Source of the DNA: Streptomyces sp. McG3
Lineage (GTDB): Bacteria > Actinomycetota > Actinomycetes > Streptomycetales > Streptomycetaceae
Assembly (NCBI RefSeq): GCF_018619185.1
Contig: NZ_JAAXYC010000006.1
Location: forward strand, 1 to 64,000
Direction: 5' to 3'
DNA: 64,000 nucleotides
Both the position numbers and the translations under genes were made by a program. The stretch's first letter is position 1; each line of letters begins with the position of its first letter. A model generated the notes under the pieces. That model was not told the origin of the DNA. It did not search any database and saw nothing but the letters and a program-made list of their open reading frames with translations. Positions 1 through 64,000 of the stretch are shown piece by piece.

Positions 1-4
1 CCCG

Positions 5-376
5 TCAGCCGGACCCGTCCAGCTCCGGGTGCGCCGCCACCAGCCGGCGCGGGGCGACCTGCCGCCAGGAGTCGGCGAGGATGGCGGCCAGCTCATCCGC
101 GTCCTCCAGGGCGGACAGCCGGACCCGCATCCAGGCGTAGTGGTCGTCGTGGCCCTCACGGATGAAGAACTTCTCCGGCTCGGCGGCGATCAGCTCGGCA
201 CGGTCCTCCCGGGGACACTTCACGCCCATCGCGCTCTCGTCGTCGCCGAGCGAGGCGAAGATCTTGCCCGCCACCCGGAAGGTGGGCTGCCCCCAGGCGA
301 GCTTCTCGGTGGTGTCGGGCAGGGACAGTGCGGCCGAGCGGACTTCGGCGGCGGTGATCGCGGCGTCGGCGGTCAT
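5..376 (-). CDS. MmcQ/YjbR family protein
   Basis: This 123-residue protein resembles the MmcQ/YjbR family, a CyaY-like alpha/beta fold found in DNA-binding and uncharacterised proteins. Family-like segments are TTEKLAWGQPTFRVAGKIFA near the N-terminus and a central FFIREGHDDHYAWMRVRL stretch. An open frame runs back to base 565, but the ATG at 376 is preferred: a GGAGG sits about ten bases upstream, and a longer product would read through the operator at 546-559. It is transcribed away from the large secreted protein gene. The precise function is unknown. Confidence 0.8.
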   Translation of the reverse strand: MTADAAITAAEVRSAALSLPDTTEKLAWGQPTFRVAGKIFASLGDDESAMGVKCPREDRAELIAAEPEKFFIREGHDDHYAWMRVRLSALEDADELAAILADSWRQVAPRRLVAAHPELDGSG

Positions 377-545
377 CCCGGGCCTCCGTTTCGAGGGGTG
401 CCGGCGTCCTGTCGCCGGGATTCGACCGTAACGCCCGGCACTGACATCCACGCGCGACCGGGCCCCGCGCCCCGCCCGGCACGGTGGGCCCTGCAGACCC
501 ATTGACCCCGTCGGAGAGCTGAACCTACTCTGAACGGCGTACTTC

Positions 546-559
546 AGAAAGCGCTTTCT
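546..559. promoter_or_regulatory. LacI-type operator upstream of the ThuA/sugar dehydrogenase gene
   Basis: AGAAAGCGCTTTCT is a perfect 14-base palindrome with the central CG typical of LacI/GalR-family operators. It lies about 40 bases before the ATG at 601. The same 14 bases, with the same TC in front, recur at 8463-8476 beside a lacI-family gene, so the two sites probably bind that regulator. Confidence 0.8.
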
Positions 560-600
560 ACCCACCCCGCAGTCGGCATCTACCGCACAGGGAGCGCCCC

Positions 601-3600
601 ATGAGACGCCGTTCGTTACGCCGGGCCGGCCGCGTCGGCCGATCCCCCGGCGGCCCCTCCCCCCTCATCGCCGTCACCTCGCTCCTGGCGCTGGTCCTCG
701 CCCTGCTGGTGGCGTCGCCGCCCAGCGCGCAGGCGGCCGCCTCGTACCGGGTGCTGGTCTACTCCGAGGTGACCAACTCCGACCATCCCTCGATCCCGGC
801 CGGGATCGAGGCGGTCCGGAAGCTCGGAGCCGAGCACGACTTCGAGGTGGAGGCCACCGCCGACTCCTCGGTCTTCAACGACACCGACCTCGGCCGCTTC
901 CAGGCCGTCGTCTTCAACAACACCAACTCCACCCCGGAGACGGGTGACCTGCTCAACGCCGAGGAGCGGGCCGCACTCCAGCGGTACATCCGGGCGGGCG
1001 GCGGCTGGGTCGGCCTGCACTCCGCGTCCGCCAGCGAACGCGACTGGGAGTGGTACGAAGGGCTGGTCGGGGCGATCTTCGACAAGCACCCCACCCCCCA
1101 GACCGGCCGGGTCAAGGTCCTCGACCACACGCACCCCTCGACGAAGCACCTTCCCGACCTCTGGGAGCGCCAGGAGGAGTGGTACAACTGGCGCGCCAAT
1201 CCCACGTCCAAGGTGCACACCCTCGCCCAGATCAAGGTGCGCGACGGGATCGAGGGGCTGGACGAGGGCGTGGACCACCCGTTCTCCTGGTGCCAGAACT
1301 ACGACGGGGGCCGCTCGTGGTTCACGGCGGGAGGGCACGACAAGGCGTCCTTCGAGGAGGAGGGGTTCGTCCAGCACCTCCTCGGCGGCATCCAGTGGGC
1401 GGCCGGCGCGGCGGAGGGGGACTGCACCGCCACGCGCACGGGTTCGTTCCAGCGGACCCCGCTCGCCACGAGCGATCTGGCCGACCCGTTCGAGCTGGCC
1501 GTCGCCCCCGACCGCCGGGTGTTCTTCGCCCAGCGGACCGGGAAGCTGAAGGTGATCGACCAGGAGACGATGAAGGTCTCCACCGCGCTGGACTTCGCGT
1601 ACACCCCGGAGATGACCAGCCAGTCGGACGGGCTGCTGGGGCTGACGCTCGACCCCGGCTTCGCGGAGAACAACTGGCTCTATCTGCTGTACTCCGACAA
1701 GGTCGAGAAGCGGCTGAACCTGTCCCGTTTCACCGCGGACGGCAACACCGTCGACCCGGCGTCCGAGAAGCGGCTGCTGACCGTGCCGACGCTGCGCGGT
1801 GAGGGCCGGGCCAACTCGCACATGGCCGGTTCTCTCGCCTTCGACAAGGACGGCAACCTGTACGCGGCGACCGGCGACAACACCGACCCGTTCGCCTCGG
1901 ACGGCTTCACCCCGATCGACGAGGGCGAGGGCCGCCGCGCCTGGGACGCGCAGATGACCTCGGGCAACACCAACGACCTGCGCGGCAAGATCCTGCGGAT
2001 CACTCCCGAGGACGACGGCACGTACTCGGTCCCCGAAGGGAACCTCTTCACCCCGGGTACGGAGAGGACCCGGTCCGAGATCTACGCGATGGGCATGCGC
2101 AACCCGTTCCGGATCACCACCGATCCGCTGAGCGGAGCCCTGATGGTCGCGGACTACGGACCCGACGCCCGCGAGGCGAAGGCGGACCGGGGCCCGGAGG
2201 GCACGGTCGAGTACACCCGCATCACGGAGGCGGGGAACTTCGGCTGGCCGTACTGCGTCGGGAACAACACCCCGTTCAACGACTACGACTTCGCGACGAA
2301 GACGTCAGGGCCGAAGTTCGACTGCTCGGCGCTGGTCAACGACTCGCCGAACAACACCGGTCTGCGGGAGCTGCCGCCGGCCCAGCCCGCCACGGTCTGG
2401 TACGCCTACTCCGCCTCGGCCGAGTTCCCCGAGGTGGGCACCGGCGGGGGCGGCCCGATGGGCGGCCCGGTCTACGACTACGACCCGGACAACACCTACC
2501 GGACCAAGTTCCCGGAGTACTTCGAGGGCAAGGCGTTCACCTACGAGCTGACCCGCCGCTGGTTCAAGACGTTCTCGTTCCAGAGCGAGGACCAGACCTT
2601 CACCGATCCCCGGTTCGACCCCGTGCAGGCGGGAGACCTCCAGTCGATCAACGGCATCTTCGAGGACATGGAGTGGAACCAGCCCTTCGACGCGGACTTC
2701 GGTCCCGACGGGGCGATGTACGTCATCGACTTCGGTCTCGGCAGCGGCACCGGCCGGGGCGGCAGCAACGAGGGCGCGGGTATCTACCGGATCGACTACG
2801 TCGGCGACGGCCGGCTGCCCGACGCCAAGATCTCCGTCGACCGGGACAGCGGAACGGACCCGCTGACCGTGAAGTTCTCCAGCGCGGGCTCGGGCCTGCC
2901 CGGCGACCAACCGGTCGGCTACGCATGGGACTTCGACGGTGACGGCACCACGGACTCGACCGAGGCCGACCCCACGCACACGTACACCGTCAAGGGGCTG
3001 CACACCGCCCGGCTGACCGTGACCGGCCCCGACGAGCTGACGGCGCTCGCGGTGCAGGACATCACGGTGGGCAACACCAGGCCCGAGGTGACAATCCAAC
3101 AGCCGCCGGACGGAGGGATTTTCAGCTTCGGGGACACGATCCCGTTCACGGTGAAGGTGACCGACGAGGAGGACGGCCGGAGTGGTCCGATCGACTGCTC
3201 GCGGGTCGTGGTGCAGTCGCAGCTCGGCCATGACACCCATCTGCACCCGCTGGACAACTACACCGGCTGCACGGGCGAGATCGTCACGGACGCCGGGGAC
3301 AGCCACGGTCCGGGACAGAACCTCTACTACGGGATCACCGCACAGTACGAGGACAAGGGCGCGCCCGACGCCCCGGCCCTGACCGGCTCCACCTCGCTGA
3401 CCCTGCGGACCTCCTTCCGTGAGGCCGAGCACCGTACGACGACGGGCGGCGCGAACGGCGGTGCGGACATCGGCAGCCGGGCCGACGCGTCCGGTGGGAA
3501 GCGGCTGATCGAGATCGAGAACGGCGACTGGATCGCCTTCGACCCGGTGAGCCTCAAGGGCGTCGACTCCGTGACGGTCGGCGCGTCCTCCGGCGGGCTC

Positions 3601-4101
3601 GGCGGCACGGTGGAGTTCCGGGCCGGCTCCCCCACCGGCGCGCTGCTGGGCTCGGTGAAGATCCCGGACACCGGCGGCTACGAGAAGCTGATCTCCCCGA
3701 CAACGAAGCTCAAGAACCCGGGCGGCACGACCACGCTGTACGCCGTCTTCACCAACCCGGACTGGGCTCCCGGCAAGGCCGACCTGCTCTCGGTCGACTG
3801 GCTGCACTTCAACGGTCCGGGCGTGGAGAAGAAGGCCGGGACCAAGGTGACGGTGAAGGCGGGGCCCGCGTCCGGCACCGCTCCCCTCGCCGTGTCGCTG
3901 AGCAGCACGGTCAAGCCCGCTCAGGGCCGCACGATCGCCTCGTACCACTGGGACTTCGGCGACAACGCGAAGCCGTCCGGGCCCGAGGGCGCGACGGCGA
4001 AACACACCTACGACCGCAAGGGCGCCTACACCGCCCGTCTGACGGTCACCGACGACAAGAGCGACACGAGTACCGGCGCCGTCCGCATCGACGTGAAGTG
4101 A
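601..4101 (+). CDS. Secreted ThuA / PQQ-type sugar dehydrogenase / PKD / carbohydrate-binding protein
   Basis: This is a 1166-residue multidomain exported protein. An Arg-rich N-terminus and hydrophobic segment end in AQA-A near residue 46, which reads as a signal peptide. Residues about 48-275 look like a ThuA domain (trehalose-utilisation, glutamine-amidotransferase-like fold). About 285-755 look like a soluble glucose/sorbosone dehydrogenase beta-propeller (PQQ-dependent class), including MGMRNPFRITTDPLSG. A PKD domain (about 765-845), an Ig-like stretch, a CBM6-like module (about 945-1085) and a C-terminal PKD domain (WDFGDN) follow. A likely role is oxidation or binding of an extracellular sugar or polysaccharide; the substrate is unknown. 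GGAG precedes the ATG, and a LacI-type palindrome lies upstream. The next gene starts nine bases after the stop. Confidence 0.88.
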   Translation: MRRRSLRRAGRVGRSPGGPSPLIAVTSLLALVLALLVASPPSAQAAASYRVLVYSEVTNSDHPSIPAGIEAVRKLGAEHDFEVEATADSSVFNDTDLGRFQAVVFNNTNSTPETGDLLNAEERAALQRYIRAGGGWVGLHSASASERDWEWYEGLVGAIFDKHPTPQTGRVKVLDHTHPSTKHLPDLWERQEEWYNWRANPTSKVHTLAQIKVRDGIEGLDEGVDHPFSWCQNYDGGRSWFTAGGHDKASFEEEGFVQHLLGGIQWAAGAAEGDCTATRTGSFQRTPLATSDLADPFELAVAPDRRVFFAQRTGKLKVIDQETMKVSTALDFAYTPEMTSQSDGLLGLTLDPGFAENNWLYLLYSDKVEKRLNLSRFTADGNTVDPASEKRLLTVPTLRGEGRANSHMAGSLAFDKDGNLYAATGDNTDPFASDGFTPIDEGEGRRAWDAQMTSGNTNDLRGKILRITPEDDGTYSVPEGNLFTPGTERTRSEIYAMGMRNPFRITTDPLSGALMVADYGPDAREAKADRGPEGTVEYTRITEAGNFGWPYCVGNNTPFNDYDFATKTSGPKFDCSALVNDSPNNTGLRELPPAQPATVWYAYSASAEFPEVGTGGGGPMGGPVYDYDPDNTYRTKFPEYFEGKAFTYELTRRWFKTFSFQSEDQTFTDPRFDPVQAGDLQSINGIFEDMEWNQPFDADFGPDGAMYVIDFGLGSGTGRGGSNEGAGIYRIDYVGDGRLPDAKISVDRDSGTDPLTVKFSSAGSGLPGDQPVGYAWDFDGDGTTDSTEADPTHTYTVKGLHTARLTVTGPDELTALAVQDITVGNTRPEVTIQQPPDGGIFSFGDTIPFTVKVTDEEDGRSGPIDCSRVVVQSQLGHDTHLHPLDNYTGCTGEIVTDAGDSHGPGQNLYYGITAQYEDKGAPDAPALTGSTSLTLRTSFREAEHRTTTGGANGGADIGSRADASGGKRLIEIENGDWIAFDPVSLKGVDSVTVGASSGGLGGTVEFRAGSPTGALLGSVKIPDTGGYEKLISPTTKLKNPGGTTTLYAVFTNPDWAPGKADLLSVDWLHFNGPGVEKKAGTKVTVKAGPASGTAPLAVSLSSTVKPAQGRTIASYHWDFGDNAKPSGPEGATAKHTYDRKGAYTARLTVTDDKSDTSTGAVRIDVK

Positions 4102-4109
4102 GGAGCCCC

Positions 4110-4982
4110 ATGGGAACGAAGCACGCGAACGGAGCCCGAAGAGCCTTTCTCGGTACGGCGTTGGGGGCGGCGGCCGCCGTCGGGCTCGGCGCGGCCCCGG
4201 CCGCCGCGGCCGGCCGGCGGGGCTGCCGGCGCATCCCCCCGTCGGGGATCGGGATGCACCTGTACACCATGCGGACGCCGCTCGCGGCGGACTTCGCGGG
4301 GACGCTGGAGCGGCTCGCGGAGATCGGGTACGCGACGGTCGGCGTCAGCGGCCGGCACGGCAACTCCGCCGCCGCGATCCGGCAGATGCTGGACCGCACC
4401 CGGCTCAAGGCGGTGCTGGAGCACGTCGGCTACGACATCGTGACCGGCTCCGGACTGCCGCAGGCGCTGGAGGACGTCCGCACGCTCGGCGGCAAGTGGA
4501 TCGTGGTGCCGAGCCTGCCGGGTTCACTGCACTCGCCGGACGGATACCGTGAGGTGGCAGGGCAGTTCAACCGGGCGGGTCTCGCCGCCCGGGAGTCCGG
4601 GCTGAAGCTGCTCTACCACAATCACGGCGGCGACCATGAGGTGGTGGACGGCGTCAGCCTGTACGACATCCTGCTGAACGAGACCGATCCGGAGCTGGTC
4701 GGGTTCGAGCTGGACGTGTACTGGGCGGCCAAGGGCGGCTCCTCCGACCCGGGCGAACTGTTCACCCGGCACCGGGGCCGCTTCCCCGCGCTCCATGTGA
4801 AGGACATGGCCCCGAACGGGGACTTCGCGGACGTCGGATCGGGGATCCTGGACTTCCCGGCCATGTTCGACACCGCTCGCCAGGGCGGGGTCAAGCAGTG
4901 GCTGGTGGAACACGACGCCCCGGCCGACCCGTTCGCCTCGGCGCGGGCCAGTTACCGGTATCTGTCCCGGCTGCGCTACTGA
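4110..4982 (+). CDS. Tat-exported sugar phosphate isomerase/epimerase-like protein
   Basis: This 290-residue protein has a twin-arginine signal (RRAFLGTALG) and an Ala-rich hydrophobic segment ending near AAAAG. The rest resembles the xylose-isomerase-like TIM barrel of sugar phosphate isomerases/epimerases: GIGMHLYTMR at the start, LLYHNHGGDHE in the middle, FELDVYWAAKGG, and a metal-binding style HVKDMAPNGDF. The ATG at 4110 is preferred over an in-frame GTG at 4098 because AGTGAGGAG sits seven bases before it. It almost abuts the ThuA/dehydrogenase gene and is probably co-transcribed. The fold suggests acting on a keto or aldo sugar; outside the membrane the substrate is unlikely to be phosphorylated. 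Confidence 0.85.
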   Translation: MGTKHANGARRAFLGTALGAAAAVGLGAAPAAAAGRRGCRRIPPSGIGMHLYTMRTPLAADFAGTLERLAEIGYATVGVSGRHGNSAAAIRQMLDRTRLKAVLEHVGYDIVTGSGLPQALEDVRTLGGKWIVVPSLPGSLHSPDGYREVAGQFNRAGLAARESGLKLLYHNHGGDHEVVDGVSLYDILLNETDPELVGFELDVYWAAKGGSSDPGELFTRHRGRFPALHVKDMAPNGDFADVGSGILDFPAMFDTARQGGVKQWLVEHDAPADPFASARASYRYLSRLRY

Positions 4983-4994
4983 GCGAGGGTGCCG

Positions 4995-5040
4995 GCGGTC
5001 CGGCCCCGGGCGCGCGGTACGGCGCCCGGGGCCGGACCGC
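4995..5040 (+). terminator. Strong hairpin terminator after the ThuA/isomerase operon
   Basis: A perfect 19-base inverted repeat (arms 4995-5013 and 5022-5040, eight-base loop) begins 12 bases after the stop codon of the isomerase-like gene. There is no long T-run, as is usual for high-GC terminators. Confidence 0.7.
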
Positions 5041-5118
5041 GTTTCGGCGCCGGGCGGACACCCGGCGCCTTCCGGGGTGGCAGCATGGAGCCCGCCTACC
5101 GAACGAGGTGCTGTCGCG

Positions 5119-5565
5119 GTGAACTGCGCAACGGTCCACTGGCCGGCCACCTGCGACGCGTGCGGGGCGGCCACCCGCTGTTCGGGAACCCAGGCCGTGG
5201 TGGACGGCCGCCTGCACTGGGACGAGGAGCACCTCTGTTCCCGCTGTGGGGCGATGACGCTGGTGTGCGACGGCACACTCCCCGAGCCGCTGCGCGGCCG
5301 GATACTCGCCGAGCACGGTTCCTACCACGTGGCCGTCTCGGACCTCCCGGTCCGGCGGCTGCCTGCCCTGCGTGTTCTGCGGTCCGACGGCAGCCGGACA
5401 CTCCCCGAGGCCCGGGCGATGCTGGAGCTGATACTCGGCGGCGGCCATCACGGCACCGAGCCCGAGATCGAACTGCTGGCAGGGAAATTGCGCGCGGCCG
5501 GCATCCACGCCGTGACCGTACGGTCGTCAGCCCCGCCGCGCACCGCGTGCCCCGGCACCCCGTAA
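5119..5565 (+). CDS. Small Cys-rich hypothetical protein with zinc-ribbon-like motifs
   Basis: I do not recognise a named family for this 148-residue protein. Its N-terminal half has CDACG and LCSRCG pairs spaced like a zinc ribbon, with a further Cys in ATRC and one in LVCDG. The C-terminal half is soluble and ends in a Pro-rich tail. The GTG at 5119 is chosen because GAGGTG lies nine bases upstream; an ATG at 5077 has no clear ribosome site. It sits alone between a terminator and a convergent ABC operon. Metal binding is inferred only from Cys spacing. Confidence 0.65.
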   Translation: MNCATVHWPATCDACGAATRCSGTQAVVDGRLHWDEEHLCSRCGAMTLVCDGTLPEPLRGRILAEHGSYHVAVSDLPVRRLPALRVLRSDGSRTLPEARAMLELILGGGHHGTEPEIELLAGKLRAAGIHAVTVRSSAPPRTACPGTP

Positions 5566-5570
5566 CGCGG

Positions 5571-5601
5571 CCGTGCCGGGCAGGAGGCCTGCCCGGCACG
5601 G
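5571..5601. terminator. Bidirectional hairpin between convergent genes
   Basis: A perfect 14-base stem (5571-5584 with 5588-5601) has a three-base loop. It lies between the small Cys-rich gene and the convergent ABC ATPase gene, so it can serve both strands. Its sequence closely resembles the hairpin at 15718-15750. Confidence 0.7.
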
Positions 5602-5638
5602 TCCGTTCTACCGCTTTCCGCCGCCCCTCGGGCGCCCC

Positions 5639-6469
5639 TCAGTCCTGTGCGGACACCGCGCCCAGCAGATCCCGGATGTGCGCCGCCGCGGCGCGGAACT
5701 CCGGGCGGCCCAGCGTCTCGCTGTAGTCGCGCTCGGCGGGCAGGCCCACCTCGATGATCTCCGTGACGGTGCCGGGGCGCGGGCTCATCACCACGACCCG
5801 GTCGGCCAGGTAGACGGCCTCCGAGATGGAGTGGGTGACCAGCAGGACCGTGGTGCCCGTGGTCCGCCAGATCCGGTTCAGCTCGGTGTTCATCTGCTCG
5901 CGGGTGAGGGCGTCGAGCGCGCCGAACGGCTCGTCCATCAGGAGGACCGGGGGTTCGTGGAGCAACGCCCGGCAGAGCGCCACGCGTTGCTGCATTCCCC
6001 CGGAGAGCTCGTGCGGGAAGGCGTCCTCGAATCCGGTCAGTCCGGTCATCCGGATCAGCTCGTCGGCCCTGGCGCGCGCCACCGTCGGCTCCATGTGCCG
6101 GATCTCCGCCTGGAGCAGGATGTTGCGCAGCGCCGAGCGCCACTCCAGCAGGGCCGCGCGCTGGAAGACGTAACCGATGTCGTGCCGGGGTCCGGTGACA
6201 CGCTCGCCGCCGAGCAGGACCTCCCCCGAGGAGGCGGTGAGCAGACCGGCCACCAGCTTGAGAAGGGTGGATTTGCCGCACCCCGACGGTCCGACGATGG
6301 CGACGAACTCGCCCGGCGCCACGTCCAGCGATACCTCGCCTATCGCGGTGACGTCGCGCTTCTTGCTGCGGAAGCGGACCGACACGTCGGCGAGCCGGAC
6401 CGCCGCCGCGGGGCCCGCCCCGGCGGCCGGCCCTGTGCGCGGTGTCGTCTGCTGCTTCTGCATCGTCAT
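5639..6469 (-). CDS. ABC transporter ATP-binding protein, nitrate/sulfonate/taurine/HMP type
   Basis: This 276-residue ATPase has Walker A GPSGCGKST at 60-68, the signature LSGGMQQR from 155, Walker B LLMDEP around 176-181, and a switch His in LLVTHSISEAV. The pattern matches the SsuB/TauB/ThiZ group that powers NMT1/THI5-type importers. The ATG at 6469 overlaps the stop of the substrate-binding gene in an ATGA junction, so the two are translationally coupled. It is the last gene of a binding protein/permease/ATPase set that runs away from the lacI-family gene. Confidence 0.93.
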   Translation of the reverse strand: MTMQKQQTTPRTGPAAGAGPAAAVRLADVSVRFRSKKRDVTAIGEVSLDVAPGEFVAIVGPSGCGKSTLLKLVAGLLTASSGEVLLGGERVTGPRHDIGYVFQRAALLEWRSALRNILLQAEIRHMEPTVARARADELIRMTGLTGFEDAFPHELSGGMQQRVALCRALLHEPPVLLMDEPFGALDALTREQMNTELNRIWRTTGTTVLLVTHSISEAVYLADRVVVMSPRPGTVTEIIEVGLPAERDYSETLGRPEFRAAAAHIRDLLGAVSAQD

Positions 6470-7488
6470 CCCTTCAGCGCCTTCTCGGTGTCCCAGTACT
6501 CCGCCACGGCCTTCGGCTTCGAGACCATGCCGGCCTCGGCGAACACGTCGATGGTCTGCTGCCAGTCCGCCTCGGTGTTGACGCCGGGCGCCTTGCCCTC
6601 GGTGGCCGCCGTGTGGAGCAGGGTGAGCGTCGTCGCGAACTGCTCGGACAGCACGGCCTTCGGCGGCAGTTGCTCGGAGGCTCCTTCCATCGCCGCCACA
6701 GCCGGCTCGGGCGCCTTCTCGGCGGCCGCCCACGCCTCGCTGACCGCCTTCACCATGCGCTCCGCCACCTCCGGCTTCGAGCTGAGGAGCTTCTGCCCGG
6801 CGAGCAGCCCGTTGGAGTAGAAGTTCAGCCCGTGTTCGGAGAAGCGGATGTAGGAGACCGGCTTCTTCGCCTTGTCCTGCATGATCGGGCCCTGGTCGCT
6901 CGCATAGCCGAGCAGCCCGTCGGTCTTCCCCGAGATCACCGCGGCGATCTTGCCCGCCGGGTCGGTGTTCTGGACGGTGACGTCCGATTCCCCCATGCCG
7001 TTCTTCTTCAGGAAGATCGGGAAGGTCTTGGACAGCGCGTCCCCGGCCGTCCCGGCGATCGTCCGCCCCTTCAGGTCGGCCGGCCCGTCGATGCCCTTGG
7101 CGTCGAAGGACTGCACGGAGGCGGGGGTGGTCTGGAGGAAGACGCCGAGGCTCTTCACCTGGACGCCCTGGTCGACGCCCGCGAGCAGGGCCGGGGTGTC
7201 GGCCCAGCCGAAGTCGGTCTGCCCGGCGGCCGTCGCCTGGACCGTCTTCTGGGAGCCCTGGCCCGCCCGGATGTCCAGGTCGATGCCGTGCTTCTCGAAG
7301 ATCTTCTGCTGCTTGCCGTAGTAGAACGGCGCGTGTTCGCCGTACGGATACCAGTTGAGGGTCAGCGTGACCTTGTCCAGCTTCTTGCCGGAGTCACTGG
7401 TACTGGTCGACGCCTCCTCGCCGCCGCAGGCGGTGGCGGCCACCAGGGCGAGGGGTACGACACCGATCAGAAGTCTGCGCGCATGCAT
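6466..7488 (-). CDS. ABC transporter substrate-binding lipoprotein, NMT1/THI5-like
   Basis: This 340-residue protein has a lipoprotein signal peptide with the acylated Cys at residue 21 (VAATACGG). NWYPYGEHAPFYYGKQQKIF and the following GQTDFGWAD are typical of the NMT1/THI5 periplasmic-binding family, whose members bind pyrimidine precursors, taurine, sulfonates or nitrate. The substrate cannot be told from sequence alone. No TPP-type leader is seen upstream. Instead the set is headed by a LacI-type operator, so a thiamine-precursor role is not supported by regulation. It lies between the permease and ATPase genes. Confidence 0.9.
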   Translation of the reverse strand: MHARRLLIGVVPLALVAATACGGEEASTSTSDSGKKLDKVTLTLNWYPYGEHAPFYYGKQQKIFEKHGIDLDIRAGQGSQKTVQATAAGQTDFGWADTPALLAGVDQGVQVKSLGVFLQTTPASVQSFDAKGIDGPADLKGRTIAGTAGDALSKTFPIFLKKNGMGESDVTVQNTDPAGKIAAVISGKTDGLLGYASDQGPIMQDKAKKPVSYIRFSEHGLNFYSNGLLAGQKLLSSKPEVAERMVKAVSEAWAAAEKAPEPAVAAMEGASEQLPPKAVLSEQFATTLTLLHTAATEGKAPGVNTEADWQQTIDVFAEAGMVSKPKAVAEYWDTEKALKG

Positions 7489-7514
7489 GGGCTGGCCCTT
7501 CTCGCGACGGGGAT

Positions 7515-8378
7515 TCAGAACGTGGTGGTGGCCGAGGACTCACGCCGGCTGGCGTGCCACGGCAGGAGCAGCTTCTCGGCGATCTCGACGACGACGAACA
7601 GCACGACGCCGATCAGCGACATCACCAGGAGCCCCGCGAAGAGCATCGGGGTGTCGAGGTTGCCGTTGGCCTGGAGGATGACGTACCCGAGCCCTTCGTT
7701 CGCCCCGACGAACTCGCCGACGACCGCACCGGTCACCGCGAGGGTGACGGCCACCTTGAGCCCGGAGAACAGGTGCGGCAGGGAGGCCGGGAACCGGATC
7801 TTCACGAAGGTCTGCCAGGGCTTCGCCCCCATGGTGGCGGACAGTTGGAGCATCTCGGGGTCGACCGCCTTGAGCCCGGTGACCATCGAGATCACCACCG
7901 GGAAGAAGGCGATGAGGACGGCGATGAGGATCTTGGGGGCGATGCCGAACCCGAGCCACACCACGAACAGCGGGGCGATGGCGATCTTCGGCACGACCTG
8001 GGCGAAGAGCAGGATCGGGTAGAGCGTGCGCTCCACCGTCGAGGAGTAGACCATCACCACCGCGGCGAGCACGCCGACGGCGACCGCGATGACGAAGCCG
8101 AGGAGCGTCTCGTACGTCGTCACCCAGGTGTGCTGCCAGAGGTACCCGGTCTTCGAGGTCAGGACGTCGAGCGTGGCGCCGGGCGACGGCACGAGGTAGG
8201 GCTCGATCAGCTCGGCGGCCGCGATCACCCACCAGACCACCAGAGCGGCCAGCAGCAGGGTGAGGGGCCGCCAGCTCTGCTCCGCCGCTCGGGCGAGCCG
8301 TTCCCCGGTCGTGGGGCCGTCCCTGCGGGCGACCCCCGCCACATCGGCGGGGCGCTTGGCCAACGCGCTCTGGCTCAC
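7515..8378 (-). CDS. ABC transporter permease, SsuC/TauC/ThiX type
   Basis: This 288-residue membrane protein has about six hydrophobic segments and the permease EAA-like loop near SATMGAKPWQTFVKIRFPAS, which docks on the ATPase. Start choice: the open frame reaches 8492, but that start lies beyond the operator at 8463-8476. The GTG at 8378 has AGGGAG six bases upstream and gives a normal family length. It is the first gene of the importer operon, with the binding protein 26 bases downstream. Confidence 0.9.
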   Translation of the reverse strand: MSQSALAKRPADVAGVARRDGPTTGERLARAAEQSWRPLTLLLAALVVWWVIAAAELIEPYLVPSPGATLDVLTSKTGYLWQHTWVTTYETLLGFVIAVAVGVLAAVVMVYSSTVERTLYPILLFAQVVPKIAIAPLFVVWLGFGIAPKILIAVLIAFFPVVISMVTGLKAVDPEMLQLSATMGAKPWQTFVKIRFPASLPHLFSGLKVAVTLAVTGAVVGEFVGANEGLGYVILQANGNLDTPMLFAGLLVMSLIGVVLFVVVEIAEKLLLPWHASRRESSATTTF

Positions 8379-8450
8379 GGTGAACTCCCTGGACTTCGGG
8401 GGCAGTTGTGCGGACCTGCACAAGAGTGCGATGCTGCGGACCCTCACCGT

Positions 8451-8477
8451 GAAGGCGCTTTCAGAAAGCGCTTTCTG
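8451..8477. promoter_or_regulatory. Double LacI-type operator in the divergent lacI/importer gap
   Basis: Two sites lie head to tail. The first is an imperfect palindrome, GAAGGCGCTTTC (8451-8462). The second is a perfect 16-base palindrome, CAGAAAGCGCTTTCTG (8462-8477). The core is identical to the site at 546-559. It lies between the importer permease start (8378, minus strand) and the lacI-family start (8497, plus strand), so it could control both. Confidence 0.82.
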
Positions 8478-8496
8478 GTAAGGTGCCGCCACGCTA

Positions 8497-9657
8497 ATGA
8501 CTGCTCCCTCGCACGGTCAAGAGGTCGTCCCGAAGTTTCGGGGCCCTGCCACCACCGCACCCCTGGGGGTCGAGTTGAGTGAACGGGAAACATCGGTCCA
8601 CCCCGATACGCGACGCCGGGCCCCCGCCGCCCATGTGACGCTCGACGCGGTGGCGCGCGAGGCGGGCGTCTCGCTCGCCACCGCGTCCCGGGCGCTGAAC
8701 GGCACCACCCGGGTCCGCGACGATCTGCGCGGGCGGGTCCGCGCGGCGGCCGATCTCCTCGGCTACATCCCCAACGCCCACGCCCAGGCCCTAGCGAGCC
8801 CCGAGGGCAACCGTACGGTCGGACTGATCTGCCACGATGTCGGCGACCCCTACTTCGCGGGCATCGCCAGTGGAGTGATGCGCGCCGCCGCCGAGCAGGA
8901 CCTGCTGGTGATGCTGGCCTCCACCTTCCGTGAACCCGCCCGGGAGATCGCGTACGTCTCGATGCTGCGGGCCCAGCGGGCCCGGGCCATCCTGCTGATC
9001 GGCTCCGGCTTCCAGGACCGCGCCTGGGAGCGGGCGATGGACGCGGAGCTGGAGCCGTATGTCCGGGCGGGCGGCCGGGTCGCGGTGGTCAGCCGGCATC
9101 GGAGCATGCGGGTGGACACGGTGCAGCCGGAGAACCGGGCCGGGGCCGCAGCGCTCGCGGCCTCACTGGTGGCGCTGGGACACCGGGACTTCGCGGTGCT
9201 GAGCGGGCCGCCCGAACTGACCACGGTGGCCGACCGGTTGGCGGGGTTTCGCGAGGGGCTCGCCCGGGCGGGCATCACTCTGGAGCGGGTGGTGCGGGGC
9301 GCGTTCACCCGGGAGGGCGGACACGCGGCGGCGCGAGCACTGCTGGCCTCCGGGGGTTCGCGACCGACCTGTGTGTTCGCGGTGACCGACGTGATGGCCG
9401 TCGGCGCGCTCGCCGCGCTGCGGGAGGCCGGCGTACGCGTCCCCGATGACATGTCGCTCGCGGGGTTCGACGACATCCCCGTCGTACGTGAGGTGTCGCC
9501 GCCGCTGACCACGGTGGCGCTGCCGCTCACGGAGATGGGCGAGCAGGTGATCGCCCTCGCGTTGCGGACGCCGTCGGGGGCGGGACGCTCCCGGGTGCTG
9601 CGGATCGAGGGGAACGTGGTCCTGCGGGGCAGCACCGGTGCTCCGCCCGGGAGTTGA
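8497..9657 (+). CDS. LacI-family transcriptional regulator
   Basis: This protein of up to 386 residues has a LacI helix-turn-helix, VTLDAVAREAGVSLATASRA, followed by the hinge-like GYIPNAHAQALASP and a periplasmic-binding-protein-type effector domain (TVGLICHDVGDPYF to the end). The HTH begins near residue 47 rather than near the N-terminus as usual, so translation may really begin at a TTG near 8575. The ATG at 8497 has AAGGTG about 12 bases upstream. It is divergent from the NMT1-type importer, with palindromic operators in the gap and a matching one before the ThuA gene at 601. The effector is probably a sugar or sugar derivative. Confidence 0.9.
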   Translation: MTAPSHGQEVVPKFRGPATTAPLGVELSERETSVHPDTRRRAPAAHVTLDAVAREAGVSLATASRALNGTTRVRDDLRGRVRAAADLLGYIPNAHAQALASPEGNRTVGLICHDVGDPYFAGIASGVMRAAAEQDLLVMLASTFREPAREIAYVSMLRAQRARAILLIGSGFQDRAWERAMDAELEPYVRAGGRVAVVSRHRSMRVDTVQPENRAGAAALAASLVALGHRDFAVLSGPPELTTVADRLAGFREGLARAGITLERVVRGAFTREGGHAAARALLASGGSRPTCVFAVTDVMAVGALAALREAGVRVPDDMSLAGFDDIPVVREVSPPLTTVALPLTEMGEQVIALALRTPSGAGRSRVLRIEGNVVLRGSTGAPPGS

Positions 9658-9685
9658 GCACGGCACCACCTGCGGGGGGGGTGTG

Positions 9686-10270
9686 TCAGAGGGGGTGGTG
9701 ACCCTCCCGGTCGTCGATCTGGCGGACGAGTTCATGGGCGAGCGACTTGATGGTGTCGAGCCCGGCCCGGCCCCAGGGACGCGGCACGGTGTCGACGGCA
9801 CAGACGGTGCCCAGCGCGATGCCGGTGCGGTCGATCAGCGGCGCCCCGAGGTAGGAGCGGATGCCTATGTCGTCCACCACCGGATTGCCCGCGAAGCGCG
9901 GGTAGTCGCAGACGTCGTCCAGGACGAGGGCCTTGCGCCGGACGAGGACGTGCGGGCAGTAGCCGTGATCGCGGGCCATGTACCGGCTGCCGCGGTTGCT
10001 GCCCGCCGCGGCCGAACCGAGGTCCCGGCCACCGCGGTTGCCCGTCGGGGTGTGCAGTCCCGCGAAGAACTGCCGGTTCTCGTCGATGAAGTTGACCATC
10101 GAGAAGGGCGTGGCGGTGACTTCGGCCACCTTGTCGGCGAAGGCGTCGAAGTTGTCGTAGGAGGCGTCGGGGCGTTCGCCGAGATCCAGCTTGCGCAACC
10201 GCCGCGCGCGGGCCGGGCCGTGCCGGTCGGTGGGCGTCAGGAGCATCCGGCCGGTGGCGAACGATGTCAC
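9686..10270 (-). CDS. GAF-domain protein, fifth gene of the conservon
   Basis: This 194-residue protein consists mainly of a single GAF domain: MVNFIDENRQFFAGL, a YCPHVL segment and YLGAPLIDRTGIALGTVCAV are typical of soluble sensory GAF proteins. GTG 10270 overlaps the stop of the small GTPase gene in a GTGA junction, so it is translationally coupled to the conservon and probably works with it. Some Streptomyces conservons carry an extra gene after the GTPase (P450 or another sensor). No catalytic output domain is attached. Confidence 0.85.
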   Translation of the reverse strand: MTSFATGRMLLTPTDRHGPARARRLRKLDLGERPDASYDNFDAFADKVAEVTATPFSMVNFIDENRQFFAGLHTPTGNRGGRDLGSAAAGSNRGSRYMARDHGYCPHVLVRRKALVLDDVCDYPRFAGNPVVDDIGIRSYLGAPLIDRTGIALGTVCAVDTVPRPWGRAGLDTIKSLAHELVRQIDDREGHHPL

Positions 10271-10890
10271 GGGTGAGCTCCGAAGGTCTGCAGTGGGGCG
10301 GGCGCCGTGGTGGCGTTGATGAGGTGTTGTACGAGGGTGACGAGGGCGCCGGTGCCGGAGCTGGCGATCCGGGCGTCGCATAGGACGACGGGCACCTCGG
10401 GCCCGAGGTCGAGCGCGGCGCGGACCTCGTCCGGCTCGTAGCGGTAGGCGCCGTCGAACTCGTTGACGGCGACGATGAATCCGATGCCGCGCCGTTCGAA
10501 GAAGTCCACGGCGGCGAAGCATTCGGCGAGGCGCCGGGTGTCGGCCAGCACCACGGCCCCGAGCGCGCCCTGGGAGAGTTCGTCCCACATGAACCAGAAG
10601 CGTTCCTGGCCCGGTGTGCCGAACAGATAGAGCACGTGCTGCTCGGAGAGGGTGATGCGGCCGAAGTCCATGGCGACGGTGGTGGCCGTCTTGGACTCGA
10701 CGCCCTCCAGATTGTCCGTCCCCACACTGACCTGGGTCAGCAGTTCCTCGGTGCTCAGCGGGGCGATCTCGCTGACCGCGCCCACGAACGTCGTCTTGCC
10801 GACCCCGAATCCACCGGCGACCAGGACCTTGAGTGCCACGGGGAAGAACTCGGAGGTTCGGATGCGATCAGAGCTGTCGTCGTAAACCAT
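10267..10890 (-). CDS. cvnD: Conservon small GTP-binding protein (CvnD-like)
   Basis: This 207-residue GTPase of the MglA/Ras-like conservon class has a P-loop (VAGGFGVGKTTF), a switch II FGTPGQERFWFMWDEL and a guanine-specificity motif reading VNEFDGA, where classical GTPases have NKxD. In conservons this protein is the switch working with the roadblock, DUF742 and kinase-like partners at the membrane. The ATG at 10890 overlaps the end of the DUF742 gene by 23 bases. Confidence 0.92.
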   Translation of the reverse strand: MVYDDSSDRIRTSEFFPVALKVLVAGGFGVGKTTFVGAVSEIAPLSTEELLTQVSVGTDNLEGVESKTATTVAMDFGRITLSEQHVLYLFGTPGQERFWFMWDELSQGALGAVVLADTRRLAECFAAVDFFERRGIGFIVAVNEFDGAYRYEPDEVRAALDLGPEVPVVLCDARIASSGTGALVTLVQHLINATTAPAPLQTFGAHP

Positions 10891-11239
10891 CGAGCACTGC
10901 CTCCAGCAGGGATCGGTCGGTGGGCATGTCATGGAAGGCGGGAGCGTGCGCGGTGACCGCGCCACAGGCGACCAGGTCGGAGAGGATGACCTTGGCGACA
11001 ACCGCGGGCAGCCGGAGGTGCGCGGCGATCTCGGCGACGGACATCGGCCCTTCGCACATGCCGAGGGCCACGGTGTGCTCCGGGCCGAGCGGAATGTCCG
11101 GCTCGATGCCCGTGGCCATGATCAGGGACAGCAGGTCGAACGCGGTGGACGGCCGGGTTCGGCCGTTGCTGATCGTGTACGGGCGGATCAGCCGGCCGGC
11201 CGCGTCGTCGAGCAGGGGCCCGTCCTGCGGGGCCGGCAT
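10868..11239 (-). CDS. cvnC: Conservon DUF742 protein (CvnC-like)
   Basis: This 123-residue DUF742 protein starts with RLIRPYTISNGRTRPS and continues with a winged-helix-like region (PMSVAEIAAHLRLPAVVAKV) usual for CvnC proteins. The start is an ATG two bases after the end of the roadblock gene. It is expected to interact with the roadblock protein and GTPase of the same operon. Confidence 0.9.
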   Translation of the reverse strand: MPAPQDGPLLDDAAGRLIRPYTISNGRTRPSTAFDLLSLIMATGIEPDIPLGPEHTVALGMCEGPMSVAEIAAHLRLPAVVAKVILSDLVACGAVTAHAPAFHDMPTDRSLLEAVLDGLRRQL

Positions 11240-11241
11240 CC

Positions 11242-11676
11242 TCAGTGCCCCGGGGTGAACGGTGACCCGGCCGGCTGCCGCAGCGGGGTCGTCAGATAGG
11301 GGCGGACGCTCTTGACCAGCATCGCCATCTCGTAGCCGAGCACCGCGGCGTCCGCCTCGCGCCCCGAGAGGACGGCGAGACAGGTGCCGGATCCGGCGGT
11401 GGAGACGAACAGGAGCGTGGAGTCCAGCTCGACGACCACCTGCCGTACGTCCCCGTTGTCGCCGAAGCGTGCCCCGGCACTGCGGCCCAGCGAGTAGAGG
11501 CCGGCGGCCAGGGCCGCCATGTGGTCGGCACTGTCGGGGTCCATGCCGTGCACGGATTTCACCAGCCCGTCGGCGGAGAGCAGGACCGCGCTGCGTGTGT
11601 AGGGCACGCGTTGGACCAGTCCGCTCAGCAGCCAGTCCAGGTCCGAGACCTGACCGGACGGCATTTCGGTCGTCAT
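11242..11676 (-). CDS. cvnB: Roadblock/LC7-domain protein of the conservon (CvnB-like)
   Basis: This 144-residue roadblock/LC7 protein opens with DLDWLLSGLVQRVPYTRSAV, with the usual core up to AVLGYEMAMLVKSV. In conservons this dimeric protein is thought to regulate the GTPase, like MglB with MglA. The start ATG at 11676 overlaps the stop of the kinase-like gene (ATGA), which shows translational coupling. Confidence 0.92.
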   Translation of the reverse strand: MTTEMPSGQVSDLDWLLSGLVQRVPYTRSAVLLSADGLVKSVHGMDPDSADHMAALAAGLYSLGRSAGARFGDNGDVRQVVVELDSTLLFVSTAGSGTCLAVLSGREADAAVLGYEMAMLVKSVRPYLTTPLRQPAGSPFTPGH

Positions 11677-13817
11677 GGTGTCTGCTCCTTGAAGGTGACG
11701 TCTTTCCGGGGTTCCGGGACAACCCGGCCCGGCAGGAAGGTGTCGGCCGCGAGCGCTCCGGGCTCGCCCGGGTCGCGGTCGTGGGCGCTCTCGGCGTAGG
11801 TGCCGCGCCGGTACGCGGGGCTGTCGTGCGGGTACGCGTCGGGCGGGTAGCTGTCCGGTACGGGCAGGCCGGCCACGGGCAGTGCGTGGTCCGGCCGCGA
11901 CGCCCCGGCCGGGCCGGGGACGTCGGACCGGCCGGTGGCTCCGCGTACGGGAAGGGGCGAGAGGGACTCCAGCGCGGCGTCGAGGGCGGTCTGTCCCCCG
12001 GTCACCGTGCCTCCGGTGCCTCCGAATCCGCCGTCGGGGCTCTCTTCCCGGGCGGTCTGGGCCTCGGCGAGATCGACGCCGCGCCGGAAGGCCGCCATGA
12101 GGCCCGGGTCGTGCAGGGCGTGCTCGTCCTCGACGCGCGGGGCGGGTGCCTCGCGCAACTGCGGGACGAGGGATTCCTGGTTCGTCCGCTTGGGCAGTTC
12201 GGGCCGGGAGCGGGACGGATCCGGGCGGTCCTCGCGCTCGTGGGTGGCCGCCGGGGCGGGCCGGCCGTCGTGCTCGGGCGGAGAGGCGTGCGGCGTGGGG
12301 CGGTCGACGCGTTCGGCGCGCAGCGGGAGGGGCGGGGCGCCGCCCGCGGGCGGCTGCGGGCGATCGCTCCGCGGGTGGTCCCCCGCCGTGGACCGCGGGC
12401 TGCCGTTCGGCCCGTGGCCGGGCCCCTGGTGCGAGCCGTCCGTGGACGCCCGGGCGTCCGGATGCGCCGGCCGGGCCGTACCGCTCTGCGGCGGGGCGAC
12501 GGGTGTTCCGGCTTCGACGGGCGGCCGGTATACGGCTCCGGGGGGCGGCACGGGCACGGCGTCCGGTGGCTGCGGGGCGTCGGGGTCGGTCCCGAGCAGC
12601 GACTGCGGGAGGACCAGCACCGCCTGCGTACCGCCGTAGATGTTGCTCTGGAGGCGGACGGCGATGCCGTGGCGGCGGGCCAGGGCCGAGACGACGAACA
12701 GGCCGATCCGGCCGTCCTGGAGCAGGTGGGCGACGTTGACCTGGTCGGGGTCGGAGAGCAGGGCGTTCATCCGCTTCTGCTCGTGGTCCGGCATCCCCAG
12801 ACCGCGGTCCTCCACCTCCAGGGCGAGGCCGGCGGTGACGTGCTGGACGCGCAGCAGGACCTGGGTGTGCGGGGCGGAGAACACCGTGGCGTTCTCGACC
12901 AGCTCGGCCAGCAGGTGGATCACGTCGGCGACGGCGTGGCCGCGCAGGGTGCCGTCCATCGGCGGGACCAGCTTGACCCGCGGGTACTGCTCGACCTCGG
13001 CGATGGCCGAGCGGAGTACCTCGGTCATGGTGACCGGGTTGCTCCACTGCCGCCGGGAGACGGCCCCGCCGAGGACGGCGAGATTCTCCGCGTGGCGGCG
13101 GATCCGGGTGGCGAGATGGTCGACGTGGAAGAGGCCCTTGAGGAGGTCGGGGTCCTCGACCTCGTGCTCCAGCTCGTCGAGGATCTGGATCTCGCGGTGG
13201 ACGAGGGATTGCAGCCGTCGCGCGAGGTTGACGAAGACCTCGACCTTCTGTTCGTTGCCGGTGCTGCTGAAGAGCTGGGACGCCTGGACGACGGCGGCGA
13301 CGGCGGCTTCCTGGGCCCGCGCCATCTCCTGGCCGAGCAGGTCGAAGGCGTCGGCCCCGGGCACGGGGGGCCGCGCGGGCGGCCGGGCGGCGACGGCTTC
13401 CCTGTTGCGGAGCTGTTCCATCACCCGTTGCAGCTCGGCCTGGCCCTGGGCGCTGGCGCGCCGGAGCGCGAGGGCCCGGTCGAGCACCTGACCCGCGACG
13501 CGGTGGGCGCCGAGGTAGGCGGCCGCGACGGCGGCGACGGCGAGCGCGCCGGATCCGCCGAGCGCCGCCCAGAGGCTGGGCGAGGCCTCGACGGCTCCGG
13601 CACGGACGGTGAAGATGACGGCCGCGGCGCCGCTGAGCACCGCGGCGATGGCGGGGAGCAGTGCGGTCCGCAGCAGCTGGGGCCGTATGCGGGCGTCGGG
13701 GGGAGGCCCTGCGGCGCGCGGCCTGCTCGTGGCCGAGTGGGCGCGCGTGCCGGGGCGGCCGTGCCGCCCGCCTTCACGGCGGTCCGGTCGCGCGTCGGGT
13801 GCGCGAAGTTGAGACAT
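11673..13817 (-). CDS. cvnA: Conservon sensor-kinase-like membrane protein (CvnA-like)
   Basis: This protein of about 714 residues has two hydrophobic segments near the N-terminus (AAIAAVLSGAAAVIFTV; LAVAAVAAAYLGAH). A helical domain with FHVDHLATRIRRHAENLAVL follows, then an ATPase domain (VENATVFSAP; DRGLGMPDHE; GLFVVSALARRHGI). The final third is a long Pro/Arg/Gly-rich, probably disordered tail. ATG 13817 is preferred over the GTG at 13841 because GAGG sits eight bases before it. It heads the conservon of five coupled genes and is the likely membrane input module. Confidence 0.92.
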   Translation of the reverse strand: MSQLRAPDARPDRREGGRHGRPGTRAHSATSRPRAAGPPPDARIRPQLLRTALLPAIAAVLSGAAAVIFTVRAGAVEASPSLWAALGGSGALAVAAVAAAYLGAHRVAGQVLDRALALRRASAQGQAELQRVMEQLRNREAVAARPPARPPVPGADAFDLLGQEMARAQEAAVAAVVQASQLFSSTGNEQKVEVFVNLARRLQSLVHREIQILDELEHEVEDPDLLKGLFHVDHLATRIRRHAENLAVLGGAVSRRQWSNPVTMTEVLRSAIAEVEQYPRVKLVPPMDGTLRGHAVADVIHLLAELVENATVFSAPHTQVLLRVQHVTAGLALEVEDRGLGMPDHEQKRMNALLSDPDQVNVAHLLQDGRIGLFVVSALARRHGIAVRLQSNIYGGTQAVLVLPQSLLGTDPDAPQPPDAVPVPPPGAVYRPPVEAGTPVAPPQSGTARPAHPDARASTDGSHQGPGHGPNGSPRSTAGDHPRSDRPQPPAGGAPPLPLRAERVDRPTPHASPPEHDGRPAPAATHEREDRPDPSRSRPELPKRTNQESLVPQLREAPAPRVEDEHALHDPGLMAAFRRGVDLAEAQTAREESPDGGFGGTGGTVTGGQTALDAALESLSPLPVRGATGRSDVPGPAGASRPDHALPVAGLPVPDSYPPDAYPHDSPAYRRGTYAESAHDRDPGEPGALAADTFLPGRVVPEPRKDVTFKEQTP

Positions 13818-14242
13818 CAGCGTCCTCGGTACAGGGGGCACCGGGGATCGGCGGTCGTGCCGGCGTCCATGCGGTGGCCCCTACGGTGGTCGGTCAGGCG
13901 CGGGTCATCGGTCGGGCAGGCCCGAACGTTATGAGCCCACCGTTGATCACCGGGCACACACGGTAGTCGTCAATGACGTATGCGCGACGGGCAGTTGTCG
14001 AACTTGCCCGCCATCCGTCCCACTCTGGTATGACCTCTCGCACGCGCGCCCGATTGCGCCACCTTGACCCCGATTCGCCCCGGGGCGCTTCGGCAGGCCG
14101 CCCACATGCTGGACACTTCAGGCCCGCCGGGGCCGCACAAGGGGCACCCGTGCGGGGTTTACCCGCAGGTAGGGGACCACCCGACGGAGCGAGAGCGCAG
14201 CCGGTTACCATATGAGCGCCGCCTAGCTCGAAAGATAAACTT
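13818..14242. other. 425-base divergent intergenic region
   Basis: This region must carry the promoters of the conservon (leftward) and the GAPDH gene (rightward). I see no convincing coding frame, strong hairpin or operator. It is less GC-biased near 14200-14235, just ahead of the GAPDH start, where a promoter is plausible. Confidence 0.5.
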
Positions 14243-15688
14243 GTGACTGTCAATGACGACTCGTTCACCAACTGGATGCACCGCGAGGAGATCGCGGAGT
14301 CGATGATCCCGATCATCGGGAAGCTGCACCGCGAGCAGGACGTCAATGTCCTGCTGCACAGCCGCTCCCTGGTGAACAAGTCGGTGGTCAGCATCCTCAA
14401 GACGCACCGCTTCGCCCGGCAGATCGCGGGCGAGGAACTCTCGGTCACCGAGACGATGCCCTTCCTGAAGGCGCTGACGACGCTCGACCTCGGCCCCTCC
14501 CAGATCGACATAGGCATGCTGGCCGCGACGTACCGGGCCGACGGGCGCGGACTCTCCGTCGAGGAGTTCACCGCGGAGGCCGTCGCCGGGGCGACGGGCG
14601 ACAACAAGATCGAGCGCCGCGCTTCGCGTGACGTGGTGCTCTACGGGTTCGGCCGCATCGGCCGGCTCCTGGCCCGCCTGCTCATCGAGAAGGCCGGCTC
14701 GGGCAACGGCCTGCGCCTGCGGGCCATCGTCGTCCGCAGGGGCTCCGGCCAGGACATCGTCAAGCGCGCCTCGCTGCTGCGACGCGACTCGATCCACGGC
14801 CAGTTCCAGGGCACGATCACCGTCGACGAGGCGAACAGCAGGATCATCGCCAACGGCAACGAGATCCAGGTGATCTACTCCGACGACCCGAGAGAGGTCG
14901 ACTACACGGCGTACGGCATCAAGGACGCCATCCTGATCGACAACACCGGCCGGTGGCGCGACCGTGAGGGCCTCTCCCAGCACCTCCAGGCGGGCATCGC
15001 CAAGGTCGTGCTGACCGCACCGGGCAAGGGCGACGTCCCGAACATCGTGCACGGCGTCAACCACGACACGGTCAAGCCGGACGAGCGGATCCTGTCCTGC
15101 GCCTCCTGCACGACCAACGCGATCGTGCCGCCGCTGAAGGCGATGGCGGACGAGTACGGCGTGCTGCGCGGGCACGTGGAGACCGTCCACTCCTACACCA
15201 ACGACCAGAACCTGCTGGACAATTACCACAGCTCCGACCGCCGCGGCCGTTCGGCGGCGCTCAACATGGTCATCACCGAGACCGGTGCCGCCTCGGCCGT
15301 GGCGAAGGCGCTGCCCGACCTCGACGCCCCGATCACCGGCAGCTCCATCCGCGTCCCGGTGCCGGACGTCTCGATCGCGATCCTCAGCCTGCGGCTGGAG
15401 CGCGAGACCACCCGTGAAGAAGTCCTCGACTACCTCCGCAACGTGTCGCTGGCCTCGCCGCTCAAGCGTCAGATCGACTTCATCAGCGCGCCCGACGCGG
15501 TCTCCAGCGACTTCATCGGCTCGCGCCACGCCTCGATCGTCGACGCCGGCGCCACCAAGGTCGACGGCGACAACGCGATCCTCTACCTCTGGTACGACAA
15601 CGAGTTCGGCTACTCGTGCCAGGTGATCCGGGTCGTCCAGCACGTCTCCGGAGTGGAGTACCCGACGTACCCGGCCCCGGCGGTCTGA
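14243..15688 (+). CDS. gap: Glyceraldehyde-3-phosphate dehydrogenase, long form
   Basis: This 481-residue GAPDH catalyses the NAD(P)-dependent phosphorylating oxidation of glyceraldehyde 3-phosphate. The nucleotide fold begins with YGFGRIGR near residue 135, and the catalytic Cys is residue 289 in CASCTTNAI. HSYTNDQNLLD and the C-terminal WYDNEFGYSCQV match the family. It carries about 130 extra N-terminal residues compared with the usual 335-residue enzyme, a feature of a known actinobacterial paralogue group. The extension is helical, with no clear domain. It starts with GTG at 14243 and is monocistronic, with a strong terminator downstream. Streptomyces genomes carry several gap paralogues, so this need not be the main glycolytic one. 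Confidence 0.95.
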   Translation: MTVNDDSFTNWMHREEIAESMIPIIGKLHREQDVNVLLHSRSLVNKSVVSILKTHRFARQIAGEELSVTETMPFLKALTTLDLGPSQIDIGMLAATYRADGRGLSVEEFTAEAVAGATGDNKIERRASRDVVLYGFGRIGRLLARLLIEKAGSGNGLRLRAIVVRRGSGQDIVKRASLLRRDSIHGQFQGTITVDEANSRIIANGNEIQVIYSDDPREVDYTAYGIKDAILIDNTGRWRDREGLSQHLQAGIAKVVLTAPGKGDVPNIVHGVNHDTVKPDERILSCASCTTNAIVPPLKAMADEYGVLRGHVETVHSYTNDQNLLDNYHSSDRRGRSAALNMVITETGAASAVAKALPDLDAPITGSSIRVPVPDVSIAILSLRLERETTREEVLDYLRNVSLASPLKRQIDFISAPDAVSSDFIGSRHASIVDAGATKVDGDNAILYLWYDNEFGYSCQVIRVVQHVSGVEYPTYPAPAV

Positions 15689-15717
15689 CCCCGGCACGCT
15701 TCTGTGCGCGTACGTTC

Positions 15718-15750
15718 CCGGTGCCCGGCAGGCCTCCTGCCGGGCACCGG
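15718..15750. terminator. Strong bidirectional hairpin after the GAPDH gene
   Basis: A perfect 15-base stem (15718-15732 with 15736-15750) has a three-base loop. It lies between the GAPDH gene and a convergent SnoaL-like gene, and serves as a terminator for both. Confidence 0.75.
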
Positions 15751-15780
15751 GCGCATGGGCGGTGCGGGTGGACGGACCCC

Positions 15781-16272
15781 TCAGCGCGGGGCGGCCGGCT
15801 CCAGCCGTTCGGTCGGCCCTCCGAAGTCGAGGAAGGTGGCCCGCTCGGCGAGGAGCCACCGCCCTTCGACCTTGCGGAAGGTGTCCTCGTAGTGTCCGAC
15901 CTGGACGGGAAGGCGCGGCGGCAGCATCCCGCCGGCATGACCGTCCACGCGGTACGTCGTGAAGTACGTGCTCGCGCTCGCCGATGTCGCGGAGGTCAGG
16001 GTCACCAGGATGTTGGTGCACAGACGGCGGGAGAGCCGGTCGGCGGGGCGGCCGCCGAAGTAGGCGCGCAGGGCGTCCCTGCCCTCGATCCGCCGGTCCC
16101 CCTCGGCCCATGCCCAGACCCCGTCGGGGGTGAACAGCTCGGCCACCTCGCCGGGTTCACCCAGATCGAGCGTGTGGACGAACTCGACGACCAGCCGCTC
16201 GCAGGCTCGCTCGGCGATCAGACGGTCCAGCGGATCCAGTGGCTCCGGGGGATTCAGCGCATCGGTGTCCAT
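15781..16272 (-). CDS. SnoaL-like / nuclear transport factor 2 fold protein
   Basis: This 163-residue protein has the SnoaL-like/NTF2 cone fold pattern: an N-terminal helix (LDRLIAERACERLVVEFVHTLD), then ELFTPDGVWAW, an EGRDALRAYF segment, and a C-terminal beta sheet with VGHYEDTFRKVEGRWLLAER. Members include ring hydroxylase beta-like subunits, isomerases and uncharacterised proteins; the substrate cannot be assigned. AGGAAGAGG precedes the ATG. The SDR gene lies upstream on the same strand, separated by a hairpin. Confidence 0.85.
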   Translation of the reverse strand: MDTDALNPPEPLDPLDRLIAERACERLVVEFVHTLDLGEPGEVAELFTPDGVWAWAEGDRRIEGRDALRAYFGGRPADRLSRRLCTNILVTLTSATSASASTYFTTYRVDGHAGGMLPPRLPVQVGHYEDTFRKVEGRWLLAERATFLDFGGPTERLEPAAPR

Positions 16273-16294
16273 CGCCTCTTCCTATCAACGCGCC

Positions 16295-16328
16295 CCGGGG
16301 CCGCACGACCTGTTTTCGGCGGCCCCGG
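16295..16328 (-). terminator. Hairpin after the SDR gene
   Basis: A ten-base inverted repeat (16295-16304 with 16319-16328) lies just past the stop of the SDR gene on the minus strand and before the SnoaL-like start. It is a possible terminator or attenuating hairpin. Confidence 0.5.
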
Positions 16329-16334
16329 CACGCG

Positions 16335-17264
16335 TCACACGGCGTCGGCGTCGAGCCCGGTCAGCCGGGCCGACTCGTCCCACAACGCCCTTGCCATGAC
16401 CGGGTCCTGGGCGTGCCGCGACTTCCGGGCGGGCGCCGGGGCTCCCCTGGTCTCGCCCAGGCGGGCGGGGCCGTAGTAGGAGCCGCCCGGGGCATCCGGC
16501 AGCGTCGCCGCGTACAGCACGGGCAGAGCCCCCGCCGATGCCGGCTGGGTGTACAGACGCGAGGTGCGCTCCAGCCTCGCGGCCCAGTTCCGCCCGGCCA
16601 GACGCGGCCCGGCCTGACCCAACTCCGTCGCGGAGAGCCCGGGATGGGCCGCGAGCGCGACCAGGTCCCGTCCTGCGGCACGGGCCCGCCGGTCCAGCTC
16701 CTTCGTGAACAGCAGGTTGGCGAGCTTCGACTGGCCGTAGGCCCGCCACTTGCTGTACGCGCGCTCGGCGTTGAGGTCGCCGAGGTCGATTCGGCCGATA
16801 CGGTGGCCGAGCGAGGAGAGTGTCACCACACGCGCCGGGCCCCGCACCCCGAGGACGGGGAGCAGCCGGTTGGTCAACGCGAAGTGGCCCAGGTGATTGG
16901 TGCCGAACTGCATCTCGAAACCGTCCGCCGTACGGAGTGGCGGCAGCGCCATCACCCCGGCGTTGTTCACCAGGAGGTCGAGCCGCCCGTCGACCTCCTT
17001 CGCGATGACCTCCGCGGCCTCGGCCACACTGTTCAGATCGGCCAGATCGAGGCGGACGAGCCGGGCGTCCGAGCCGGGGGCGGCCCGGCGGACGGCGTGC
17101 ACGGCACGCCGACCGCGCTCCGGATCGCGGCACGCGAGAACGGTTCGCGCGCCGGAGCGGGCCAGCACGAGTGCGGTCACCGCACCGATGCCGCTGTTGG
17201 CGCCGGTGACCACGGCCGTGGAGCCGGAGAGGTCGGGCATGTCGTCAAGAGTCCAGGAGTGCAT
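16335..17264 (-). CDS. Short-chain dehydrogenase/reductase
   Basis: This 309-residue SDR shows the cofactor motif TGANSGIG, the acidic and Arg-rich positions after beta-2 (LACRDPERG) that favour NADP, NNAGVMAL, and the catalytic YGQSKLAN. It most resembles the retinol dehydrogenase/WW-domain oxidoreductase-like group, many of which are annotated only as SDR oxidoreductases. The start is the ATG at 17264, with GGAGG eight bases upstream, instead of the longer frame to 17309. Confidence 0.9.
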   Translation of the reverse strand: MHSWTLDDMPDLSGSTAVVTGANSGIGAVTALVLARSGARTVLACRDPERGRRAVHAVRRAAPGSDARLVRLDLADLNSVAEAAEVIAKEVDGRLDLLVNNAGVMALPPLRTADGFEMQFGTNHLGHFALTNRLLPVLGVRGPARVVTLSSLGHRIGRIDLGDLNAERAYSKWRAYGQSKLANLLFTKELDRRARAAGRDLVALAAHPGLSATELGQAGPRLAGRNWAARLERTSRLYTQPASAGALPVLYAATLPDAPGGSYYGPARLGETRGAPAPARKSRHAQDPVMARALWDESARLTGLDADAV

Positions 17265-17355
17265 GGGGCGCACCTCCCCCGTGCCGGCGTCGCCACACAT
17301 GAAAGGCACCCGCGGTACGGCCCGCCGGGGCAGGACTCCGCCGCACGGCCGGAGC

Positions 17356-17784
17356 TCAGACCTGGCCGAGGTCCGAGCTGACCCAGCGCTCGGGGCGCAG
17401 GGTGATCACCACCTGCTCGCCGTGGTTCTCCCAGGCGAAGTCCACGTAACCGGCGACCTTCTCGGCCGGAAGGTAGCGCGCCGACACCTCCTCCAGGTCC
17501 GCGCGCGTGGCGGGGCGGGTGTCGACGACGGGCCCCTCGACGGAGACGTAGCGGATGGTCGGCTCCAGCCGGTCGACCAGGAGGGTGAACCGGCCGGCCG
17601 CGTCGATCAGTTCGGCCTTGCGGGAGGTGCGGCCGGTGAGGATGCGCACGTCGCCGCCCGGCACGTACTGGTACCAGATGGGAACGCTGAGCGGGGCCCG
17701 GTCGCTGCCCCGCGACGCGACGGCCAGGGCGGCGACATGGGGTTCGGCGAGGAACTGTTCGCGCTCTTCACGGGTGAGTGCCAC
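17356..17784 (-). CDS. Pyridoxamine 5'-phosphate oxidase-fold protein
   Basis: This 142-residue protein has the split-barrel flavin/F420-binding fold: LAVASRGSDRAPLSVPIWYQY, DVRILTGRTSRKAELI, FTLLVDRLEPTIRYVSVEGP. Members bind FMN or F420 and reduce or oxidise small molecules. The GTG at 17784 has GGAG six bases upstream; the long upstream frame is not supported. It precedes the SDR gene by about 90 bases on the same strand. Confidence 0.88.
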   Translation of the reverse strand: MALTREEREQFLAEPHVAALAVASRGSDRAPLSVPIWYQYVPGGDVRILTGRTSRKAELIDAAGRFTLLVDRLEPTIRYVSVEGPVVDTRPATRADLEEVSARYLPAEKVAGYVDFAWENHGEQVVITLRPERWVSSDLGQV

Positions 17785-17936
17785 GGCACGCTCCTTCGTA
17801 CGGGAATTCGGGGGCTGACCCAGTGTGCCCCGCGCGCCGGGCGTGTCTCCCGTCACCGGCGCCGGAGCGCGCGGCGTGTCGTACGGGGCGTCCCGCGGCC
17901 CGCCGCCAGACACCCCGCGGTCCCGCTCGCCTGACC

Positions 17937-18431
17937 CTAGGAGACGCCGGGAGCGTCCTGGGACCGTCGTACGACGGCCGCCCCGCGCAGGGCGACGGCG
18001 CACCAGACGGCCACCAGGAGCAGCGCGACCGCGGCCAGGCCCGCGACTTCGAGGGGCTCCGGCCGCCAGCCCAGGGACAGCCGGGTGCCGATCATGACGG
18101 TGCCGAGGAGAACCTCCGACGGGGAGTAGACCGGCACCTTGGCCGCCACGAACCGCAGGACGGCGCCCAGCACCAGGCCGATCACGGCCCAGGCGAGCAG
18201 GTAGGGCCAGAGCGCTCCCGGAGCGGCGGGCGGCAGGCCGTACTCCTCCGGGCCGATGCGGAACAGGGCGCCCAACCACCCGAGCGTCACTCCGGCGGCG
18301 GTGACGAGAACCGCCCACAGCGCATGACGCCACAGCGGGCCGGACCGCACTCGCTCGTCCTCGTGCTCGTCCTGGGGGTCGACGGGGTTCGTGGTCTCGG
18401 GAAGATCCATCACACCCGAGGAGACGCTCAC
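17937..18431 (-). CDS. Small membrane protein of unknown function
   Basis: This 164-residue protein has an acidic N-terminal tail (VDPQDEHEDERV) and three to four hydrophobic segments, including HALWAVLVTAAGVTLGWLG, LLAWAVIGLVLGAVLRF and GLAAVALLLVAVWCAVAL. I do not recognise a function. GTG 18431 or ATG 18410 could be the start; neither has a strong ribosome site. It is divergent from a single-span membrane protein gene. Confidence 0.7.
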   Translation of the reverse strand: MSVSSGVMDLPETTNPVDPQDEHEDERVRSGPLWRHALWAVLVTAAGVTLGWLGALFRIGPEEYGLPPAAPGALWPYLLAWAVIGLVLGAVLRFVAAKVPVYSPSEVLLGTVMIGTRLSLGWRPEPLEVAGLAAVALLLVAVWCAVALRGAAVVRRSQDAPGVS

Positions 18432-18559
18432 CGGCCGCCGATCGTTGCGTCGCGGGTGGTGTCGGGTGCATGCCGAAACACCACGGCCCGCCCCGAGGGC
18501 CCCGGCCCGGCGGAGACCGGCCCGACAGGCCCCGAACGGGAAGCCCTAGGCTCCCGCCC

Positions 18560-19057
18560 ATGAGCAAGGACCATGACGACGAGCCGGTGTTCGTCCGCTC
18601 GAACTGGGGAACAAGTCGATACGTCTACAACCCGCGTCATCCGGTCGGTGCCGCCCTCATCATCGGGTCCCTGCTGTTCGCCGTCGGGGGCGTGTACTAC
18701 CTCCACGCGAGTTCCTCGTGGAGTGAGGGCGAGCTGCGCGACGCCGTACACACGGCAGTCCGGGACCTGGAGTCGGAGCGGCACACCTTCAGCACCTGGA
18801 CCGGCGGTTACGACCGGCTGATCCGCGACGCGGTGGAGGAGAGCGGCGGAGGCCCCTCGGCCGGCGGCATCGTGTACGTCGACGACGCGAACGATCCCTA
18901 CGACGAGGGCGCGGACCCGTCCGTCGACCTGTTCGAGGTCACGGCGAAGGACGTCGACGCCACGTTCTGTCTGAGCGTGTCGCCGCCGGAGCCCGAGTCG
19001 GCGCTGGAGAACATCACGGTGAGCCTCTCCGTCACCGTCGAGGAGGGCCGGTGCTGA
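18560..19057 (+). CDS. Single-span membrane protein of unknown function
   Basis: This 165-residue protein has a short basic and polar cytoplasmic N-terminus, one membrane span (VGAALIIGSLLFAVGGVYYL) and an extracellular domain rich in Asp and Glu. A single Cys lies at the C-terminal end and another in ATFCLSV. ATG 18560 is preferred over an upstream frame. No family is recognised. Confidence 0.7.
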   Translation: MSKDHDDEPVFVRSNWGTSRYVYNPRHPVGAALIIGSLLFAVGGVYYLHASSSWSEGELRDAVHTAVRDLESERHTFSTWTGGYDRLIRDAVEESGGGPSAGGIVYVDDANDPYDEGADPSVDLFEVTAKDVDATFCLSVSPPEPESALENITVSLSVTVEEGRC

Positions 19058-19080
19058 ATCCGGCCGCCACACCCCGGTGA

Positions 19081-19098
19081 GCCGGTCGTCCGACCGGC
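19081..19098 (+). terminator. Short hairpin after the single-span membrane protein gene
   Basis: GCCGGTCG (19081-19088) pairs with CGACCGGC (19091-19098). It lies 24 bases after the upstream stop and before the MerR promoter, and is a likely terminator. Confidence 0.45.
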
Positions 19099-19111
19099 CC
19101 CGGACGCGGGC

Positions 19112-19142
19112 TTGAAGTTGCCGCAACGGCAGCTTCTACGGT
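19112..19142 (+). promoter_or_regulatory. MerR-type promoter with a 19-base spacer and central dyad
   Basis: TTGAAG (19112-19117) and TACGGT (19137-19142) read as -35 and -10 boxes 19 bases apart. GAAGTTGCCG and CGGCAGCTTC (19114-19123, 19127-19136) form a near-perfect inverted repeat that overlaps the -35 box and fills the spacer. This is the arrangement of MerR-family promoters, in which the regulator twists the DNA to align the boxes. It lies about 55 bases before the MerR-family gene. Confidence 0.75.
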
Positions 19143-19197
19143 CATGACCAGGGCCGGAGGAACCGGCCCCGTGAGGCGCTCGTGAGGGAGTGAAGAC

Positions 19198-19956
19198 GTG
19201 GCGATGGACTGGCCGATCTCCGAGGTCGCCCGGATGTCGGGGGTGACCGCCCGGGCCCTGCGGCACTACGACGAGATCGGTCTGCTGCCACCGGCCAGGA
19301 TCGGCTCCAACGGCCACCGCTACTACGAGGAGCACCAGCTCCTGCTGCTGCAGCAGATCCTCGTGCTGCGGGCGCTGGACGTCGGACTGCCGGAGATCGG
19401 CAGGGTCCTCGCCGACCAGGTGGAGACGGTGGAGGCCCTGCGCGGACACCATCGACGGCTGCTCGCCGAACGGGACCGGCTGGACACCCTGGCCGCGACC
19501 GTCTCCCGCACGATCGCCGAGCTGGAACAGTCCAGAAAGGACGGTACCGCCATCAACCGGCCGGAGAATCTGTTCGAGGGCGTTCAGCCCTCCCGGTACG
19601 AGGAGAACCTGCGCGACTTCCCCGGCCTCGCCGAGGAGGCCGGCCGCCGGGCCGCCACCATGACCCCGGATGAGACCGAGGCCGGACAGCGCGAGCGCAC
19701 GGCGCTGATGATCCGGCTGGCCGAGCACATGGCCGCCGGCGCCCCGGCCGACGCCCAGCCCGTACGGACCGAGATCGAAGGTCAGTACCGGGCACTCACG
19801 GCACTGCACCCGGTGTCCGCCGACGAGTTCCGTGCGATCGGGCGCTCCTGCGTGGACAACGAGCAGTGGCGCGCCGCGTACGAGGCCATCGCCCCGGGCC
19901 TGGCCGCGTATCAGCGGGCCGCCATCGACGCCTACGCGGCCACCGTGCTCGCCTGA
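19198..19956 (+). CDS. MerR-family regulator with a TipAS-like C-terminal domain
   Basis: In this 252-residue protein, residues 1-75 are a MerR winged helix (ISEVARMSGVTARALRHYDE, then IGLLPPARIGSNGHRYY). A coiled-coil linker follows, and then a TipAS-like antibiotic-recognition domain (PSRYEENLRDFP; NEQWRAAYEAIAPGLAAYQR). TipAL activates its own promoter on covalent capture of thiopeptides by a Cys. From memory of TipAL, the matching position here appears to be Ala, and a Cys sits a few residues later (GRSCVDNEQW). The ligand may therefore be bound non-covalently. Autoregulation is likely through the 19-base-spacer promoter just upstream. Confidence 0.88.
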   Translation: MAMDWPISEVARMSGVTARALRHYDEIGLLPPARIGSNGHRYYEEHQLLLLQQILVLRALDVGLPEIGRVLADQVETVEALRGHHRRLLAERDRLDTLAATVSRTIAELEQSRKDGTAINRPENLFEGVQPSRYEENLRDFPGLAEEAGRRAATMTPDETEAGQRERTALMIRLAEHMAAGAPADAQPVRTEIEGQYRALTALHPVSADEFRAIGRSCVDNEQWRAAYEAIAPGLAAYQRAAIDAYAATVLA

Positions 19957-19965
19957 CCGGCGCGA

Positions 19966-19994
19966 GGCCGCCGCCGGGTCCTCCGGCGGCGGCC
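19966..19994. terminator. Bidirectional hairpin between MerR and MBL-fold genes
   Basis: A 12-base perfect stem (19966-19977 with 19983-19994) with a five-base loop lies between convergent genes. Confidence 0.65.
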
Positions 19995-20039
19995 GTCAGC
20001 GGTGCGCGGCACGGGCGGACCGCTCCGCCGCGTCATCCG

Positions 20040-21245
20040 TCAGCGCTCTCCGGCGAGGTCGAGATCGCCTCGCGCCGCCGGTGCCGGGCCGGGTCCGGCC
20101 TGCTTCTCCGTGCGGCGCCACGGGCGGCCGAGGGAGGTCGACAGCGACCGCCACCACGGCTCCACGGGGAGGGTTCCCGCCGGCTCGAACGGCTCGCCCG
20201 GGCGGGGGAACGCCACCGCCTGCCCGGCCTCCTCGCCGGCGTCCTTCGTCCACTCACCCGGCTCCGCCCAGGCGTGCGGGGCCAGATTGAAGGTGCCCCA
20301 GTGGATCGGCAGGAGTACGCCGTGCGGGCGGCCGCCCTGGAGGTCCAGGTGGGCGCGCATGCCTTCGGCGGGGGTCATGTGGATGTCCGGCCAGTACTCC
20401 GAGTACGCGCCGATCTGGATCATGGTGGCGTCGAAGGGCCCGTGCTCGGCGCCGATGTCCCGGAAGCCGGGGAAGTAACCGGTGTCCCCGCTGTGGTAGA
20501 TCCGGTGCTCCGGGCCCGTGACGGCCCACGACGCCCAGAGGGTGTGCTGCTGGTTGCGCAGTCCGCGACCGCAGAAGTGGCGTGCTGGGGTGGCGGTGAG
20601 GCTGATTCCGGCGACGGTCGCGGTCTCGTTCCAGTCGAGCTCGTGCATCCGGCTCGTGGGGACGCCCCACCGCTCCAGATGGGCCCCGACCCCGAGGGGC
20701 ACGGCGAAGACCGTGTCGGTGCCGGCCAGGGCGCGGATCGTCGGCAGGTCGAGGTGGTCGTAGTGGTCATGGGAGATGACGACCACGTCGACGGGGCCGA
20801 GTGCGGCCAGCGACAGCGGAGTGGGGTGCAGGCGCTTGGGCCCGGCGAAGGGGAACGGGGAACAGCGCTCGCCCCAGACCGGGTCGAACAGGATCCGCCG
20901 CCCGTCGATCTCCGCCAGCACGCTGGAATGGCCCATCCAGGTCAGCCGGAGCCCGGTGGCGGGGGGCGCCGCCAGATCGGCGAGGGTCGTGGCGTGGACG
21001 GGCACGGTGCCCGTCGGCATCCTGCGGGCCCGCTGCTCCTTGTGGAAGTAGATCTTGGCGAACTCGACGGTGGACCCGGAGGGCCTGGTCCGCGCCCCCA
21101 CCGGGTTCTGGAAAGCTCCGTCGACGAAATGGGGCGAGCGGCGGATGCGCTCCATCCGCGCTCCGGCCGGATCGGCCCCGAAGGACTCGGTGCGCATCGA
21201 GCGCAGTTTCGTGCGGAACGGAAGCAAGTAGTCAGCGCCGGTCAC
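20040..21245 (-). CDS. Metallo-beta-lactamase-fold hydrolase, NAPE-PLD/UlaG-like
   Basis: This 401-residue protein contains the metal-binding HDHYDHLD motif, YHSGDTGYFPGF (His and bridging Asp ligands) and a C-terminal LPIHWGTF. This pattern matches MBL-fold phosphodiesterases and lactonases such as the NAPE-PLD/UlaG group. The N-terminal FVDGAFQNPVGARTRP segment is also common in this group. GTG 21245 is the start, with AGGAG seven bases before it. The substrate is unknown. Confidence 0.9.
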   Translation of the reverse strand: MTGADYLLPFRTKLRSMRTESFGADPAGARMERIRRSPHFVDGAFQNPVGARTRPSGSTVEFAKIYFHKEQRARRMPTGTVPVHATTLADLAAPPATGLRLTWMGHSSVLAEIDGRRILFDPVWGERCSPFPFAGPKRLHPTPLSLAALGPVDVVVISHDHYDHLDLPTIRALAGTDTVFAVPLGVGAHLERWGVPTSRMHELDWNETATVAGISLTATPARHFCGRGLRNQQHTLWASWAVTGPEHRIYHSGDTGYFPGFRDIGAEHGPFDATMIQIGAYSEYWPDIHMTPAEGMRAHLDLQGGRPHGVLLPIHWGTFNLAPHAWAEPGEWTKDAGEEAGQAVAFPRPGEPFEPAGTLPVEPWWRSLSTSLGRPWRRTEKQAGPGPAPAARGDLDLAGER

Positions 21246-21349
21246 AACATCTCCTGAGGGAGTCGGTGTCGTCTCATTATGGTCGGCCTGTACGACAGGG
21301 CGAGCCCAGAAGATGCTGAACGGGGCAACCGGCCCGGCCGGCGGCGACG

Positions 21350-24109
<2,760 letters not shown>

Positions 24110-24168
24110 TCAGTGCGGCTTGATAAACCTTGCGGACATCCAGTCCCCAGGATCAGGAGTTCAGGGCC

Positions 24169-25119
24169 ATGTACGGTGCGCAGCATCTGCACGAGTTCGG
24201 CGGCCTTCCGGTCGTCGACTTCCAGCACACGTCCGACGGGGGCGCCCGGCCCGCCGCGGACGCCGTGGCCTGGCGTGTCTCCGTCGACCCGTACGACGAC
24301 GACCGGCCCTGGGAGGAGGAGTTCGCCGATTTCCTGGACAAGGTCGACCCGGCCGGCGTCCGGGCCCTGGTCATCGGCCAGTGGGGCGAGGCGTACGAGG
24401 AGACCTCGGCCGTGCCGATCGGCCTGGTGATCGCCGCCGCCGACCGGCTGGCCTCGCTGGAGGCGGTGTTCGTCGGGGATCTGGAGGCGGAGCAGGCCGA
24501 GATCACCTGGATCCAGCAGTCGGACGTGACCCTGCTGCTGGCCGCCTTCCCCGCGCTGACGGAGTTCGGCGTGCGCGGCGGCTCCGAGCTGGTGTTCCCG
24601 CCGGCGAAGCACGAGCGGCTGCGGGCGCTGACCGTCCAGGCGGGCGGTCTCCCCGCCGAGGTGGTGCGGGGTGTGCTGGACAGTGAACTGCCCGCGCTGG
24701 AGCGGCTGGACCTCTGGCTCGGTGTGTCCGCCTACGAGGGCGACACCGACCTCGCCGACCTCGCTCCACTGCTCGCCGGCACCCGTTTCCCCCGGCTGAA
24801 CCACCTGGGCGTGCGCAACAGCGAGATCCAGAACGAGATCGCGTCGGCCGTCGCCTCGGCTCCGCTGGTCGCCCAGCTGCGAGTGCTCGACCTGTCGAAC
24901 GGGACCCTGGGCGACGAAGGCGCGGCCGCCCTCCTGGAAGGACAGCCTCTGACCCATCTGGAACTCCTCGATCTCCACCACCACTTCCTCTCCGATGCGT
25001 TGGCGGAGCGGGTCCGTTCCGCCCTGGAGCCGCACGGCGTGCGGGTCGATCTCTCCGAGAAGTGCGAGCCCTGGGGCGACCGGGGTGCCGAGGGCCGCTA
25101 CACCGCCGTCTCGGAGTAG
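24169..25119 (+). CDS. STM4015-like leucine-rich-repeat protein, copy 1
   Basis: This 316-residue soluble protein belongs to the STM4015-like family of leucine-rich-repeat proteins. It has repeats such as LPALERLDLWLG, FPRLNHLGVRNSEIQNEIA, QLRVLDLSNGTLGDEGAAAL and HLELLDLHHHFLSD. After the repeats comes a short tail ending RYTAVSE, almost the same as the end of the next gene (RYVAVSE). The ATG at 24169 is preferred over a TTG at 24130, because GGAG lies about ten bases upstream. It is the first gene of a six-gene cluster with an ATP-grasp protein, a phosphatase-fold protein and two radical SAM enzymes. LRR proteins usually bind partners; a role as scaffold or substrate is inferred. Confidence 0.85.
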   Translation: MYGAQHLHEFGGLPVVDFQHTSDGGARPAADAVAWRVSVDPYDDDRPWEEEFADFLDKVDPAGVRALVIGQWGEAYEETSAVPIGLVIAAADRLASLEAVFVGDLEAEQAEITWIQQSDVTLLLAAFPALTEFGVRGGSELVFPPAKHERLRALTVQAGGLPAEVVRGVLDSELPALERLDLWLGVSAYEGDTDLADLAPLLAGTRFPRLNHLGVRNSEIQNEIASAVASAPLVAQLRVLDLSNGTLGDEGAAALLEGQPLTHLELLDLHHHFLSDALAERVRSALEPHGVRVDLSEKCEPWGDRGAEGRYTAVSE

Positions 25120-25124
25120 GCGTG

Positions 25125-26084
25125 ATGACGTATCCCGGCATCCGGCATCCCGACCGCTTCCACGGACTGCCGGTCCACACCCCGGCGCTGTCGTCCGGGT
25201 CCCTGCCCGCCGCCGACTCCGTCGCCTGGCGGCTGGAGTGCGCCTACGACGAGGACACGGACTTCCCCGCGCTGTGGGAGCAGTTCCTCGACACGGTGGA
25301 CACGACGCGGGTCCGGGCGCTCCTCATCGGCCCCTGGTGGCGTCAGGACTACACCCCGTTCGCCCCGGTGATGGAGCTGCTGGTCGCGCACGCGGACCGC
25401 TTCCCGGCCCTGCGCGGGCTCTTCCTCGCCGATGTGGTGGGCGAGGAGTGCGAGGTCTCCTGGCTGCGGATGTGCGACGTCACCCCGGTGCTGGAAGCGC
25501 TGCCGCTGCTGGAGGAGTTCGCCGTGCGCGGCTGCGGTCAGCAGGGGCTGGGGTTGCGCCCGCTGCGCCATGCGGCGCTGAAGTCGCTGCGCTTCGAGTC
25601 CGGGGGCCTGCCCGGCTCTTCGGTGCGGGCGGTCGCCGCGAGCGAACTGCCCGCGCTGGAGCGTCTGGACCTGTGGTTCGGCAGTTCGTGGTACGGCGGC
25701 GACGCCACCCTCGACGACATCCGGCCGGTCCTGTCGGGGGGCGTGTTCCCCCGGCTGCGCCATATGGGGCTGCAGAACAGCGAGATCCAGGACGAGATCG
25801 CCGCCGCCGTGGGTTCCGCGCCCGTCGTGGCCCAGTTGGAGACCCTGGCGCTGTCGATGGGCACCTTGAGCGACGCGGGCGGCGAGGCCCTGGTGAACGG
25901 GCAGCCCCTGAGCCACCTGGCCACGCTCGACCTGCGCCACCACTACCTCACCGAGCCGGTGCTGGACCGCGTCAGGGCCGCGTGCGCCCCGGCGGTCGTC
26001 GAGGCGGGCGAGGCCGAGGACGACTACGCGGACCCGGACGACGAGGACGACGAACCGGAACGCTATGTCGCGGTCAGTGAGTAG
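25125..26084 (+). CDS. STM4015-like leucine-rich-repeat protein, copy 2
   Basis: This 319-residue paralogue of the preceding gene shares SELPALERLDLW, NSEIQ-EIA, GQPLSHLATLDLRHHYL and other blocks. It opens with PGIRHPDRFHGLPVHTPAL. Before the conserved C-terminal RYVAVSE it carries a very acidic linker (ADPDDEDDEPE). The start ATG at 25125 is five bases after the previous stop, with GGAG eight bases upstream. Tandem copies are unusual because many such loci have one. The last 20 bases overlap the ATP-grasp gene. Confidence 0.87.
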   Translation: MTYPGIRHPDRFHGLPVHTPALSSGSLPAADSVAWRLECAYDEDTDFPALWEQFLDTVDTTRVRALLIGPWWRQDYTPFAPVMELLVAHADRFPALRGLFLADVVGEECEVSWLRMCDVTPVLEALPLLEEFAVRGCGQQGLGLRPLRHAALKSLRFESGGLPGSSVRAVAASELPALERLDLWFGSSWYGGDATLDDIRPVLSGGVFPRLRHMGLQNSEIQDEIAAAVGSAPVVAQLETLALSMGTLSDAGGEALVNGQPLSHLATLDLRHHYLTEPVLDRVRAACAPAVVEAGEAEDDYADPDDEDDEPERYVAVSE

Positions 26085-27222
26085 CGGCGGGGACGGCCCG
26101 GTGCCGCGCTTCGCGGTCGTCGGCAATCCGGACAACCGCCGGGTCGCCTTCTTCGAGGAGGCCGTACGCTCCGCCGGCCTGCCGCCGGCCCGGGTGGTGC
26201 CCTGGCTCCGGGTGCTGCGCGGTGAGGCGGTGTTCTCACCGGGCGAGAGCGTACGGATCGATTCGCCCGGTGAGGACGCCGAGGTGGAGCGGCTCCTCCG
26301 CGGGGTCGACGACCCGACCCGGGTGGAGGGCTCGGCCCGGTGGTACGCGCGCTTCACCGCGGCGGTGGACACGGTGGCGGGCGCGGCCTCGGCCGCCGGC
26401 GCCGAGGTGCTGGGCTCCCCCGGTGACATCGCCGTGCTCTTCGACAAGCGGCTGTGCCACGGGCTCCTCGACCGCGCGGGGGTCCCCGTGCCGGCCTCGC
26501 CGACATCGGGCCCGGGGGCGGCCCCGGTGCACGGCTGGTCCGACGTACGGGAGTTGCTGCGCGGGCACCGGATGCCCCGGGCGTTCGTGAAGCTCGCGCA
26601 CGGCTCATCCGCCTCCGGGGTGCTGGCGGTGGAGACGGCGGGTCCCGGCCGGGTCCGGGCGACCACCTCCGTGGAGCGGGACGCGTCGGGCCGGCTGTTC
26701 AACTCGCTCCGGGTGCGGCGCTACACCTCGGAGGCGGAGGTCGGCGCGGTCGTGGACGCGCTGGCCCCCGACGGGCTGCACATCGAGCGCTGGCTGCCGA
26801 AGGCGTCCCAGCGGGGGCGGGCCGCGGATCTGCGGATCGTGGTGGTCGGCGGCCGGGCGACGCACGCCGTGGTGCGGACGAGCACGAGCCCCATGACCAA
26901 TCTGCATCTGGGCGGAGCGCGCGGCGACCTGGACGAGGTCCGGGCCGCCGTGGCGGCCGCCGGCGGCTGCTGGCGCGAGGCACTGGCGATGTGCGAGCGG
27001 GCGGCGGCCTGCTTCCCCGGGACGCCCTGCGTGGGCGTCGACCTCCTGCCCACGGCCGGCTGGCGGCGCTTCGCCGTCGGCGAGGTCAACGCCTTCGGCG
27101 ATCTGCTGCCCGGACTGACCGGTCTGCCGGGCAGCGGCGCCGAGGGCCTGAACACCTATGCGGCGCAGGTCGCCGCCGTACTGGACCGAGCAAGGAACCA
27201 CCGTGCCGCCACCCCTTCCTGA
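26065..27222 (+). CDS. STM4014-like ATP-grasp family protein
   Basis: This 385-residue protein has ATP-grasp traits: FDKRLCHGLLDRAGVPVPAS, the flexible nucleotide loop FVKLAHGSSASGVLAV, LHIERWLPKA and, near the end, GVDLLP with the metal-binding EVNAFGDLLPGL. ATP-grasp enzymes join a carboxylate (activated as acyl phosphate) to an amine, alcohol or thiol. The substrate is unknown. Context suggests a step on a peptide tail or a small acid made by the neighbouring radical SAM enzymes. The ATG at 26065 overlaps the LRR gene by 20 bases; GTG 26077 is an alternative start. Confidence 0.85.
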   Translation: MSRSVSSGGDGPVPRFAVVGNPDNRRVAFFEEAVRSAGLPPARVVPWLRVLRGEAVFSPGESVRIDSPGEDAEVERLLRGVDDPTRVEGSARWYARFTAAVDTVAGAASAAGAEVLGSPGDIAVLFDKRLCHGLLDRAGVPVPASPTSGPGAAPVHGWSDVRELLRGHRMPRAFVKLAHGSSASGVLAVETAGPGRVRATTSVERDASGRLFNSLRVRRYTSEAEVGAVVDALAPDGLHIERWLPKASQRGRAADLRIVVVGGRATHAVVRTSTSPMTNLHLGGARGDLDEVRAAVAAAGGCWREALAMCERAAACFPGTPCVGVDLLPTAGWRRFAVGEVNAFGDLLPGLTGLPGSGAEGLNTYAAQVAAVLDRARNHRAATPS

Positions 27223-28096
27223 CCCCGACACGTCCCCGCTGCCCGGCGGTTCCGGCCGGCCCGACATGGGCGAGGTCGTGGGCAGCCACGATCTGCTGCT
27301 GGTCACCCTGGACACCTTGCGGTACGACGTCGCCGTCGAGCTGGCGGCCGCCGGGCGGCTCCCCCACCTCGCCCGGCATCTGCCCGGGGGCGGCTGGGAG
27401 GAGCGGCATGCTCCGGGCAGCTTCACCTACGCCTCGCACCAGGCGATGTTCGCCGGTTTCCTGCCGACGCCCGCCTCCCCGGGGCCGCATCCCCGGTTGT
27501 TCGCGGCGCGGTTCGCGGGCAGTGAGACGACGGCGGACGGCACGTTCGTGTTCGACACGCCGGATCTGGTGTCGGGGCTGGCCGCCGAGGGCTACCGCAC
27601 GGTGTGCGTCGGCGGGGTCGGCTTCTTCAACCGTCGGGGGCCGCTCGGATCGGTGCTGCCCGGGATGTTCCAGGAGAGCCACTGGGAGCCCGGCTTCGGC
27701 GTCGCCTCGCCCACCTCGTTCGAGGAGCAGGTCGCCCGGGCGGAGCGGGTCGTCGCGGCGCTCCCCCGGGAGCAGCGGCTGTTCCTCTTCGTCAACGTGT
27801 CAGCCCTGCATCAGCCGAACTGGTTCCATCTGCCCGGGGCGACCCGTGAGGCGGGCGATTCCCGGGCCACGCACGCGGCGGCCCTGGAGTACGTGGACCG
27901 GCACATCGGCCGGCTCTTCGCCGCGGCGAGCAGCCGTCGCCGGTGCTTCGCCATCGTCTGTTCGGACCACGGCACCGCCTACGGCGACGACGGCTACACC
28001 GGTCACCGGCTCGGCCACCCGGCCGTGTGGACCGTCCCGTACGCCCACTTCTTCCTCGAACCACCCGCACCGCTCGCTCCGGGGGCAGCCCGATGA
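27203..28096 (+). CDS. STM4013-like alkaline-phosphatase-superfamily hydrolase
   Basis: This 297-residue protein has the sulfatase/alkaline-phosphatase fold marks: LLLVTLDTLRYD (metal Asp near 37) and SDHGTAYGDDGYTGHRLGH. It has no export signal. Where sulfatases carry the C/S-x-P-x-R formylglycine site, it has FTYASHQAMFAG with Thr75 aligned to the nucleophile. That fits phosphodiesterase or phosphotransferase members better than formylglycine sulfatases, so 'sulfatase' is a family name here, not a predicted activity. GTG 27203 is chosen because AAGGA precedes it by about six bases; it overlaps the ATP-grasp gene by 20 bases. The stop forms an ATGA junction with the next gene. Confidence 0.86.
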   Translation: MPPPLPDPDTSPLPGGSGRPDMGEVVGSHDLLLVTLDTLRYDVAVELAAAGRLPHLARHLPGGGWEERHAPGSFTYASHQAMFAGFLPTPASPGPHPRLFAARFAGSETTADGTFVFDTPDLVSGLAAEGYRTVCVGGVGFFNRRGPLGSVLPGMFQESHWEPGFGVASPTSFEEQVARAERVVAALPREQRLFLFVNVSALHQPNWFHLPGATREAGDSRATHAAALEYVDRHIGRLFAAASSRRRCFAIVCSDHGTAYGDDGYTGHRLGHPAVWTVPYAHFFLEPPAPLAPGAAR

Positions 28097-29487
28097 CCAC
28101 CAACGTCGCCGCGGAAGCGGCCACCTCCGTCCGGCCGTACGAGAGTTACGTCTACGCCTATCCGCACAAGACGGCCTACCGGCCGCTGGAGGACCGCCCG
28201 TCGCTGCGGTCGCTGTGGGCGGCGGAGCCCAAGGACGCGCTCTCCCTCTATCTCCACATACCGTTCTGCGAGGTCCGCTGCGGCTTCTGCAACCTCTTCA
28301 CCAGGATCGGCGCGCCCGAGGAGCTGACGACGCGCTATCTGGACGCGCTGGAGCGGCAGGCGCTCTCCGTGCGGGACGCGCTGGGCGACGGGGGGCCGGT
28401 GCGGTTCGCCGCGGCGGCGTTCGGCGGCGGCACGCCGACGTTCCTGACCGCCGGGGAGCTGGAGCGGCTCTGCGACATAGCGGAGAAGCGGATGGGCGCC
28501 GACCTGCGCTCGGTGCCGCTGTCGGTGGAGACCTCCCCGTCCACGGCGACGGCGGACCGGCTGGCGGTGCTGGCCGACCGGGGCACGACGCGGATCAGCA
28601 TCGGTGTGCAGAGTTTCGTGGACGAGGAGGCGCGGGCGGCCGTCCGTCCGCAGCGCCGCGCCGATGTGGAGGCGGCGCTCGGCCGGATCCGCGAGGCCCG
28701 GATCCCGGTGCTGAACATCGACCTGATCTACGGCATCGACGGGCAGACCGAGCGCAGCTGGCTCGCCTCGCTGGACGCGGCGCTGGCCTGGCGGCCGGAG
28801 GAGCTGTATCTGTATCCGCTGTACGTGCGCCCGCTCACCGGCCTGCACCGCCTGGGCGCGGCGGCCGGTGAGCGGGCGCGGGCGGAGACGGAGTCCCTGG
28901 AGCAGGCCGCCTGGGACGAGCAGCGGCTGCGGCTGTACGCGGTGGGGCGGGACCATCTGCTGGCGCACGGCTACGAGCAGGTGTCGATGCGGATGTTCCG
29001 GCGGACCGATGCCCCCCGGGAGCAGGAGGGTCCCGAGGACTACGCCTGCCAGACCGACGGCATGATCGGCCTCGGCTGCGGGGCCCGTTCGTACACGGCG
29101 GCCCTGCACTACTCCTTCGACTACGCGGTGGACATGCGGGAGATCCGGTCGATCATCGACCGGTTCACCGCCACCGAGGACTTCTCCCGGGCGGAGGTCG
29201 GCCGGTACGTCGACGCGGACGAGGCGCGACGGAGGCATCTGCTGCAGTCGCTGCTCCAGGCGGCGGGGCTGCCGGTGGCGGACTACCGGGCGCGGTTCGG
29301 AACGGATCCCGGCGCGGATTTCCGGGCCGAGCTGGCGGGGTTCGCGGCCCGGGGCTGGCTGGACGGGACGGCGCCGGACGGTCTGCTGAGGCTGTCCCCC
29401 TCGGGCCTCGCCCACTCCGACGCGCTGGGTCCCGCGTTGTTCTCCCCCGGGGTGCGGGCCGCGATGGCCGCGTACGAGCGGAAGTGA
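28093..29487 (+). CDS. STM4012-like radical SAM protein, HemN/HemW-related
   Basis: This 464-residue radical SAM enzyme has LYLHIPFCEVRCGFCNLFT with cluster ligands C59, C63 and C66 (CX3CX2C), a glycine-rich AAFGGGTPTFLT that helps bind SAM, and ISIGVQSFVDEEARA as in the HemN/HemW fold. It lacks the extra Cys of the HemN CxC. The C-terminal domain (HLLQSLLQAAG onward) resembles the HemW-type cap. It starts in an ATGA overlap with the phosphatase-fold gene. Heme or haem-related chemistry is not implied; the family occurs in the STM4011-STM4015 gene set of unknown role. Confidence 0.88.
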   Translation: MTTNVAAEAATSVRPYESYVYAYPHKTAYRPLEDRPSLRSLWAAEPKDALSLYLHIPFCEVRCGFCNLFTRIGAPEELTTRYLDALERQALSVRDALGDGGPVRFAAAAFGGGTPTFLTAGELERLCDIAEKRMGADLRSVPLSVETSPSTATADRLAVLADRGTTRISIGVQSFVDEEARAAVRPQRRADVEAALGRIREARIPVLNIDLIYGIDGQTERSWLASLDAALAWRPEELYLYPLYVRPLTGLHRLGAAAGERARAETESLEQAAWDEQRLRLYAVGRDHLLAHGYEQVSMRMFRRTDAPREQEGPEDYACQTDGMIGLGCGARSYTAALHYSFDYAVDMREIRSIIDRFTATEDFSRAEVGRYVDADEARRRHLLQSLLQAAGLPVADYRARFGTDPGADFRAELAGFAARGWLDGTAPDGLLRLSPSGLAHSDALGPALFSPGVRAAMAAYERK

Positions 29488-29494
29488 CGGGGCC

Positions 29495-30418
29495 ATGGAC
29501 CTGACGATTCTCTACCGGGGCCCGCTCGCCTCCTGCGACTACGACTGTCCGTACTGCCCGTTCGCCAAGCGGCGGGACAGCCGCGCGCAGCTCACGGCGG
29601 ACCGGGAGGCGCTGGAGCGGTTCACCGGCTGGGCCGCGGAGCGGACCGGTGACCGGCTGTCCGTGCTGTTCACCCCGTGGGGCGAGGGCCTGGTGCGCTC
29701 CTGGTACCGGCGGGCGCTGACCGATCTTTCGCGGCTGCCGCACATCGGGCGGGTGGCGATCCAGACGAACCTGAGCTGCCGCACCGACTGGCTGGCCGAC
29801 GCCGATCCGGAGCGGATCGCGCTCTGGTGCACGTACCACCCGGGGCAGACGCCGTACGAGCGGTTCCTGGGCAGGTGCCGGGAGCTGTCCGCGAAAGGGA
29901 TCCGCTACAGCGTCGGCGTGGTGGGGTTCGACGAGCACCTCGACGAGGCGCGGCGGCTGCGGGCGGCGCTGCCGGGCGAGGTCTACCTCTGGGTGAACGC
30001 CGCCGAGGGGCACACCTACACCGACGAGGAGGCGGCGCGGTGGACGGAGCTGGATCCGCTGTTCCCCTACAGCCGTGATCCGCACCGTTCGGCGGGACTG
30101 CCCTGCCGGACGGGCGAGTCGGTGATCTCGGTGGACGGCGACGGCACGGTGCGGCGTTGTCACTTCGTCGAGGCGGAGCTGGGCAATCTCTACGACGGCA
30201 GCTACCGCCGGGCGCTCGGCCCGCGGGCCTGTCCGCTCGCCGTGTGCGACTGCCACATCGGATATGTGCATCTGGAGTCGCTGCCGCTGTACGACGTGTT
30301 CGCGGGCGGTGTCCTGGAGCGGATACCGGCAGGACACCCTCCGGGCGCGGGCACGCCGCCGGACGGGCTCGTGGTGCCGGGCCCGTCCCGGCGTGCGCTT
30401 CCCCTGCTGGAGTCCTGA
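29495..30418 (+). CDS. STM4011-like radical SAM protein with SPASM-like Cys
   Basis: This 307-residue radical SAM enzyme has SAM-cluster ligands C14, C18 and C21 in LASCDYDCPYCPF. Its C-terminal third has Cys at 204, 222, 246, 251 and 253 (RRCHFVEA; ACPLAVCDCHIGYVHL), spaced as a possible auxiliary iron-sulfur cluster of SPASM type, common in enzymes acting on peptides. It has no signal or membrane segments. It begins eight bases after the previous radical SAM gene and ends 12 bases before a convergent SGNH hydrolase gene. The substrate is unknown. Confidence 0.87.
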   Translation: MDLTILYRGPLASCDYDCPYCPFAKRRDSRAQLTADREALERFTGWAAERTGDRLSVLFTPWGEGLVRSWYRRALTDLSRLPHIGRVAIQTNLSCRTDWLADADPERIALWCTYHPGQTPYERFLGRCRELSAKGIRYSVGVVGFDEHLDEARRLRAALPGEVYLWVNAAEGHTYTDEEAARWTELDPLFPYSRDPHRSAGLPCRTGESVISVDGDGTVRRCHFVEAELGNLYDGSYRRALGPRACPLAVCDCHIGYVHLESLPLYDVFAGGVLERIPAGHPPGAGTPPDGLVVPGPSRRALPLLES

Positions 30419-30430
30419 CCGGCTCGACGG

Positions 30431-31261
30431 CTACAGCGGCAGGAGGTCCGGGCGCTTCGCCTCGACGTGGTCGCCGGAGGACTCTCCGCGCAGCCGTCGG
30501 CCGATCCAGGGCACGAGGTATTCGCGGGCCCACTGGATGTTGTCGCGCCGTGCGTCGAAGGGGCTGCGCTGGGCCTGCGGCGGCCAGGGCTGGTCGGGCT
30601 CGGCGGGCACCTCGTGGCCGAGCACCTGGGCGGCGCGCAGCGCGACGCGGGTGTGGCCCTCGGGCGACAGGTGCAGCCGGTCGTTGTCCCACGCGCGCCG
30701 GTCCTGCACGGAGCGCAGCGACCACAGGTCCAGCACGGGGCAGTGGTAGCGGTCGGCGATGGCCCGCAGGTGGACGTTGTACGTGGCGATCTTGCCGCGC
30801 ATGTGGCGCAGCACCGGAACGCCCCGGGTGTCGAAGCCGGTGGTGACCATGACCGTGCCGACCGCGTTGCTCAGGTCGGCGACCGCCCGCTCGAAGCGCT
30901 CGGCGAGGTCGTCGGGGTCGGTGCCGGGCCGGATGATGTCGTTGCCGCCCGCACAGAAGCTGACCAGGTCGGGGGCCAGTTCCTTGGCGCGCGGGATCTG
31001 CTCCTCGACGATCTGGTCGAGGAGCCGTCCTCGTACGGCGAGATTGGCGTAGCGGAAGTCCCCGTGCGGGGAGTCCTGGCCGGCCACCCCGTCGGGGGCC
31101 GGGAGCCGGTCGGCGAGGAGCACCGCGAAGCGGTCCGCCCAGCCGAGATACGTCCCGTCGGGGCCGGGGTCGCCGACGCCCTCGGTGAAACTGTCGCCAA
31201 TCGCCGCGTACGACCCGATGGTGTGCTGCTGGTTGTTTCTCGAATCGTCTGCCACAAGCAC
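30431..31261 (-). CDS. SGNH/GDSL hydrolase family protein
   Basis: This 276-residue hydrolase has block I AAIGDSFTEGVGD with the catalytic Ser, an ANLAVRGRLLDQI block, SFCAGGNDII (block III Asn) and DRLHLSPEGHTRVA with the catalytic Asp/His pair. It has no signal peptide, so it is probably a cytoplasmic esterase or lipase. GTG 31261 is the assumed start; GTG 31255 is an alternative. It is convergent with the radical SAM cluster, with a 12-base gap. Confidence 0.9.
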   Translation of the reverse strand: MLVADDSRNNQQHTIGSYAAIGDSFTEGVGDPGPDGTYLGWADRFAVLLADRLPAPDGVAGQDSPHGDFRYANLAVRGRLLDQIVEEQIPRAKELAPDLVSFCAGGNDIIRPGTDPDDLAERFERAVADLSNAVGTVMVTTGFDTRGVPVLRHMRGKIATYNVHLRAIADRYHCPVLDLWSLRSVQDRRAWDNDRLHLSPEGHTRVALRAAQVLGHEVPAEPDQPWPPQAQRSPFDARRDNIQWAREYLVPWIGRRLRGESSGDHVEAKRPDLLPL

Positions 31262-31362
31262 TCATATTGCATCGTGCGATGTGACCTACGCGACCGTAAT
31301 ACGGGGTTGACGGGTGGTGAGATAGGCCACCCGGTCAGTTTTTGGTAAAGCCGGAATAAGCG

Positions 31363-31394
31363 GAGGGGCGGTGCGCCGCCGCGCACCGCCCCTC
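31363..31394 (-). terminator. Hairpin after the LysM/M23 endopeptidase gene
   Basis: A 13-base perfect stem (31363-31375 with 31382-31394) and six-base loop lie 23 bases past the endopeptidase stop on the minus strand, followed there by an AT-rich stretch. It separates this gene from the downstream SGNH gene. Confidence 0.7.
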
Positions 31395-31416
31395 GCATAC
31401 TTCTCGCCGTGCTCGG

Positions 31417-32370
31417 TCAGACGGAGACACCGTGCTGACGCAGGTACGCGATCGGGTCGACGTCCGAGCCGTAGCTCGGGCCGGTGCGGACCTCGAAGTG
31501 CAGGTGCGGGCCGGTGGAGTTGCCGGTGGAGCCGGAGAGGCCGATCTGCTGGCCGCCGGTGACGGTCTGGCCGACGGAGACGTTGAGCGAGGTCTGGTGG
31601 GCGTACTGGGAGTACATGCCGTCCTCGTGCTGGATGACGACCTCGTTGCCGTACGAGCCGCTGTTGCCGGCCGAGACGACGGTGCCCGGGCCGATGGCCA
31701 GGACCGGGGTGCCGGAGGCGGCCTGGAAGTCCGAGCCGGTGTGATAGCCGCTGGACCAGCTGGCGCCCGAAGCCCGGTACTGGGTGGTGACGTTGGCGCT
31801 GGCCAGCGGGGCGGACCAGCCGGAGCCGGTGGCCTCGGAGGAGCCGGTCCGCGCGGAGCTGCCGGAGCCCTCGGAGTCGTCGGCGGAGACGGTGTCCGCC
31901 TTCGGGGCCTCCTTCTTCGGGGCCTTCGGCGCCGGTGCGGCCTTCTTCGGGGCGGCCTCGGGAGCCGCGGACTTCTCGGCCGGGGCGGAGCCCTTGGCGC
32001 CGAGGGTCAGCTTCATGCCCGGGTGGATCAGGCCGGGGTTCTCGCCGACGGTGGAGCGGTTGTCCTGGTAGAGCTTCTCCCACCCGCCCTTGAGCTGGTG
32101 CTCGGCCGCGATCTTCGCCAGGTAGTCGCCGGAGACGACGGCGTACGTCTTCGGGGCGGCCTTCGACGCGGCGGGGGCGGCCGGGGCGGTGTGCGCGGCG
32201 GCGACCGAGGCGGCGGCGGGCTTCGCGGCCGGAGCGGCCTGGTCCGCGGCGCTCGCGACGGTGGCGCCGATGAGCGGGAGGGCGAGTGCGGCGCCGCCGG
32301 TCCCTGCGGCGAGGACGCCGCGGGAGATCGGGCCGGACTTCGGACGACGGTGCTTACCCTTTGCGGGCAT
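31417..32370 (-). CDS. Secreted LysM / M23 peptidoglycan endopeptidase
   Basis: This 317-residue exported protein has a basic N-terminus with a hydrophobic signal segment (ending near AASVAS/ASA), a LysM domain around 74-125 (TYAVVSGDYLAKIAAEHQLK, then WEKLYQDN and NPGLIHPGMKL) and a charged Ala/Lys/Pro linker. A lysostaphin-type M23 domain follows, with YHTGSDF and HLHFEV zinc motifs. It likely cleaves cross-bridges in the cell wall and binds glycan through LysM. GGAGAGGAA precedes the ATG. The leader contains a c-di-AMP riboswitch, matching many Streptomyces wall-remodelling genes, so expression should fall when c-di-AMP is high. Confidence 0.93.
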   Translation of the reverse strand: MPAKGKHRRPKSGPISRGVLAAGTGGAALALPLIGATVASAADQAAPAAKPAAASVAAAHTAPAAPAASKAAPKTYAVVSGDYLAKIAAEHQLKGGWEKLYQDNRSTVGENPGLIHPGMKLTLGAKGSAPAEKSAAPEAAPKKAAPAPKAPKKEAPKADTVSADDSEGSGSSARTGSSEATGSGWSAPLASANVTTQYRASGASWSSGYHTGSDFQAASGTPVLAIGPGTVVSAGNSGSYGNEVVIQHEDGMYSQYAHQTSLNVSVGQTVTGGQQIGLSGSTGNSTGPHLHFEVRTGPSYGSDVDPIAYLRQHGVSV

Positions 32371-32379
32371 GGGAAGTTC

Positions 32380-32516
32380 CTCTCCGGCGCCTGCGAGGTG
32401 AGCTGTCGGGTTCGGGCTGGAGATGCCCGGTCGCGTTGCGGCGACTTCACCCCGAGCCGGTCCGGATCGCTCCGGATCGGCGGCTTACCTGGTTCCCCCG
32501 CTCCTGCCGCACGTGA
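32380..32516 (-). promoter_or_regulatory. c-di-AMP riboswitch (ydaO/yuaA type)
   Basis: Read on the minus strand, this leader contains the conserved blocks of the c-di-AMP riboswitch: GGAGCGGGGGAACCAGGTAA at the 5' side, GGGGTGAAGTCG in the middle, and CCGAACCCGACAGCTCACCT followed by GCGCCGGAGAGG near the start codon. These match the actinobacterial consensus as I remember it. Binding of c-di-AMP normally turns expression off. Coordinates are approximate. Confidence 0.88.
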
Positions 32517-32978
32517 GTGGGTGGGTGCGAATTCCGGGCGGCGGCAGGATTAGGCGGTCCGTCCGGATTGCGGCGACCGTAAACGAGTGAGGACGAGCGG
32601 AACAAGCCACCGGTTGCGCACCGGAATCATCGATTCGATTTCGCCCCGGATTTCCCGTCACACTCCGTGGATTACGGATCTTGGATTTCCGTGCGGGCCA
32701 GGGGAATACTCCGGGGCGCGCTCACCACGGACCGTCACGGGTATGATCCCGCTCACCTCCAAAATCCCATCTCCCCCATTAGCGGGGCATGTTCTGCGAA
32801 ATGCACCAATACGGACATGCAGTCGACCTCACCCCTGACGCCGGGTCAGGCGGGCCGCCTCGACACCCCGCACCGGGGCGCGCGACCGTGATGATTTTCC
32901 GTCGAATCGATGTCGTATCGTCACGGGAGCGCCCTCGCCGGCGAGCCGCGCCGACGCCAGAGATCCCCAGGAGCCACC
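32517..32978. other. Divergent intergenic region between endopeptidase leader and phosphatase
   Basis: This stretch should contain the promoter of the riboswitch-controlled endopeptidase (minus strand) and of the tyrosine phosphatase gene (plus strand). No convincing coding frame, operator or strong hairpin was seen. The middle (about 32600-32800) is relatively AT-rich compared with its surroundings. Confidence 0.45.
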
Positions 32979-33791
32979 GTGACGCAGCAGGTGCCGCAGG
33001 TCCCGCCGACAGAGACCGCGCTGACCGGAGTCCGCAACTTCCGCGACGTGGGCGGGCTCCCCACCGCGGACGGCCGGCGCACCGCATTCGGGCGGCTCTA
33101 CCGGAGCGGCCACCTGGCACACGCCACGGCCGAGGACGCGGCTTTCCTCGGCGGGCTCGGGCTGCACACGATCTTCGACTTCCGCCACTCCGCCGACCAC
33201 CGGCTCGACGGATACGACATCGAGCTGGCCGGTGTCCGCAATGTCAGCATTCCGCTCTCGGACCCGGCCAACGGCGCGGAGTTCTGGCGGCTGGTGAGCG
33301 CCGGGAACATCGAGCAGCTGCGCTCGGTCCTCGCGAACGGCAAGGGCGTCGACCGCATGATCCGGATGTACCGCGCGACGATCGAGGACCGCACCGCCGA
33401 GCACAGCCGGGTGCTGCACTCCCTGGCCGAGGACAGCGTCCCCGCCCTGATGCACTGCGCGGCGGGCAAGGACCGGGCCGGTCTCTCGATCGCGGTCGCC
33501 CTGCTGGCGGTCGGCGTCGGGCCGGAGGCGATCGAGGAGGACTACCTCAAGTCCAACGACCCCCACCGCCGCTACGCCGTGAAGCGCTCCGACGCGTCCG
33601 ACACCGGCATGTCGCCCGAGGTGCTGGAGCTGCTGGACCCGCTCTTCGGGGCGCGGCCCGCCTACCTCGCGGCGGCCTTCACCGCCATCGAGGAGAACTG
33701 GGGAACGACGGACCGCTACCTGTCGGAGGGGCTGAAGGTCTCCCCCGAGACCCGGGAGCGGCTGCGTGAGCGCCTCCTCGACCAGGGCTGA
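32979..33791 (+). CDS. Tyrosine-protein phosphatase family protein
   Basis: This 270-residue protein has the active site HCAAGKDRAG, with Cys160 as nucleophile and Arg166. It is preceded by GVRNFRDVGGLPTADGRRTA, the signature of the bacterial Tyr/lipid phosphatase group (MptpB-like/Tyr_phosphatase_3). GTG 32979 is the start, with AGGAG about five bases upstream. Substrates of the group include phosphotyrosine proteins and phosphoinositides; the true one is not clear. A hairpin follows the gene. Confidence 0.92.
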   Translation: MTQQVPQVPPTETALTGVRNFRDVGGLPTADGRRTAFGRLYRSGHLAHATAEDAAFLGGLGLHTIFDFRHSADHRLDGYDIELAGVRNVSIPLSDPANGAEFWRLVSAGNIEQLRSVLANGKGVDRMIRMYRATIEDRTAEHSRVLHSLAEDSVPALMHCAAGKDRAGLSIAVALLAVGVGPEAIEEDYLKSNDPHRRYAVKRSDASDTGMSPEVLELLDPLFGARPAYLAAAFTAIEENWGTTDRYLSEGLKVSPETRERLRERLLDQG

Positions 33792-33817
33792 CCCGGACGG
33801 GACGCGATCCGTCCGGG
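33792..33817. terminator. Hairpin between convergent phosphatase and DUF6126-like genes
   Basis: A nine-base stem (33792-33800 with 33809-33817) and eight-base loop begin right after the phosphatase stop. Confidence 0.6.
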
Positions 33818-33839
33818 GCGGGTGGTCGTCCGACCGCCG

Positions 33840-34013
33840 TCACTTGCTCCCGGCCACCACGAAGAGCAGGTAGAGGAAGCCCGCGATGACGTGGCCCGCC
33901 ACCAGATAGGCGAAGAGCCGGATGATGACACCGCGCGGCATCCGCTTCTCCTGCGGGTCCTCGTTCTCGCGGCGGCCGGGGCCCAGCGGGTCGTAGTGCT
34001 CGGAATCGGACAT
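33840..34013 (-). CDS. Small membrane protein, DUF6126-like
   Basis: This 57-residue protein has a charged N-terminal half (GRRENEDPQEKRMPRG) and one hydrophobic C-terminal span (IIRLFAYLVAGHVIAGFLYL). It follows the XRE/cupin regulator gene by 64 bases on the same strand. This pairing is conserved near hopanoid operons in Streptomyces and I recall the family as DUF6126. The function is unknown. Confidence 0.8.
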   Translation of the reverse strand: MSDSEHYDPLGPGRRENEDPQEKRMPRGVIIRLFAYLVAGHVIAGFLYLLFVVAGSK

Positions 34014-34077
34014 GACGGTCCTCTCTGTCGGCCTCGCGGCCGGTGGAGCGAAGGATGGAGCCGGCGGGGACGGCCGG

Positions 34078-34686
34078 TCAGCGCGCGTGGAGGGCGTTGC
34101 CGAGGCACAGCTCGGCGGCAGGGCTCTGGAGCAGGGAGTGGACGAAGAGCAGCTCCGCGCCGCAGCGGTCGACGGCCGCGATCCGGTGCGGGGTGAGCGA
34201 GTCGAAGTGGGCGCTGTCGCCGGGTTCGAGGTCGTGGACGGTGTCGCCGAGCCCGACCCGCAGCCGCCCCTCCAGGACGTACAGCCACTCCTCACCGGGA
34301 TGGACCCGGACCAGGTCACCCTGGGCCCCGTACGGAACGCGCACCCGCAGCGCCTGCATCGCGCGGCCGGATCCGCCTGCGCGCCGGTACATCCAGCCGT
34401 CGGCCTCCGCCCCCTCGAAGCCGCCGCCGCGGACGATCGCGTCCCGTTCGGGCGGCTGCTCGCCGAGCAGCTCGGAGACCGTCGTACCGTAGATACGGGC
34501 GAGTCCCAGCAGCATCGGCAGCGAAGGCTGCCTGCGGCCGGTCTCCAGCCGGGAGAGATGGGCCGGGGAGAGCCCGGCCCGGCCGGCGGCGGTCTCCAGG
34601 GTGAGGCCGCGATCGCGGCGCAGGTCGCGCAGTCGGGGTGCGACGCCGGGGAGCTCGTCCGGCACCCCTTCGTCCGGAGGGTTCAT
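34078..34686 (-). CDS. XRE-family regulator with a cupin domain
   Basis: This 202-residue protein has an HTH_3/XRE domain at about 16-75 (LRDLRRDRGLTLETAAGRAG, LSPAHLSRLETGRRQPSL) and a C-terminal cupin beta-barrel (VHPGEEWLYVLEGRLRVG; LEPGDSAHFDSLTPHRI) that likely binds a small ligand. Two near-identical palindromes lie directly upstream, which suggests autoregulation together with the small membrane protein gene downstream. Confidence 0.92.
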   Translation of the reverse strand: MNPPDEGVPDELPGVAPRLRDLRRDRGLTLETAAGRAGLSPAHLSRLETGRRQPSLPMLLGLARIYGTTVSELLGEQPPERDAIVRGGGFEGAEADGWMYRRAGGSGRAMQALRVRVPYGAQGDLVRVHPGEEWLYVLEGRLRVGLGDTVHDLEPGDSAHFDSLTPHRIAAVDRCGAELLFVHSLLQSPAAELCLGNALHAR

Positions 34687-34706
34687 GGCTCCATTGGGCC
34701 AGGATC

Positions 34707-34741
34707 TTTCCTCTGAGGCAAATAACTTGCCTCGGAGGCAA
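34707..34741. promoter_or_regulatory. Tandem operator of the XRE/cupin regulator
   Basis: TTGCCTCGGAGGCAA (34727-34741) is a perfect 15-base palindrome about a central base. TTTCCTCTGAGGCAA (34707-34721) is a second copy with one arm mismatch. Their centres are 20 bases apart, so two dimers would bind nearly on the same helix face. The site begins 21 bases upstream of the regulator's ATG. Confidence 0.78.
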
Positions 34742-34767
34742 TTCCTGTCGCTCCGGTAGCGGAGCGG

Positions 34768-36165
34768 TCAGCGATCGGCCACGGCCTGCTTGACCAGCGT
34801 CCGGCCGAAGTCCCACATCAGTCCGCCGCCGCTGTGCGCGTCGTCCATCACGGAGGTGAAGGCCGCCACGAAGCGGTCCACCTCCGCGTCCCCGATGACC
34901 AGCGGCGGGATCAGCTTGATCACTTCCAGGTGGTCGCCGGAGACCTGGGTGAGGATCCGGTGCTTCTGGAGCAGCGGCACCACGACCATCTGCGCGAAGA
35001 GGCCCTTGCGGGCCGCCTGGAGCATGGTCCAGCGGCTGCGGAGCTTGAGCGAGGACGGCCTGCCGAACTCGATGCCGATCATCAGGCCGCGCCCGCGGAC
35101 CTCGTGCAGCAGCTCGTAGCGGTCCACCAGGGCCGCCAGCCGCTCGCGCAGCAGGTCACCGGTGCGCCGGGCGTTCGCGACGGTCTCCTCGTCCTCCATC
35201 ACCGTCAGGACGGCGAGCCCGGCCGCCATCGCCTGGGCGTTGGAGCCGAAGCTCGCGGAGTGGACGAGGACCCGGTCCATCGAGGAGTACACCTTGCGGA
35301 AGATCCAGTCCTTGCCGAGGGTCGCGCCGACGGGCACATAGCCGCCGGAGAGCGCCTTGGCGACGCACACCAGATCGGGTTCCACCCCCTCCTCGTGCTG
35401 GTAGGCGTAGAAGTCCCCGGTCCGGCCGAGGCCCGTCTGCACCTCGTCGACGATCAGGAGCGCCTTGTGCCGGTGCAGCAGCTCCTGCGCCCCGCGCAGA
35501 TAGCCGGGCGGCGCGGCGTGCACGCCTTTCCCCTGGACGGGCTCCACGACGAGGGCCGCGACGTCGCCCCGCTTCAGCTCGCGGCGCAGCGCGTCCAGGT
35601 CTCCGAGCGGGACGGCTGTGTCCGGCAGCAGGGGGGCGAAGCCGTCGCGGAAGCCGCTCTCCCCGTTGACCGAGAGGGAGCCGGTGGTGAGCCCGTGGAA
35701 GGCGTGGTCGCAGTAGAGGACCCGGGGCTTCCCGGTGGCGTAGCGGGCGAATTTCAGCGCCGTCTCGACCGCCTCCGTGCCACTGTTCCCGAAGAAGACG
35801 CGGTCCAGGTGCGGGCTGTGGGTCAGGAGCTTCTCGGCGAGCAGTCCGGGCAGCGGCTGGCAGTCGAAGCGGGTGAGGTCGGCGAGCTGGGCGTCCAGGA
35901 CGTCGTGCAGGGCCCGGCGGACGACGGGGTGGTGGCGGCCCAGGCCCATGACGCCGAACCCGGCGAGCATGTCGAGGTAGTCGTTGCCCTCCGCGTCCCA
36001 GAAGTACGCGCCCTCGGCCCGCTCGTAGACCTTGTCGAAGCCGATGGTGTGCAGCATGCGCGGCAGCTGGTGGTTGAGGTGGCGCGTGTGCAGCTCGTAC
36101 CGCTCTCCCCCGCGCTCGGCCAGGAGCCGCCCCAGGTCGAAGCCCCGGTGCCCGCCGTCCGTCAT
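34768..36165 (-). CDS. Class-III aminotransferase of the hopanoid cluster
   Basis: This 465-residue PLP-dependent aminotransferase shows GNSGTEAVETALKFAR, LLIVDEVQTGLGRTG and the PLP-binding Lys in CVAKALSGG. It resembles the ornithine/acetylornithine subgroup, and in hopanoid operons this type is thought to aminate the side chain to aminobacteriohopanetriol (HpnO-like), probably from ribosylhopane. It is the last gene of the operon, separated from hpnH by a hairpin at 36193-36217. It may be transcribed independently. Confidence 0.9.
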   Translation of the reverse strand: MTDGGHRGFDLGRLLAERGGERYELHTRHLNHQLPRMLHTIGFDKVYERAEGAYFWDAEGNDYLDMLAGFGVMGLGRHHPVVRRALHDVLDAQLADLTRFDCQPLPGLLAEKLLTHSPHLDRVFFGNSGTEAVETALKFARYATGKPRVLYCDHAFHGLTTGSLSVNGESGFRDGFAPLLPDTAVPLGDLDALRRELKRGDVAALVVEPVQGKGVHAAPPGYLRGAQELLHRHKALLIVDEVQTGLGRTGDFYAYQHEEGVEPDLVCVAKALSGGYVPVGATLGKDWIFRKVYSSMDRVLVHSASFGSNAQAMAAGLAVLTVMEDEETVANARRTGDLLRERLAALVDRYELLHEVRGRGLMIGIEFGRPSSLKLRSRWTMLQAARKGLFAQMVVVPLLQKHRILTQVSGDHLEVIKLIPPLVIGDAEVDRFVAAFTSVMDDAHSGGGLMWDFGRTLVKQAVADR

Positions 36166-36192
36166 CGCCCGTTCGTCCCTTCGGTACGTTCC

Positions 36193-36217
36193 GGGGGGCC
36201 GGAGCGACCGGCCCCCC
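36193..36217 (-). terminator. Hairpin between hpnH and the aminotransferase gene
   Basis: A ten-base stem (36193-36202 with 36208-36217) and five-base loop lie 15 bases after the hpnH stop. It may limit readthrough to the aminotransferase. Confidence 0.5.
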
Positions 36218-36231
36218 TCTCCGTCACGGTG

Positions 36232-37251
36232 TCACCGGTTGCTGGTGATGGTCTCCCGCGCCGCGCGCAGGGATTCCTTCAGGGACCCCATGGTGGCGAG
36301 CACCGCCGTGGGCTCGTAGCCGCAGTGCGCCATGCAGTTGGCGCAGCGCGGGTCCTTGCCGCGGCCGTACTTCTCCCAGTCGGTCTCCTCGATGAGCTGA
36401 CGGTACGTCGGTACATAGCCGTCGTTCATCAGGTAGCAGGGGCGCTGCCAGCCGAAGAGCGAGTAGTTGGGGATCGCCCACGCGGTGCACGCGAAGTCCG
36501 CCTTGCCCTCCAGGAAGTCCAGGAAGAGCGGTGAGTGGTTGAGCCGCCAGCGGGCCCGGTTGCCGCCGGCGAAAGCCTTCTTGAACAGCTCGCGGGTCTG
36601 CTCGACGCCGAGGAAGTGCTCCTGGTCGGGGGCCTTCTCGTAGGCGTAGGCGGGAGAGATCATCATCTCGTCGACGTGCAGGTCGTCGTTGAGGTAGTTG
36701 AGGACCTCGATGATGGTCTGCGGGGTGTCGGTGTTGAAGAAGGTGGAGTTGGTGGTGACGCGGAAGCCGCGCCGCTTGGCCTCCTTCATCGCGGCGACGG
36801 CCTCGTCGAAGACGCCTTCCTTGGCGACCGACTCGTCGTGCCGTTCGCGCAGTCCGTCGATGTGCACGGCGAAGGCGAAGTACGGGGACGGGGTGAACTT
36901 GTCGAGCTTCTTGCGCATCAGCATCGCGTTGGTGCAGAGGAAGACGTATTTCTTCCTCGCGACGAGCTGGCGCACGATCTCGTCGATCTGGGGGTGCATC
37001 AACGGTTCGCCACCGGCGATGGACACCATGGGAGCGCCGGATTCGAGCACCGCGCCCACCGCCTGGGCGACCGGCATGCGCTGCTTCAGGACACCGGCCG
37101 GGTGCTGGATCTTCCCGCACCCCTCGCAGGCGAGGTTGCAGGCGAACAACGGCTCCAGCTCGACGATCAGCGGGAACTTCTCACGCTTGCGGAGCTTCTG
37201 TTCGAAGAGATACGTCGCGACCTTGATGGACTGACGGAGCGGCATGGCCAT
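36232..37251 (-). CDS. hpnH: Adenosyl-hopene transferase HpnH (radical SAM)
   Basis: This 339-residue radical SAM enzyme has CNLACEGCGKIQHPAG (cluster Cys of CX3CX2C) and the family core SIAGGEPLMHPQIDEIVRQL. It attaches adenosine from SAM-derived 5'-deoxyadenosyl to diploptene, forming adenosylhopane, the first step of side-chain building. A C-terminal Cys group, CANCMAHCGYEP, may bind an auxiliary cluster. ATG 37251 is chosen: AGGAGG lies eight bases upstream. The hpnG stop lies within that ribosome site, so the two are closely coupled. Confidence 0.93.
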   Translation of the reverse strand: MAMPLRQSIKVATYLFEQKLRKREKFPLIVELEPLFACNLACEGCGKIQHPAGVLKQRMPVAQAVGAVLESGAPMVSIAGGEPLMHPQIDEIVRQLVARKKYVFLCTNAMLMRKKLDKFTPSPYFAFAVHIDGLRERHDESVAKEGVFDEAVAAMKEAKRRGFRVTTNSTFFNTDTPQTIIEVLNYLNDDLHVDEMMISPAYAYEKAPDQEHFLGVEQTRELFKKAFAGGNRARWRLNHSPLFLDFLEGKADFACTAWAIPNYSLFGWQRPCYLMNDGYVPTYRQLIEETDWEKYGRGKDPRCANCMAHCGYEPTAVLATMGSLKESLRAARETITSNR

Positions 37252-37256
37252 CTGGC

Positions 37257-37904
37257 TCACCTCCTGGGGAGCAGTAAAGATCGGTGCCATTCGTAGAAAG
37301 CCGGAAGTACGGCACGAAGAACGCGGAACGCCGATATTCCACCGCGTACGGTGCCAATACGGACGAGCTCATGCTCTGGAGCGTCCACGACCACCCGGAC
37401 GGCCGCAACCGGGCGGGGCCCGTGGCACAGGGCGGTACGCAGTGTCGCGGCGGACTCCATGTCCACCGCGATGGCCCCGCCCGCCCGCAGCGCGGCCCGC
37501 TCGGAGCCCCGTACGACGTGGTCGGAGCCGGTCAGCGGGCCGGTGTGGATCCTGCGGCCCGGAAGGGCCCTGGCGAGCGCGGCGACCAGCACGCCGGTGC
37601 CCGTGCAGGGGGTGGTGCCGTCCGCGTCCCGGGTCTCCTCGGCGACGACGAGGTCCCCCGGGTGCATCCCCGGGGTGAGGCCGGCGCAGAAGCCGGAGGC
37701 GATCACGGCGGCGTCGGAGATCCCCCCGGGGCCCAGGAGACGCGCCACGGCCGCCTCCGCCGCCCGGGGGCCCATTCCGGTGCGCAGGACCCGGACCGGG
37801 CCCGGGGCGCCCCTGCCGCTGCGCAGGGCCACCTGCTCGATGCCGAGAGCGCAGGCGACCAGCAGCGGCGTCGCGGGGCTCCCGGGCCGTCGCGGATCGC
37901 CCAT
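37257..37904 (-). CDS. hpnG: Adenosylhopane nucleosidase-like phosphorylase (HpnG)
   Basis: This 215-residue purine phosphorylase/nucleosidase-family protein has TGMGPRAAEAAVARLL, ASGFCAGLTPGMHPGDLVVA and the purine-binding AVDMESAATLRTAL. HpnG cleaves adenine from adenosylhopane to give ribosylhopane. The ATG at 37904 overlaps the shc stop by one base, so it is coupled, and hpnH follows almost immediately. Confidence 0.9.
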   Translation of the reverse strand: MGDPRRPGSPATPLLVACALGIEQVALRSGRGAPGPVRVLRTGMGPRAAEAAVARLLGPGGISDAAVIASGFCAGLTPGMHPGDLVVAEETRDADGTTPCTGTGVLVAALARALPGRRIHTGPLTGSDHVVRGSERAALRAGGAIAVDMESAATLRTALCHGPRPVAAVRVVVDAPEHELVRIGTVRGGISAFRVLRAVLPAFYEWHRSLLLPRR

Positions 37905-39901
37905 CAGACCCCCTCGGCGGCGGTCGCGCGGTCGGCGAAGGGGTCGCCGTACACGTAGCGCCCGAGTGCGGTGAGAGGGAAGACCTGGCGGTAGAGGTGG
38001 TAGTTGATGGAGAAGTCCCAGGGGAAGCCGGTCCCGGTGAAATACGGCTCGTCCCAGGAGCCGTCGGCCTGCTGCGCCTCGGTCAGCCAGGTGACGCCAC
38101 GGGCGACCGAACGGGTGTCGCGGCGGCCGGCGGCGAGGAGCGCGAGCAGCGCCCAGGCGGTCTGGGAGGCCGTGGACTCACCGTGCCCGATCCACTTCTC
38201 CTCGTGGTAGGAGCGCAGGTCCTCGCCCCAGCCGCCGTCGTCGTTCTGGACGGACTCCAGCCAGGCGACGGCCCGGCGGATCGCGGGATGCCCGGCGGGC
38301 AGTCCGGCCGTGATCAGGGCGGGCACCACGGAGCCGGTGCCGTATACGTAGTTGACGCCCCAGCGGCCGAACCAGGCTCCGCACGCCTCCTGTTCGGCGA
38401 GCAGCCACTCGATGCCCTCGCGGGTACGGGGGTGGCTCGCGAGCCCTTCGACGGCGAGCATCTCCACGACATGGCCGGTGACGTCGGCCGACGGCGGGTC
38501 GATGACCTCGCCGAAGTCGCAGAAGGGCAGGCGGTTGGGGAAGGGGCTGGTGTTGTCGGCGTCGAACGCGCCCCAGGCCCCGTTGCGGGACTGCATCCCG
38601 AGGTTCCAGCGGACCCCGCGGTCGATGGCCGCCTGCATGCGGGCGGGGTCCGGGTGGCGCACCCGGCGCAGCGCCAGGACGACTTCCGCGGTGTCGTCGA
38701 TGTCCGGGTAGTTGTTGTTGTGGAACTCGAACGCCCAGCCCCCTGGGGCGAGTTCGGGCTTGCGTACCGACCAGTCACCGGGTCTGGTGATCTCCTCGGC
38801 GAGCATCCAGTCGGCGGCCTTCACCAGGGCGGGGTGGTCGGGTCTGAGTCCGGCGTCGGCCAGTGCGATGGTGGCGAGGCAGGTGTCCCAGACGGGCGAC
38901 TGGCAGGCCTCGATCATGCGGGCGCCGTCCTCGCGCCGGACGGCGAAGCGGTCGAGCGAGGCCAGGCCCGCCTTCATCACCGGGTGGTCGAGGTCGTAGC
39001 CCAGCAGGTGCAGGGCGATGACGGAGTAGACGGCGGGCGGCTGGATTCCGCCCCAGCAGCCGTCGTTCTCCTGGCGCTCGATGATCCAGCGGGCGGCCAG
39101 GTTCATCGCGATGCGGCGCAGCGGGCGCGGGGCGACCTTGTGGTAGAGGTGCAGCCCCTTGTCGAGGCGCTGGAAGATCCCGTCCCAACTGGCGGGCGGG
39201 GCAAGCTTCCTGGGCGGGTTGGGGTGGTCCGGGTCGGTGTGCAGCTCGTCCAGGGCGAAGGGTGCCGGGCGTACCGGGCGTTTCGCGGAGACGATGGTGA
39301 GCGGCACGATGGTCTGCCGGGCCCAGCAGCCGAAGTCGTAGATGTTGAGCGGGACCCACTTGGGGAAGAACATCAGCTCGGGCGGCAGCTCGGGGAGGTC
39401 GTCCCACTTCCACCAGCCGAACAGCGCCAGCCAGATGCGGGTGAAGACGCGGGCGGCCGCGATGCCGCCCTGTTCCCTGATCCAGCCGGAGGCGCGGGCC
39501 ATGTGCGGCTCTTCGGGGCGGTCCCCGGCCAGCCGCAGGGCGACGTACGCCTCGATCGTGGCGGAGAGGTCGCCCGGTCCGCCGTAGAAGGTGTTCCAGG
39601 TGCCGTCGCCGAGCTGTTCGCCGCGGATGAAGAGGGCTGCCGCCCGGGTGGTCCCGGGGTCCTGGATGGAGAGGAACTGGCGCAGGAGCAGGTCCTCGGC
39701 GTCCATCGTGACGTTGGTGGCGAGGTCGCCCTTCCACCAGCCCTGCTCGTCCTGTCTGCCGAGGAGGTGCTCCACCGAGCGTTCCGCGGCCCGACGCGCG
39801 GCGACGGTCAGGTCGTCCGCGGCGGTTGTCGTGTCGGTCGGATCGTGGGCCGTGGCCTCGGGGTTCGCGGCCCCGGTCGATCCGTCGGTCGTCGCTGTCA
39901 T
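37904..39901 (-). CDS. shc: Squalene-hopene cyclase
   Basis: This 665-residue class-II triterpene cyclase turns squalene into hopene and hopanol. The protonating DXDD motif is DIDD at about 400-403, and several QW repeats (for example ERQENDGCWGGIQ, MQSRNGAWGAFD, QNDDGGWGEDL, QQADGSWDEPYFTGTGFP) are spread through the C-terminal part. A hydrophobic patch for membrane attachment is expected in the middle. The length is normal. A hairpin before the gene separates it from the polyprenyl synthase, while hpnG overlaps its end. Confidence 0.97.
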   Translation of the reverse strand: MTATTDGSTGAANPEATAHDPTDTTTAADDLTVAARRAAERSVEHLLGRQDEQGWWKGDLATNVTMDAEDLLLRQFLSIQDPGTTRAAALFIRGEQLGDGTWNTFYGGPGDLSATIEAYVALRLAGDRPEEPHMARASGWIREQGGIAAARVFTRIWLALFGWWKWDDLPELPPELMFFPKWVPLNIYDFGCWARQTIVPLTIVSAKRPVRPAPFALDELHTDPDHPNPPRKLAPPASWDGIFQRLDKGLHLYHKVAPRPLRRIAMNLAARWIIERQENDGCWGGIQPPAVYSVIALHLLGYDLDHPVMKAGLASLDRFAVRREDGARMIEACQSPVWDTCLATIALADAGLRPDHPALVKAADWMLAEEITRPGDWSVRKPELAPGGWAFEFHNNNYPDIDDTAEVVLALRRVRHPDPARMQAAIDRGVRWNLGMQSRNGAWGAFDADNTSPFPNRLPFCDFGEVIDPPSADVTGHVVEMLAVEGLASHPRTREGIEWLLAEQEACGAWFGRWGVNYVYGTGSVVPALITAGLPAGHPAIRRAVAWLESVQNDDGGWGEDLRSYHEEKWIGHGESTASQTAWALLALLAAGRRDTRSVARGVTWLTEAQQADGSWDEPYFTGTGFPWDFSINYHLYRQVFPLTALGRYVYGDPFADRATAAEGV

Positions 39902-39951
39902 GAGCTTCCCCTTACGTGCAGTCGGTTCTCTGCTGTGCTGGGGTCACCGTC

Positions 39952-39979
39952 GGCCGGCGCCCGGTGAGGGGCGCCGGCC
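39952..39979 (-). terminator. Intercistronic hairpin between polyprenyl synthase and shc
   Basis: An 11-base stem (39952-39962 with 39969-39979) and six-base loop lie in the 107-base gap between these operon genes. It may be a partial terminator or a processing/stability element. Confidence 0.5.
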
Positions 39980-40008
39980 GGCGACTGCGAGTCATATGCG
40001 AAGCGTTG

Positions 40009-41112
40009 TCATCTCTTTCGAACCACCACGAAGTCGGCGAGCTCGGTGAGCTGTTCCCTCACCCGGTGGGGCATGTCGACGGCGTGCAGCGCCTCGATGG
40101 CGATCGCGTGCTGACGACGGGCTTCCTGGGCGGTCCACTCGCGGCCGCCCGCCTCCTCGATGAGTGCCGCGCGGGCAGCGAACTCCTCCTCGGAGAAGCT
40201 GTCGAAGTCGTTGCTCTTGGCATCGGCGGCGAGCAGTTCGCCCAGCCGGTCGGAGGCCTCGCCGCCCGCGGCGAGCGCCGCGACGACGGGCAGGGACTTC
40301 TTGCGCTGCCGCAGGTCGCTCCAGGTCTGCTTTCCGGTGGCCTCCGGGTCGCCCCAGATGCCGAGGAGGTCGTCGACGGCCTGGAAGGCGAGGCCGAGGT
40401 GGTAGCCGTACGCCTCCAGGGTGTCGGCGGTGCGGTCGTCGGCGCCGCCGAGCACCGCGCCGATGGAGACGGCGCAGGCCAGCAGGGCGCCGGTCTTGTT
40501 GCCCTCCATCTCCAGGCACTCCTCGACGGTGACCCGCTCGCGGTGCTCGTAGGAGATGTCCTGGGCCTGCCCGTCGATGAGCTTGCGGGTGGCGGTGGTC
40601 AGCCGGCGGGCCGCGCGGCCCGCCTCGACGGTGCCGAGCTCCAGCAGCAGGTCGTAGGCGAGCGCGAAGAGCGCGTCGCCGACCAGGATCGCCTGGGCGG
40701 GGCCGTGCACCTTCCAGACGGTGTCACGGTGGCGGCGCTGCTCGTCGCCGTCCATCAGGTCGTCGTGCAGCAGCGAGAAGTTGTGCACGAGTTCGACGGC
40801 CACCGCGCCGGGGATGCCGGCCTCGGCGGGGGCTCCCGCCGCCTCGGCGGACAGCAGGGCGAGCGCGGGGCGCACGGCCTTGCCGCCGTCGCCGTCCGAG
40901 GGCTGTCCCTCCGCGTCGATCCAGCCGAAGTGGTAGGCGGCGACGGTGTCCATGGGCGGCGCGAGCCGGCCCACGGCAGCCCGCAGGACCGGCGCTGACA
41001 GGGCTCGTCCGCGCTCCAGAAGCGCGGTGACGTCCGCGGTGTCCGCCACGGTGTCGAAAGCCGGATTCGCCGGGGTCACAGACTCTCCTCTTGTTCCGGT
41101 GGTACTGCTCAT
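40009..41112 (-). CDS. Polyprenyl diphosphate synthase of the hopanoid cluster
   Basis: This 367-residue trans-isoprenyl synthase has the first Asp-rich motif LLHDDLMDGDEQRR and the second FQAVDDLLGIWGD, which bind Mg and the diphosphate. It should make farnesyl diphosphate, precursor for squalene; chain length cannot be settled by eye. The start at 41112 forms an ATGA overlap with the hpnE stop; GTG 41079 is an alternative. The N-terminal 30 residues before the helical core are variable. Confidence 0.93.
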   Translation of the reverse strand: MSSTTGTRGESVTPANPAFDTVADTADVTALLERGRALSAPVLRAAVGRLAPPMDTVAAYHFGWIDAEGQPSDGDGGKAVRPALALLSAEAAGAPAEAGIPGAVAVELVHNFSLLHDDLMDGDEQRRHRDTVWKVHGPAQAILVGDALFALAYDLLLELGTVEAGRAARRLTTATRKLIDGQAQDISYEHRERVTVEECLEMEGNKTGALLACAVSIGAVLGGADDRTADTLEAYGYHLGLAFQAVDDLLGIWGDPEATGKQTWSDLRQRKKSLPVVAALAAGGEASDRLGELLAADAKSNDFDSFSEEEFAARAALIEEAGGREWTAQEARRQHAIAIEALHAVDMPHRVREQLTELADFVVVRKR

Positions 41113-42494
41113 GCCGCCTCCTGCAGCGGATGTCCTGGGGGGCGGCCGAGGTCGTGGAGCGCCGCGTCGGCGGCGCCGGCGCCGCTGCGCACGGCACCCT
41201 CCATCGTCGCGGGCCAGCCGGTGTCGGTCCAGGCCCCCGCCAGCTGAAGACCGGGCAGCCGGGTGCGGGGGCCGGGGCGCAGCCGCCCGACGCCCGGGGC
41301 GGGCGCGAAGGTGGCGGTGCGCTCCCGGGTGACGAAGAAGTCGCGGATGCCCGCGCCGCGGGCGGCGGGGAGCAGCCGTTCCAGCTCGGGCAGGTAGCGG
41401 GAGCGCAGTTCGGCGACGGGCAGGTCGATCTCGTCCTGGGCGGCCGACTGCGAGACCGCCAGATACTGCCCGGGGCCCGTCAGCCCCGAGGAGTGGGTGC
41501 GGTCGAAGACCCACTGGACCGGGGAGCCGATCGCGGCGAAGAACGGCCTGCGCAGCACCTTGCGGTCGTAGATGACGTGCACGTTCAGAATGGGCGCGTT
41601 GTCGATGTCGAGCAGCAGGTCCGGTTCGTCCAGCGCGCCTGCGGGCAGCAGGTCGTGGGTCTCGGTCTGCGGCACGGCCAGTACGACGGTGTCGGCGGTG
41701 ATCCGCTCCCCCGCCGTCTCGACGTTCCAGCGGCCGTCCTCGGTGCGGGTGAGGGAGCCGGCCTTGGCGCGCAGTTCGGTGCGGACGCCCGCGGTGTCCA
41801 GGGCCTTGCGGGCGAGGGTGTCGTGCAGCTCGCCGAGCGGCACGGTGGCCCAGCCGATGTCGGCGGCGCCGGGCTCGGAGAGCAGGCCGGTCTTGAAGAC
41901 CTTCGCCGCGAGCGCCATGGAGGCGTTCGGGGCGGTGGCGTTCAGCGTGGCGACCCCGACGAGGTCCCAGAGGGCCTCGATCGTTCGCTCCGACTGACCG
42001 TGCCGCCGCAGCCAGGTCGCGAAGTCGACGCGGTCGAGCTCGGGGTCCGCGGGGTCCAGGCGGCCGAGCGCGAGGGCGGCGCGGCCCACGCTCGCCTTCT
42101 CGGCGAGCGAGAGGTGGGGATAGGCGGCGAGTCCGCCGGCCAGGTGCAGCGGCACGGGCAGGCCGGTGCGCCGGAGCCGGCCCAGGCGCGGTCCGGCGGC
42201 CCGGCCGACGTCCAGCACGGGCACGTCGAGGCGGTCCTGGACCGGGGCCAGGTGGGTGGCGTCGATCCGGTCGAGGAACCAGCGGTAGCCGGTGCAGCAG
42301 CGCAGATAGACGTGCTGGCCGTTGTCGACGGTGAGGTCGCCGCGCTGGAAGGAGAAGGCGAGGCCGCCGAGGCGGGGCCGCCCTTCCAGGAGGGTGACGT
42401 CGAGTCCGGCGTCGGCGAGGCGGAGCGCCGCCGTGACGCCGGCGAGTCCGCCGCCGACGACGACGGCGACGGGGCGCGGGCTCTCGTCGTTCAT
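41109..42494 (-). CDS. hpnE: Hydroxysqualene dehydroxylase HpnE (FAD)
   Basis: This 461-residue amine-oxidase-fold flavoprotein has the FAD motif VVVGGGLAGVTAALRLADAG, then LEGRPRLGGLAFSF, and the C-terminal LAGAWTDTGWPATMEGAVRS. HpnE reduces hydroxysqualene to squalene using FAD. ATG 42494 is preferred: GAGAGGGG lies about six bases upstream. It is coupled by ATGA to the polyprenyl synthase gene. Confidence 0.93.
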   Translation of the reverse strand: MNDESPRPVAVVVGGGLAGVTAALRLADAGLDVTLLEGRPRLGGLAFSFQRGDLTVDNGQHVYLRCCTGYRWFLDRIDATHLAPVQDRLDVPVLDVGRAAGPRLGRLRRTGLPVPLHLAGGLAAYPHLSLAEKASVGRAALALGRLDPADPELDRVDFATWLRRHGQSERTIEALWDLVGVATLNATAPNASMALAAKVFKTGLLSEPGAADIGWATVPLGELHDTLARKALDTAGVRTELRAKAGSLTRTEDGRWNVETAGERITADTVVLAVPQTETHDLLPAGALDEPDLLLDIDNAPILNVHVIYDRKVLRRPFFAAIGSPVQWVFDRTHSSGLTGPGQYLAVSQSAAQDEIDLPVAELRSRYLPELERLLPAARGAGIRDFFVTRERTATFAPAPGVGRLRPGPRTRLPGLQLAGAWTDTGWPATMEGAVRSGAGAADAALHDLGRPPGHPLQEAA

Positions 42495-42612
42495 GCGTGC
42501 CCCTCTCGCCGGGTCGGTGCGCATCGCCGGATCCTCACCCTGGAGATCGTCGCAGTCAGTGACGCGTCGGGCCACTGGAGGGTTGCCCGGGAGCCGGGGC
42601 CGAGAGGACGCA

Positions 42613-43566
42613 TCAGGCCCGCCCCCTGGCCGTGAGCTTCGCGATGTGGCGGGCGTCGAGTCCGGACAGGCCGCGCACCGCGACGTAGGCCTTCTCGTGG
42701 CCGGGCAGCGAGACCCGTCCGCGCAGCACGGCCTCGGGGTCCCGCTCGATCCGGTCGAGAAGGCGGCGGTAGATCCCGGCCATCGCCGCGACGCAGGCGC
42801 CGCTGCGGCGGTCGAGCATCGGCAGCAGCCGGTAGCCCTCGGCGAACAGGGCGCGGGCGCGGCGGACCTCGAAGTGGATGAGGCCCGCGAAGTCGGAGCC
42901 GGGGGGCGGGGTGGTCCGGTGGAACCCTGCCGAGCAGCCGAATTTGGCCAGGTCGTCGGCCGGCAGGTAGGTGCGCCCGTTGCCGGCGTCCTCGCGGACG
43001 TCGCGCAGGATGTTGGTGAGCTGGAGGGCGAGGCCGAGGGTGTCGGCGTACTCCGCGGCGCGCTCGGCCCCGCGGGCGCCCGGCGCGGTGCCGAAGACAC
43101 CGAGGCTGAGGCGTCCGATGGCTCCGGCGACGCACCGGCAGTAGGCCTTCAGGTCGTCCCAGGTCTCGTAGGTCGCGCCCCGGACGTCCATCAGGACGCC
43201 GTCGATCAGCTCGTCGAGCCCGCCGAGCGGCAGTGGGAAGCGCTGGGCGGCGTCGGCGAGCGCGACGGCCACCGGGTCGGTGTCGTCCTCGTCGACCGCG
43301 TCCTTGCGGATCCGCTCCAGCAGTTCGCGGGTGCTCTCCAGCCGGGTCCGCTTGATCTCCGGGTCCAGCTCCCCGTCGCCGATGTCGTCGACACGACGGG
43401 AAAAGGCGTACAGCGCCGACATGGCCTGCCGCTTCTCGTACGGCAGCAGCCTGATGCCGTAGGCGAAGTTACGGGCCTGCTGTCCGGTGACGGCCTCGCA
43501 GTAACTGTATGCGGCCTGCACCGGCGGCGACATGTACGTCGTCTGTCCCTCCACGGTCCGGCTCAC
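42613..43566 (-). CDS. hpnD: Presqualene diphosphate synthase HpnD
   Basis: This squalene/phytoene-synthase-fold enzyme is about 317 residues with GTG 43566. It shows YAFSRRVDDIGDGELDPE and the second Asp-rich motif LTNILRDVREDAGNGRTYLP. HpnD makes presqualene diphosphate from two FPP. The GTG forms a GTGA overlap with the hpnC stop; ATG 43533 or GTG 43554 are alternatives and would shorten the N-terminus by up to 11 residues. Confidence 0.92.
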   Translation of the reverse strand: MSRTVEGQTTYMSPPVQAAYSYCEAVTGQQARNFAYGIRLLPYEKRQAMSALYAFSRRVDDIGDGELDPEIKRTRLESTRELLERIRKDAVDEDDTDPVAVALADAAQRFPLPLGGLDELIDGVLMDVRGATYETWDDLKAYCRCVAGAIGRLSLGVFGTAPGARGAERAAEYADTLGLALQLTNILRDVREDAGNGRTYLPADDLAKFGCSAGFHRTTPPPGSDFAGLIHFEVRRARALFAEGYRLLPMLDRRSGACVAAMAGIYRRLLDRIERDPEAVLRGRVSLPGHEKAYVAVRGLSGLDARHIAKLTARGRA

Positions 43567-44474
43567 CTCTCTCCACGCGCTCTTCGCAAGACGATTCCCA
43601 CTTCGCGCAGCAGGCTGGGCTTGGTGGGCTTGGGCGGTCCGGGCAGTACATCGAATCCGGCGGCCGAGATGGCCGTGAGCGCGCTGCGCCCGCCCCCGAC
43701 GAATCCGGCGAGGAGCAGCTTGAGCCTGCCGTCGACGCTGCCCACCAACGGGAGGCCTTCGGTCAGCAGCTCGCTCGCGCGCTGGGCCTCGTAGGCGATC
43801 AGGGCACGCACCGAGGCTCCGGCTGAGGGTGCGGCCAGGTCGGATTCGGTGACCCGGAAGCGTTCCATGTCCTCGGCGGGCAGATAGATCCGGTCGCGTT
43901 CCAGGTCCTCGGTCACGTCCTGCAGATGCTCGACGATCTGGAGCGCGGTGCAGACCGCGTCGGAGCGGCGGACGCGTTCCGGGCTCGCGGTGCCGGTGAG
44001 GGCGAGGACCAGGCGGCCGACCGGGTTGGCCGAGAGCTCGCAGTAGGCGGCGAGATCGGCGTAGGTGCCGTAGCGGCGGATCTTCTGGTCCTGGCGGTTG
44101 GCCTCGATCAGGCCGAGGAAGGGCTCGGGGGTGAGCGCGCGGCGCCGCACGGTGGGGCGCAGGTCGCGCAGCAGCGGGTGGTGCGGCTCCTCGCCGGTGG
44201 TGGCGAAGACCCGGTGGAGGTCGGTCTCGAAGGCGTCGAGCATGGCGAGGCGGTCGTCGCTCTGCTCCGGCTCCAGGCCGAGCCGGCGGGCGTCGGCGCC
44301 GCCGGGGGCGAGGTCGCCGTCGCCGATGTCGTCGACGAGCCGGGCGAAGCCGTAGACCGCCATCAGGTCGGCGCGCCAGGCGCGGGGCAGGAAGAAGGGC
44401 GCCACGGGGAAGTTCTCGTCCGCGGCCTTGCCGAGGGTGGCGTCGCCGATGCGCGTCTCGGGGGTCGAGGTCAC
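43563..44474 (-). CDS. hpnC: Hydroxysqualene synthase HpnC
   Basis: This 303-residue squalene-synthase-fold protein has VYGFARLVDDIGDGDLAPG and LQDVTEDLERDRIYLPAEDM. HpnC converts presqualene diphosphate to hydroxysqualene, which HpnE reduces. It is the first gene of the operon; upstream is a 716-base region with no clear gene. GTG 44474 has only a weak ribosome site. Confidence 0.92.
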   Translation of the reverse strand: MTSTPETRIGDATLGKAADENFPVAPFFLPRAWRADLMAVYGFARLVDDIGDGDLAPGGADARRLGLEPEQSDDRLAMLDAFETDLHRVFATTGEEPHHPLLRDLRPTVRRRALTPEPFLGLIEANRQDQKIRRYGTYADLAAYCELSANPVGRLVLALTGTASPERVRRSDAVCTALQIVEHLQDVTEDLERDRIYLPAEDMERFRVTESDLAAPSAGASVRALIAYEAQRASELLTEGLPLVGSVDGRLKLLLAGFVGGGRSALTAISAAGFDVLPGPPKPTKPSLLREVGIVLRRARGER

Positions 44475-45190
44475 TGCGGACCGCCCGGCGCGGGGACGGC
44501 GAGACCACGCCGGAGCTGGAGATCTTCCGTCATTGCCGTCACATCTCCCGTTCTACACTGCTGACCCAAAACAACCCTTTTCGGACACGCCGCTCAGTCT
44601 TCCGAGTGCACTGCGGCAGAGTGGTCGGTGCCGGGGCGTATCGCCCTACTTGCCATGAATCAGCACCGCTACAGCTTACGTTGCACAGCTCACAGGGGGT
44701 CGGCGGGGTGGAGGGCCCACCGCCGCTTCCCGGCCGTTCCCGTCAACCTTCCCCGCGCGTGGCGGAATTGACGTCATCCGCCGGGAGGAGATCGCCCCTG
44801 GGCCCCTACTGCGGACGGTCCGCACGGCGCCGGGCACCGCGCGGCCCCCGCCGGACCGGTCGGCGCTGTTGGCGCATGCCGGTAAGCACTTGTCGGGAGC
44901 CGCAGGGCAGGAACGGGCGCAGGCAGCCGATCCGGCTCCACTCGATCCTGATGGTGTGGCATGTCCGCGCCGCACGTAGCACGCTCCAGGCGAATCCGCT
45001 CGCGTGTGGCCGACACGTCTTCGACGCCTTGGGCATGACCGGGACGAGGCTCGCGCAGCGGATCGTGCTCGTCACAACGCAACGTCGGCCTTCACGACCA
45101 CGACGGGTGGTGAAGGCCGACGTCACTTTCAGGCCCGGAATTCGCCAACGGTGTCGACCGGCCCGGCGGGGGCCGCGGCGAACGCTCGGG
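44475..45190. other. 716-base intergenic region before the hopanoid operon
   Basis: I found no convincing gene. Frames on both strands lack codon bias and family signals. It should hold the hpnC promoter near 44530-44590, where an AT-richer run is seen, and it ends in the hairpin at 45082-45123. Confidence 0.5.
45082..45123 (-). terminator. Hairpin after the polysaccharide ABC operon
   Basis: A perfect 14-base stem (45082-45095 with 45110-45123) and 14-base loop lie about 70 bases past the stop of the ABC ATPase gene on the minus strand. It is a likely terminator of the exporter operon. Confidence 0.65.
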
Positions 45191-45976
45191 CTACTTGCCC
45201 GTTTCGCGCTCGTACGCCTTGAGGACTTCCTCGGTGGGGCCGTCCATCAGGAGTTCGCCCTTCTCCAGCCACAGCGCGCGGTCGCAGGTGTCCCTGATCG
45301 ACTTGTTGTTGTGGCTGACCAGGAAGACGGTGCCCGCCTCCTTGCGCAGCTCGCGGATCCGCTCCTCGGAGCGGACCCGGAACTTGCGGTCACCGGTGGC
45401 CAGCGCCTCATCGATCATGAGGACGTCGTGGTTCTTGGCGGCGGCGATCGAGAAGCGCAGTCGCGCCGCCATGCCGGAGGAGTACGTCCGCATCGGCAAG
45501 GTGATGAAGTCGCCCTTCTCGTTGATGCCGGAGAACTCCACGATGTCCTGGTAGCGCTGACGGATCTCGTCCTGGCTCATGCCCATCGCCAGACCGCCGA
45601 GCACGACGTTGCGCTCACCGGTCAGATCGCTCATCAGCGCGGCGTTCACCCCGAGCAGCGAGGGCTGACCGTCCGTGTACACGTGGCCGGACTCGGTCGG
45701 CAGCAGGCCGGCGATGGCGCGCAGCAGCGTCGACTTGCCGGAGCCGTTGGTGCCGATGAGACCGATGGCCTCGCCGCGGTAGGCGGTGAAGGAGACGCCG
45801 CGTACGGCGTGCACCTTCCGGACGCCGCGCGGCTCGCCCTTGCCCCGCCGCATCATGCGGCTGAGCGCGGCGGTGGCACTGCCGCGCCCGCCGCCCGTGC
45901 CGTTGACCCGGTACACGATGTGCACGTCGTCGGCGATCACCGTGGGGATGCGCCCCTGTGCGTTGTCCTCAGCCAC
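45191..45976 (-). CDS. Polysaccharide/teichoic-acid-type ABC exporter ATPase (Wzt/TagH-like)
   Basis: This 261-residue ATPase has Walker A GLIGTNGSGKST, the polysaccharide-exporter signature YSSGMAARLRFSIAAA, Walker B LMIDEALATGD and the switch His in LVSHNNKSI. It lacks the C-terminal carbohydrate-binding domain of some Wzt proteins. It couples with the overlapping permease gene upstream to export a lipid-linked polymer across the membrane. GTG 45976 is the start. Confidence 0.94.
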   Translation of the reverse strand: MAEDNAQGRIPTVIADDVHIVYRVNGTGGGRGSATAALSRMMRRGKGEPRGVRKVHAVRGVSFTAYRGEAIGLIGTNGSGKSTLLRAIAGLLPTESGHVYTDGQPSLLGVNAALMSDLTGERNVVLGGLAMGMSQDEIRQRYQDIVEFSGINEKGDFITLPMRTYSSGMAARLRFSIAAAKNHDVLMIDEALATGDRKFRVRSEERIRELRKEAGTVFLVSHNNKSIRDTCDRALWLEKGELLMDGPTEEVLKAYERETGK

Positions 45977-46898
45977 GGCCGTACCGTTCCTCTGCCTTCC
46001 AGAAGTACACGAATCCCACGACGCCCAGCAGCACGGCCCAGCCGACGCCGACGGCCCAGACGTGGTCCGGCAGGTTCTCGGAGCCGTACCCGTCGATCAG
46101 GGCGAAGCGGACCAGGTCCATGTAGATCGCCGCCGGGTTGTACTGCAGTACGTCCGCGATCCAGGCCGGCTTGTCCTTGAGCATCACCGGGATGGAGAAC
46201 ATGACGCCCGAGGCGTACATCCAGGTCCGCATGACGAACGGCATCAGCTGCGCGAGGTCGGGGGTCTTGGAGCCGAGCCGCGCCATGACGAGGGCCAGGC
46301 CCGTATTGAAGAAGAACTGGAGAATCAGGGCGGGGATCACCAGCAGCCACGACAGCGAGGGATAGCTGCCGAAGATGACGGCGACCGCGACCAGCACGAT
46401 CATCGAGAACAGCAACTGCTGGAGCTGCTGGAGCGAGAAGGAGATGGGCAGCGAGGCCCGGGGGAAGTGGAGGGCCCGGACCAGTCCGAGGTTGCCGGAG
46501 ATCGAGCGGACGCCCGCCATCACCGAGCTCTGGGTGAAGGTGAAGACGAAGACGCCGGTGACCAGGAACGGCACGAAGACGTCGTGGGAGATCCCCTCCC
46601 TGGTCCCCAGGATCAGCCCGAAGATCAGGTAATAGACCGCGGCGTTCAGCAGGGGCGTGACCACTTGCCACAGCTGGCCCAGTTTGGCCTGGCTGTACTG
46701 CGCGGTCAGTTTCGCCCGGGAGAAAGCCAGGATGAAGTGGCGTCGTCCCCAGAGCTGTCGCATGTACGCGAACAGCCCCGGCCTGGCGCCGCTCACGGTC
46801 AGGCCGTACTTGGCGGCCAGCTGGGCCGCGTCGAGGCCCTCGTCGGCGGACGGCGGGGTCCCGAGGGCTACCCCACCGTCGTGGGTCGTGTCACTCAC
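45969..46898 (-). CDS. Polysaccharide ABC exporter permease (Wzm/TagG-like)
   Basis: This 309-residue protein of the ABC-2/Wzm class has about six membrane spans starting near 90 (LLNAAVYYLIFGLILGTREG) and an amphipathic re-entrant SLSWLLVIPALILQFFFNTG. A soluble N-terminal tail of about 50 residues precedes them. It overlaps the ATPase gene by eight bases and is translated with it. GTG 46898 is the start. Confidence 0.93.
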   Translation of the reverse strand: MSDTTHDGGVALGTPPSADEGLDAAQLAAKYGLTVSGARPGLFAYMRQLWGRRHFILAFSRAKLTAQYSQAKLGQLWQVVTPLLNAAVYYLIFGLILGTREGISHDVFVPFLVTGVFVFTFTQSSVMAGVRSISGNLGLVRALHFPRASLPISFSLQQLQQLLFSMIVLVAVAVIFGSYPSLSWLLVIPALILQFFFNTGLALVMARLGSKTPDLAQLMPFVMRTWMYASGVMFSIPVMLKDKPAWIADVLQYNPAAIYMDLVRFALIDGYGSENLPDHVWAVGVGWAVLLGVVGFVYFWKAEERYGRG

Positions 46899-46999
46899 AA
46901 GTTGAAACTCTCGTCTTCACGCGCAGCCAGTCGCGGGCGCGGCTCAGGCGGACAGGTTCCGGAAAGAAAATACGCCTCATGCTCTCAGAGGAAAGCCTC

Positions 47000-47872
47000 T
47001 CAGATGACCGGAGGTCGGCCCAGCCTCGTCAGCCGCCACACCGTACGCCACTTCATCGGGCGCCGGGGCCCGCAGGGGGTCGTCCAGCCTTCCCCGAATC
47101 CGCCGAACCATGCCTTCAGCGCGGGCGCGGAAGGACGTCTGACCAGAGTCAGCAGCAGCCAGACCCCCAGGTAGAGGGGGACCAGTGGGGCGGGCAGGTT
47201 CCGGCGGGCGAGCCAGACCCGGTTGCGGGCGACCATGCGGTGGTAGACCGCGTGCCGGGACGGGGCGGTGGTGGGGTGGTTCAGCACCATGTCCGCGCGG
47301 TAGTCGATCATCCACCCCGCGTCCAGCGCCCGCCAGGCCAGGTCCGTCTCCTCGTGGGCGTAGAAGAAGTCCTCCGGCAGTGGACCGACCTCGGCGATGA
47401 CCCGGGTCCGTACGGCGTTGGCGCCGCCCAGGAACGTGGTCACGCGCGAGGACCGCATCGGGTCGGCGGCCCGCAGCCGGGGCACGTGCCGCCGCTGGGT
47501 GGCGCCGGTGTCCGGGTCGGCGATCCGGAAGGTGACGATCCCGAGCTTCGGGTCCGCCGCGAACGCCTGCCGGCACAGCTCGGCGGTGTCCCGGTTGGGG
47601 AGCAGCCCGTCGTCGTCCAGGAAGAGCAGCGCGTCCACGTCCGCACCGCCGGGGCCGAACGCCTCGATGCCGACATTGCGGCCGCGGGGGATGCCCAGGT
47701 TCTCGGGCAGTTCCACCGTGCGCACCCCGGCGGGCACGTCGGGGACCGGGGCTCCGTTGCCGACCACCACGACCTCGATCCGGTCACCGTGCTGGGCGGT
47801 GACCGAATCGAGGAGGGCGAGGAGCTCGTCCGGGCGGTTGCCCATGGTGATGATCACCGCGCCCAGTTTCAT
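47000..47872 (-). CDS. Family-2 glycosyltransferase
   Basis: This 290-residue GT2 enzyme opens with VIITMGNRPDELLALLDSV and contains the LFLDDDGLLPN metal-binding Asp group, LGGANAVRTRV and EDFFYAHEETDLAWRAL, matching rhamnosyl/WbbL-like transferases. The C-terminus has a single hydrophobic segment. ATG 47872 is chosen; GTG 47884 would give a GTGA overlap with the preceding gene's stop. It lies between the exporter and the CDP-alcohol transferase, suggesting polymer assembly. Confidence 0.9.
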   Translation of the reverse strand: MKLGAVIITMGNRPDELLALLDSVTAQHGDRIEVVVVGNGAPVPDVPAGVRTVELPENLGIPRGRNVGIEAFGPGGADVDALLFLDDDGLLPNRDTAELCRQAFAADPKLGIVTFRIADPDTGATQRRHVPRLRAADPMRSSRVTTFLGGANAVRTRVIAEVGPLPEDFFYAHEETDLAWRALDAGWMIDYRADMVLNHPTTAPSRHAVYHRMVARNRVWLARRNLPAPLVPLYLGVWLLLTLVRRPSAPALKAWFGGFGEGWTTPCGPRRPMKWRTVWRLTRLGRPPVI

Positions 47873-47880
47873 GGGAAAGG

Positions 47881-48660
47881 TCACTTCAGCCTGCTGGACG
47901 CCAGGACGGACACCAGGTGCAGCAGGGTCTGCAGCAGCGCGATGCCGGCCATCACCGCGACGGTCAGGCGGGTGTAGAAGAGGTCGCCCCCGATCGCGTC
48001 GATCACGGCCACCAGGAGGATCACCAGCGAGGCCTCGATCCCGAGGATCAGCCGGTGGAACTTGAGCGCCCCGGCCGCCCGGCGGGCCAGCGCCATGCCG
48101 GAGGAGCGCGGCTCGGAGGCCGCCTCCTTCACCGGCGGCAGCCCGCCCTGGTGGCGGGCCACGCCGACCAGGTCCGTCTCGGCCTTGATGAGGATCGCGC
48201 CGAGTGCGGCGAGGGTTCCGAGGAAGGCCCAGAGCCAGTCGATCCGGCCCTCGCCCCAGATGTCGGCGGCGCGCAGGCCGAGGCCGACGAGCACCGCCGC
48301 GTCGCACAGATAGGCGGCGACCCGGTCCAGGTAGACCCCGCTGAGCGAGTACTGCTTCTTCCAGCGGGCCAGCTCGCCGTCCACGCAGTCGAACAGCAGG
48401 TAGAGCTGGACCATCACCACGCCGAGCACGGCGCCCCAGATGCCCGGCACCAGCAGCGCCGGGGCGGCCAGCGCCCCGGCCAGCGTCATCACGTAGGTGA
48501 CCTGGTTCGGCGAGACGCGGGTGTTGACCAGGTAGCGGTCCACGCGCAGCGAGACCTCACGCATGTACATGCGCCCGGCCCAGTGCTCGCCGCTGCGCCG
48601 GTCCTTCACCCCCGGGGGGTGAACGACCGGACGGAGTTCAGCTACTGATGGTCGTCGCAT
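47881..48660 (-). CDS. CDP-alcohol phosphotransferase-family protein with an altered motif
   Basis: This 259-residue integral membrane protein belongs to the CDP-alcohol phosphotransferase family that joins a CDP-activated alcohol to a second alcohol. The family motif DxxDGxxARx8GxxxDxxxD reads D91, D94, G95, A98, R99, G108, D112, but the last Asp, which in known members acts as the catalytic base, is Ala116. It may be a non-canonical or regulatory member, or another Asp (for example D120) may compensate. It overlaps the end of the dehydrogenase gene by 23 bases and is followed by the glycosyltransferase. Confidence 0.87.
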   Translation of the reverse strand: MRRPSVAELRPVVHPPGVKDRRSGEHWAGRMYMREVSLRVDRYLVNTRVSPNQVTYVMTLAGALAAPALLVPGIWGAVLGVVMVQLYLLFDCVDGELARWKKQYSLSGVYLDRVAAYLCDAAVLVGLGLRAADIWGEGRIDWLWAFLGTLAALGAILIKAETDLVGVARHQGGLPPVKEAASEPRSSGMALARRAAGALKFHRLILGIEASLVILLVAVIDAIGGDLFYTRLTVAVMAGIALLQTLLHLVSVLASSRLK

Positions 48661-49699
48661 AGTCGGCGTACGCGTCCCTGATCTGGTCGGTGGACAGGTT
48701 GAGGTGCTCCAGGACCGTGAAGCGTCCCGGACGCGTCTGCGGCGCGTAGTCGACGGCCTTCACGAACTCGTCGACGCTGAACCCGATCTCCTCCGGCATG
48801 ACCGGCAGACCGTGGCGGCGCAGTATCGATGCCATCAGGAGGGACTCCTGGCGGGCACCGCGCAGATGCATGGCGAAGCAGGCGCCGAGGCCGACCTGCT
48901 CGCCGTGGCTGGCCGCGCGTTGCGGGTAGAGCAGGTCGAAGGCGTGGTTGATCTCGTGGCAGGCGCCGGACGCCGGACGCGAGTCGCCCGCGACCGACAT
49001 CGAGATGCCGGTGAGCACGAGCCCCTCGGCCAGCACCTTGAGGAAGGCGTCGTCGCCGACCCCGCCGGGGTGGCGCAGCACGGCCTCGCCCGCCTGGCGG
49101 GCCATCGCGGCCGCCAGGCCGTCGATCTCCTCGCCGTTGACCTCGTGGGCCAGCTCCCAGTCGGCGACGCAGGAGATGTTCGAGATCGCGTCGCCGATGC
49201 CGGAACGGACGTAGCGGGCGGGCGCCTCACGGATCACGTCGAGGTCGATGACCACGGCGATCGGGGTGGGGACCCCGTAGGAGCCGCGCCCGTTGTCGTT
49301 GTCGAGCGTCGCGACCGGCGAGCACAGGCCGTCGTGCGAGAGGTTCGTCGCGACGGCGACCATGGGCAGCCCGACCCGCGCCGCGGCGTACTTCGCCACG
49401 TCGATGATCTTGCCGCCGCCGAGGCCGACGACGGCGTCGTACCGGTTGCCCTTGATGCCGTCGGCGAGCTTCACCGCGGAGTCGATCGTGCCGTCGGACA
49501 CCGAGTACCAGTCGGCACCCGGCAGGACAGGGGCGAGCCTCTCCCGCAGGGCGCGCCCGGAGCCGTCGCTGATCGCGATGGCGAGCTTGCCCGAGGAGGA
49601 GATCCGCTGATCGGCCAGGAGACCCGCCAGATCGTCCATGGCGCCGCGCCGGATGTCGACGACGACCGGGGACGGAATGAGCCGGGTCAGTACTGGCAC
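48638..49699 (-). CDS. Glycerol-1-phosphate dehydrogenase-like alcohol dehydrogenase
   Basis: This 353-residue iron/zinc-type dehydrogenase has the NAD-binding GLGGGKIIDVAKYAA, SHDGLCSP and likely metal ligands in SGACHEINHAFD and AASHGEQVG. It resembles AraM/EgsA-type sn-glycerol-1-phosphate dehydrogenases, which make G1P from DHAP. GTG 49699 overlaps the nucleotidyltransferase gene by 13 bases. Next to a nucleotidyltransferase and CDP-alcohol transferases, it could supply the alcohol phosphate to be activated. Confidence 0.88.
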   Translation of the reverse strand: MPVLTRLIPSPVVVDIRRGAMDDLAGLLADQRISSSGKLAIAISDGSGRALRERLAPVLPGADWYSVSDGTIDSAVKLADGIKGNRYDAVVGLGGGKIIDVAKYAAARVGLPMVAVATNLSHDGLCSPVATLDNDNGRGSYGVPTPIAVVIDLDVIREAPARYVRSGIGDAISNISCVADWELAHEVNGEEIDGLAAAMARQAGEAVLRHPGGVGDDAFLKVLAEGLVLTGISMSVAGDSRPASGACHEINHAFDLLYPQRAASHGEQVGLGACFAMHLRGARQESLLMASILRRHGLPVMPEEIGFSVDEFVKAVDYAPQTRPGRFTVLEHLNLSTDQIRDAYADYATTISS

Positions 49700-50424
49700 G
49701 CGATCTCACGGCCCTTCTTGAGGTCGTCGTGGTTGTCGATCTCGACCCAGGTCACGGTGCCGATGGGGGCGACGTCGACGGTGAAGCCGCGGTTGACCAG
49801 CTCCTGGTAGCCGTCCTCGTAGTAGAGGTCGGGGTCGCGCTCGAAGGTGGTCTTCAGCGCGTCCGCCAGCTCCTCGGCGGCCTCGGCCTCGATGAGGGTC
49901 ACGCCGATGTACTCGCCGGTCGCGGTGGCCGGGTCCATCAGCTTGGTGATGCGCTGGACGCCCTTGCCCTCCTCCGTGATGACCTTCATCTCCTCGTCGG
50001 CGAGGACCTTCTCGGTGTCCAGGGCGAGGATGATCTTCTGGCCCTTGCCGCGGGCGTCCAGGAGGGTCTTCTCCACGGAGACCGGGTGCACGGTGTCGCC
50101 GTTGGCGAGGATCACGCCGCGCTTGATGACGTCACGGGCGCACCACAGGGAGTAGGCGTTGTTCCACTCCTCGGCCTTGTCGTTGTCGATGAGCGTGAGG
50201 GTGACGCCGTAGGTCGCTTCCAGCTCGGCCTTGCGGGCGTAGACGGCCTCCTTGCGGTAGCCGACGACGATCGCGACCTCGGTGAGTCCGACCTCGGCGA
50301 AGTTGGCGAGCGTGAGGTCGAGGACCGTCTTGTCGCCGTCGACAGGGACGAGCGCCTTGGGAAGCGTGTCCGTGTAGGGGCGCAGACGTCGTCCTGCACC
50401 GGCTGCCAGTACGAGGCCGATCAT
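49687..50424 (-). CDS. Sugar/choline-phosphate nucleotidyltransferase
   Basis: This 245-residue NTP-transferase has the nucleotide-binding LVLAAGAGRRLRPYTDTLPK motif, LANGDTVH (metal Asp) and WVEIDNHDDLKKG at the end. Related proteins use CTP with phosphocholine, inositol-phosphate or glycerol phosphate. ATG 50424 overlaps the stop of the larger CDP-alcohol transferase gene (ATGA). Together with the dehydrogenase next door it may make a CDP-alcohol. Confidence 0.9.
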   Translation of the reverse strand: MIGLVLAAGAGRRLRPYTDTLPKALVPVDGDKTVLDLTLANFAEVGLTEVAIVVGYRKEAVYARKAELEATYGVTLTLIDNDKAEEWNNAYSLWCARDVIKRGVILANGDTVHPVSVEKTLLDARGKGQKIILALDTEKVLADEEMKVITEEGKGVQRITKLMDPATATGEYIGVTLIEAEAAEELADALKTTFERDPDLYYEDGYQELVNRGFTVDVAPIGTVTWVEIDNHDDLKKGREIACQY

Positions 50425-52253
50425 GCGAGTTCTCCTTCGTCGTGTACGGCGGGGGCCGAGGAGGACACCCAGAAGCGGATGGACTCCACGAGCACCACCA
50501 GAGCCACGGCGACCGCGAGCGCGGTCAGGGCCGTGGTGAAACCTGAGGTGTGGGTGAGTACGGCGGCGAGGACGGCCACCAGCGCGGTGCGGCCCTCGTG
50601 TCCACCGATCGTCCGCACCAGCCACTGGGGCGGCGCGCCGGTGCCTCCGCGAATGCGGTACACCGTGTCGTAGTGATGGTAGGCGACGGCCGAGACGAGC
50701 CCGAAGGCCGCCGGAACGGCGTGCGGAACGTCGCTGCGGGCCGCCAGCACCAGGATCGTGACGTACTCCGCGGCCCGGAAGAACGGCGGCACCAGCCAGT
50801 CGAGCGCGCCCTTGAGCGGGCGGGCGACGGCGAGGCCGGAGAGGAGCACGTACACCGCCGCCGCGGCGACGGTGAGCCAACTGCCGTACGGGAGGAGGAG
50901 GGCGCCGCCGATCATGACCAGCGTGCCGAGCAGGGCGACGGCCGGGGCCGTGAACGCGCCCCGGAGGCCCGGCGCGACCGTCGCGACGCCCTGGGCGAGC
51001 GGCCCCGAGTCGGCGAGGTCCGCGAGTGCCCGCGCGGCGCGGTCGGTGCGGCTGGCCCTGCGGGTCAGCGAGCGCAGCAGACGGCCGGCCGTGGTGTAGC
51101 AGGCGGCCAGGAAGCAGCCGACGAGCAGGGCGTAGAAGACGATGCGCGGGGTGGTGAGCGCGGTGAGCACCGCGATCATGGCCCAGCGCTCACCGATCGG
51201 CAGCACGATCATCCGGCGCACCCAGACCGTCCAGCCGACGTTGTCGAGCTTGTCGGAGAGGGCCGCGGTGGGGCTGGTGTTGGCGACCGCGTCGTGGTTG
51301 GCCTCGTTGAACGAGAAGTCCACGACATGGCGGCAGGCCTGGAGGACCATCGCGCCGAGCGCCAGGACCCACACGTCGTCGCCGCCGCGGACGGCGCCGA
51401 TGGCGAGCCCGGCGTAGTACGCGTACTCCTTGGCCCGGTCGAAGGTGGCGTCCAGCCAGGCGCCCATCGTGGAGTACCGCAGCGAGTAGCGGGCGAGCTG
51501 CCCGTCGGTGCAGTCCAGCACGAAGGAGACCAGAAGCAGGATGCCGGCGGCGACGTAGCCGCCCCGGGTTCCGGTGGCCGCCGCGCCCGCCGCGATGAGC
51601 GCGGTGATCAGCGAGGCGGTGGTGACCTGGTTCGGGGTGAGGTCGCGGCGGGCGCACCAGCGGGCGATGTAGCGGGAGTAGGGGCTGATGCAGTACGTGG
51701 TGAAGAACCCGTCGTGGGCCTTCACCGCGTTGCGCAGCCGTACCGCCTCGTCGTCGACCGAGGTGAGCCCGGCCACGGCGGCGGCCTCCTGCTCGGGGTC
51801 CGTGGGGACGGCCGCGACGAGCGAGCCGAGGGCGGGTCGCTGTACGGCGGTGCCCTCGGCCTCCAGCGCGACGGCGATCCGGCCGGGGACGGTGCGGTCC
51901 TCGGGCGCGGGGTCGGCGTCCGGCTCGACGACCGGGGCGCCCGCGCCGACCGCGGCGGCGGTGCGGTCCAGAGCGCGCAGCAGGGCTCCGCGCGCCTCGG
52001 GCTGGGCGGTGAGCGCGCCGGGGACGGTGGCGGCGGGGAAGCGCGGGTCGGTCAGCCCGAGCCGCAGCGCGTGGACGTGGCCCACGAAACGCGGGTCGAC
52101 GAGGGCGACCCGGCGGCCGGCAGGGACGGCGGCGAGGAGCGTTGCGGCGTCACCGGCGTCGGCGGCGGTCTGCACGTCGAAGCCCAGGGACCGCAGATCG
52201 TCCGCGAGCGACGACCCGGGTACCGGCGTACCGGTGAGAATGGCGGTCGACAG
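50421..52253 (-). CDS. Large CDP-alcohol phosphotransferase, DUF5941-like
   Basis: This protein of about 610 residues has a soluble N-terminal domain. A CDP-alcohol phosphotransferase core follows with an intact motif (DCTDGQLARYSLRYSTMGAW, then LDATFD), and then about eight membrane spans in a C-terminal part I recall as DUF5941. The first conventional start is GTG 52175, which has no ribosome site. An in-frame CTG at 52253 has AAGGAG nine bases upstream and adds a plausible N-terminus (LSTAILTGTPVPGSS). I therefore favour 52253, though 52175 is the safe lower limit. It is coupled to the nucleotidyltransferase by ATGA. Confidence 0.85.
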   Translation of the reverse strand: MSTAILTGTPVPGSSLADDLRSLGFDVQTAADAGDAATLLAAVPAGRRVALVDPRFVGHVHALRLGLTDPRFPAATVPGALTAQPEARGALLRALDRTAAAVGAGAPVVEPDADPAPEDRTVPGRIAVALEAEGTAVQRPALGSLVAAVPTDPEQEAAAVAGLTSVDDEAVRLRNAVKAHDGFFTTYCISPYSRYIARWCARRDLTPNQVTTASLITALIAAGAAATGTRGGYVAAGILLLVSFVLDCTDGQLARYSLRYSTMGAWLDATFDRAKEYAYYAGLAIGAVRGGDDVWVLALGAMVLQACRHVVDFSFNEANHDAVANTSPTAALSDKLDNVGWTVWVRRMIVLPIGERWAMIAVLTALTTPRIVFYALLVGCFLAACYTTAGRLLRSLTRRASRTDRAARALADLADSGPLAQGVATVAPGLRGAFTAPAVALLGTLVMIGGALLLPYGSWLTVAAAAVYVLLSGLAVARPLKGALDWLVPPFFRAAEYVTILVLAARSDVPHAVPAAFGLVSAVAYHHYDTVYRIRGGTGAPPQWLVRTIGGHEGRTALVAVLAAVLTHTSGFTTALTALAVAVALVVLVESIRFWVSSSAPAVHDEGELA

Positions 52254-52491
52254 ACGAACTCACTCCTTGGCACTGACGTGGACGGCACGCGGCGGCACGG
52301 CCACGAGGCGGGCCGGCGGCGTGTCGGCTGAGGCTATCGGATGAACGGAAGACCGAGTTCACCGCCCGTTTGCGCGCTGTACGGGTGAACCCGCGGGCCC
52401 GGGCGGCGTTGGCGATCATCATCATCGATCGGGGGCCCGGCCCACAAACCGCCGGTCGGCGCCGGTGGGCGGGCGGCTTAGGGTGACGGTC

Positions 52492-53472
52492 ATGACATGG
52501 CTGATCACAGGCGGGGCGGGATACATCGGGGCACACGTGGCGCGGGCCATGGTGGCGGCGGGCGAGCGGGTCGTAGTGCTCGACGACCGCTCCAGCGGCA
52601 TCGTGGACCGGCTGCCGGACGCCGTCACGCTGGTGGAGGGGTCGGCCTCCGACCGGGCCCTGCTGGACCGGGTGCTGGCCGACCACGCGGTGAGCGGTGT
52701 GGTGCATCTCGCGGCGAAGAAGCAGGTCGGCGAGTCCGTGGAGAAGCCGCTGCTGTACTACCGGGAGAACGTGGCCGGACTGGCCGTGCTGCTGGAGGCC
52801 GTGGTCGCGGCCGGGGTGCCGCGCTTCCTCTTCTCGTCCTCGGCGGCCGTCTACGGCGTACCGGACGTGGACCTCATCACGGAGGAGACACCCTGTCTCC
52901 CGATCAACCCGTACGGCGAGACCAAGCTCACCGGCGAGTGGCTGGTGCGGGCCACCGGCAAGGCCCACGGGCTCTCGACCGCCTGTCTTCGGTACTTCAA
53001 CGTGGCGGGCGCCGCCGCTCCGGAACTCGCGGACACCGGGGTCTTCAACATCGTCCCGATGATGTTCGAGCGGCTGACGCGCGGCGAGGCCCCGCGGATC
53101 TTCGGTGACGACTACCCGACGCCGGACGGCACCTGCGTCCGTGACTACATCCACGTCGCCGACCTGGCGGACGCGCACCTCGCCGTCGCCCGGCGGCTGG
53201 ACGGAGCGGGCGCCGGCGACCTGACGCTGAACGTCGGCCGGGGCGAGGGCGTATCGGTCCGGGAGCTGGCCGAGGTGATCGGCGAGGTGACGGGCGGCCA
53301 CGGCCCGGAGCCGGTGGTCGAGCCGCGCCGGGCCGGTGACGCCCCGACGGCGGTGGCGTCGTCGGCGCGGATCACCGAGGAGCTGGGCTGGGCGGCGCGG
53401 CGGAGCGTGCGCGAGATGGTGGAGTCGGCCTGGGAGGGCTGGTGCCTGCGCCACCCCGAGGCTCGTTCATGA
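52492..53472 (+). CDS. galE: UDP-glucose 4-epimerase-like protein
   Basis: This 326-residue extended SDR has WLITGGAGYIGAHVARAM, SSSAAVYGVPDVDLI (Ser) and the catalytic YGETKLTGEW, with ACLRYFNVAGAA typical of GalE. It interconverts UDP-glucose and UDP-galactose or related sugars, and it lies divergently next to the glycopolymer genes, fitting sugar supply. The start is the ATG at 52492. Confidence 0.92.
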   Translation: MTWLITGGAGYIGAHVARAMVAAGERVVVLDDRSSGIVDRLPDAVTLVEGSASDRALLDRVLADHAVSGVVHLAAKKQVGESVEKPLLYYRENVAGLAVLLEAVVAAGVPRFLFSSSAAVYGVPDVDLITEETPCLPINPYGETKLTGEWLVRATGKAHGLSTACLRYFNVAGAAAPELADTGVFNIVPMMFERLTRGEAPRIFGDDYPTPDGTCVRDYIHVADLADAHLAVARRLDGAGAGDLTLNVGRGEGVSVRELAEVIGEVTGGHGPEPVVEPRRAGDAPTAVASSARITEELGWAARRSVREMVESAWEGWCLRHPEARS

Positions 53473-53505
53473 TCGGTCACGGGTGGCGTCGGTGATCGCG
53501 CCGAC

Positions 53506-53540
53506 GCCCTGACCTGCGGAACGTTTCCGCAGGTCAGGGC
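53506..53540 (+). terminator. Terminator after the epimerase gene
   Basis: A perfect 16-base stem (53506-53521 with 53525-53540) with a three-base loop lies 34 bases after the stop. Confidence 0.75.
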
Positions 53541-53652
53541 ACATGACAACGGTGTTCAGTGCCGTGTTGCCCGATACCCCCCGCCCGTAGTTCACTGGCC
53601 ATGCCGGGGCGGTTTCGCCCCGCGCCGTCGCACGGACCTGGAGGCGTTTCGC

Positions 53653-54594
53653 ATGGGGGCTGGCCACGATCACGGGCACACGCACGGCGGGCCGCCCCCG
53701 ACGGGCACGGCGGCATCCGCGTACCGGGGCAGGCTCCGGGTGGCCCTGGCGATCACGCTGAGCGTGATGGTCATGGAGATCGTCGGCGGGGTGCTCTCCG
53801 ACTCGCTGGCCCTGATCGCGGACGCCGCCCACATGGCCACCGACGCCCTGGGGCTCGGGATGGCGCTGCTCGCCATCCACTTCGCCAACCGTCCGGCCGG
53901 GCCGAACCGCACCTTCGGCTTCGCCCGCGCGGAGATCCTGGCCGCGCTCGCGAACTGTCTGCTGCTGCTGGGGGTCGGCGGCTATCTGGTCTTCGAGGCG
54001 GTCGAGCGGTTCATCACCCCGGCCGAGACGAAGGGCGGCCTGGCCATCGCGTTCGCCGCCGTCGGCCTGGTGGCCAACATCGTCTCCCTCTCCCTGCTGA
54101 CGCGCGGGCAGCAGGAGAGCCTGAATGTACGGGGCGCGTATCTGGAGGTGCTGGCCGACACCCTGGGCTCGCTCGCCGTGATCATCTCGGCGGGCGTCAT
54201 CATGGCGACCGGCTGGCAGCCCGCCGACCCGATCGCCTCCCTGGTGATCGGCCTGATGATCGTCCCCCGGACCGTGAAGCTGCTGCGGGAGACCCTGAAC
54301 GTGCTCCTGGAGGCGGCGCCCAAGGGTGTGGACATGGCGGAGGTACGGGCCCACATCACGGAGCTGCCCGGCGTCCTTGACGTCCACGACCTGCACGCCT
54401 GGACGATCACCTCGGGGATGCCGGTGCTCTCCGCCCACGTGGTGGTGCGCCAGGAGATGCTCGACTCGATAGGGCACGAGAAGGTGCTGCACGAGTTGCA
54501 GGGCTGTCTCGGGGACCACTTCGACGTGGAGCACTGCACCTTCCAGCTGGAGCCGAGCGGTCACGCGGAGCACGAGGCGCGGCTCTGCCACTGA
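53653..54594 (+). CDS. Cation diffusion facilitator transporter
   Basis: This 313-residue CDF transporter has a His-rich N-terminus (GHDHGHTHGG) likely to bind metal and six membrane spans. The HxxxD metal site is in IADAAHMATDALGL, and a C-terminal cytoplasmic domain has LDVHDLHAWTITSG. It exports Zn, Co or similar divalent ions by proton antiport. No metal-regulated operator was noticed upstream. Confidence 0.94.
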   Translation: MGAGHDHGHTHGGPPPTGTAASAYRGRLRVALAITLSVMVMEIVGGVLSDSLALIADAAHMATDALGLGMALLAIHFANRPAGPNRTFGFARAEILAALANCLLLLGVGGYLVFEAVERFITPAETKGGLAIAFAAVGLVANIVSLSLLTRGQQESLNVRGAYLEVLADTLGSLAVIISAGVIMATGWQPADPIASLVIGLMIVPRTVKLLRETLNVLLEAAPKGVDMAEVRAHITELPGVLDVHDLHAWTITSGMPVLSAHVVVRQEMLDSIGHEKVLHELQGCLGDHFDVEHCTFQLEPSGHAEHEARLCH

Positions 54595-54709
54595 GGCGCC
54601 CCCGGGTGCGGGCCGAGCCGGTGCTAGGGTGGTTTCGCTGAGACGTTCGAGTCTCGCGGTGGAGCGGAACCCGGTGACACCGGGACCCTTTCGAGAGGAG
54701 CTGAGGTTG

Positions 54710-54778
54710 ATGACGGTCGCGACGACGCCTTCCCGGCGCGGCAATCGGTCCTTCCTCATCTCCCGGGTCTCCGGCTAG
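54710..54778 (+). CDS. Leader peptide upstream of the methyltransferase-GNAT gene
   Basis: This 22-residue open frame starts with ATG and has GAGGAG nine bases upstream, a strong ribosome site. It has the Arg/Ser-rich end SRRGNRSFLISRVSG and ends with TAG 28 bases before a hairpin. It is not homologous to anything I recognise. The spacing and hairpin suggest a leader used in translational attenuation of the next gene. Confidence 0.6.
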   Translation: MTVATTPSRRGNRSFLISRVSG

Positions 54779-54805
54779 GTCCGCTTCTTTCTCCCGGATC
54801 GGGTC

Positions 54806-54829
54806 GGAACCCTCACACCCAAGGGTTCC
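54806..54829 (+). promoter_or_regulatory. Hairpin sequestering the SD of the methyltransferase-GNAT gene
   Basis: GGAACCCT (54806-54813) pairs with AGGGTTCC (54822-54829), leaving an eight-base loop. The likely SD of the next gene, AAGGG at 54821-54825, lies in the right arm eight bases from the TTG start. With the leader peptide upstream, this resembles ribosome-stalling attenuators. Confidence 0.6.
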
Positions 54830-54833
54830 CACG

Positions 54834-56099
54834 TTGACCGACTACACCGACGCCTCGCGCACCGAGGCGTTCTTCACCCTGCACCACCGTCTTCCCCGGC
54901 AGAGCCCCGGCTCCGACGCGACCACGCGTCGGCTGCTCGCTCTCACCGGCCCGCTGCCCGACCGCCCGCGCGTCCTCGACCTGGGCTGCGGTCCCGGCCG
55001 GGCCGCTCTGCTGCTCGCCGCCGAGGCGGGCGCCGAGGTGACCGCGGTCGACCTGCACCAGCCGTTCCTGGACGAGCTGCGCGAGGCGTCCGGGGCCCGT
55101 GGCCTCGGCGACCGTGTCCGTACCGTCAGGGCGGACATGGGCGACCTCACCGGGCCCGCCTTCCCCGCGGGGTCCTTCGACCTGATCTGGGCCGAGGGCT
55201 CCGCGTACTGCGTCGGGTTCGACACCGCCGTCCGCGACTGGCAGCGCCTGCTGGCCCCGGGCGGCGCGATGATGATCTCCGAGTGTGTCTGGACCACGGA
55301 CACGCCGTCCGCCGGGGCGCGCGACTTCTGGGACCGCAACGGCTCCCCGCGCACCCTGCCGGAGACCACCGCGGCGGCCGTCGCCGCCGGCTGCACGGTC
55401 GACGCCGTGCTGGTCCAGCCCGAGAGCGACTGGGACGAGTACTACGTACCGCTCGCCGAACGGGTCGCGAGCGCCGACCCCGGCACTCCCGGCATGGAGT
55501 GGGCGCTCGCGGCCACCCGTGAGGAGCTGGCGGTGCGGCGGGAGCACGGCACGGAGTACGGCTACGCCGCGTATGTGCTGCGCCCGGCCGATCCCCGGTG
55601 GAAGACCCGTCCGGAGACGCCGGAGGACCGTGCGGCCGTGCACGCGGTCAACACGGCCGCGTTCCCCACCCGGGACGAGGCGGACCTCGTGGACGCCCTG
55701 CGGGCCGACCCCGAGGCCTGGCTGCCGGGGCTCAGCCGTGTCGCCGAGGCCCCGGACGGTTCCCCGGCGGCGTACGCGCTGCTCACCCGCTGCCGGGTCG
55801 GCGACGCCCCGGCGCTCGCCCTGGCCCCGGTGGCCACCTCTCCCGCGTACCAGCGGCAGGGCGCGGGGCAGGCCGTGGTGCGGGCGGTGCTGGACGCCGC
55901 CCGGGGGCGCGGTGAGGCGCTGGTGCTGGTGCTCGGTCATCCCGAGTACTACCCGCGCTTCGGTTTCGTGCCGGCCTCGCGCTACGGGATCCGGCCGGGT
56001 TTCGAGGTGCCCGACGAGGCGATGATGGCCCTGGTTCTGGATGATTCCGTCCCTGTTCCGGCGGGCGTGATCCGTTATCCGGCGGCCTTCGGGGTCTGA
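54834..56099 (+). CDS. SAM methyltransferase fused to a GNAT acetyltransferase
   Basis: This 421-residue protein has two domains. Residues about 30-240 form a class-I SAM methyltransferase (RVLDLGCGPGRAALLLAAEA, VTAVDLHQPFLDEL, FDLIWAEGSAYCVGF). Residues about 245-421 form a GNAT (TPEDRAAVHAVNTAAFP, LALAPVATSPAYQRQGAGQA, HPEYYPRFGFVPA). The TTG at 54834 is the start, under a hairpin and downstream of a 22-codon leader. Such fusions may modify one small molecule twice, or confer resistance; the substrate is unknown. Confidence 0.87.
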   Translation: MTDYTDASRTEAFFTLHHRLPRQSPGSDATTRRLLALTGPLPDRPRVLDLGCGPGRAALLLAAEAGAEVTAVDLHQPFLDELREASGARGLGDRVRTVRADMGDLTGPAFPAGSFDLIWAEGSAYCVGFDTAVRDWQRLLAPGGAMMISECVWTTDTPSAGARDFWDRNGSPRTLPETTAAAVAAGCTVDAVLVQPESDWDEYYVPLAERVASADPGTPGMEWALAATREELAVRREHGTEYGYAAYVLRPADPRWKTRPETPEDRAAVHAVNTAAFPTRDEADLVDALRADPEAWLPGLSRVAEAPDGSPAAYALLTRCRVGDAPALALAPVATSPAYQRQGAGQAVVRAVLDAARGRGEALVLVLGHPEYYPRFGFVPASRYGIRPGFEVPDEAMMALVLDDSVPVPAGVIRYPAAFGV

Positions 56100-56105
56100 C
56101 GCTCC

Positions 56106-56144
56106 GTCCGCCCCGCCGCGCTCCCGGGGCGCGGCGGGGCGGAC
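56106..56144 (+). terminator. Terminator after the methyltransferase-GNAT gene
   Basis: A perfect 16-base stem (56106-56121 with 56129-56144) with a seven-base loop lies seven bases after the stop. Confidence 0.75.
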
Positions 56145-56246
56145 ATGCCCGGCCCCGCAGTGCGGACAAGCGGCTTTTGTACGGCAGACTTGACCGGACT
56201 CCAGGGGCCCGGCGCACGAGGCCGGGGACCAAAGCGAAGGATGGGT

Positions 56247-56840
56247 ATGCCGACCACACCAGCCACCGCGACGCACAGCTCGTCGAACGGCACCGCAGAA
56301 GCGATCATGCTCGAACTGGTCGACGAGAACGGCACCACGATCGGCACCGCGGAGAAGCTGGCGGCCCACCAGGCCCCCGGGCAGCTGCACCGCGCGTTCT
56401 CCGTGTTCCTCTTCGACGAGCAGGGGCGGCTCCTGCTCCAGCGCCGGGCACTCGGCAAGTACCACTCCCCCGGTGTCTGGTCGAACACCTGCTGCGGGCA
56501 CCCCTATCCGGGCGAGGCCCCGTTCGCGGCCGCCGCCCGGCGTACGTACGAGGAGCTGGGGCTCTCCCCCTCGCTGCTGGCCGAGGCCGGAACGGTCCGC
56601 TACAACCACCCGGACCCCGCGTCGGGACTGGTGGAGCAGGAGTTCAACCACCTGTTCGTGGGGATGGCGCAGACGGCGGTGAAGCCGGACCCCGAGGAGG
56701 TCGGGGAGACGGCCTTCGTGACGGCGGCGGAGCTCGCGGAGCGGCACGCGCGGGCGCCGTTCTCGGCGTGGTTCATGACCGTGCTGGACGCGGCACGGCC
56801 GGCGATCCGTGAGCTGACGGGCCCCTCCGCGGGCTGGTGA
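56247..56840 (+). CDS. idi: Isopentenyl-diphosphate delta-isomerase, type I
   Basis: This 197-residue Nudix-fold isomerase interconverts IPP and DMAPP. The active Cys is residue 83 in SNTCCGHPYPGE, and the Glu pair in EQEFNHLFVG matches type-I Idi. AAGG lies six bases before ATG 56247, so an earlier ATG at 56241 is less likely. The sequence is nearly what I remember for the S. coelicolor enzyme. It can supply precursor for the hopanoid pathway about 12 kb away. Confidence 0.96.
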   Translation: MPTTPATATHSSSNGTAEAIMLELVDENGTTIGTAEKLAAHQAPGQLHRAFSVFLFDEQGRLLLQRRALGKYHSPGVWSNTCCGHPYPGEAPFAAAARRTYEELGLSPSLLAEAGTVRYNHPDPASGLVEQEFNHLFVGMAQTAVKPDPEEVGETAFVTAAELAERHARAPFSAWFMTVLDAARPAIRELTGPSAGW

Positions 56841-56867
56841 ACCCCCGCTCGTCTCCGTACGGGGCGG

Positions 56868-57323
56868 TCAGAGCTGCGTCTTCAACGGCAGCGCCGCCCA
56901 GATGATCTTCCCGCCGCTCGCGGTGTGCTCGACGTCGCAGGTGCCGCCCGCCTCCGCGGTGATCACCTTGACGAGCAGCAGGCCCCGGCCACCGGTCTGC
57001 GCGTAGTCCGTCTCCAGCGCAGTGGGCCGGTAGGGGTGGTTGTCCTCGACCGAGACTCTGACCCAGTCGGCGGCGATGGCCACCTCCACGGCCAGTTCGG
57101 GTGAGAGGAGCGCCGCGTGCTTGACGGCGTTGGTGACCAGCTCCGAGACGATCAGCAGGAGCCCCTGGAGGATCTCGTCCTCGATCGGCACGCCCTGCCG
57201 GTCGAGGAGGTCACGTACGGCGTGCCGGGCGCTCGGCACGGACGCGTCCACGGCGGAGGCGGTGAAGCGCCACACCCCCTCGTACGACACGGGGTCGGCA
57301 GGGGCACTCCCGAGGCTCTCCAT
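56868..57323 (-). CDS. Anti-sigma-factor-type ATP-binding protein
   Basis: This 151-residue HATPase_c_2 protein of the RsbW/SpoIIAB-like class has LLLIVSELVTNAVKHA and YAQTGGRGLLLVKVIT (G-boxes). Streptomyces carries dozens, usually controlling stress sigma factors or acting as phosphatase partners. ATG 57323 is chosen over a longer frame. No sigma factor gene is adjacent. Confidence 0.87.
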   Translation of the reverse strand: MESLGSAPADPVSYEGVWRFTASAVDASVPSARHAVRDLLDRQGVPIEDEILQGLLLIVSELVTNAVKHAALLSPELAVEVAIAADWVRVSVEDNHPYRPTALETDYAQTGGRGLLLVKVITAEAGGTCDVEHTASGGKIIWAALPLKTQL

Positions 57324-57469
57324 CGTCCGGCACCAGCTCTCACTCGCACTGCACTGACCGTCGAGTAAAGAGTGTTGGGAATGGCCTGGTCCGGACCGTG
57401 CTACTGGTCGGAAGTAGCCAGGTATCGGCGCTATTTGACCAAACATGCGTGACCCTGGCGGCCCAGGGA

Positions 57470-58093
57470 CTACTTTCGCTCGTCTTCTGGTGACTTGATC
57501 GGCTCGTCCGAGGATGCGGCCGTGTCATCGAGCCGCTCCGAGACCATGCTGACGATGCGCCGGCCGCCCACGCCGATGGCGATCAGGCCGAGTCCGTCGA
57601 ACAGCAGGGCCAGCGAGAAGAAACAGCCGAGAACGTAGAGGCTGCTGTGCGGCCAGTCGAACAGCACCAGCAGGCCCAGCAGCAGGCCGAAGGCGCCCTG
57701 CAGCAGCGTCCACCCCATCTGCGGACCGCGCACGACAACGCTGCCGACCAGCCGGAAGACCCCGCCGGTCAGGAAGAGCAGGGCGGCGAACATGGTCAGC
57801 GCCTCGGCCGTGCCCTCGGGGTGCTTGATGACGACGACGCCCGCGGCGATGTTGAGGGCCGCGACCACCACGCCCAGCCAGAAGTAGTTCGTACCGCGTG
57901 ACTCGATCGCGTGCAGCAGTCCGACCAGGCCGCCGACGAGCAGCAGCCAGCCGAAGAGCAGCATCGAGGTGAGCGTGGCGACGCCGGTGTAGACGAGGCC
58001 GATGACGCCCGCGATCACCAGCAGCGTGCCGAGCAGCGCGAGCCAGCCGAAACTGCGGCTGAGCTTCCGGCCCTCGGCGGTGGATTCGTTCAT
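57470..58093 (-). CDS. HdeD-like (DUF308) membrane protein
   Basis: This 207-residue protein has six membrane segments in HdeD-like repeats (LLGTLLVIAGVIGLVYTG; LFGWLLLVGGLVGLLHAI; GCFFSLALLFDGLGLIAIGV). Such proteins are tied to acid or general stress in other bacteria; the function here is unknown. GGAG precedes the ATG. Confidence 0.9.
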   Translation of the reverse strand: MNESTAEGRKLSRSFGWLALLGTLLVIAGVIGLVYTGVATLTSMLLFGWLLLVGGLVGLLHAIESRGTNYFWLGVVVAALNIAAGVVVIKHPEGTAEALTMFAALLFLTGGVFRLVGSVVVRGPQMGWTLLQGAFGLLLGLLVLFDWPHSSLYVLGCFFSLALLFDGLGLIAIGVGGRRIVSMVSERLDDTAASSDEPIKSPEDERK

Positions 58094-58173
58094 CGACGAC
58101 TCCTTACGGTGCGTGCCCGCCCCGCGACCCCTTCTTGATCATAGGTTCGAACCCTCCGGATAGCATCCGGCGC

Positions 58174-58938
58174 ATGGACCCCACGGAACCCCGCCTGATC
58201 ACGTCCTTCGAGCGCGGCGTCGCCACGGTCGTGATCGCGAACCCCGCCAAACGCAACGCGATGACCACCGCGATGTGGCGGGGTCTGCCGGAGCTGCTGC
58301 AGCGGCTCGCGGCCGATCCGGCGGTCCGGGCGCTGGTGCTGACCGGAGCCGGGGACACCTTCTGCGCCGGCGCCGACATCTCCACGCTGCGGGAGGGCGC
58401 GGACACCGCCCAGGGCCTGGCGGTGGCGGCCGAGGACGCGCTCGCCGCGTTCCCCCTGCCGACGCTGGCCGCGGTGCGCGGCTACTGCGTGGGCGGCGGC
58501 GGCCAGCTCGCCGCCGCCTGCGATCTGCGGTTCGCGGAGGAGGGGGCCTCCTTCGGGGTCACCCCGGCCAAGCTCGGCATCGTCTACCCCGCCTCATCGA
58601 CCCGGCGGCTGGTCGCCCTCGTCGGCCCGGCCACGGCCAAGCACCTGCTGTTCTCCGGCGAGTTGATCGGCACGGAACGGGCGCTGCGCACCGGCCTGGT
58701 CGACGAGGTGCTGCCCGCGGGCGGCCTGGACGAGCGGGTCGAGGAGTACGTACGGGTCCTGGCGTCCCGGTCCCTGCTCACCCAGGCCGCGGCGAAGGAG
58801 TTCGCCGCGGGCCGGACGGACCGGGACGCCCACTGGTCCGCCGAGGCGCGGGGCAGCGGTGACACGGCGGAGGGGGTCGCCGCCTTCCTGGAGCGGCGCG
58901 CGCCCCGGTTCACCTGGACCGCGGGAGCTACCGGGTGA
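58174..58938 (+). CDS. Enoyl-CoA hydratase/isomerase-family protein
   Basis: This 254-residue crotonase-fold enzyme has GAGDTFCAGADIS and RGYCVGGGGQLAAACDLR with the oxyanion-hole glycines. The second Glu typical of hydratases is hard to place, so isomerase or related activity is possible. ATG 58174 is preferred over an in-frame start at 58135. It overlaps the end of the DJ-1-like gene on the other strand by 11 bases. Confidence 0.9.
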   Translation: MDPTEPRLITSFERGVATVVIANPAKRNAMTTAMWRGLPELLQRLAADPAVRALVLTGAGDTFCAGADISTLREGADTAQGLAVAAEDALAAFPLPTLAAVRGYCVGGGGQLAAACDLRFAEEGASFGVTPAKLGIVYPASSTRRLVALVGPATAKHLLFSGELIGTERALRTGLVDEVLPAGGLDERVEEYVRVLASRSLLTQAAAKEFAAGRTDRDAHWSAEARGSGDTAEGVAAFLERRAPRFTWTAGATG

Positions 58939-59563
58939 CGTGGCGGCTCCTGGCCCGCCATTCCTCGACGAGGGCCGCGGGGGCCTTCTCCGGCGACCCG
59001 CAGTCGTAGGGCGGCTGCGGATCGTACTCCGTGAGCAGCTGCACCGAGCGCGCCACGTCGCCGCCCGCGATCCGGCCGAGCAGGGTCAGCCCCATGTCGA
59101 TGCCGGAGGAGACCCCGGCGGCGGTGACGTACTTGCCGTCGATGACGACGCGCTCCCCGGTGGGCTCGACGCCGAACTCCTTCAGTGCCTCCAGCGCCAG
59201 CCAGTGCGAGGTGGCCCGCCTGTCCTTCAGGAGCCCGGCGGCGGCCAGCAGCAGCGACCCGGTGCAGACGGAGGTCGTCCAGGTACTGGTGGCGTCGACC
59301 GAGCGCAGCCAGCCGAGCAGGGCCTCGTTCTCCATCTGGTCGCTCTGGCCGGGTCCGCCCGGGACGATCACCAGGTCCGGGGAGGGCACCTCGGCGAGGG
59401 TCTTCTCCGCGACGAGCGCGAGGCTCCCGCTGTCATTGCGGACGGGGCCGGTCCGTTCGGCGGCGAAGACCGGCTCGGCGCCGGGAGCGCGGCTGAGGAT
59501 CTCGTACGGGCCCACCGCGTCCAGGGCGGTGAAACGGTCGAAGAGCAGGATGGCGATCTGCAC
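58928..59563 (-). CDS. DJ-1/PfpI-family protein, isonitrile-hydratase-like
   Basis: This 211-residue protein opens with QIAILLFDRFTALDAVGPYE and has PDLVIVPGGPGQSDQM and the nucleophile elbow TSVCTGSLLLAAAG, with Cys100 as probable nucleophile. This resembles isonitrile hydratases and DJ-1/GlxA glutamine-amidotransferase-fold proteins. GTG 59563 has GAGAGG about eight bases upstream. It is transcribed right after the GlxA-family regulator, which may control it. Confidence 0.88.
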   Translation of the reverse strand: MQIAILLFDRFTALDAVGPYEILSRAPGAEPVFAAERTGPVRNDSGSLALVAEKTLAEVPSPDLVIVPGGPGQSDQMENEALLGWLRSVDATSTWTTSVCTGSLLLAAAGLLKDRRATSHWLALEALKEFGVEPTGERVVIDGKYVTAAGVSSGIDMGLTLLGRIAGGDVARSVQLLTEYDPQPPYDCGSPEKAPAALVEEWRARSRHVTR

Positions 59564-59598
59564 GGGAGCTGCCTCTCGGTTCGGTCGGACGGTGCGGT

Positions 59599-60570
59599 TC
59601 AGGTGCTGGACGCGGGGGTGCGGAAGCGGCGGCGGTATTCGGCCGGCGCCGTCGCGAGGGTCTTCACGAAGGCGCGGCGCATGGCTTCCGGGGTGCCGTA
59701 GCCACTGGCGCGGGCCACCCGCTCGACGCCGTCGGAGGTGTCCTCCAGGAGCCGGCGGGCGTGCTCCAGGCGGACGCGCTCGACGTACCGCCCCGGGGTC
59801 GTTCCGGTCTCCGCCCGGAACGCGCGGGCGAAGTGCCGGGGCGAGATCCGGGCGCGGGCAGCGAGGGCGTCGACCCCGAGGTCGGCGTCGGGGTGCTGGG
59901 TGATCCAGTGCTGGACCTCGCGCAGCGGTTCGCTCCGGGCGGTCTGGGCGGAGAGCTGGGCGCTGAACTGGGCCTGGTTGCCGGGGCGGCGCAGGAACAC
60001 CACGAGGTGCCGGGCGATACCGAGGGCGAGGTCCCGCCCGTGGTCCTCCTCGACGAGGGCGAGGGCGAGGTCGATGCCCGCGGTGACGCCCGCCGAGGTG
60101 GCCAGCCGCCCGTCCCGTACGAAGATCGGTTCGGGGTCGACGTGCACGGCCGGGTAGTCGCGGGCCAACTGCTCGCAGTAGTTCCAGTGGGTGGTGACCC
60201 GGTGTCCGTCCAGCAGGCCCGCCTCGGCCAGCAGCAGCGCCCCGGTGCACACGGAGACGAGCCGCTCCGCCAGCGGCGCGTGCTCGCGCAGCCAGCCGGT
60301 CAGCTCCGGGTGGGAGCCCCGGGTGCCGTGCCCGCCGGGCACCAGCAGGGTGTGCGGTACGGGCGCGTCGGCGAGGCTGCTGTCGGGCATCAGGGTCAGG
60401 CCGCTGGTGGAGCGGACGGGGCCGCCGTCGAGCGAGGCGGTCCGCAGGTCGTAGGAGACGCCCGGAGCCCGGGAGGCTCCGGCGAAGACCTCCATCGGGC
60501 CGGTGGCGTCGAGACTCTGGATGCCGTCGAAGAGGACGACGAGCACGGTTCGCTGCTTCACATCCACCAT
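59599..60570 (-). CDS. GlxA-family AraC transcriptional regulator
   Basis: This protein of up to 323 residues has an N-terminal DJ-1/PfpI-like domain (VVLFDGIQSLDATGPMEVFA, PHTLLVPGGHG, SVCTGALLLAEAGLLDG) and a C-terminal AraC helix-turn-helix (DLGVDALAARARISPRHFAR, VARASGYGTPEAMRRAF). This is the GlxA type. ATG 60570 or GTG 60561 could be the start. It is followed at 35 bases by the DJ-1-like enzyme gene, a probable target. Confidence 0.9.
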   Translation of the reverse strand: MVDVKQRTVLVVLFDGIQSLDATGPMEVFAGASRAPGVSYDLRTASLDGGPVRSTSGLTLMPDSSLADAPVPHTLLVPGGHGTRGSHPELTGWLREHAPLAERLVSVCTGALLLAEAGLLDGHRVTTHWNYCEQLARDYPAVHVDPEPIFVRDGRLATSAGVTAGIDLALALVEEDHGRDLALGIARHLVVFLRRPGNQAQFSAQLSAQTARSEPLREVQHWITQHPDADLGVDALAARARISPRHFARAFRAETGTTPGRYVERVRLEHARRLLEDTSDGVERVARASGYGTPEAMRRAFVKTLATAPAEYRRRFRTPASST

Positions 60571-60705
60571 CCTGGGCGGGGGGCGCGATGGCCGCAATGA
60601 CGAGTACCCCACCTTTCCTGCCATCGGCCCGGGCCCTCGACCCGTGTCGGGCCTATCGTGGGCCTGTCCTGGTGGACGTTCTGCTCCCCCCAGGGTTCCA
60701 ATCCG

Positions 60706-60721
60706 TACCGACCAGTCGGTA
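60706..60721. promoter_or_regulatory. TetR-type operator before the SCO6745-family gene
   Basis: TACCGAC and GTCGGTA flank a two-base centre, giving a 16-base palindromic box of the form many TetR-family repressors bind. It ends ten bases before the ATG at 60732, so binding would block initiation. No TetR gene is adjacent; the one at 21905 is far away. Confidence 0.65.
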
Positions 60722-60731
60722 ACGTGCCGGT

Positions 60732-61601
60732 ATGAGTACTCTCCCGGCCCGCGCGGAGCGCCGCTGCCACAACGCCGTCAACCCCCTGCACTCCTGTCTC
60801 TTCTTCTCCCCCGACCTGGGCGCGGAGATGGCGAAGATCGGCATCGAGGACCAGAGCGCCGCCTATTTCGCGACCCGGGCCGCCGCTCTCGGCGCGGTCG
60901 GGGCGGGGACCGTCAGCGCCACCTTCTACAACTTCAACCCCGCGCTGGTGGCCCGCCATGTGCCCGCCGTCTGGGAGACCGCCTCTCCCGACGTGGTCCT
61001 GGGGGCCCGGCTGCGGGCGGCGGACACGACGCTGCGCCGGCTGCTCGGCGAGGAGGTCATCGCCTCCGACGCGATGGCGGAGGCGGCCCGGCTCGCACTG
61101 CGGGCCACCGAGGCCTGTGCCCCGCACGCCCGCCCGCTGTACGCCGCGCACGCGGATCTGCCGGTGCCCGAGGAGCCGCACCTGGCGTTCTGGCACGCCG
61201 CGACCCTGCTGCGCGAGCACCGGGGCGACGCGCACCTCGCCGTCCTGCTCGCGGCCGGCCTGGACCCGCTGGAGTCGCTCGTCAGCCACACGGCGACCGG
61301 CAAGGGCATGGCGATCCGCTGGATCCTGTCCTCCCGGGGCTGGCGGCGCACCGACTGGGAGGCGGCGTCCGGCCGGCTGCGGGAGCGCGGGCTGCTGGCC
61401 GAGGGCGAGGAGTTGGCGCTGACCGAGGCGGGCACGGCGCTGCGCGCGGAGGTCGAGGAGGCGACGGACCGCATGGACACCGCCCCGTACGAGCACCTGG
61501 GCGCGGAAGGTGTGGAGCGGCTCACCGAACTGGGGCGCGGCTTCCTCTTCACGGCCGCCGCCGCGGGGGCGTTCCCGGCCTCGGCGACCGGCCAGGGCTG
61601 A
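60732..61601 (+). CDS. SCO6745-family protein (SalK-like)
   Basis: This 289-residue, mostly helical, soluble protein is of the family I know as SCO6745/SalK-like. It has CHNAVNPLHSCLFFSPDLG, YFATRAAALGAVGAGTVSAT and FYNFNPALVARHVPAVWE at the start, and a Leu-rich middle (HTATGKGMAIRWILSSRGW, a helix-turn-helix-like end). The function is not established. A TetR-type box overlaps its upstream region. Confidence 0.88.
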   Translation: MSTLPARAERRCHNAVNPLHSCLFFSPDLGAEMAKIGIEDQSAAYFATRAAALGAVGAGTVSATFYNFNPALVARHVPAVWETASPDVVLGARLRAADTTLRRLLGEEVIASDAMAEAARLALRATEACAPHARPLYAAHADLPVPEEPHLAFWHAATLLREHRGDAHLAVLLAAGLDPLESLVSHTATGKGMAIRWILSSRGWRRTDWEAASGRLRERGLLAEGEELALTEAGTALRAEVEEATDRMDTAPYEHLGAEGVERLTELGRGFLFTAAAAGAFPASATGQG

Positions 61602-61610
61602 CCCCGCACC

Positions 61611-61647
61611 GCCCGGAGCCCTCGCGCGCGCCGCGGGGGCTCCGGGC
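61611..61647 (+). terminator. Terminator after the SCO6745-family gene
   Basis: An 11-base stem (61611-61621 with 61637-61647) with a 15-base loop lies ten bases after the stop. Confidence 0.6.
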
Positions 61648-61791
61648 GTGTTCGTCGAGGTCACGCGACACGGCCCCCGGCCACCCGGCACAATGCAGGC
61701 CAGGGGGGACACCCCCGGCAAGCAAGAACGTGCTCATCGCGACACGAGCACGGCCAGCACAGCCAGTACGAGAAGGCGAGTCGGGAAAACC

Positions 61792-64000
61792 GTGACGACG
61801 TCCATCGAAGGCAGGATCGCCGAGGAGCTCGGCGTACGTGAGCGACAGGTCAGGGCGGCCGTCGAGTTGCTCGACGGCGGATCGACCGTGCCGTTCATCG
61901 CGCGCTACCGCAAGGAGGCGACCGAATCCCTCGACGATGCGCAGCTGCGCACGCTGGAGGAACGGCTGCGCTATCTGCGGGAGCTGGAGGAGCGGCGGAC
62001 CTCGATCCTGGAATCCGTACGCGAACAGGGCAAGCTCGACGCCGCGCTGGAGGCGAGCATCCGGGCCGCCGAGACCAAGGCGCGCCTGGAGGACATCTAC
62101 CTGCCGTTCAAGCCGAAGCGGCGGACGAAGGCGCAGATCGCCCGGGAGGCGGGGCTCGAACCGCTGGCGGACGGGCTGCTCGGCGACCCGTCGGTCGATC
62201 CGCTCGCGGCGGCCGCCGCGTTCGTGGACGGCGACAAGGGCGTGGCGGACGCCGCCGCCGCCCTGGACGGGGCCCGGTCGATCCTCACCGAGCGGTTCTC
62301 CGAGGACGCCGATCTGACCGGCGAGCTGCGCGAGCGCATGTGGACGCGCGGCCGGCTGGCGGCGAAGGTCCGCGAGGGCCAGGAGGAGGCGGGCGCGAAG
62401 TTCGCCGACTACTTCGCCTTCGCGGAGCCGTTCACCGCGCTGCCCTCGCACCGGGTGCTCGCGATGCTGCGCGGCGAGAAGGAGAACGTCCTCGACCTGG
62501 TCCTGGAACCGGAGGAGCCGGAGGAGGCCGAGCGGCCGGGCCCCTCCCGCTACGAGAACATGATCGCCCGCCGCTTCGAGATCGCCGACCGGGGCCGCCC
62601 GGGCGACAAGTGGCTGGGCGACACCGTGCGGTGGGCGTGGCGGACCCGGATCCAGGTGCACCTGGGCATCGATCTGCGGCTGCGGCTGCGCACGGCGGCG
62701 GAGGACGAGGCGGTGCGGGTCTTCGCCTCGAACCTGCGCGATCTGCTGCTCGCCGCCCCGGCCGGGACCCGGGCCACGCTGGGCCTGGACCCCGGATTCC
62801 GTACGGGGGTGAAGGTCGCGGTCGTCGACGCCACCGGCAAGGTCGTGGCCACCGATGTGATCCACCCGCACGTGCCCGCGAACAGGTGGGACCAGGCGCT
62901 GGCGAAGCTCGCGCACCTCGCGAAGGAGCACGCGGTCGACCTGGTCGCGATCGGCAATGGCACGGCGTCCCGCGAGACGGACAAGCTCGCGGGTGAACTG
63001 ATCGACAAACACCCGGAGTTGAAGCTCACGAAGGTGATGGTCTCGGAGGCGGGCGCCTCGGTGTACTCCGCCTCCGCGTTCGCCTCGCAGGAACTGCCCG
63101 ACATGGACGTGTCGTTGCGCGGCGCCGTCTCCATCGCGCGGCGGCTCCAGGACCCGCTGGCCGAGCTGGTGAAGATCGACCCGAAGTCGATCGGCGTCGG
63201 GCAGTACCAGCACGACCTGTCCGAGGTGAAGCTGTCGCGTTCGCTGGACGCGGTCGTCGAGGACTGTGTGAACGGGGTCGGTGTGGACGTCAACACGGCT
63301 TCCGCGCCGCTGCTTTCACGGGTGTCGGGGATCAGCTCGGGGCTCGCCGAGAACATCGTCGCGCACCGGGACTCCAACGGCCCCTTCCGGTCCCGCAAGA
63401 CCCTCAAGGACGTGGCGCGGCTGGGCCCGAAGGCGTACGAGCAGTGCGCGGGCTTCCTGCGGATCCGGGACGGCGACGACCCGCTCGACGGCTCCAGCGT
63501 GCATCCCGAGGCCTATCCGGTGGTGCGGCGGATGGGGAAGAGCGCGGGTGGCGAGGTGGCCTCGCTGATCGGCAACGCGGAGGCCCTGCGCGCCCTGCGG
63601 GCCGCGGACTTCGTGGACGACATGTTCGGGCTGCCGACCGTGACGGACATCCTCAAGGAGCTGGAAAAGCCGGGGCGCGACCCACGACCCGCGTTCCGCA
63701 CCGCGACCTTCAAGGAGGGCGTCGAGAAGCTCGGCGACCTGGAGCCCGGCATGGTGCTGGAGGGCGTCGTCACCAACGTGGCCGCGTTCGGCGCGTTCGT
63801 CGATGTCGGCGTCCACCAGGACGGTCTGGTGCACGTCTCGGCGCTGTCGAGGACGTTCGTGAAGGACCCGCGCGACGTCGTGAAGCCCGGGGACATCGTG
63901 AAGGTCAAGGTCATGGACGTCGACGGGCCGCGCAAGCGGATCTCGCTGACACTGCGCCTCGACGACGAGCCGGGCGCGGGCGGCGGTTCCGGCGGCGGGC
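61792..64000 (+). CDS. tex: Tex family RNA-binding transcription accessory protein (partial)
   Basis: This gene is cut by the window end after about 736 codons. The product begins with SIEGRIAEELGVRERQVRAA and TVPFIARYRKEATESLDD. The YqgF/RuvX-like domain (LGLDPGFRTGVKVAVVDATG), a helix-hairpin-helix region (VNTASAPLLSRVSGISSGLA) and the S1 RNA-binding domain (EGVVTNVAAFGAFVDVGVHQ) follow in the usual order. The Gly-rich end may be near the natural C-terminus. It likely aids transcription of structured genes. The start is GTG 61792. Confidence 0.96.
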   Translation, partial: MTTSIEGRIAEELGVRERQVRAAVELLDGGSTVPFIARYRKEATESLDDAQLRTLEERLRYLRELEERRTSILESVREQGKLDAALEASIRAAETKARLEDIYLPFKPKRRTKAQIAREAGLEPLADGLLGDPSVDPLAAAAAFVDGDKGVADAAAALDGARSILTERFSEDADLTGELRERMWTRGRLAAKVREGQEEAGAKFADYFAFAEPFTALPSHRVLAMLRGEKENVLDLVLEPEEPEEAERPGPSRYENMIARRFEIADRGRPGDKWLGDTVRWAWRTRIQVHLGIDLRLRLRTAAEDEAVRVFASNLRDLLLAAPAGTRATLGLDPGFRTGVKVAVVDATGKVVATDVIHPHVPANRWDQALAKLAHLAKEHAVDLVAIGNGTASRETDKLAGELIDKHPELKLTKVMVSEAGASVYSASAFASQELPDMDVSLRGAVSIARRLQDPLAELVKIDPKSIGVGQYQHDLSEVKLSRSLDAVVEDCVNGVGVDVNTASAPLLSRVSGISSGLAENIVAHRDSNGPFRSRKTLKDVARLGPKAYEQCAGFLRIRDGDDPLDGSSVHPEAYPVVRRMGKSAGGEVASLIGNAEALRALRAADFVDDMFGLPTVTDILKELEKPGRDPRPAFRTATFKEGVEKLGDLEPGMVLEGVVTNVAAFGAFVDVGVHQDGLVHVSALSRTFVKDPRDVVKPGDIVKVKVMDVDGPRKRISLTLRLDDEPGAGGGSGGG

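Follow-up and report, generated by a model that had tools for sequence, protein, structure and literature searches.

A conserved C-terminal glutamate of leucine-rich-repeat STM4015 proteins as candidate substrate of the ATP-grasp ligase encoded in the STM4011-STM4015 gene cluster

In the LysW/ArgW systems a carrier protein with a C-terminal Glu is served by an ATP-grasp ligase (LysX/ArgX), and LysZ/LysY form the kinase-reductase pair of the LysW system. RimK, a ligase of the same fold class, adds Glu to the C-terminus of ribosomal protein S6. Graspetide pathways (PsnB/PsnA2, PruB) also use an ATP-grasp enzyme on a ribosomal substrate, whose core consists of repeated Thr/Ser plus Asp/Glu. The attachment site of LysW is its C-terminal Glu according to a section of PMC10433800, SPASM radical SAM enzymes can accompany graspetide pathways as stated in a passage of PMC8939145, and in the PEARL/pearlin system, as outlined in part of PMC9303977, a residue is added to the C-terminus of a carrier and then altered by radical SAM and other enzymes.

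The window analysed here, a stretch of 64,000 nucleotides from Streptomyces sp. McG3, carries six plus-strand genes at 24169-30418 from the same protein families as the NCBIfam STM4011-STM4015 entries and the solved structure 2RA8. The initial annotation had described them as six overlapping or near-abutting genes of the STM4011-STM4015 types, and coordinates, junctions and families bear this out: all six proteins (STM4015 twice, STM4014, STM4013, STM4012 and STM4011) exceed the curated NCBIfam cut-offs, and the junctions are, in order, a 5-base gap, two 20-base overlaps, a 4-base ATGA overlap and a 7-base gap. For the STM4013 gene the start is GTG 27203 (297 aa), with ATG 27158 as an alternative. 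The interval itself was drawn too short, as two divergent genes upstream, a small gene and a DUF6745 gene, join the conserved neighbourhood. The features are as follows.

22600-23601, minus strand: DUF6745 protein, probable accessory component (333 aa; PF20530, 383 bits)
23668-23994, minus strand: small divergent gene, probable accessory component (108 aa; phrog_27831, function unknown)
24169..25119, plus strand: STM4015 family LRR protein, copy 1 (316 aa; NF038076, 382 bits, cut-off 275)
25093..25116, plus strand: tail codons of copy 1, GRYTAVSE, the conserved C-terminal tail (next gene not overlapped)
25125..26084, plus strand: STM4015 family LRR protein, copy 2 (319 aa; NF038076, 370 bits, cut-off 275)
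26058..26081, plus strand: tail codons of copy 2, ERYVAVSE (partial overlap with the start of the ATP-grasp gene)
26065..27222, plus strand: STM4014 family ATP-grasp ligase (385 aa; NF038074, 454 bits, cut-off 175)
27203..28096, plus strand: STM4013/SEN3800 family hydrolase of the sulfatase/alkaline-phosphatase superfamily (297 aa; NF038075, 429 bits, cut-off 250)
28093..29487, plus strand: STM4012 family radical SAM enzyme, HemN-like (464 aa; NF006067, 640 bits, cut-off 380)
29495..30418, plus strand: STM4011 family radical SAM enzyme with a cysteine-rich C-terminal part (307 aa; NF038073, 420 bits, cut-off 200)

Like the LysW/ArgW systems, the locus pairs a putative carrier that ends in Glu with an ATP-grasp ligase of the same predicted fold class; unlike LysW, this carrier would be an LRR protein of about 300 residues which, judged by its tails and LRR fold, has neither the EDWGE motif nor a zinc domain, and the six genes include two radical SAM enzymes and no LysZ/LysY. 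The likeness to RimK is again one of fold class; the ligase of the present locus has an LRR partner of its own and sits in a fixed operon with radical SAM enzymes and a hydrolase. Graspetide loci differ in that no short precursor gene lies beside the ATP-grasp gene here, STM4015 being about 300 aa long, and in that the STM4015 tail has one invariant acidic residue in place of a repeated Thr/Ser plus Asp/Glu core. Profile matches identify no PEARL (LanB-like) enzyme among the six genes, where the ATP-grasp enzyme takes its place. Profile searches likewise assign no known pathway to the six genes, such an assignment being one of the outcomes that the initial annotation had named as refuting it, and our literature searches gave nothing on the function or the tail of STM4011-STM4015 or 2RA8; a survey of ATP-grasp amidoligases or a review of HemN-like enzymes might mention the cluster.

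The synteny of the STM4011-STM4015 genes is far above chance. Eighty Streptomyces-group loci were kept out of 560 related stretches, and 76 of them carry STM4015-4014-4013-4012-4011 on one strand in this order, the remaining four being broken by contig ends; a scattered arrangement in Streptomyces relatives, which the initial annotation had named as evidence against a cluster, is thus not what is found. Of the 76 loci in full order, 50 carry two STM4015 copies. The same arrangement is found again in Methylobacterium, Deinococcus, Paenibacillus, Salmonella and E. coli, where the non-actinobacterial evidence consists of individual named plasmid and E. coli records and not of a census; among 5426 complete E. 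coli genomes, at least 154 match the Salmonella-type locus, a lower bound because it was counted by DNA match. Among 200 genomes of the window's family, 97 have both STM4015 and STM4014 above the cut-offs, six have STM4015 alone, none has STM4014 alone and 97 have neither, so that STM4015 is present in 97/97 STM4014-positive genomes. Four weak matches on viral contigs (21-25 % identity) were left unused as distant relatives.

The two divergent genes are part of this conserved neighbourhood: the small gene occurs in 85/97 STM4014-positive against 4/103 STM4014-negative genomes of the family sample, and it is found together with the DUF6745 gene in 73/80 loci. Their PHROGs matches are to function-unknown families only. 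At the other end, a Cof-type HAD hydrolase gene overlaps the end of STM4011 in the loci read from Salmonella and E. coli, none of which has a membrane protein at this position, and Bacteroides has STM4011 joined to a HAD domain in one protein. STM4010, described in the initial annotation as a membrane protein, is therefore a HAD hydrolase, and it bears the name "putative hydrolase" in a portion of PMC4632510. S. cadmiisoli has a TauE/SafE gene downstream of STM4011.

STM4015 carries a conserved tail at its C-terminus. A final Glu closes 161 of 163 closed frames, mostly as R-[YF]-x-x-V-x-E after a variable linker; Arg stands at -7 in 154/163, and the Glu end combined with Tyr or Phe at -6 is found in 156/163 overall and in 148/150 of the actinobacterial ones. 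(The 163 are 167 frames minus four duplicates, L086/L090 and L088/L091; with these, 165 end in Glu and 152/154 actinobacterial frames have both features. The own-genome duplicates L001, L002, L087 and L089, and two frames that were open-ended or below 60 bits, were left out.) Over 144 distinct tails the entropy falls from 2.69 bits at -20 to -9 to 1.21 bits at -8 to -1. Control C-termini gave 3.06 (STM4014), 2.64 (STM4013) and 3.08 bits (STM4011), while STM4012, DUF6745 and the small protein likewise gave low values (1.50, 1.04 and 0.77 bits) but show no drop below the preceding stretch. Since the profile used to collect the frames was built from full-length, tail-bearing proteins, tailless members score slightly lower, though they are still detected; a frameshifted E. 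coli copy (L111) entered through its C-terminal piece.

Across 13 aligned STM4015 proteins drawn from six phyla (Actinomycetota, Pseudomonadota, Deinococcota, Bacillota, Bacteroidota and Cyanobacteriota), 25 columns are invariant; the final Glu is among them, and no other tail residue is. Enteric tails read YMNAMYTE, YMNPMFTE or YMHAMYTE, and that of Methylobacterium YRSIAVSE. PQQ biosynthesis uses a Tyr-Glu pair, and a comparable reading of the tail was dropped because Tyr is absent at -6 in the enteric and Methylobacterium tails. The two exceptions to the final Glu are a frame ending in SA (L075) and a piece of a gene with a broken frame (L069), the other piece of which ends in RYVAVDE. Frames upstream of another STM4015 gene have the Glu end and Tyr or Phe at -6 in 60/60 cases, with varied codons (genes fetched twice are included; 47 distinct last-30 sequences), the tail is kept with varied codons in 7/8 frames classed as orphans, and so it is in two tandem arrays, one with six copies and one with five.

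Tail integrity is statistically linked to STM4014. Among ten STM4015 proteins from nine genomes without STM4014 above the cut-off, four have a degenerate or missing tail, against 2/150 actinobacterial proteins elsewhere (Fisher p 1.1e-4), a comparison whose criterion was set post hoc, whose groups come from different collections and which ignores shared descent. Without one of the nine genomes, an assembly of 680 contigs (G489), p is 4.0e-5. The four proteins still score at least 270 bits on the STM4015 profile made here, and the tail is intact in five of the nine genomes; two genomes with weak STM4015 matches (G441, G650) were left out of this set, and the absence of STM4011 was checked in 6/9. 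A genome whose STM4014 match is divided between two frames (G409) was taken to have the gene.

For the STM4014 model, the nine best VIA-align 2 rows are all ArgX, LysX or RimK (Z 24.1-22.4, rmsd 2.6-3.0, 262-278 aligned residues), with complexes with LysW and RpsF among them; ArgX-LysW 3VPB comes first (Z 24.1), and RimK 5ZCT and 5ZK6 reach Z 23.7 and 23.3. Further rows are DcsG (Z 21.8, level with the ninth row), glutathione synthetase (21.4) and PPIP5K (21.1). Nine STM4014 proteins share K176, E241, D255, R257, T278, N279, D326 and N342, and these invariant Lys, Glu, Asp-x-Arg, Thr-Asn, Asp and Asn residues are presumably the catalytic ATP-grasp positions. The predicted structure is thus of the RimK/LysX type with conserved ATP-grasp positions, a likeness at the level of the fold (21.7 bits on TIGR00768, cut-off 143.4), and such a modelled match leaves the substrate unfixed.

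The remaining enzymes keep the motifs of their families. STM4013 matches Pfam Sulfatase (6.5e-8), and D37, T75, D255-H256-G257-T258, H268 and H272 are invariant in eight proteins. In STM4012 the CxxxCxxC cysteines at 59/63/66 are invariant in eight proteins, and the nearest PDB sequences are HemN 1OLT and NocN; it falls below the cut-off of the HemN equivalog, coproporphyrinogen oxidase (126 bits versus 325). STM4011 has C14/C18/C21 and five further cysteines, C204, C222, C246, C251 and C253, all invariant in eight proteins. A profile comparison with the PDB yields SkfB as the sole match up to E 1, through its C-terminal part (1.1e-4). Pfam SPASM was found in one of two STM4011 proteins scanned, that of Bacteroides, at 18.3 bits and under the cut-off of 21.5. 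The cysteine pattern resembles that of auxiliary clusters, CxxxCxxC with extra cluster cysteines towards the C-terminus as in the SPASM/Twitch radical SAM enzymes that modify peptides, and an auxiliary iron-sulfur domain is probable.

From the gene content and order, the families, the conserved tail with its statistical link to STM4014, the predicted fold class and the motifs seen here, we infer a covalent modification of the tail, with Glu as its site, and an order of steps. The initial annotation had proposed a peptide- or cofactor-modifying pathway, and one that modifies a peptide or protein gains support and precision from the conserved tail, its link to STM4014, the predicted ligase fold and the STM4011 cysteines; the annotation's account of STM4010 is not supported, nor is the idea of a cluster that lacks a precursor. 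A short precursor gene has no room between the six genes, which overlap or lie 5-7 bases apart, and the C-terminus of STM4015 itself is probably the precursor that seemed to be absent. As a tentative reading that falls somewhat short of probable, we propose that STM4015 is a carrier whose C-terminal Glu is loaded by STM4014, the radical enzymes and the hydrolase finishing the product. STM4015 would be a folded leucine-rich-repeat scaffold with a tail of about eight residues, Glu last; STM4014 would activate a carboxylate of this Glu and couple an amino compound to it; STM4012 and STM4011 would remodel the attached group or the adjoining tail; and the STM4013 metallohydrolase would take off phosphate or free the product, the HAD hydrolase also taking part in enterics. 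Additional STM4015 genes, whether arranged in tandem or located at other sites of the genome, may supply further substrates in trans.

A RiPP-like pathway is a rather unlikely alternative, in which the tail residues would themselves become the product: the radical SAM enzymes would alter or cross-link Arg, Tyr or Glu, STM4014 would close a lactam or ester to the Glu, and the tail would be cut from the repeat protein as its leader. The Foldseek top match of the STM4014 model is the graspetide ligase PsnB with its precursor peptide, but the VIA-align ranking is headed by ligases that act at a C-terminal Glu; PsnB, absent from the 50 rows listed there, may stand further down. Similarly, the resemblance of STM4011 to SkfB and the frequency of Arg at -7 and, in actinobacteria, of Tyr or Phe at -6 are what such a pathway would lead one to expect, yet Arg and Tyr are not kept across phyla, where Glu alone is invariant, and NCBIfam and Pfam profiles identify no carboxypeptidase or protease for product release among the six genes, which weighs against the carrier reading as well.

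We consider it unlikely that the tail serves for docking or plays a structural part, keeping the enzymes assembled or packing against the repeats, while the product of the enzymes is a small molecule independent of the STM4015 chain. LRR proteins usually bind partners, and the closest solved structure, 2RA8, is a Bacteroides fragilis STM4015 relative named "uncharacterized" whose aligned range extends to residue 357, the native end being 354 if the entry is numbered from 1. The tail is predicted to be ordered (pLDDT 87-93 for the last residues) and is apparently modelled in 2RA8, and it may therefore dock on the repeats instead. There is, however, no need for a docking motif to finish precisely in a terminal Glu that six phyla share, and STM4015 copies outside the cluster keep the tail. 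That the tail is a by-product of DNA overlap with the STM4014 gene start, suggested by the 20-base overlap of copy 2 in the window, is highly improbable, as it is contradicted by the 60/60 STM4015-followed and 7/8 orphan-classed frames that keep the tail with varied codons.

The carrier reading would give a role to families that have so far been annotated solely by Salmonella locus numbers, yet are common and found in further phyla. What is new here is the STM4015 C-terminus as the probable missing precursor: with a C-terminal Glu beside a ligase of predicted RimK/LysX type, a cluster of "function unknown" gains a named candidate substrate and residue. More tentatively still, the cluster may represent a new multi-phylum class of carrier-protein biosynthesis or protein-cofactor maturation, in which an LRR protein offers its C-terminal Glu, an ATP-grasp enzyme loads it and two radical SAM enzymes rebuild what is attached. 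If this is true, a folded repeat protein would join the known kinds of biosynthetic carriers.

The six genes of the cluster and their overlapping or near-abutting junctions, as described in the initial annotation, were borne out: the coordinates were confirmed and the junctions match the description. A search against the RefSeq family models placed all six proteins over the NCBIfam curated cut-offs (STM4015 twice, STM4014, STM4013/SEN3800, STM4012 and STM4011). Two divergent genes upstream belong to the same neighbourhood.

Genes of the cluster neighbourhood in the window; each of the six plus-strand genes is over its NCBIfam curated cut-off.
22600-23601, minus strand: DUF6745 gene (PF20530, 383 bits), divergent, upstream of the six genes
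23668-23994, minus strand: small gene, 108 residues, divergent, upstream of the six genes
24169-25119, plus strand: STM4015 LRR protein, copy 1
25125-26084, plus strand: STM4015 LRR protein, copy 2
26065-27222, plus strand: STM4014 ATP-grasp ligase
27203-28096, plus strand: STM4013/SEN3800 hydrolase (Pfam Sulfatase)
28093-29487, plus strand: STM4012 HemN-like radical SAM enzyme (Pfam Radical_SAM)
29495-30418, plus strand: STM4011 radical SAM enzyme

Over Pfam's own cut-offs, only Sulfatase (hydrolase) and Radical_SAM (HemN-like enzyme) were reported among the six proteins. Downstream lie an M23 peptidase gene on the opposite strand (31417-32370, minus; PF01551, 112 bits) and a tyrosine phosphatase family gene (32910-33791, plus; PF13350, 209 bits).

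The proposal that relatives carry these genes clustered, not scattered, holds. An STM4011 protein scan of genome contigs gave 560 related stretches, of which the best 80, nearly all from Streptomyces, were kept. Of these, 76 have STM4015-4014-4013-4012-4011 in unbroken order on a single strand, and the remaining four are truncated at contig ends; the 76 ordered loci carry two STM4015 copies in 50 cases, one in 25 and three in one. The small gene occurs in 74 of the 80 loci and DUF6745 in 73. In a family sample of 200 genomes, 97 had both STM4015 and STM4014 over cut-offs, six only STM4015, none only STM4014 and 97 neither, with the small gene in 85/97 STM4014-positive versus 4/103 STM4014-negative genomes. 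STM4015 was found in 6/296 genomes of a phylum-wide sample, the window's own genome counted. The same gene order appears in named plasmid records of Methylobacterium, Deinococcus (three), Paenibacillus and Salmonella (two), and Salmonella locus DNA was matched in 154 of 5426 complete E. coli genomes, two of these loci being read. The divergent pair (22600-23994, minus) goes with the cluster in Streptomyces, Methylobacterium and Deinococcus, whereas none of the loci read from enterics, Paenibacillus or Bacteroides has it; the four copies of the small protein read outside Streptomyces share conserved GE[VL]TGHSHR and QREY stretches. The Bacteroides record (L098) keeps STM4015, here with an N-terminal WGR domain (6513-7586; PF05406), STM4014 and STM4011, while at 8541-9060 a deletion has left remnants only of STM4013 and STM4012.

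STM4010 had been taken for a membrane protein; none was found at the loci read from Salmonella and E. coli, where a Cof-type HAD hydrolase gene overlaps the end of STM4011 instead. The HAD domain is fused to STM4011 in Bacteroides, and an entry in PMC4632510 gives STM4010 as "putative hydrolase". In Streptomyces cadmiisoli the STM4011 end is overlapped by a gene for a membrane protein of the TauE/SafE type (locus L108, 9906-10616). In searches of the open-access literature the locus names turned up in three papers, once in each and as a passing table entry, and the family names, accessions and 2RA8 added nothing beyond these; a search there for leucine-rich repeat, radical SAM and ATP-grasp in combination gave no match, and by word search neither LRR nor the locus names occur in the main text of PMC8939145, which surveys graspetides, or of PMC9062424, which maps radical SAM enzymes.

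The STM4015 proteins share a conserved C-terminal tail of about eight residues. The window copies end RYTAVSE and RYVAVSE, and the first other records read end YRSIAVSE, WRYVALGE, WRFVALGE, WRYPSLTE, YMNAMYTE and WYYPMITE. Among 163 closed frames, 161 have a terminal Glu, which in 156 is accompanied by Y or F at -6 (counted from the C-terminus); R stands at -7 in 154. Mean entropy is 1.21 bits at -8 to -1 versus 2.69 bits at -20 to -9, with control termini at 3.06 (STM4014), 2.64 (STM4013) and 3.08 (STM4011); STM4012 (1.50), DUF6745 (1.04) and the small protein (0.77) also have low-entropy termini, with no drop from the preceding residues (1.29, 0.99 and 0.70). Across 13 STM4015 proteins from six phyla, 25 columns are invariant, and the terminal Glu is the only tail residue among them. 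The tail is not explained by DNA shared with the ATP-grasp gene, because it is kept with varied codons in 60/60 frames followed by another STM4015 gene. The same is true of 7/8 frames classed as orphans, a Calothrix frame among them; the eighth is a fragment of the broken gene in locus L069. Every copy carries the tail in two multi-copy genomes, where six and five STM4015 genes respectively stand in tandem (loci L158, 1015-7380, and L161, 2532-7747) upstream of a single enzyme set. In an E. coli chromosome (L111, 5001-5848) STM4015 is annotated as frameshifted, and none of the enzyme genes there is marked as broken.

In nine genomes STM4015 is over cut-off and STM4014 is missing: six from the family sample and three more from an order sample. 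In the latter, the 147 newly seen genomes that had any match to STM4015 (146 over cut-off) were searched for STM4014, and 143 had it. STM4011 is likewise absent in six of the nine, those six having been checked. The STM4015 proteins of the nine genomes comprise six with intact tails (HRFTAVAE, WRYAAVTE, QRYTAVDE, TRYVAVGE, DRYVAVAE, DRFIAVAE) and four counted as degenerate, two of them with altered ends (PRHVAVEE, HRCTAVGD) and two without a tail. Degenerate tails thus make up 4/10 here versus 2/150 actinobacterial proteins in other loci (Fisher p 1.1e-4), which is support for, not proof of, dependence of the tail on the enzymes, because the criterion was chosen after viewing the data and the two groups are drawn from different collections and share descent.

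The predicted STM4014 model (mean pLDDT 84.9) best matches ArgX with LysW in VIA-align (Z 24.1, rmsd 2.6, 268 aligned). The nine leading rows, at Z of at least 22.4, are ArgX-LysW, RimK, LysX, RimK-RpsF and LysX with LysW-gamma-AAA, and the next are DcsG (at 21.8, in a tie with the ninth row), then glutathione synthetase (21.4) and PPIP5K (21.1); the top Foldseek match is PsnB with precursor. From Streptomyces to Bacteroides there is no variation at residues K176, E241, D255, R257, T278, N279, D326 and N342. STM4011 conserves CxxxCxxC and five further cysteines, and the sole PDB match of its profile with E no higher than 1 is SkfB, across the C-terminal part. STM4012 is HemN-like, with HemN and NocN nearest by PDB sequence, and falls below the NCBIfam HemN cut-off. 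STM4013 conserves the aspartates and histidines that an active sulfatase/phosphatase-type metalloenzyme would be expected to have. The STM4015 model has an LRR fold (mean pLDDT 93.7) with a confidently placed tail (pLDDT 87-93). Among solved structures the closest is the Bacteroides fragilis entry 2RA8 (Z 32.5, rmsd 2.5, 282 aligned), an STM4015 relative that ends YSYPMITE. The aligned range of 2RA8 extends as far as residue 357, and the tail may thus lie against the repeats in the isolated protein.

Tail conservation, its association with STM4014, and the enzyme and carrier data together point to STM4015 as the substrate of the cluster enzymes. Since the last Glu alone is invariant, and the closest models of the adjoining ligase act on a C-terminal Glu, sequence and model comparison favours loading of this residue over modification of the variable Arg or Tyr. 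STM4014 would then load the terminal Glu of STM4015. Precedents for such carrier chemistry are LysW (PMC10433800) and the pearlin carriers (PMC9303977); the STM4011-STM4015 cluster differs in having neither carrier, and its six genes do not include their partner enzymes. Once the Glu is loaded, the radical SAM pair STM4012 and STM4011 would act on the attached group, and the hydrolases may take off phosphate or set that group free.
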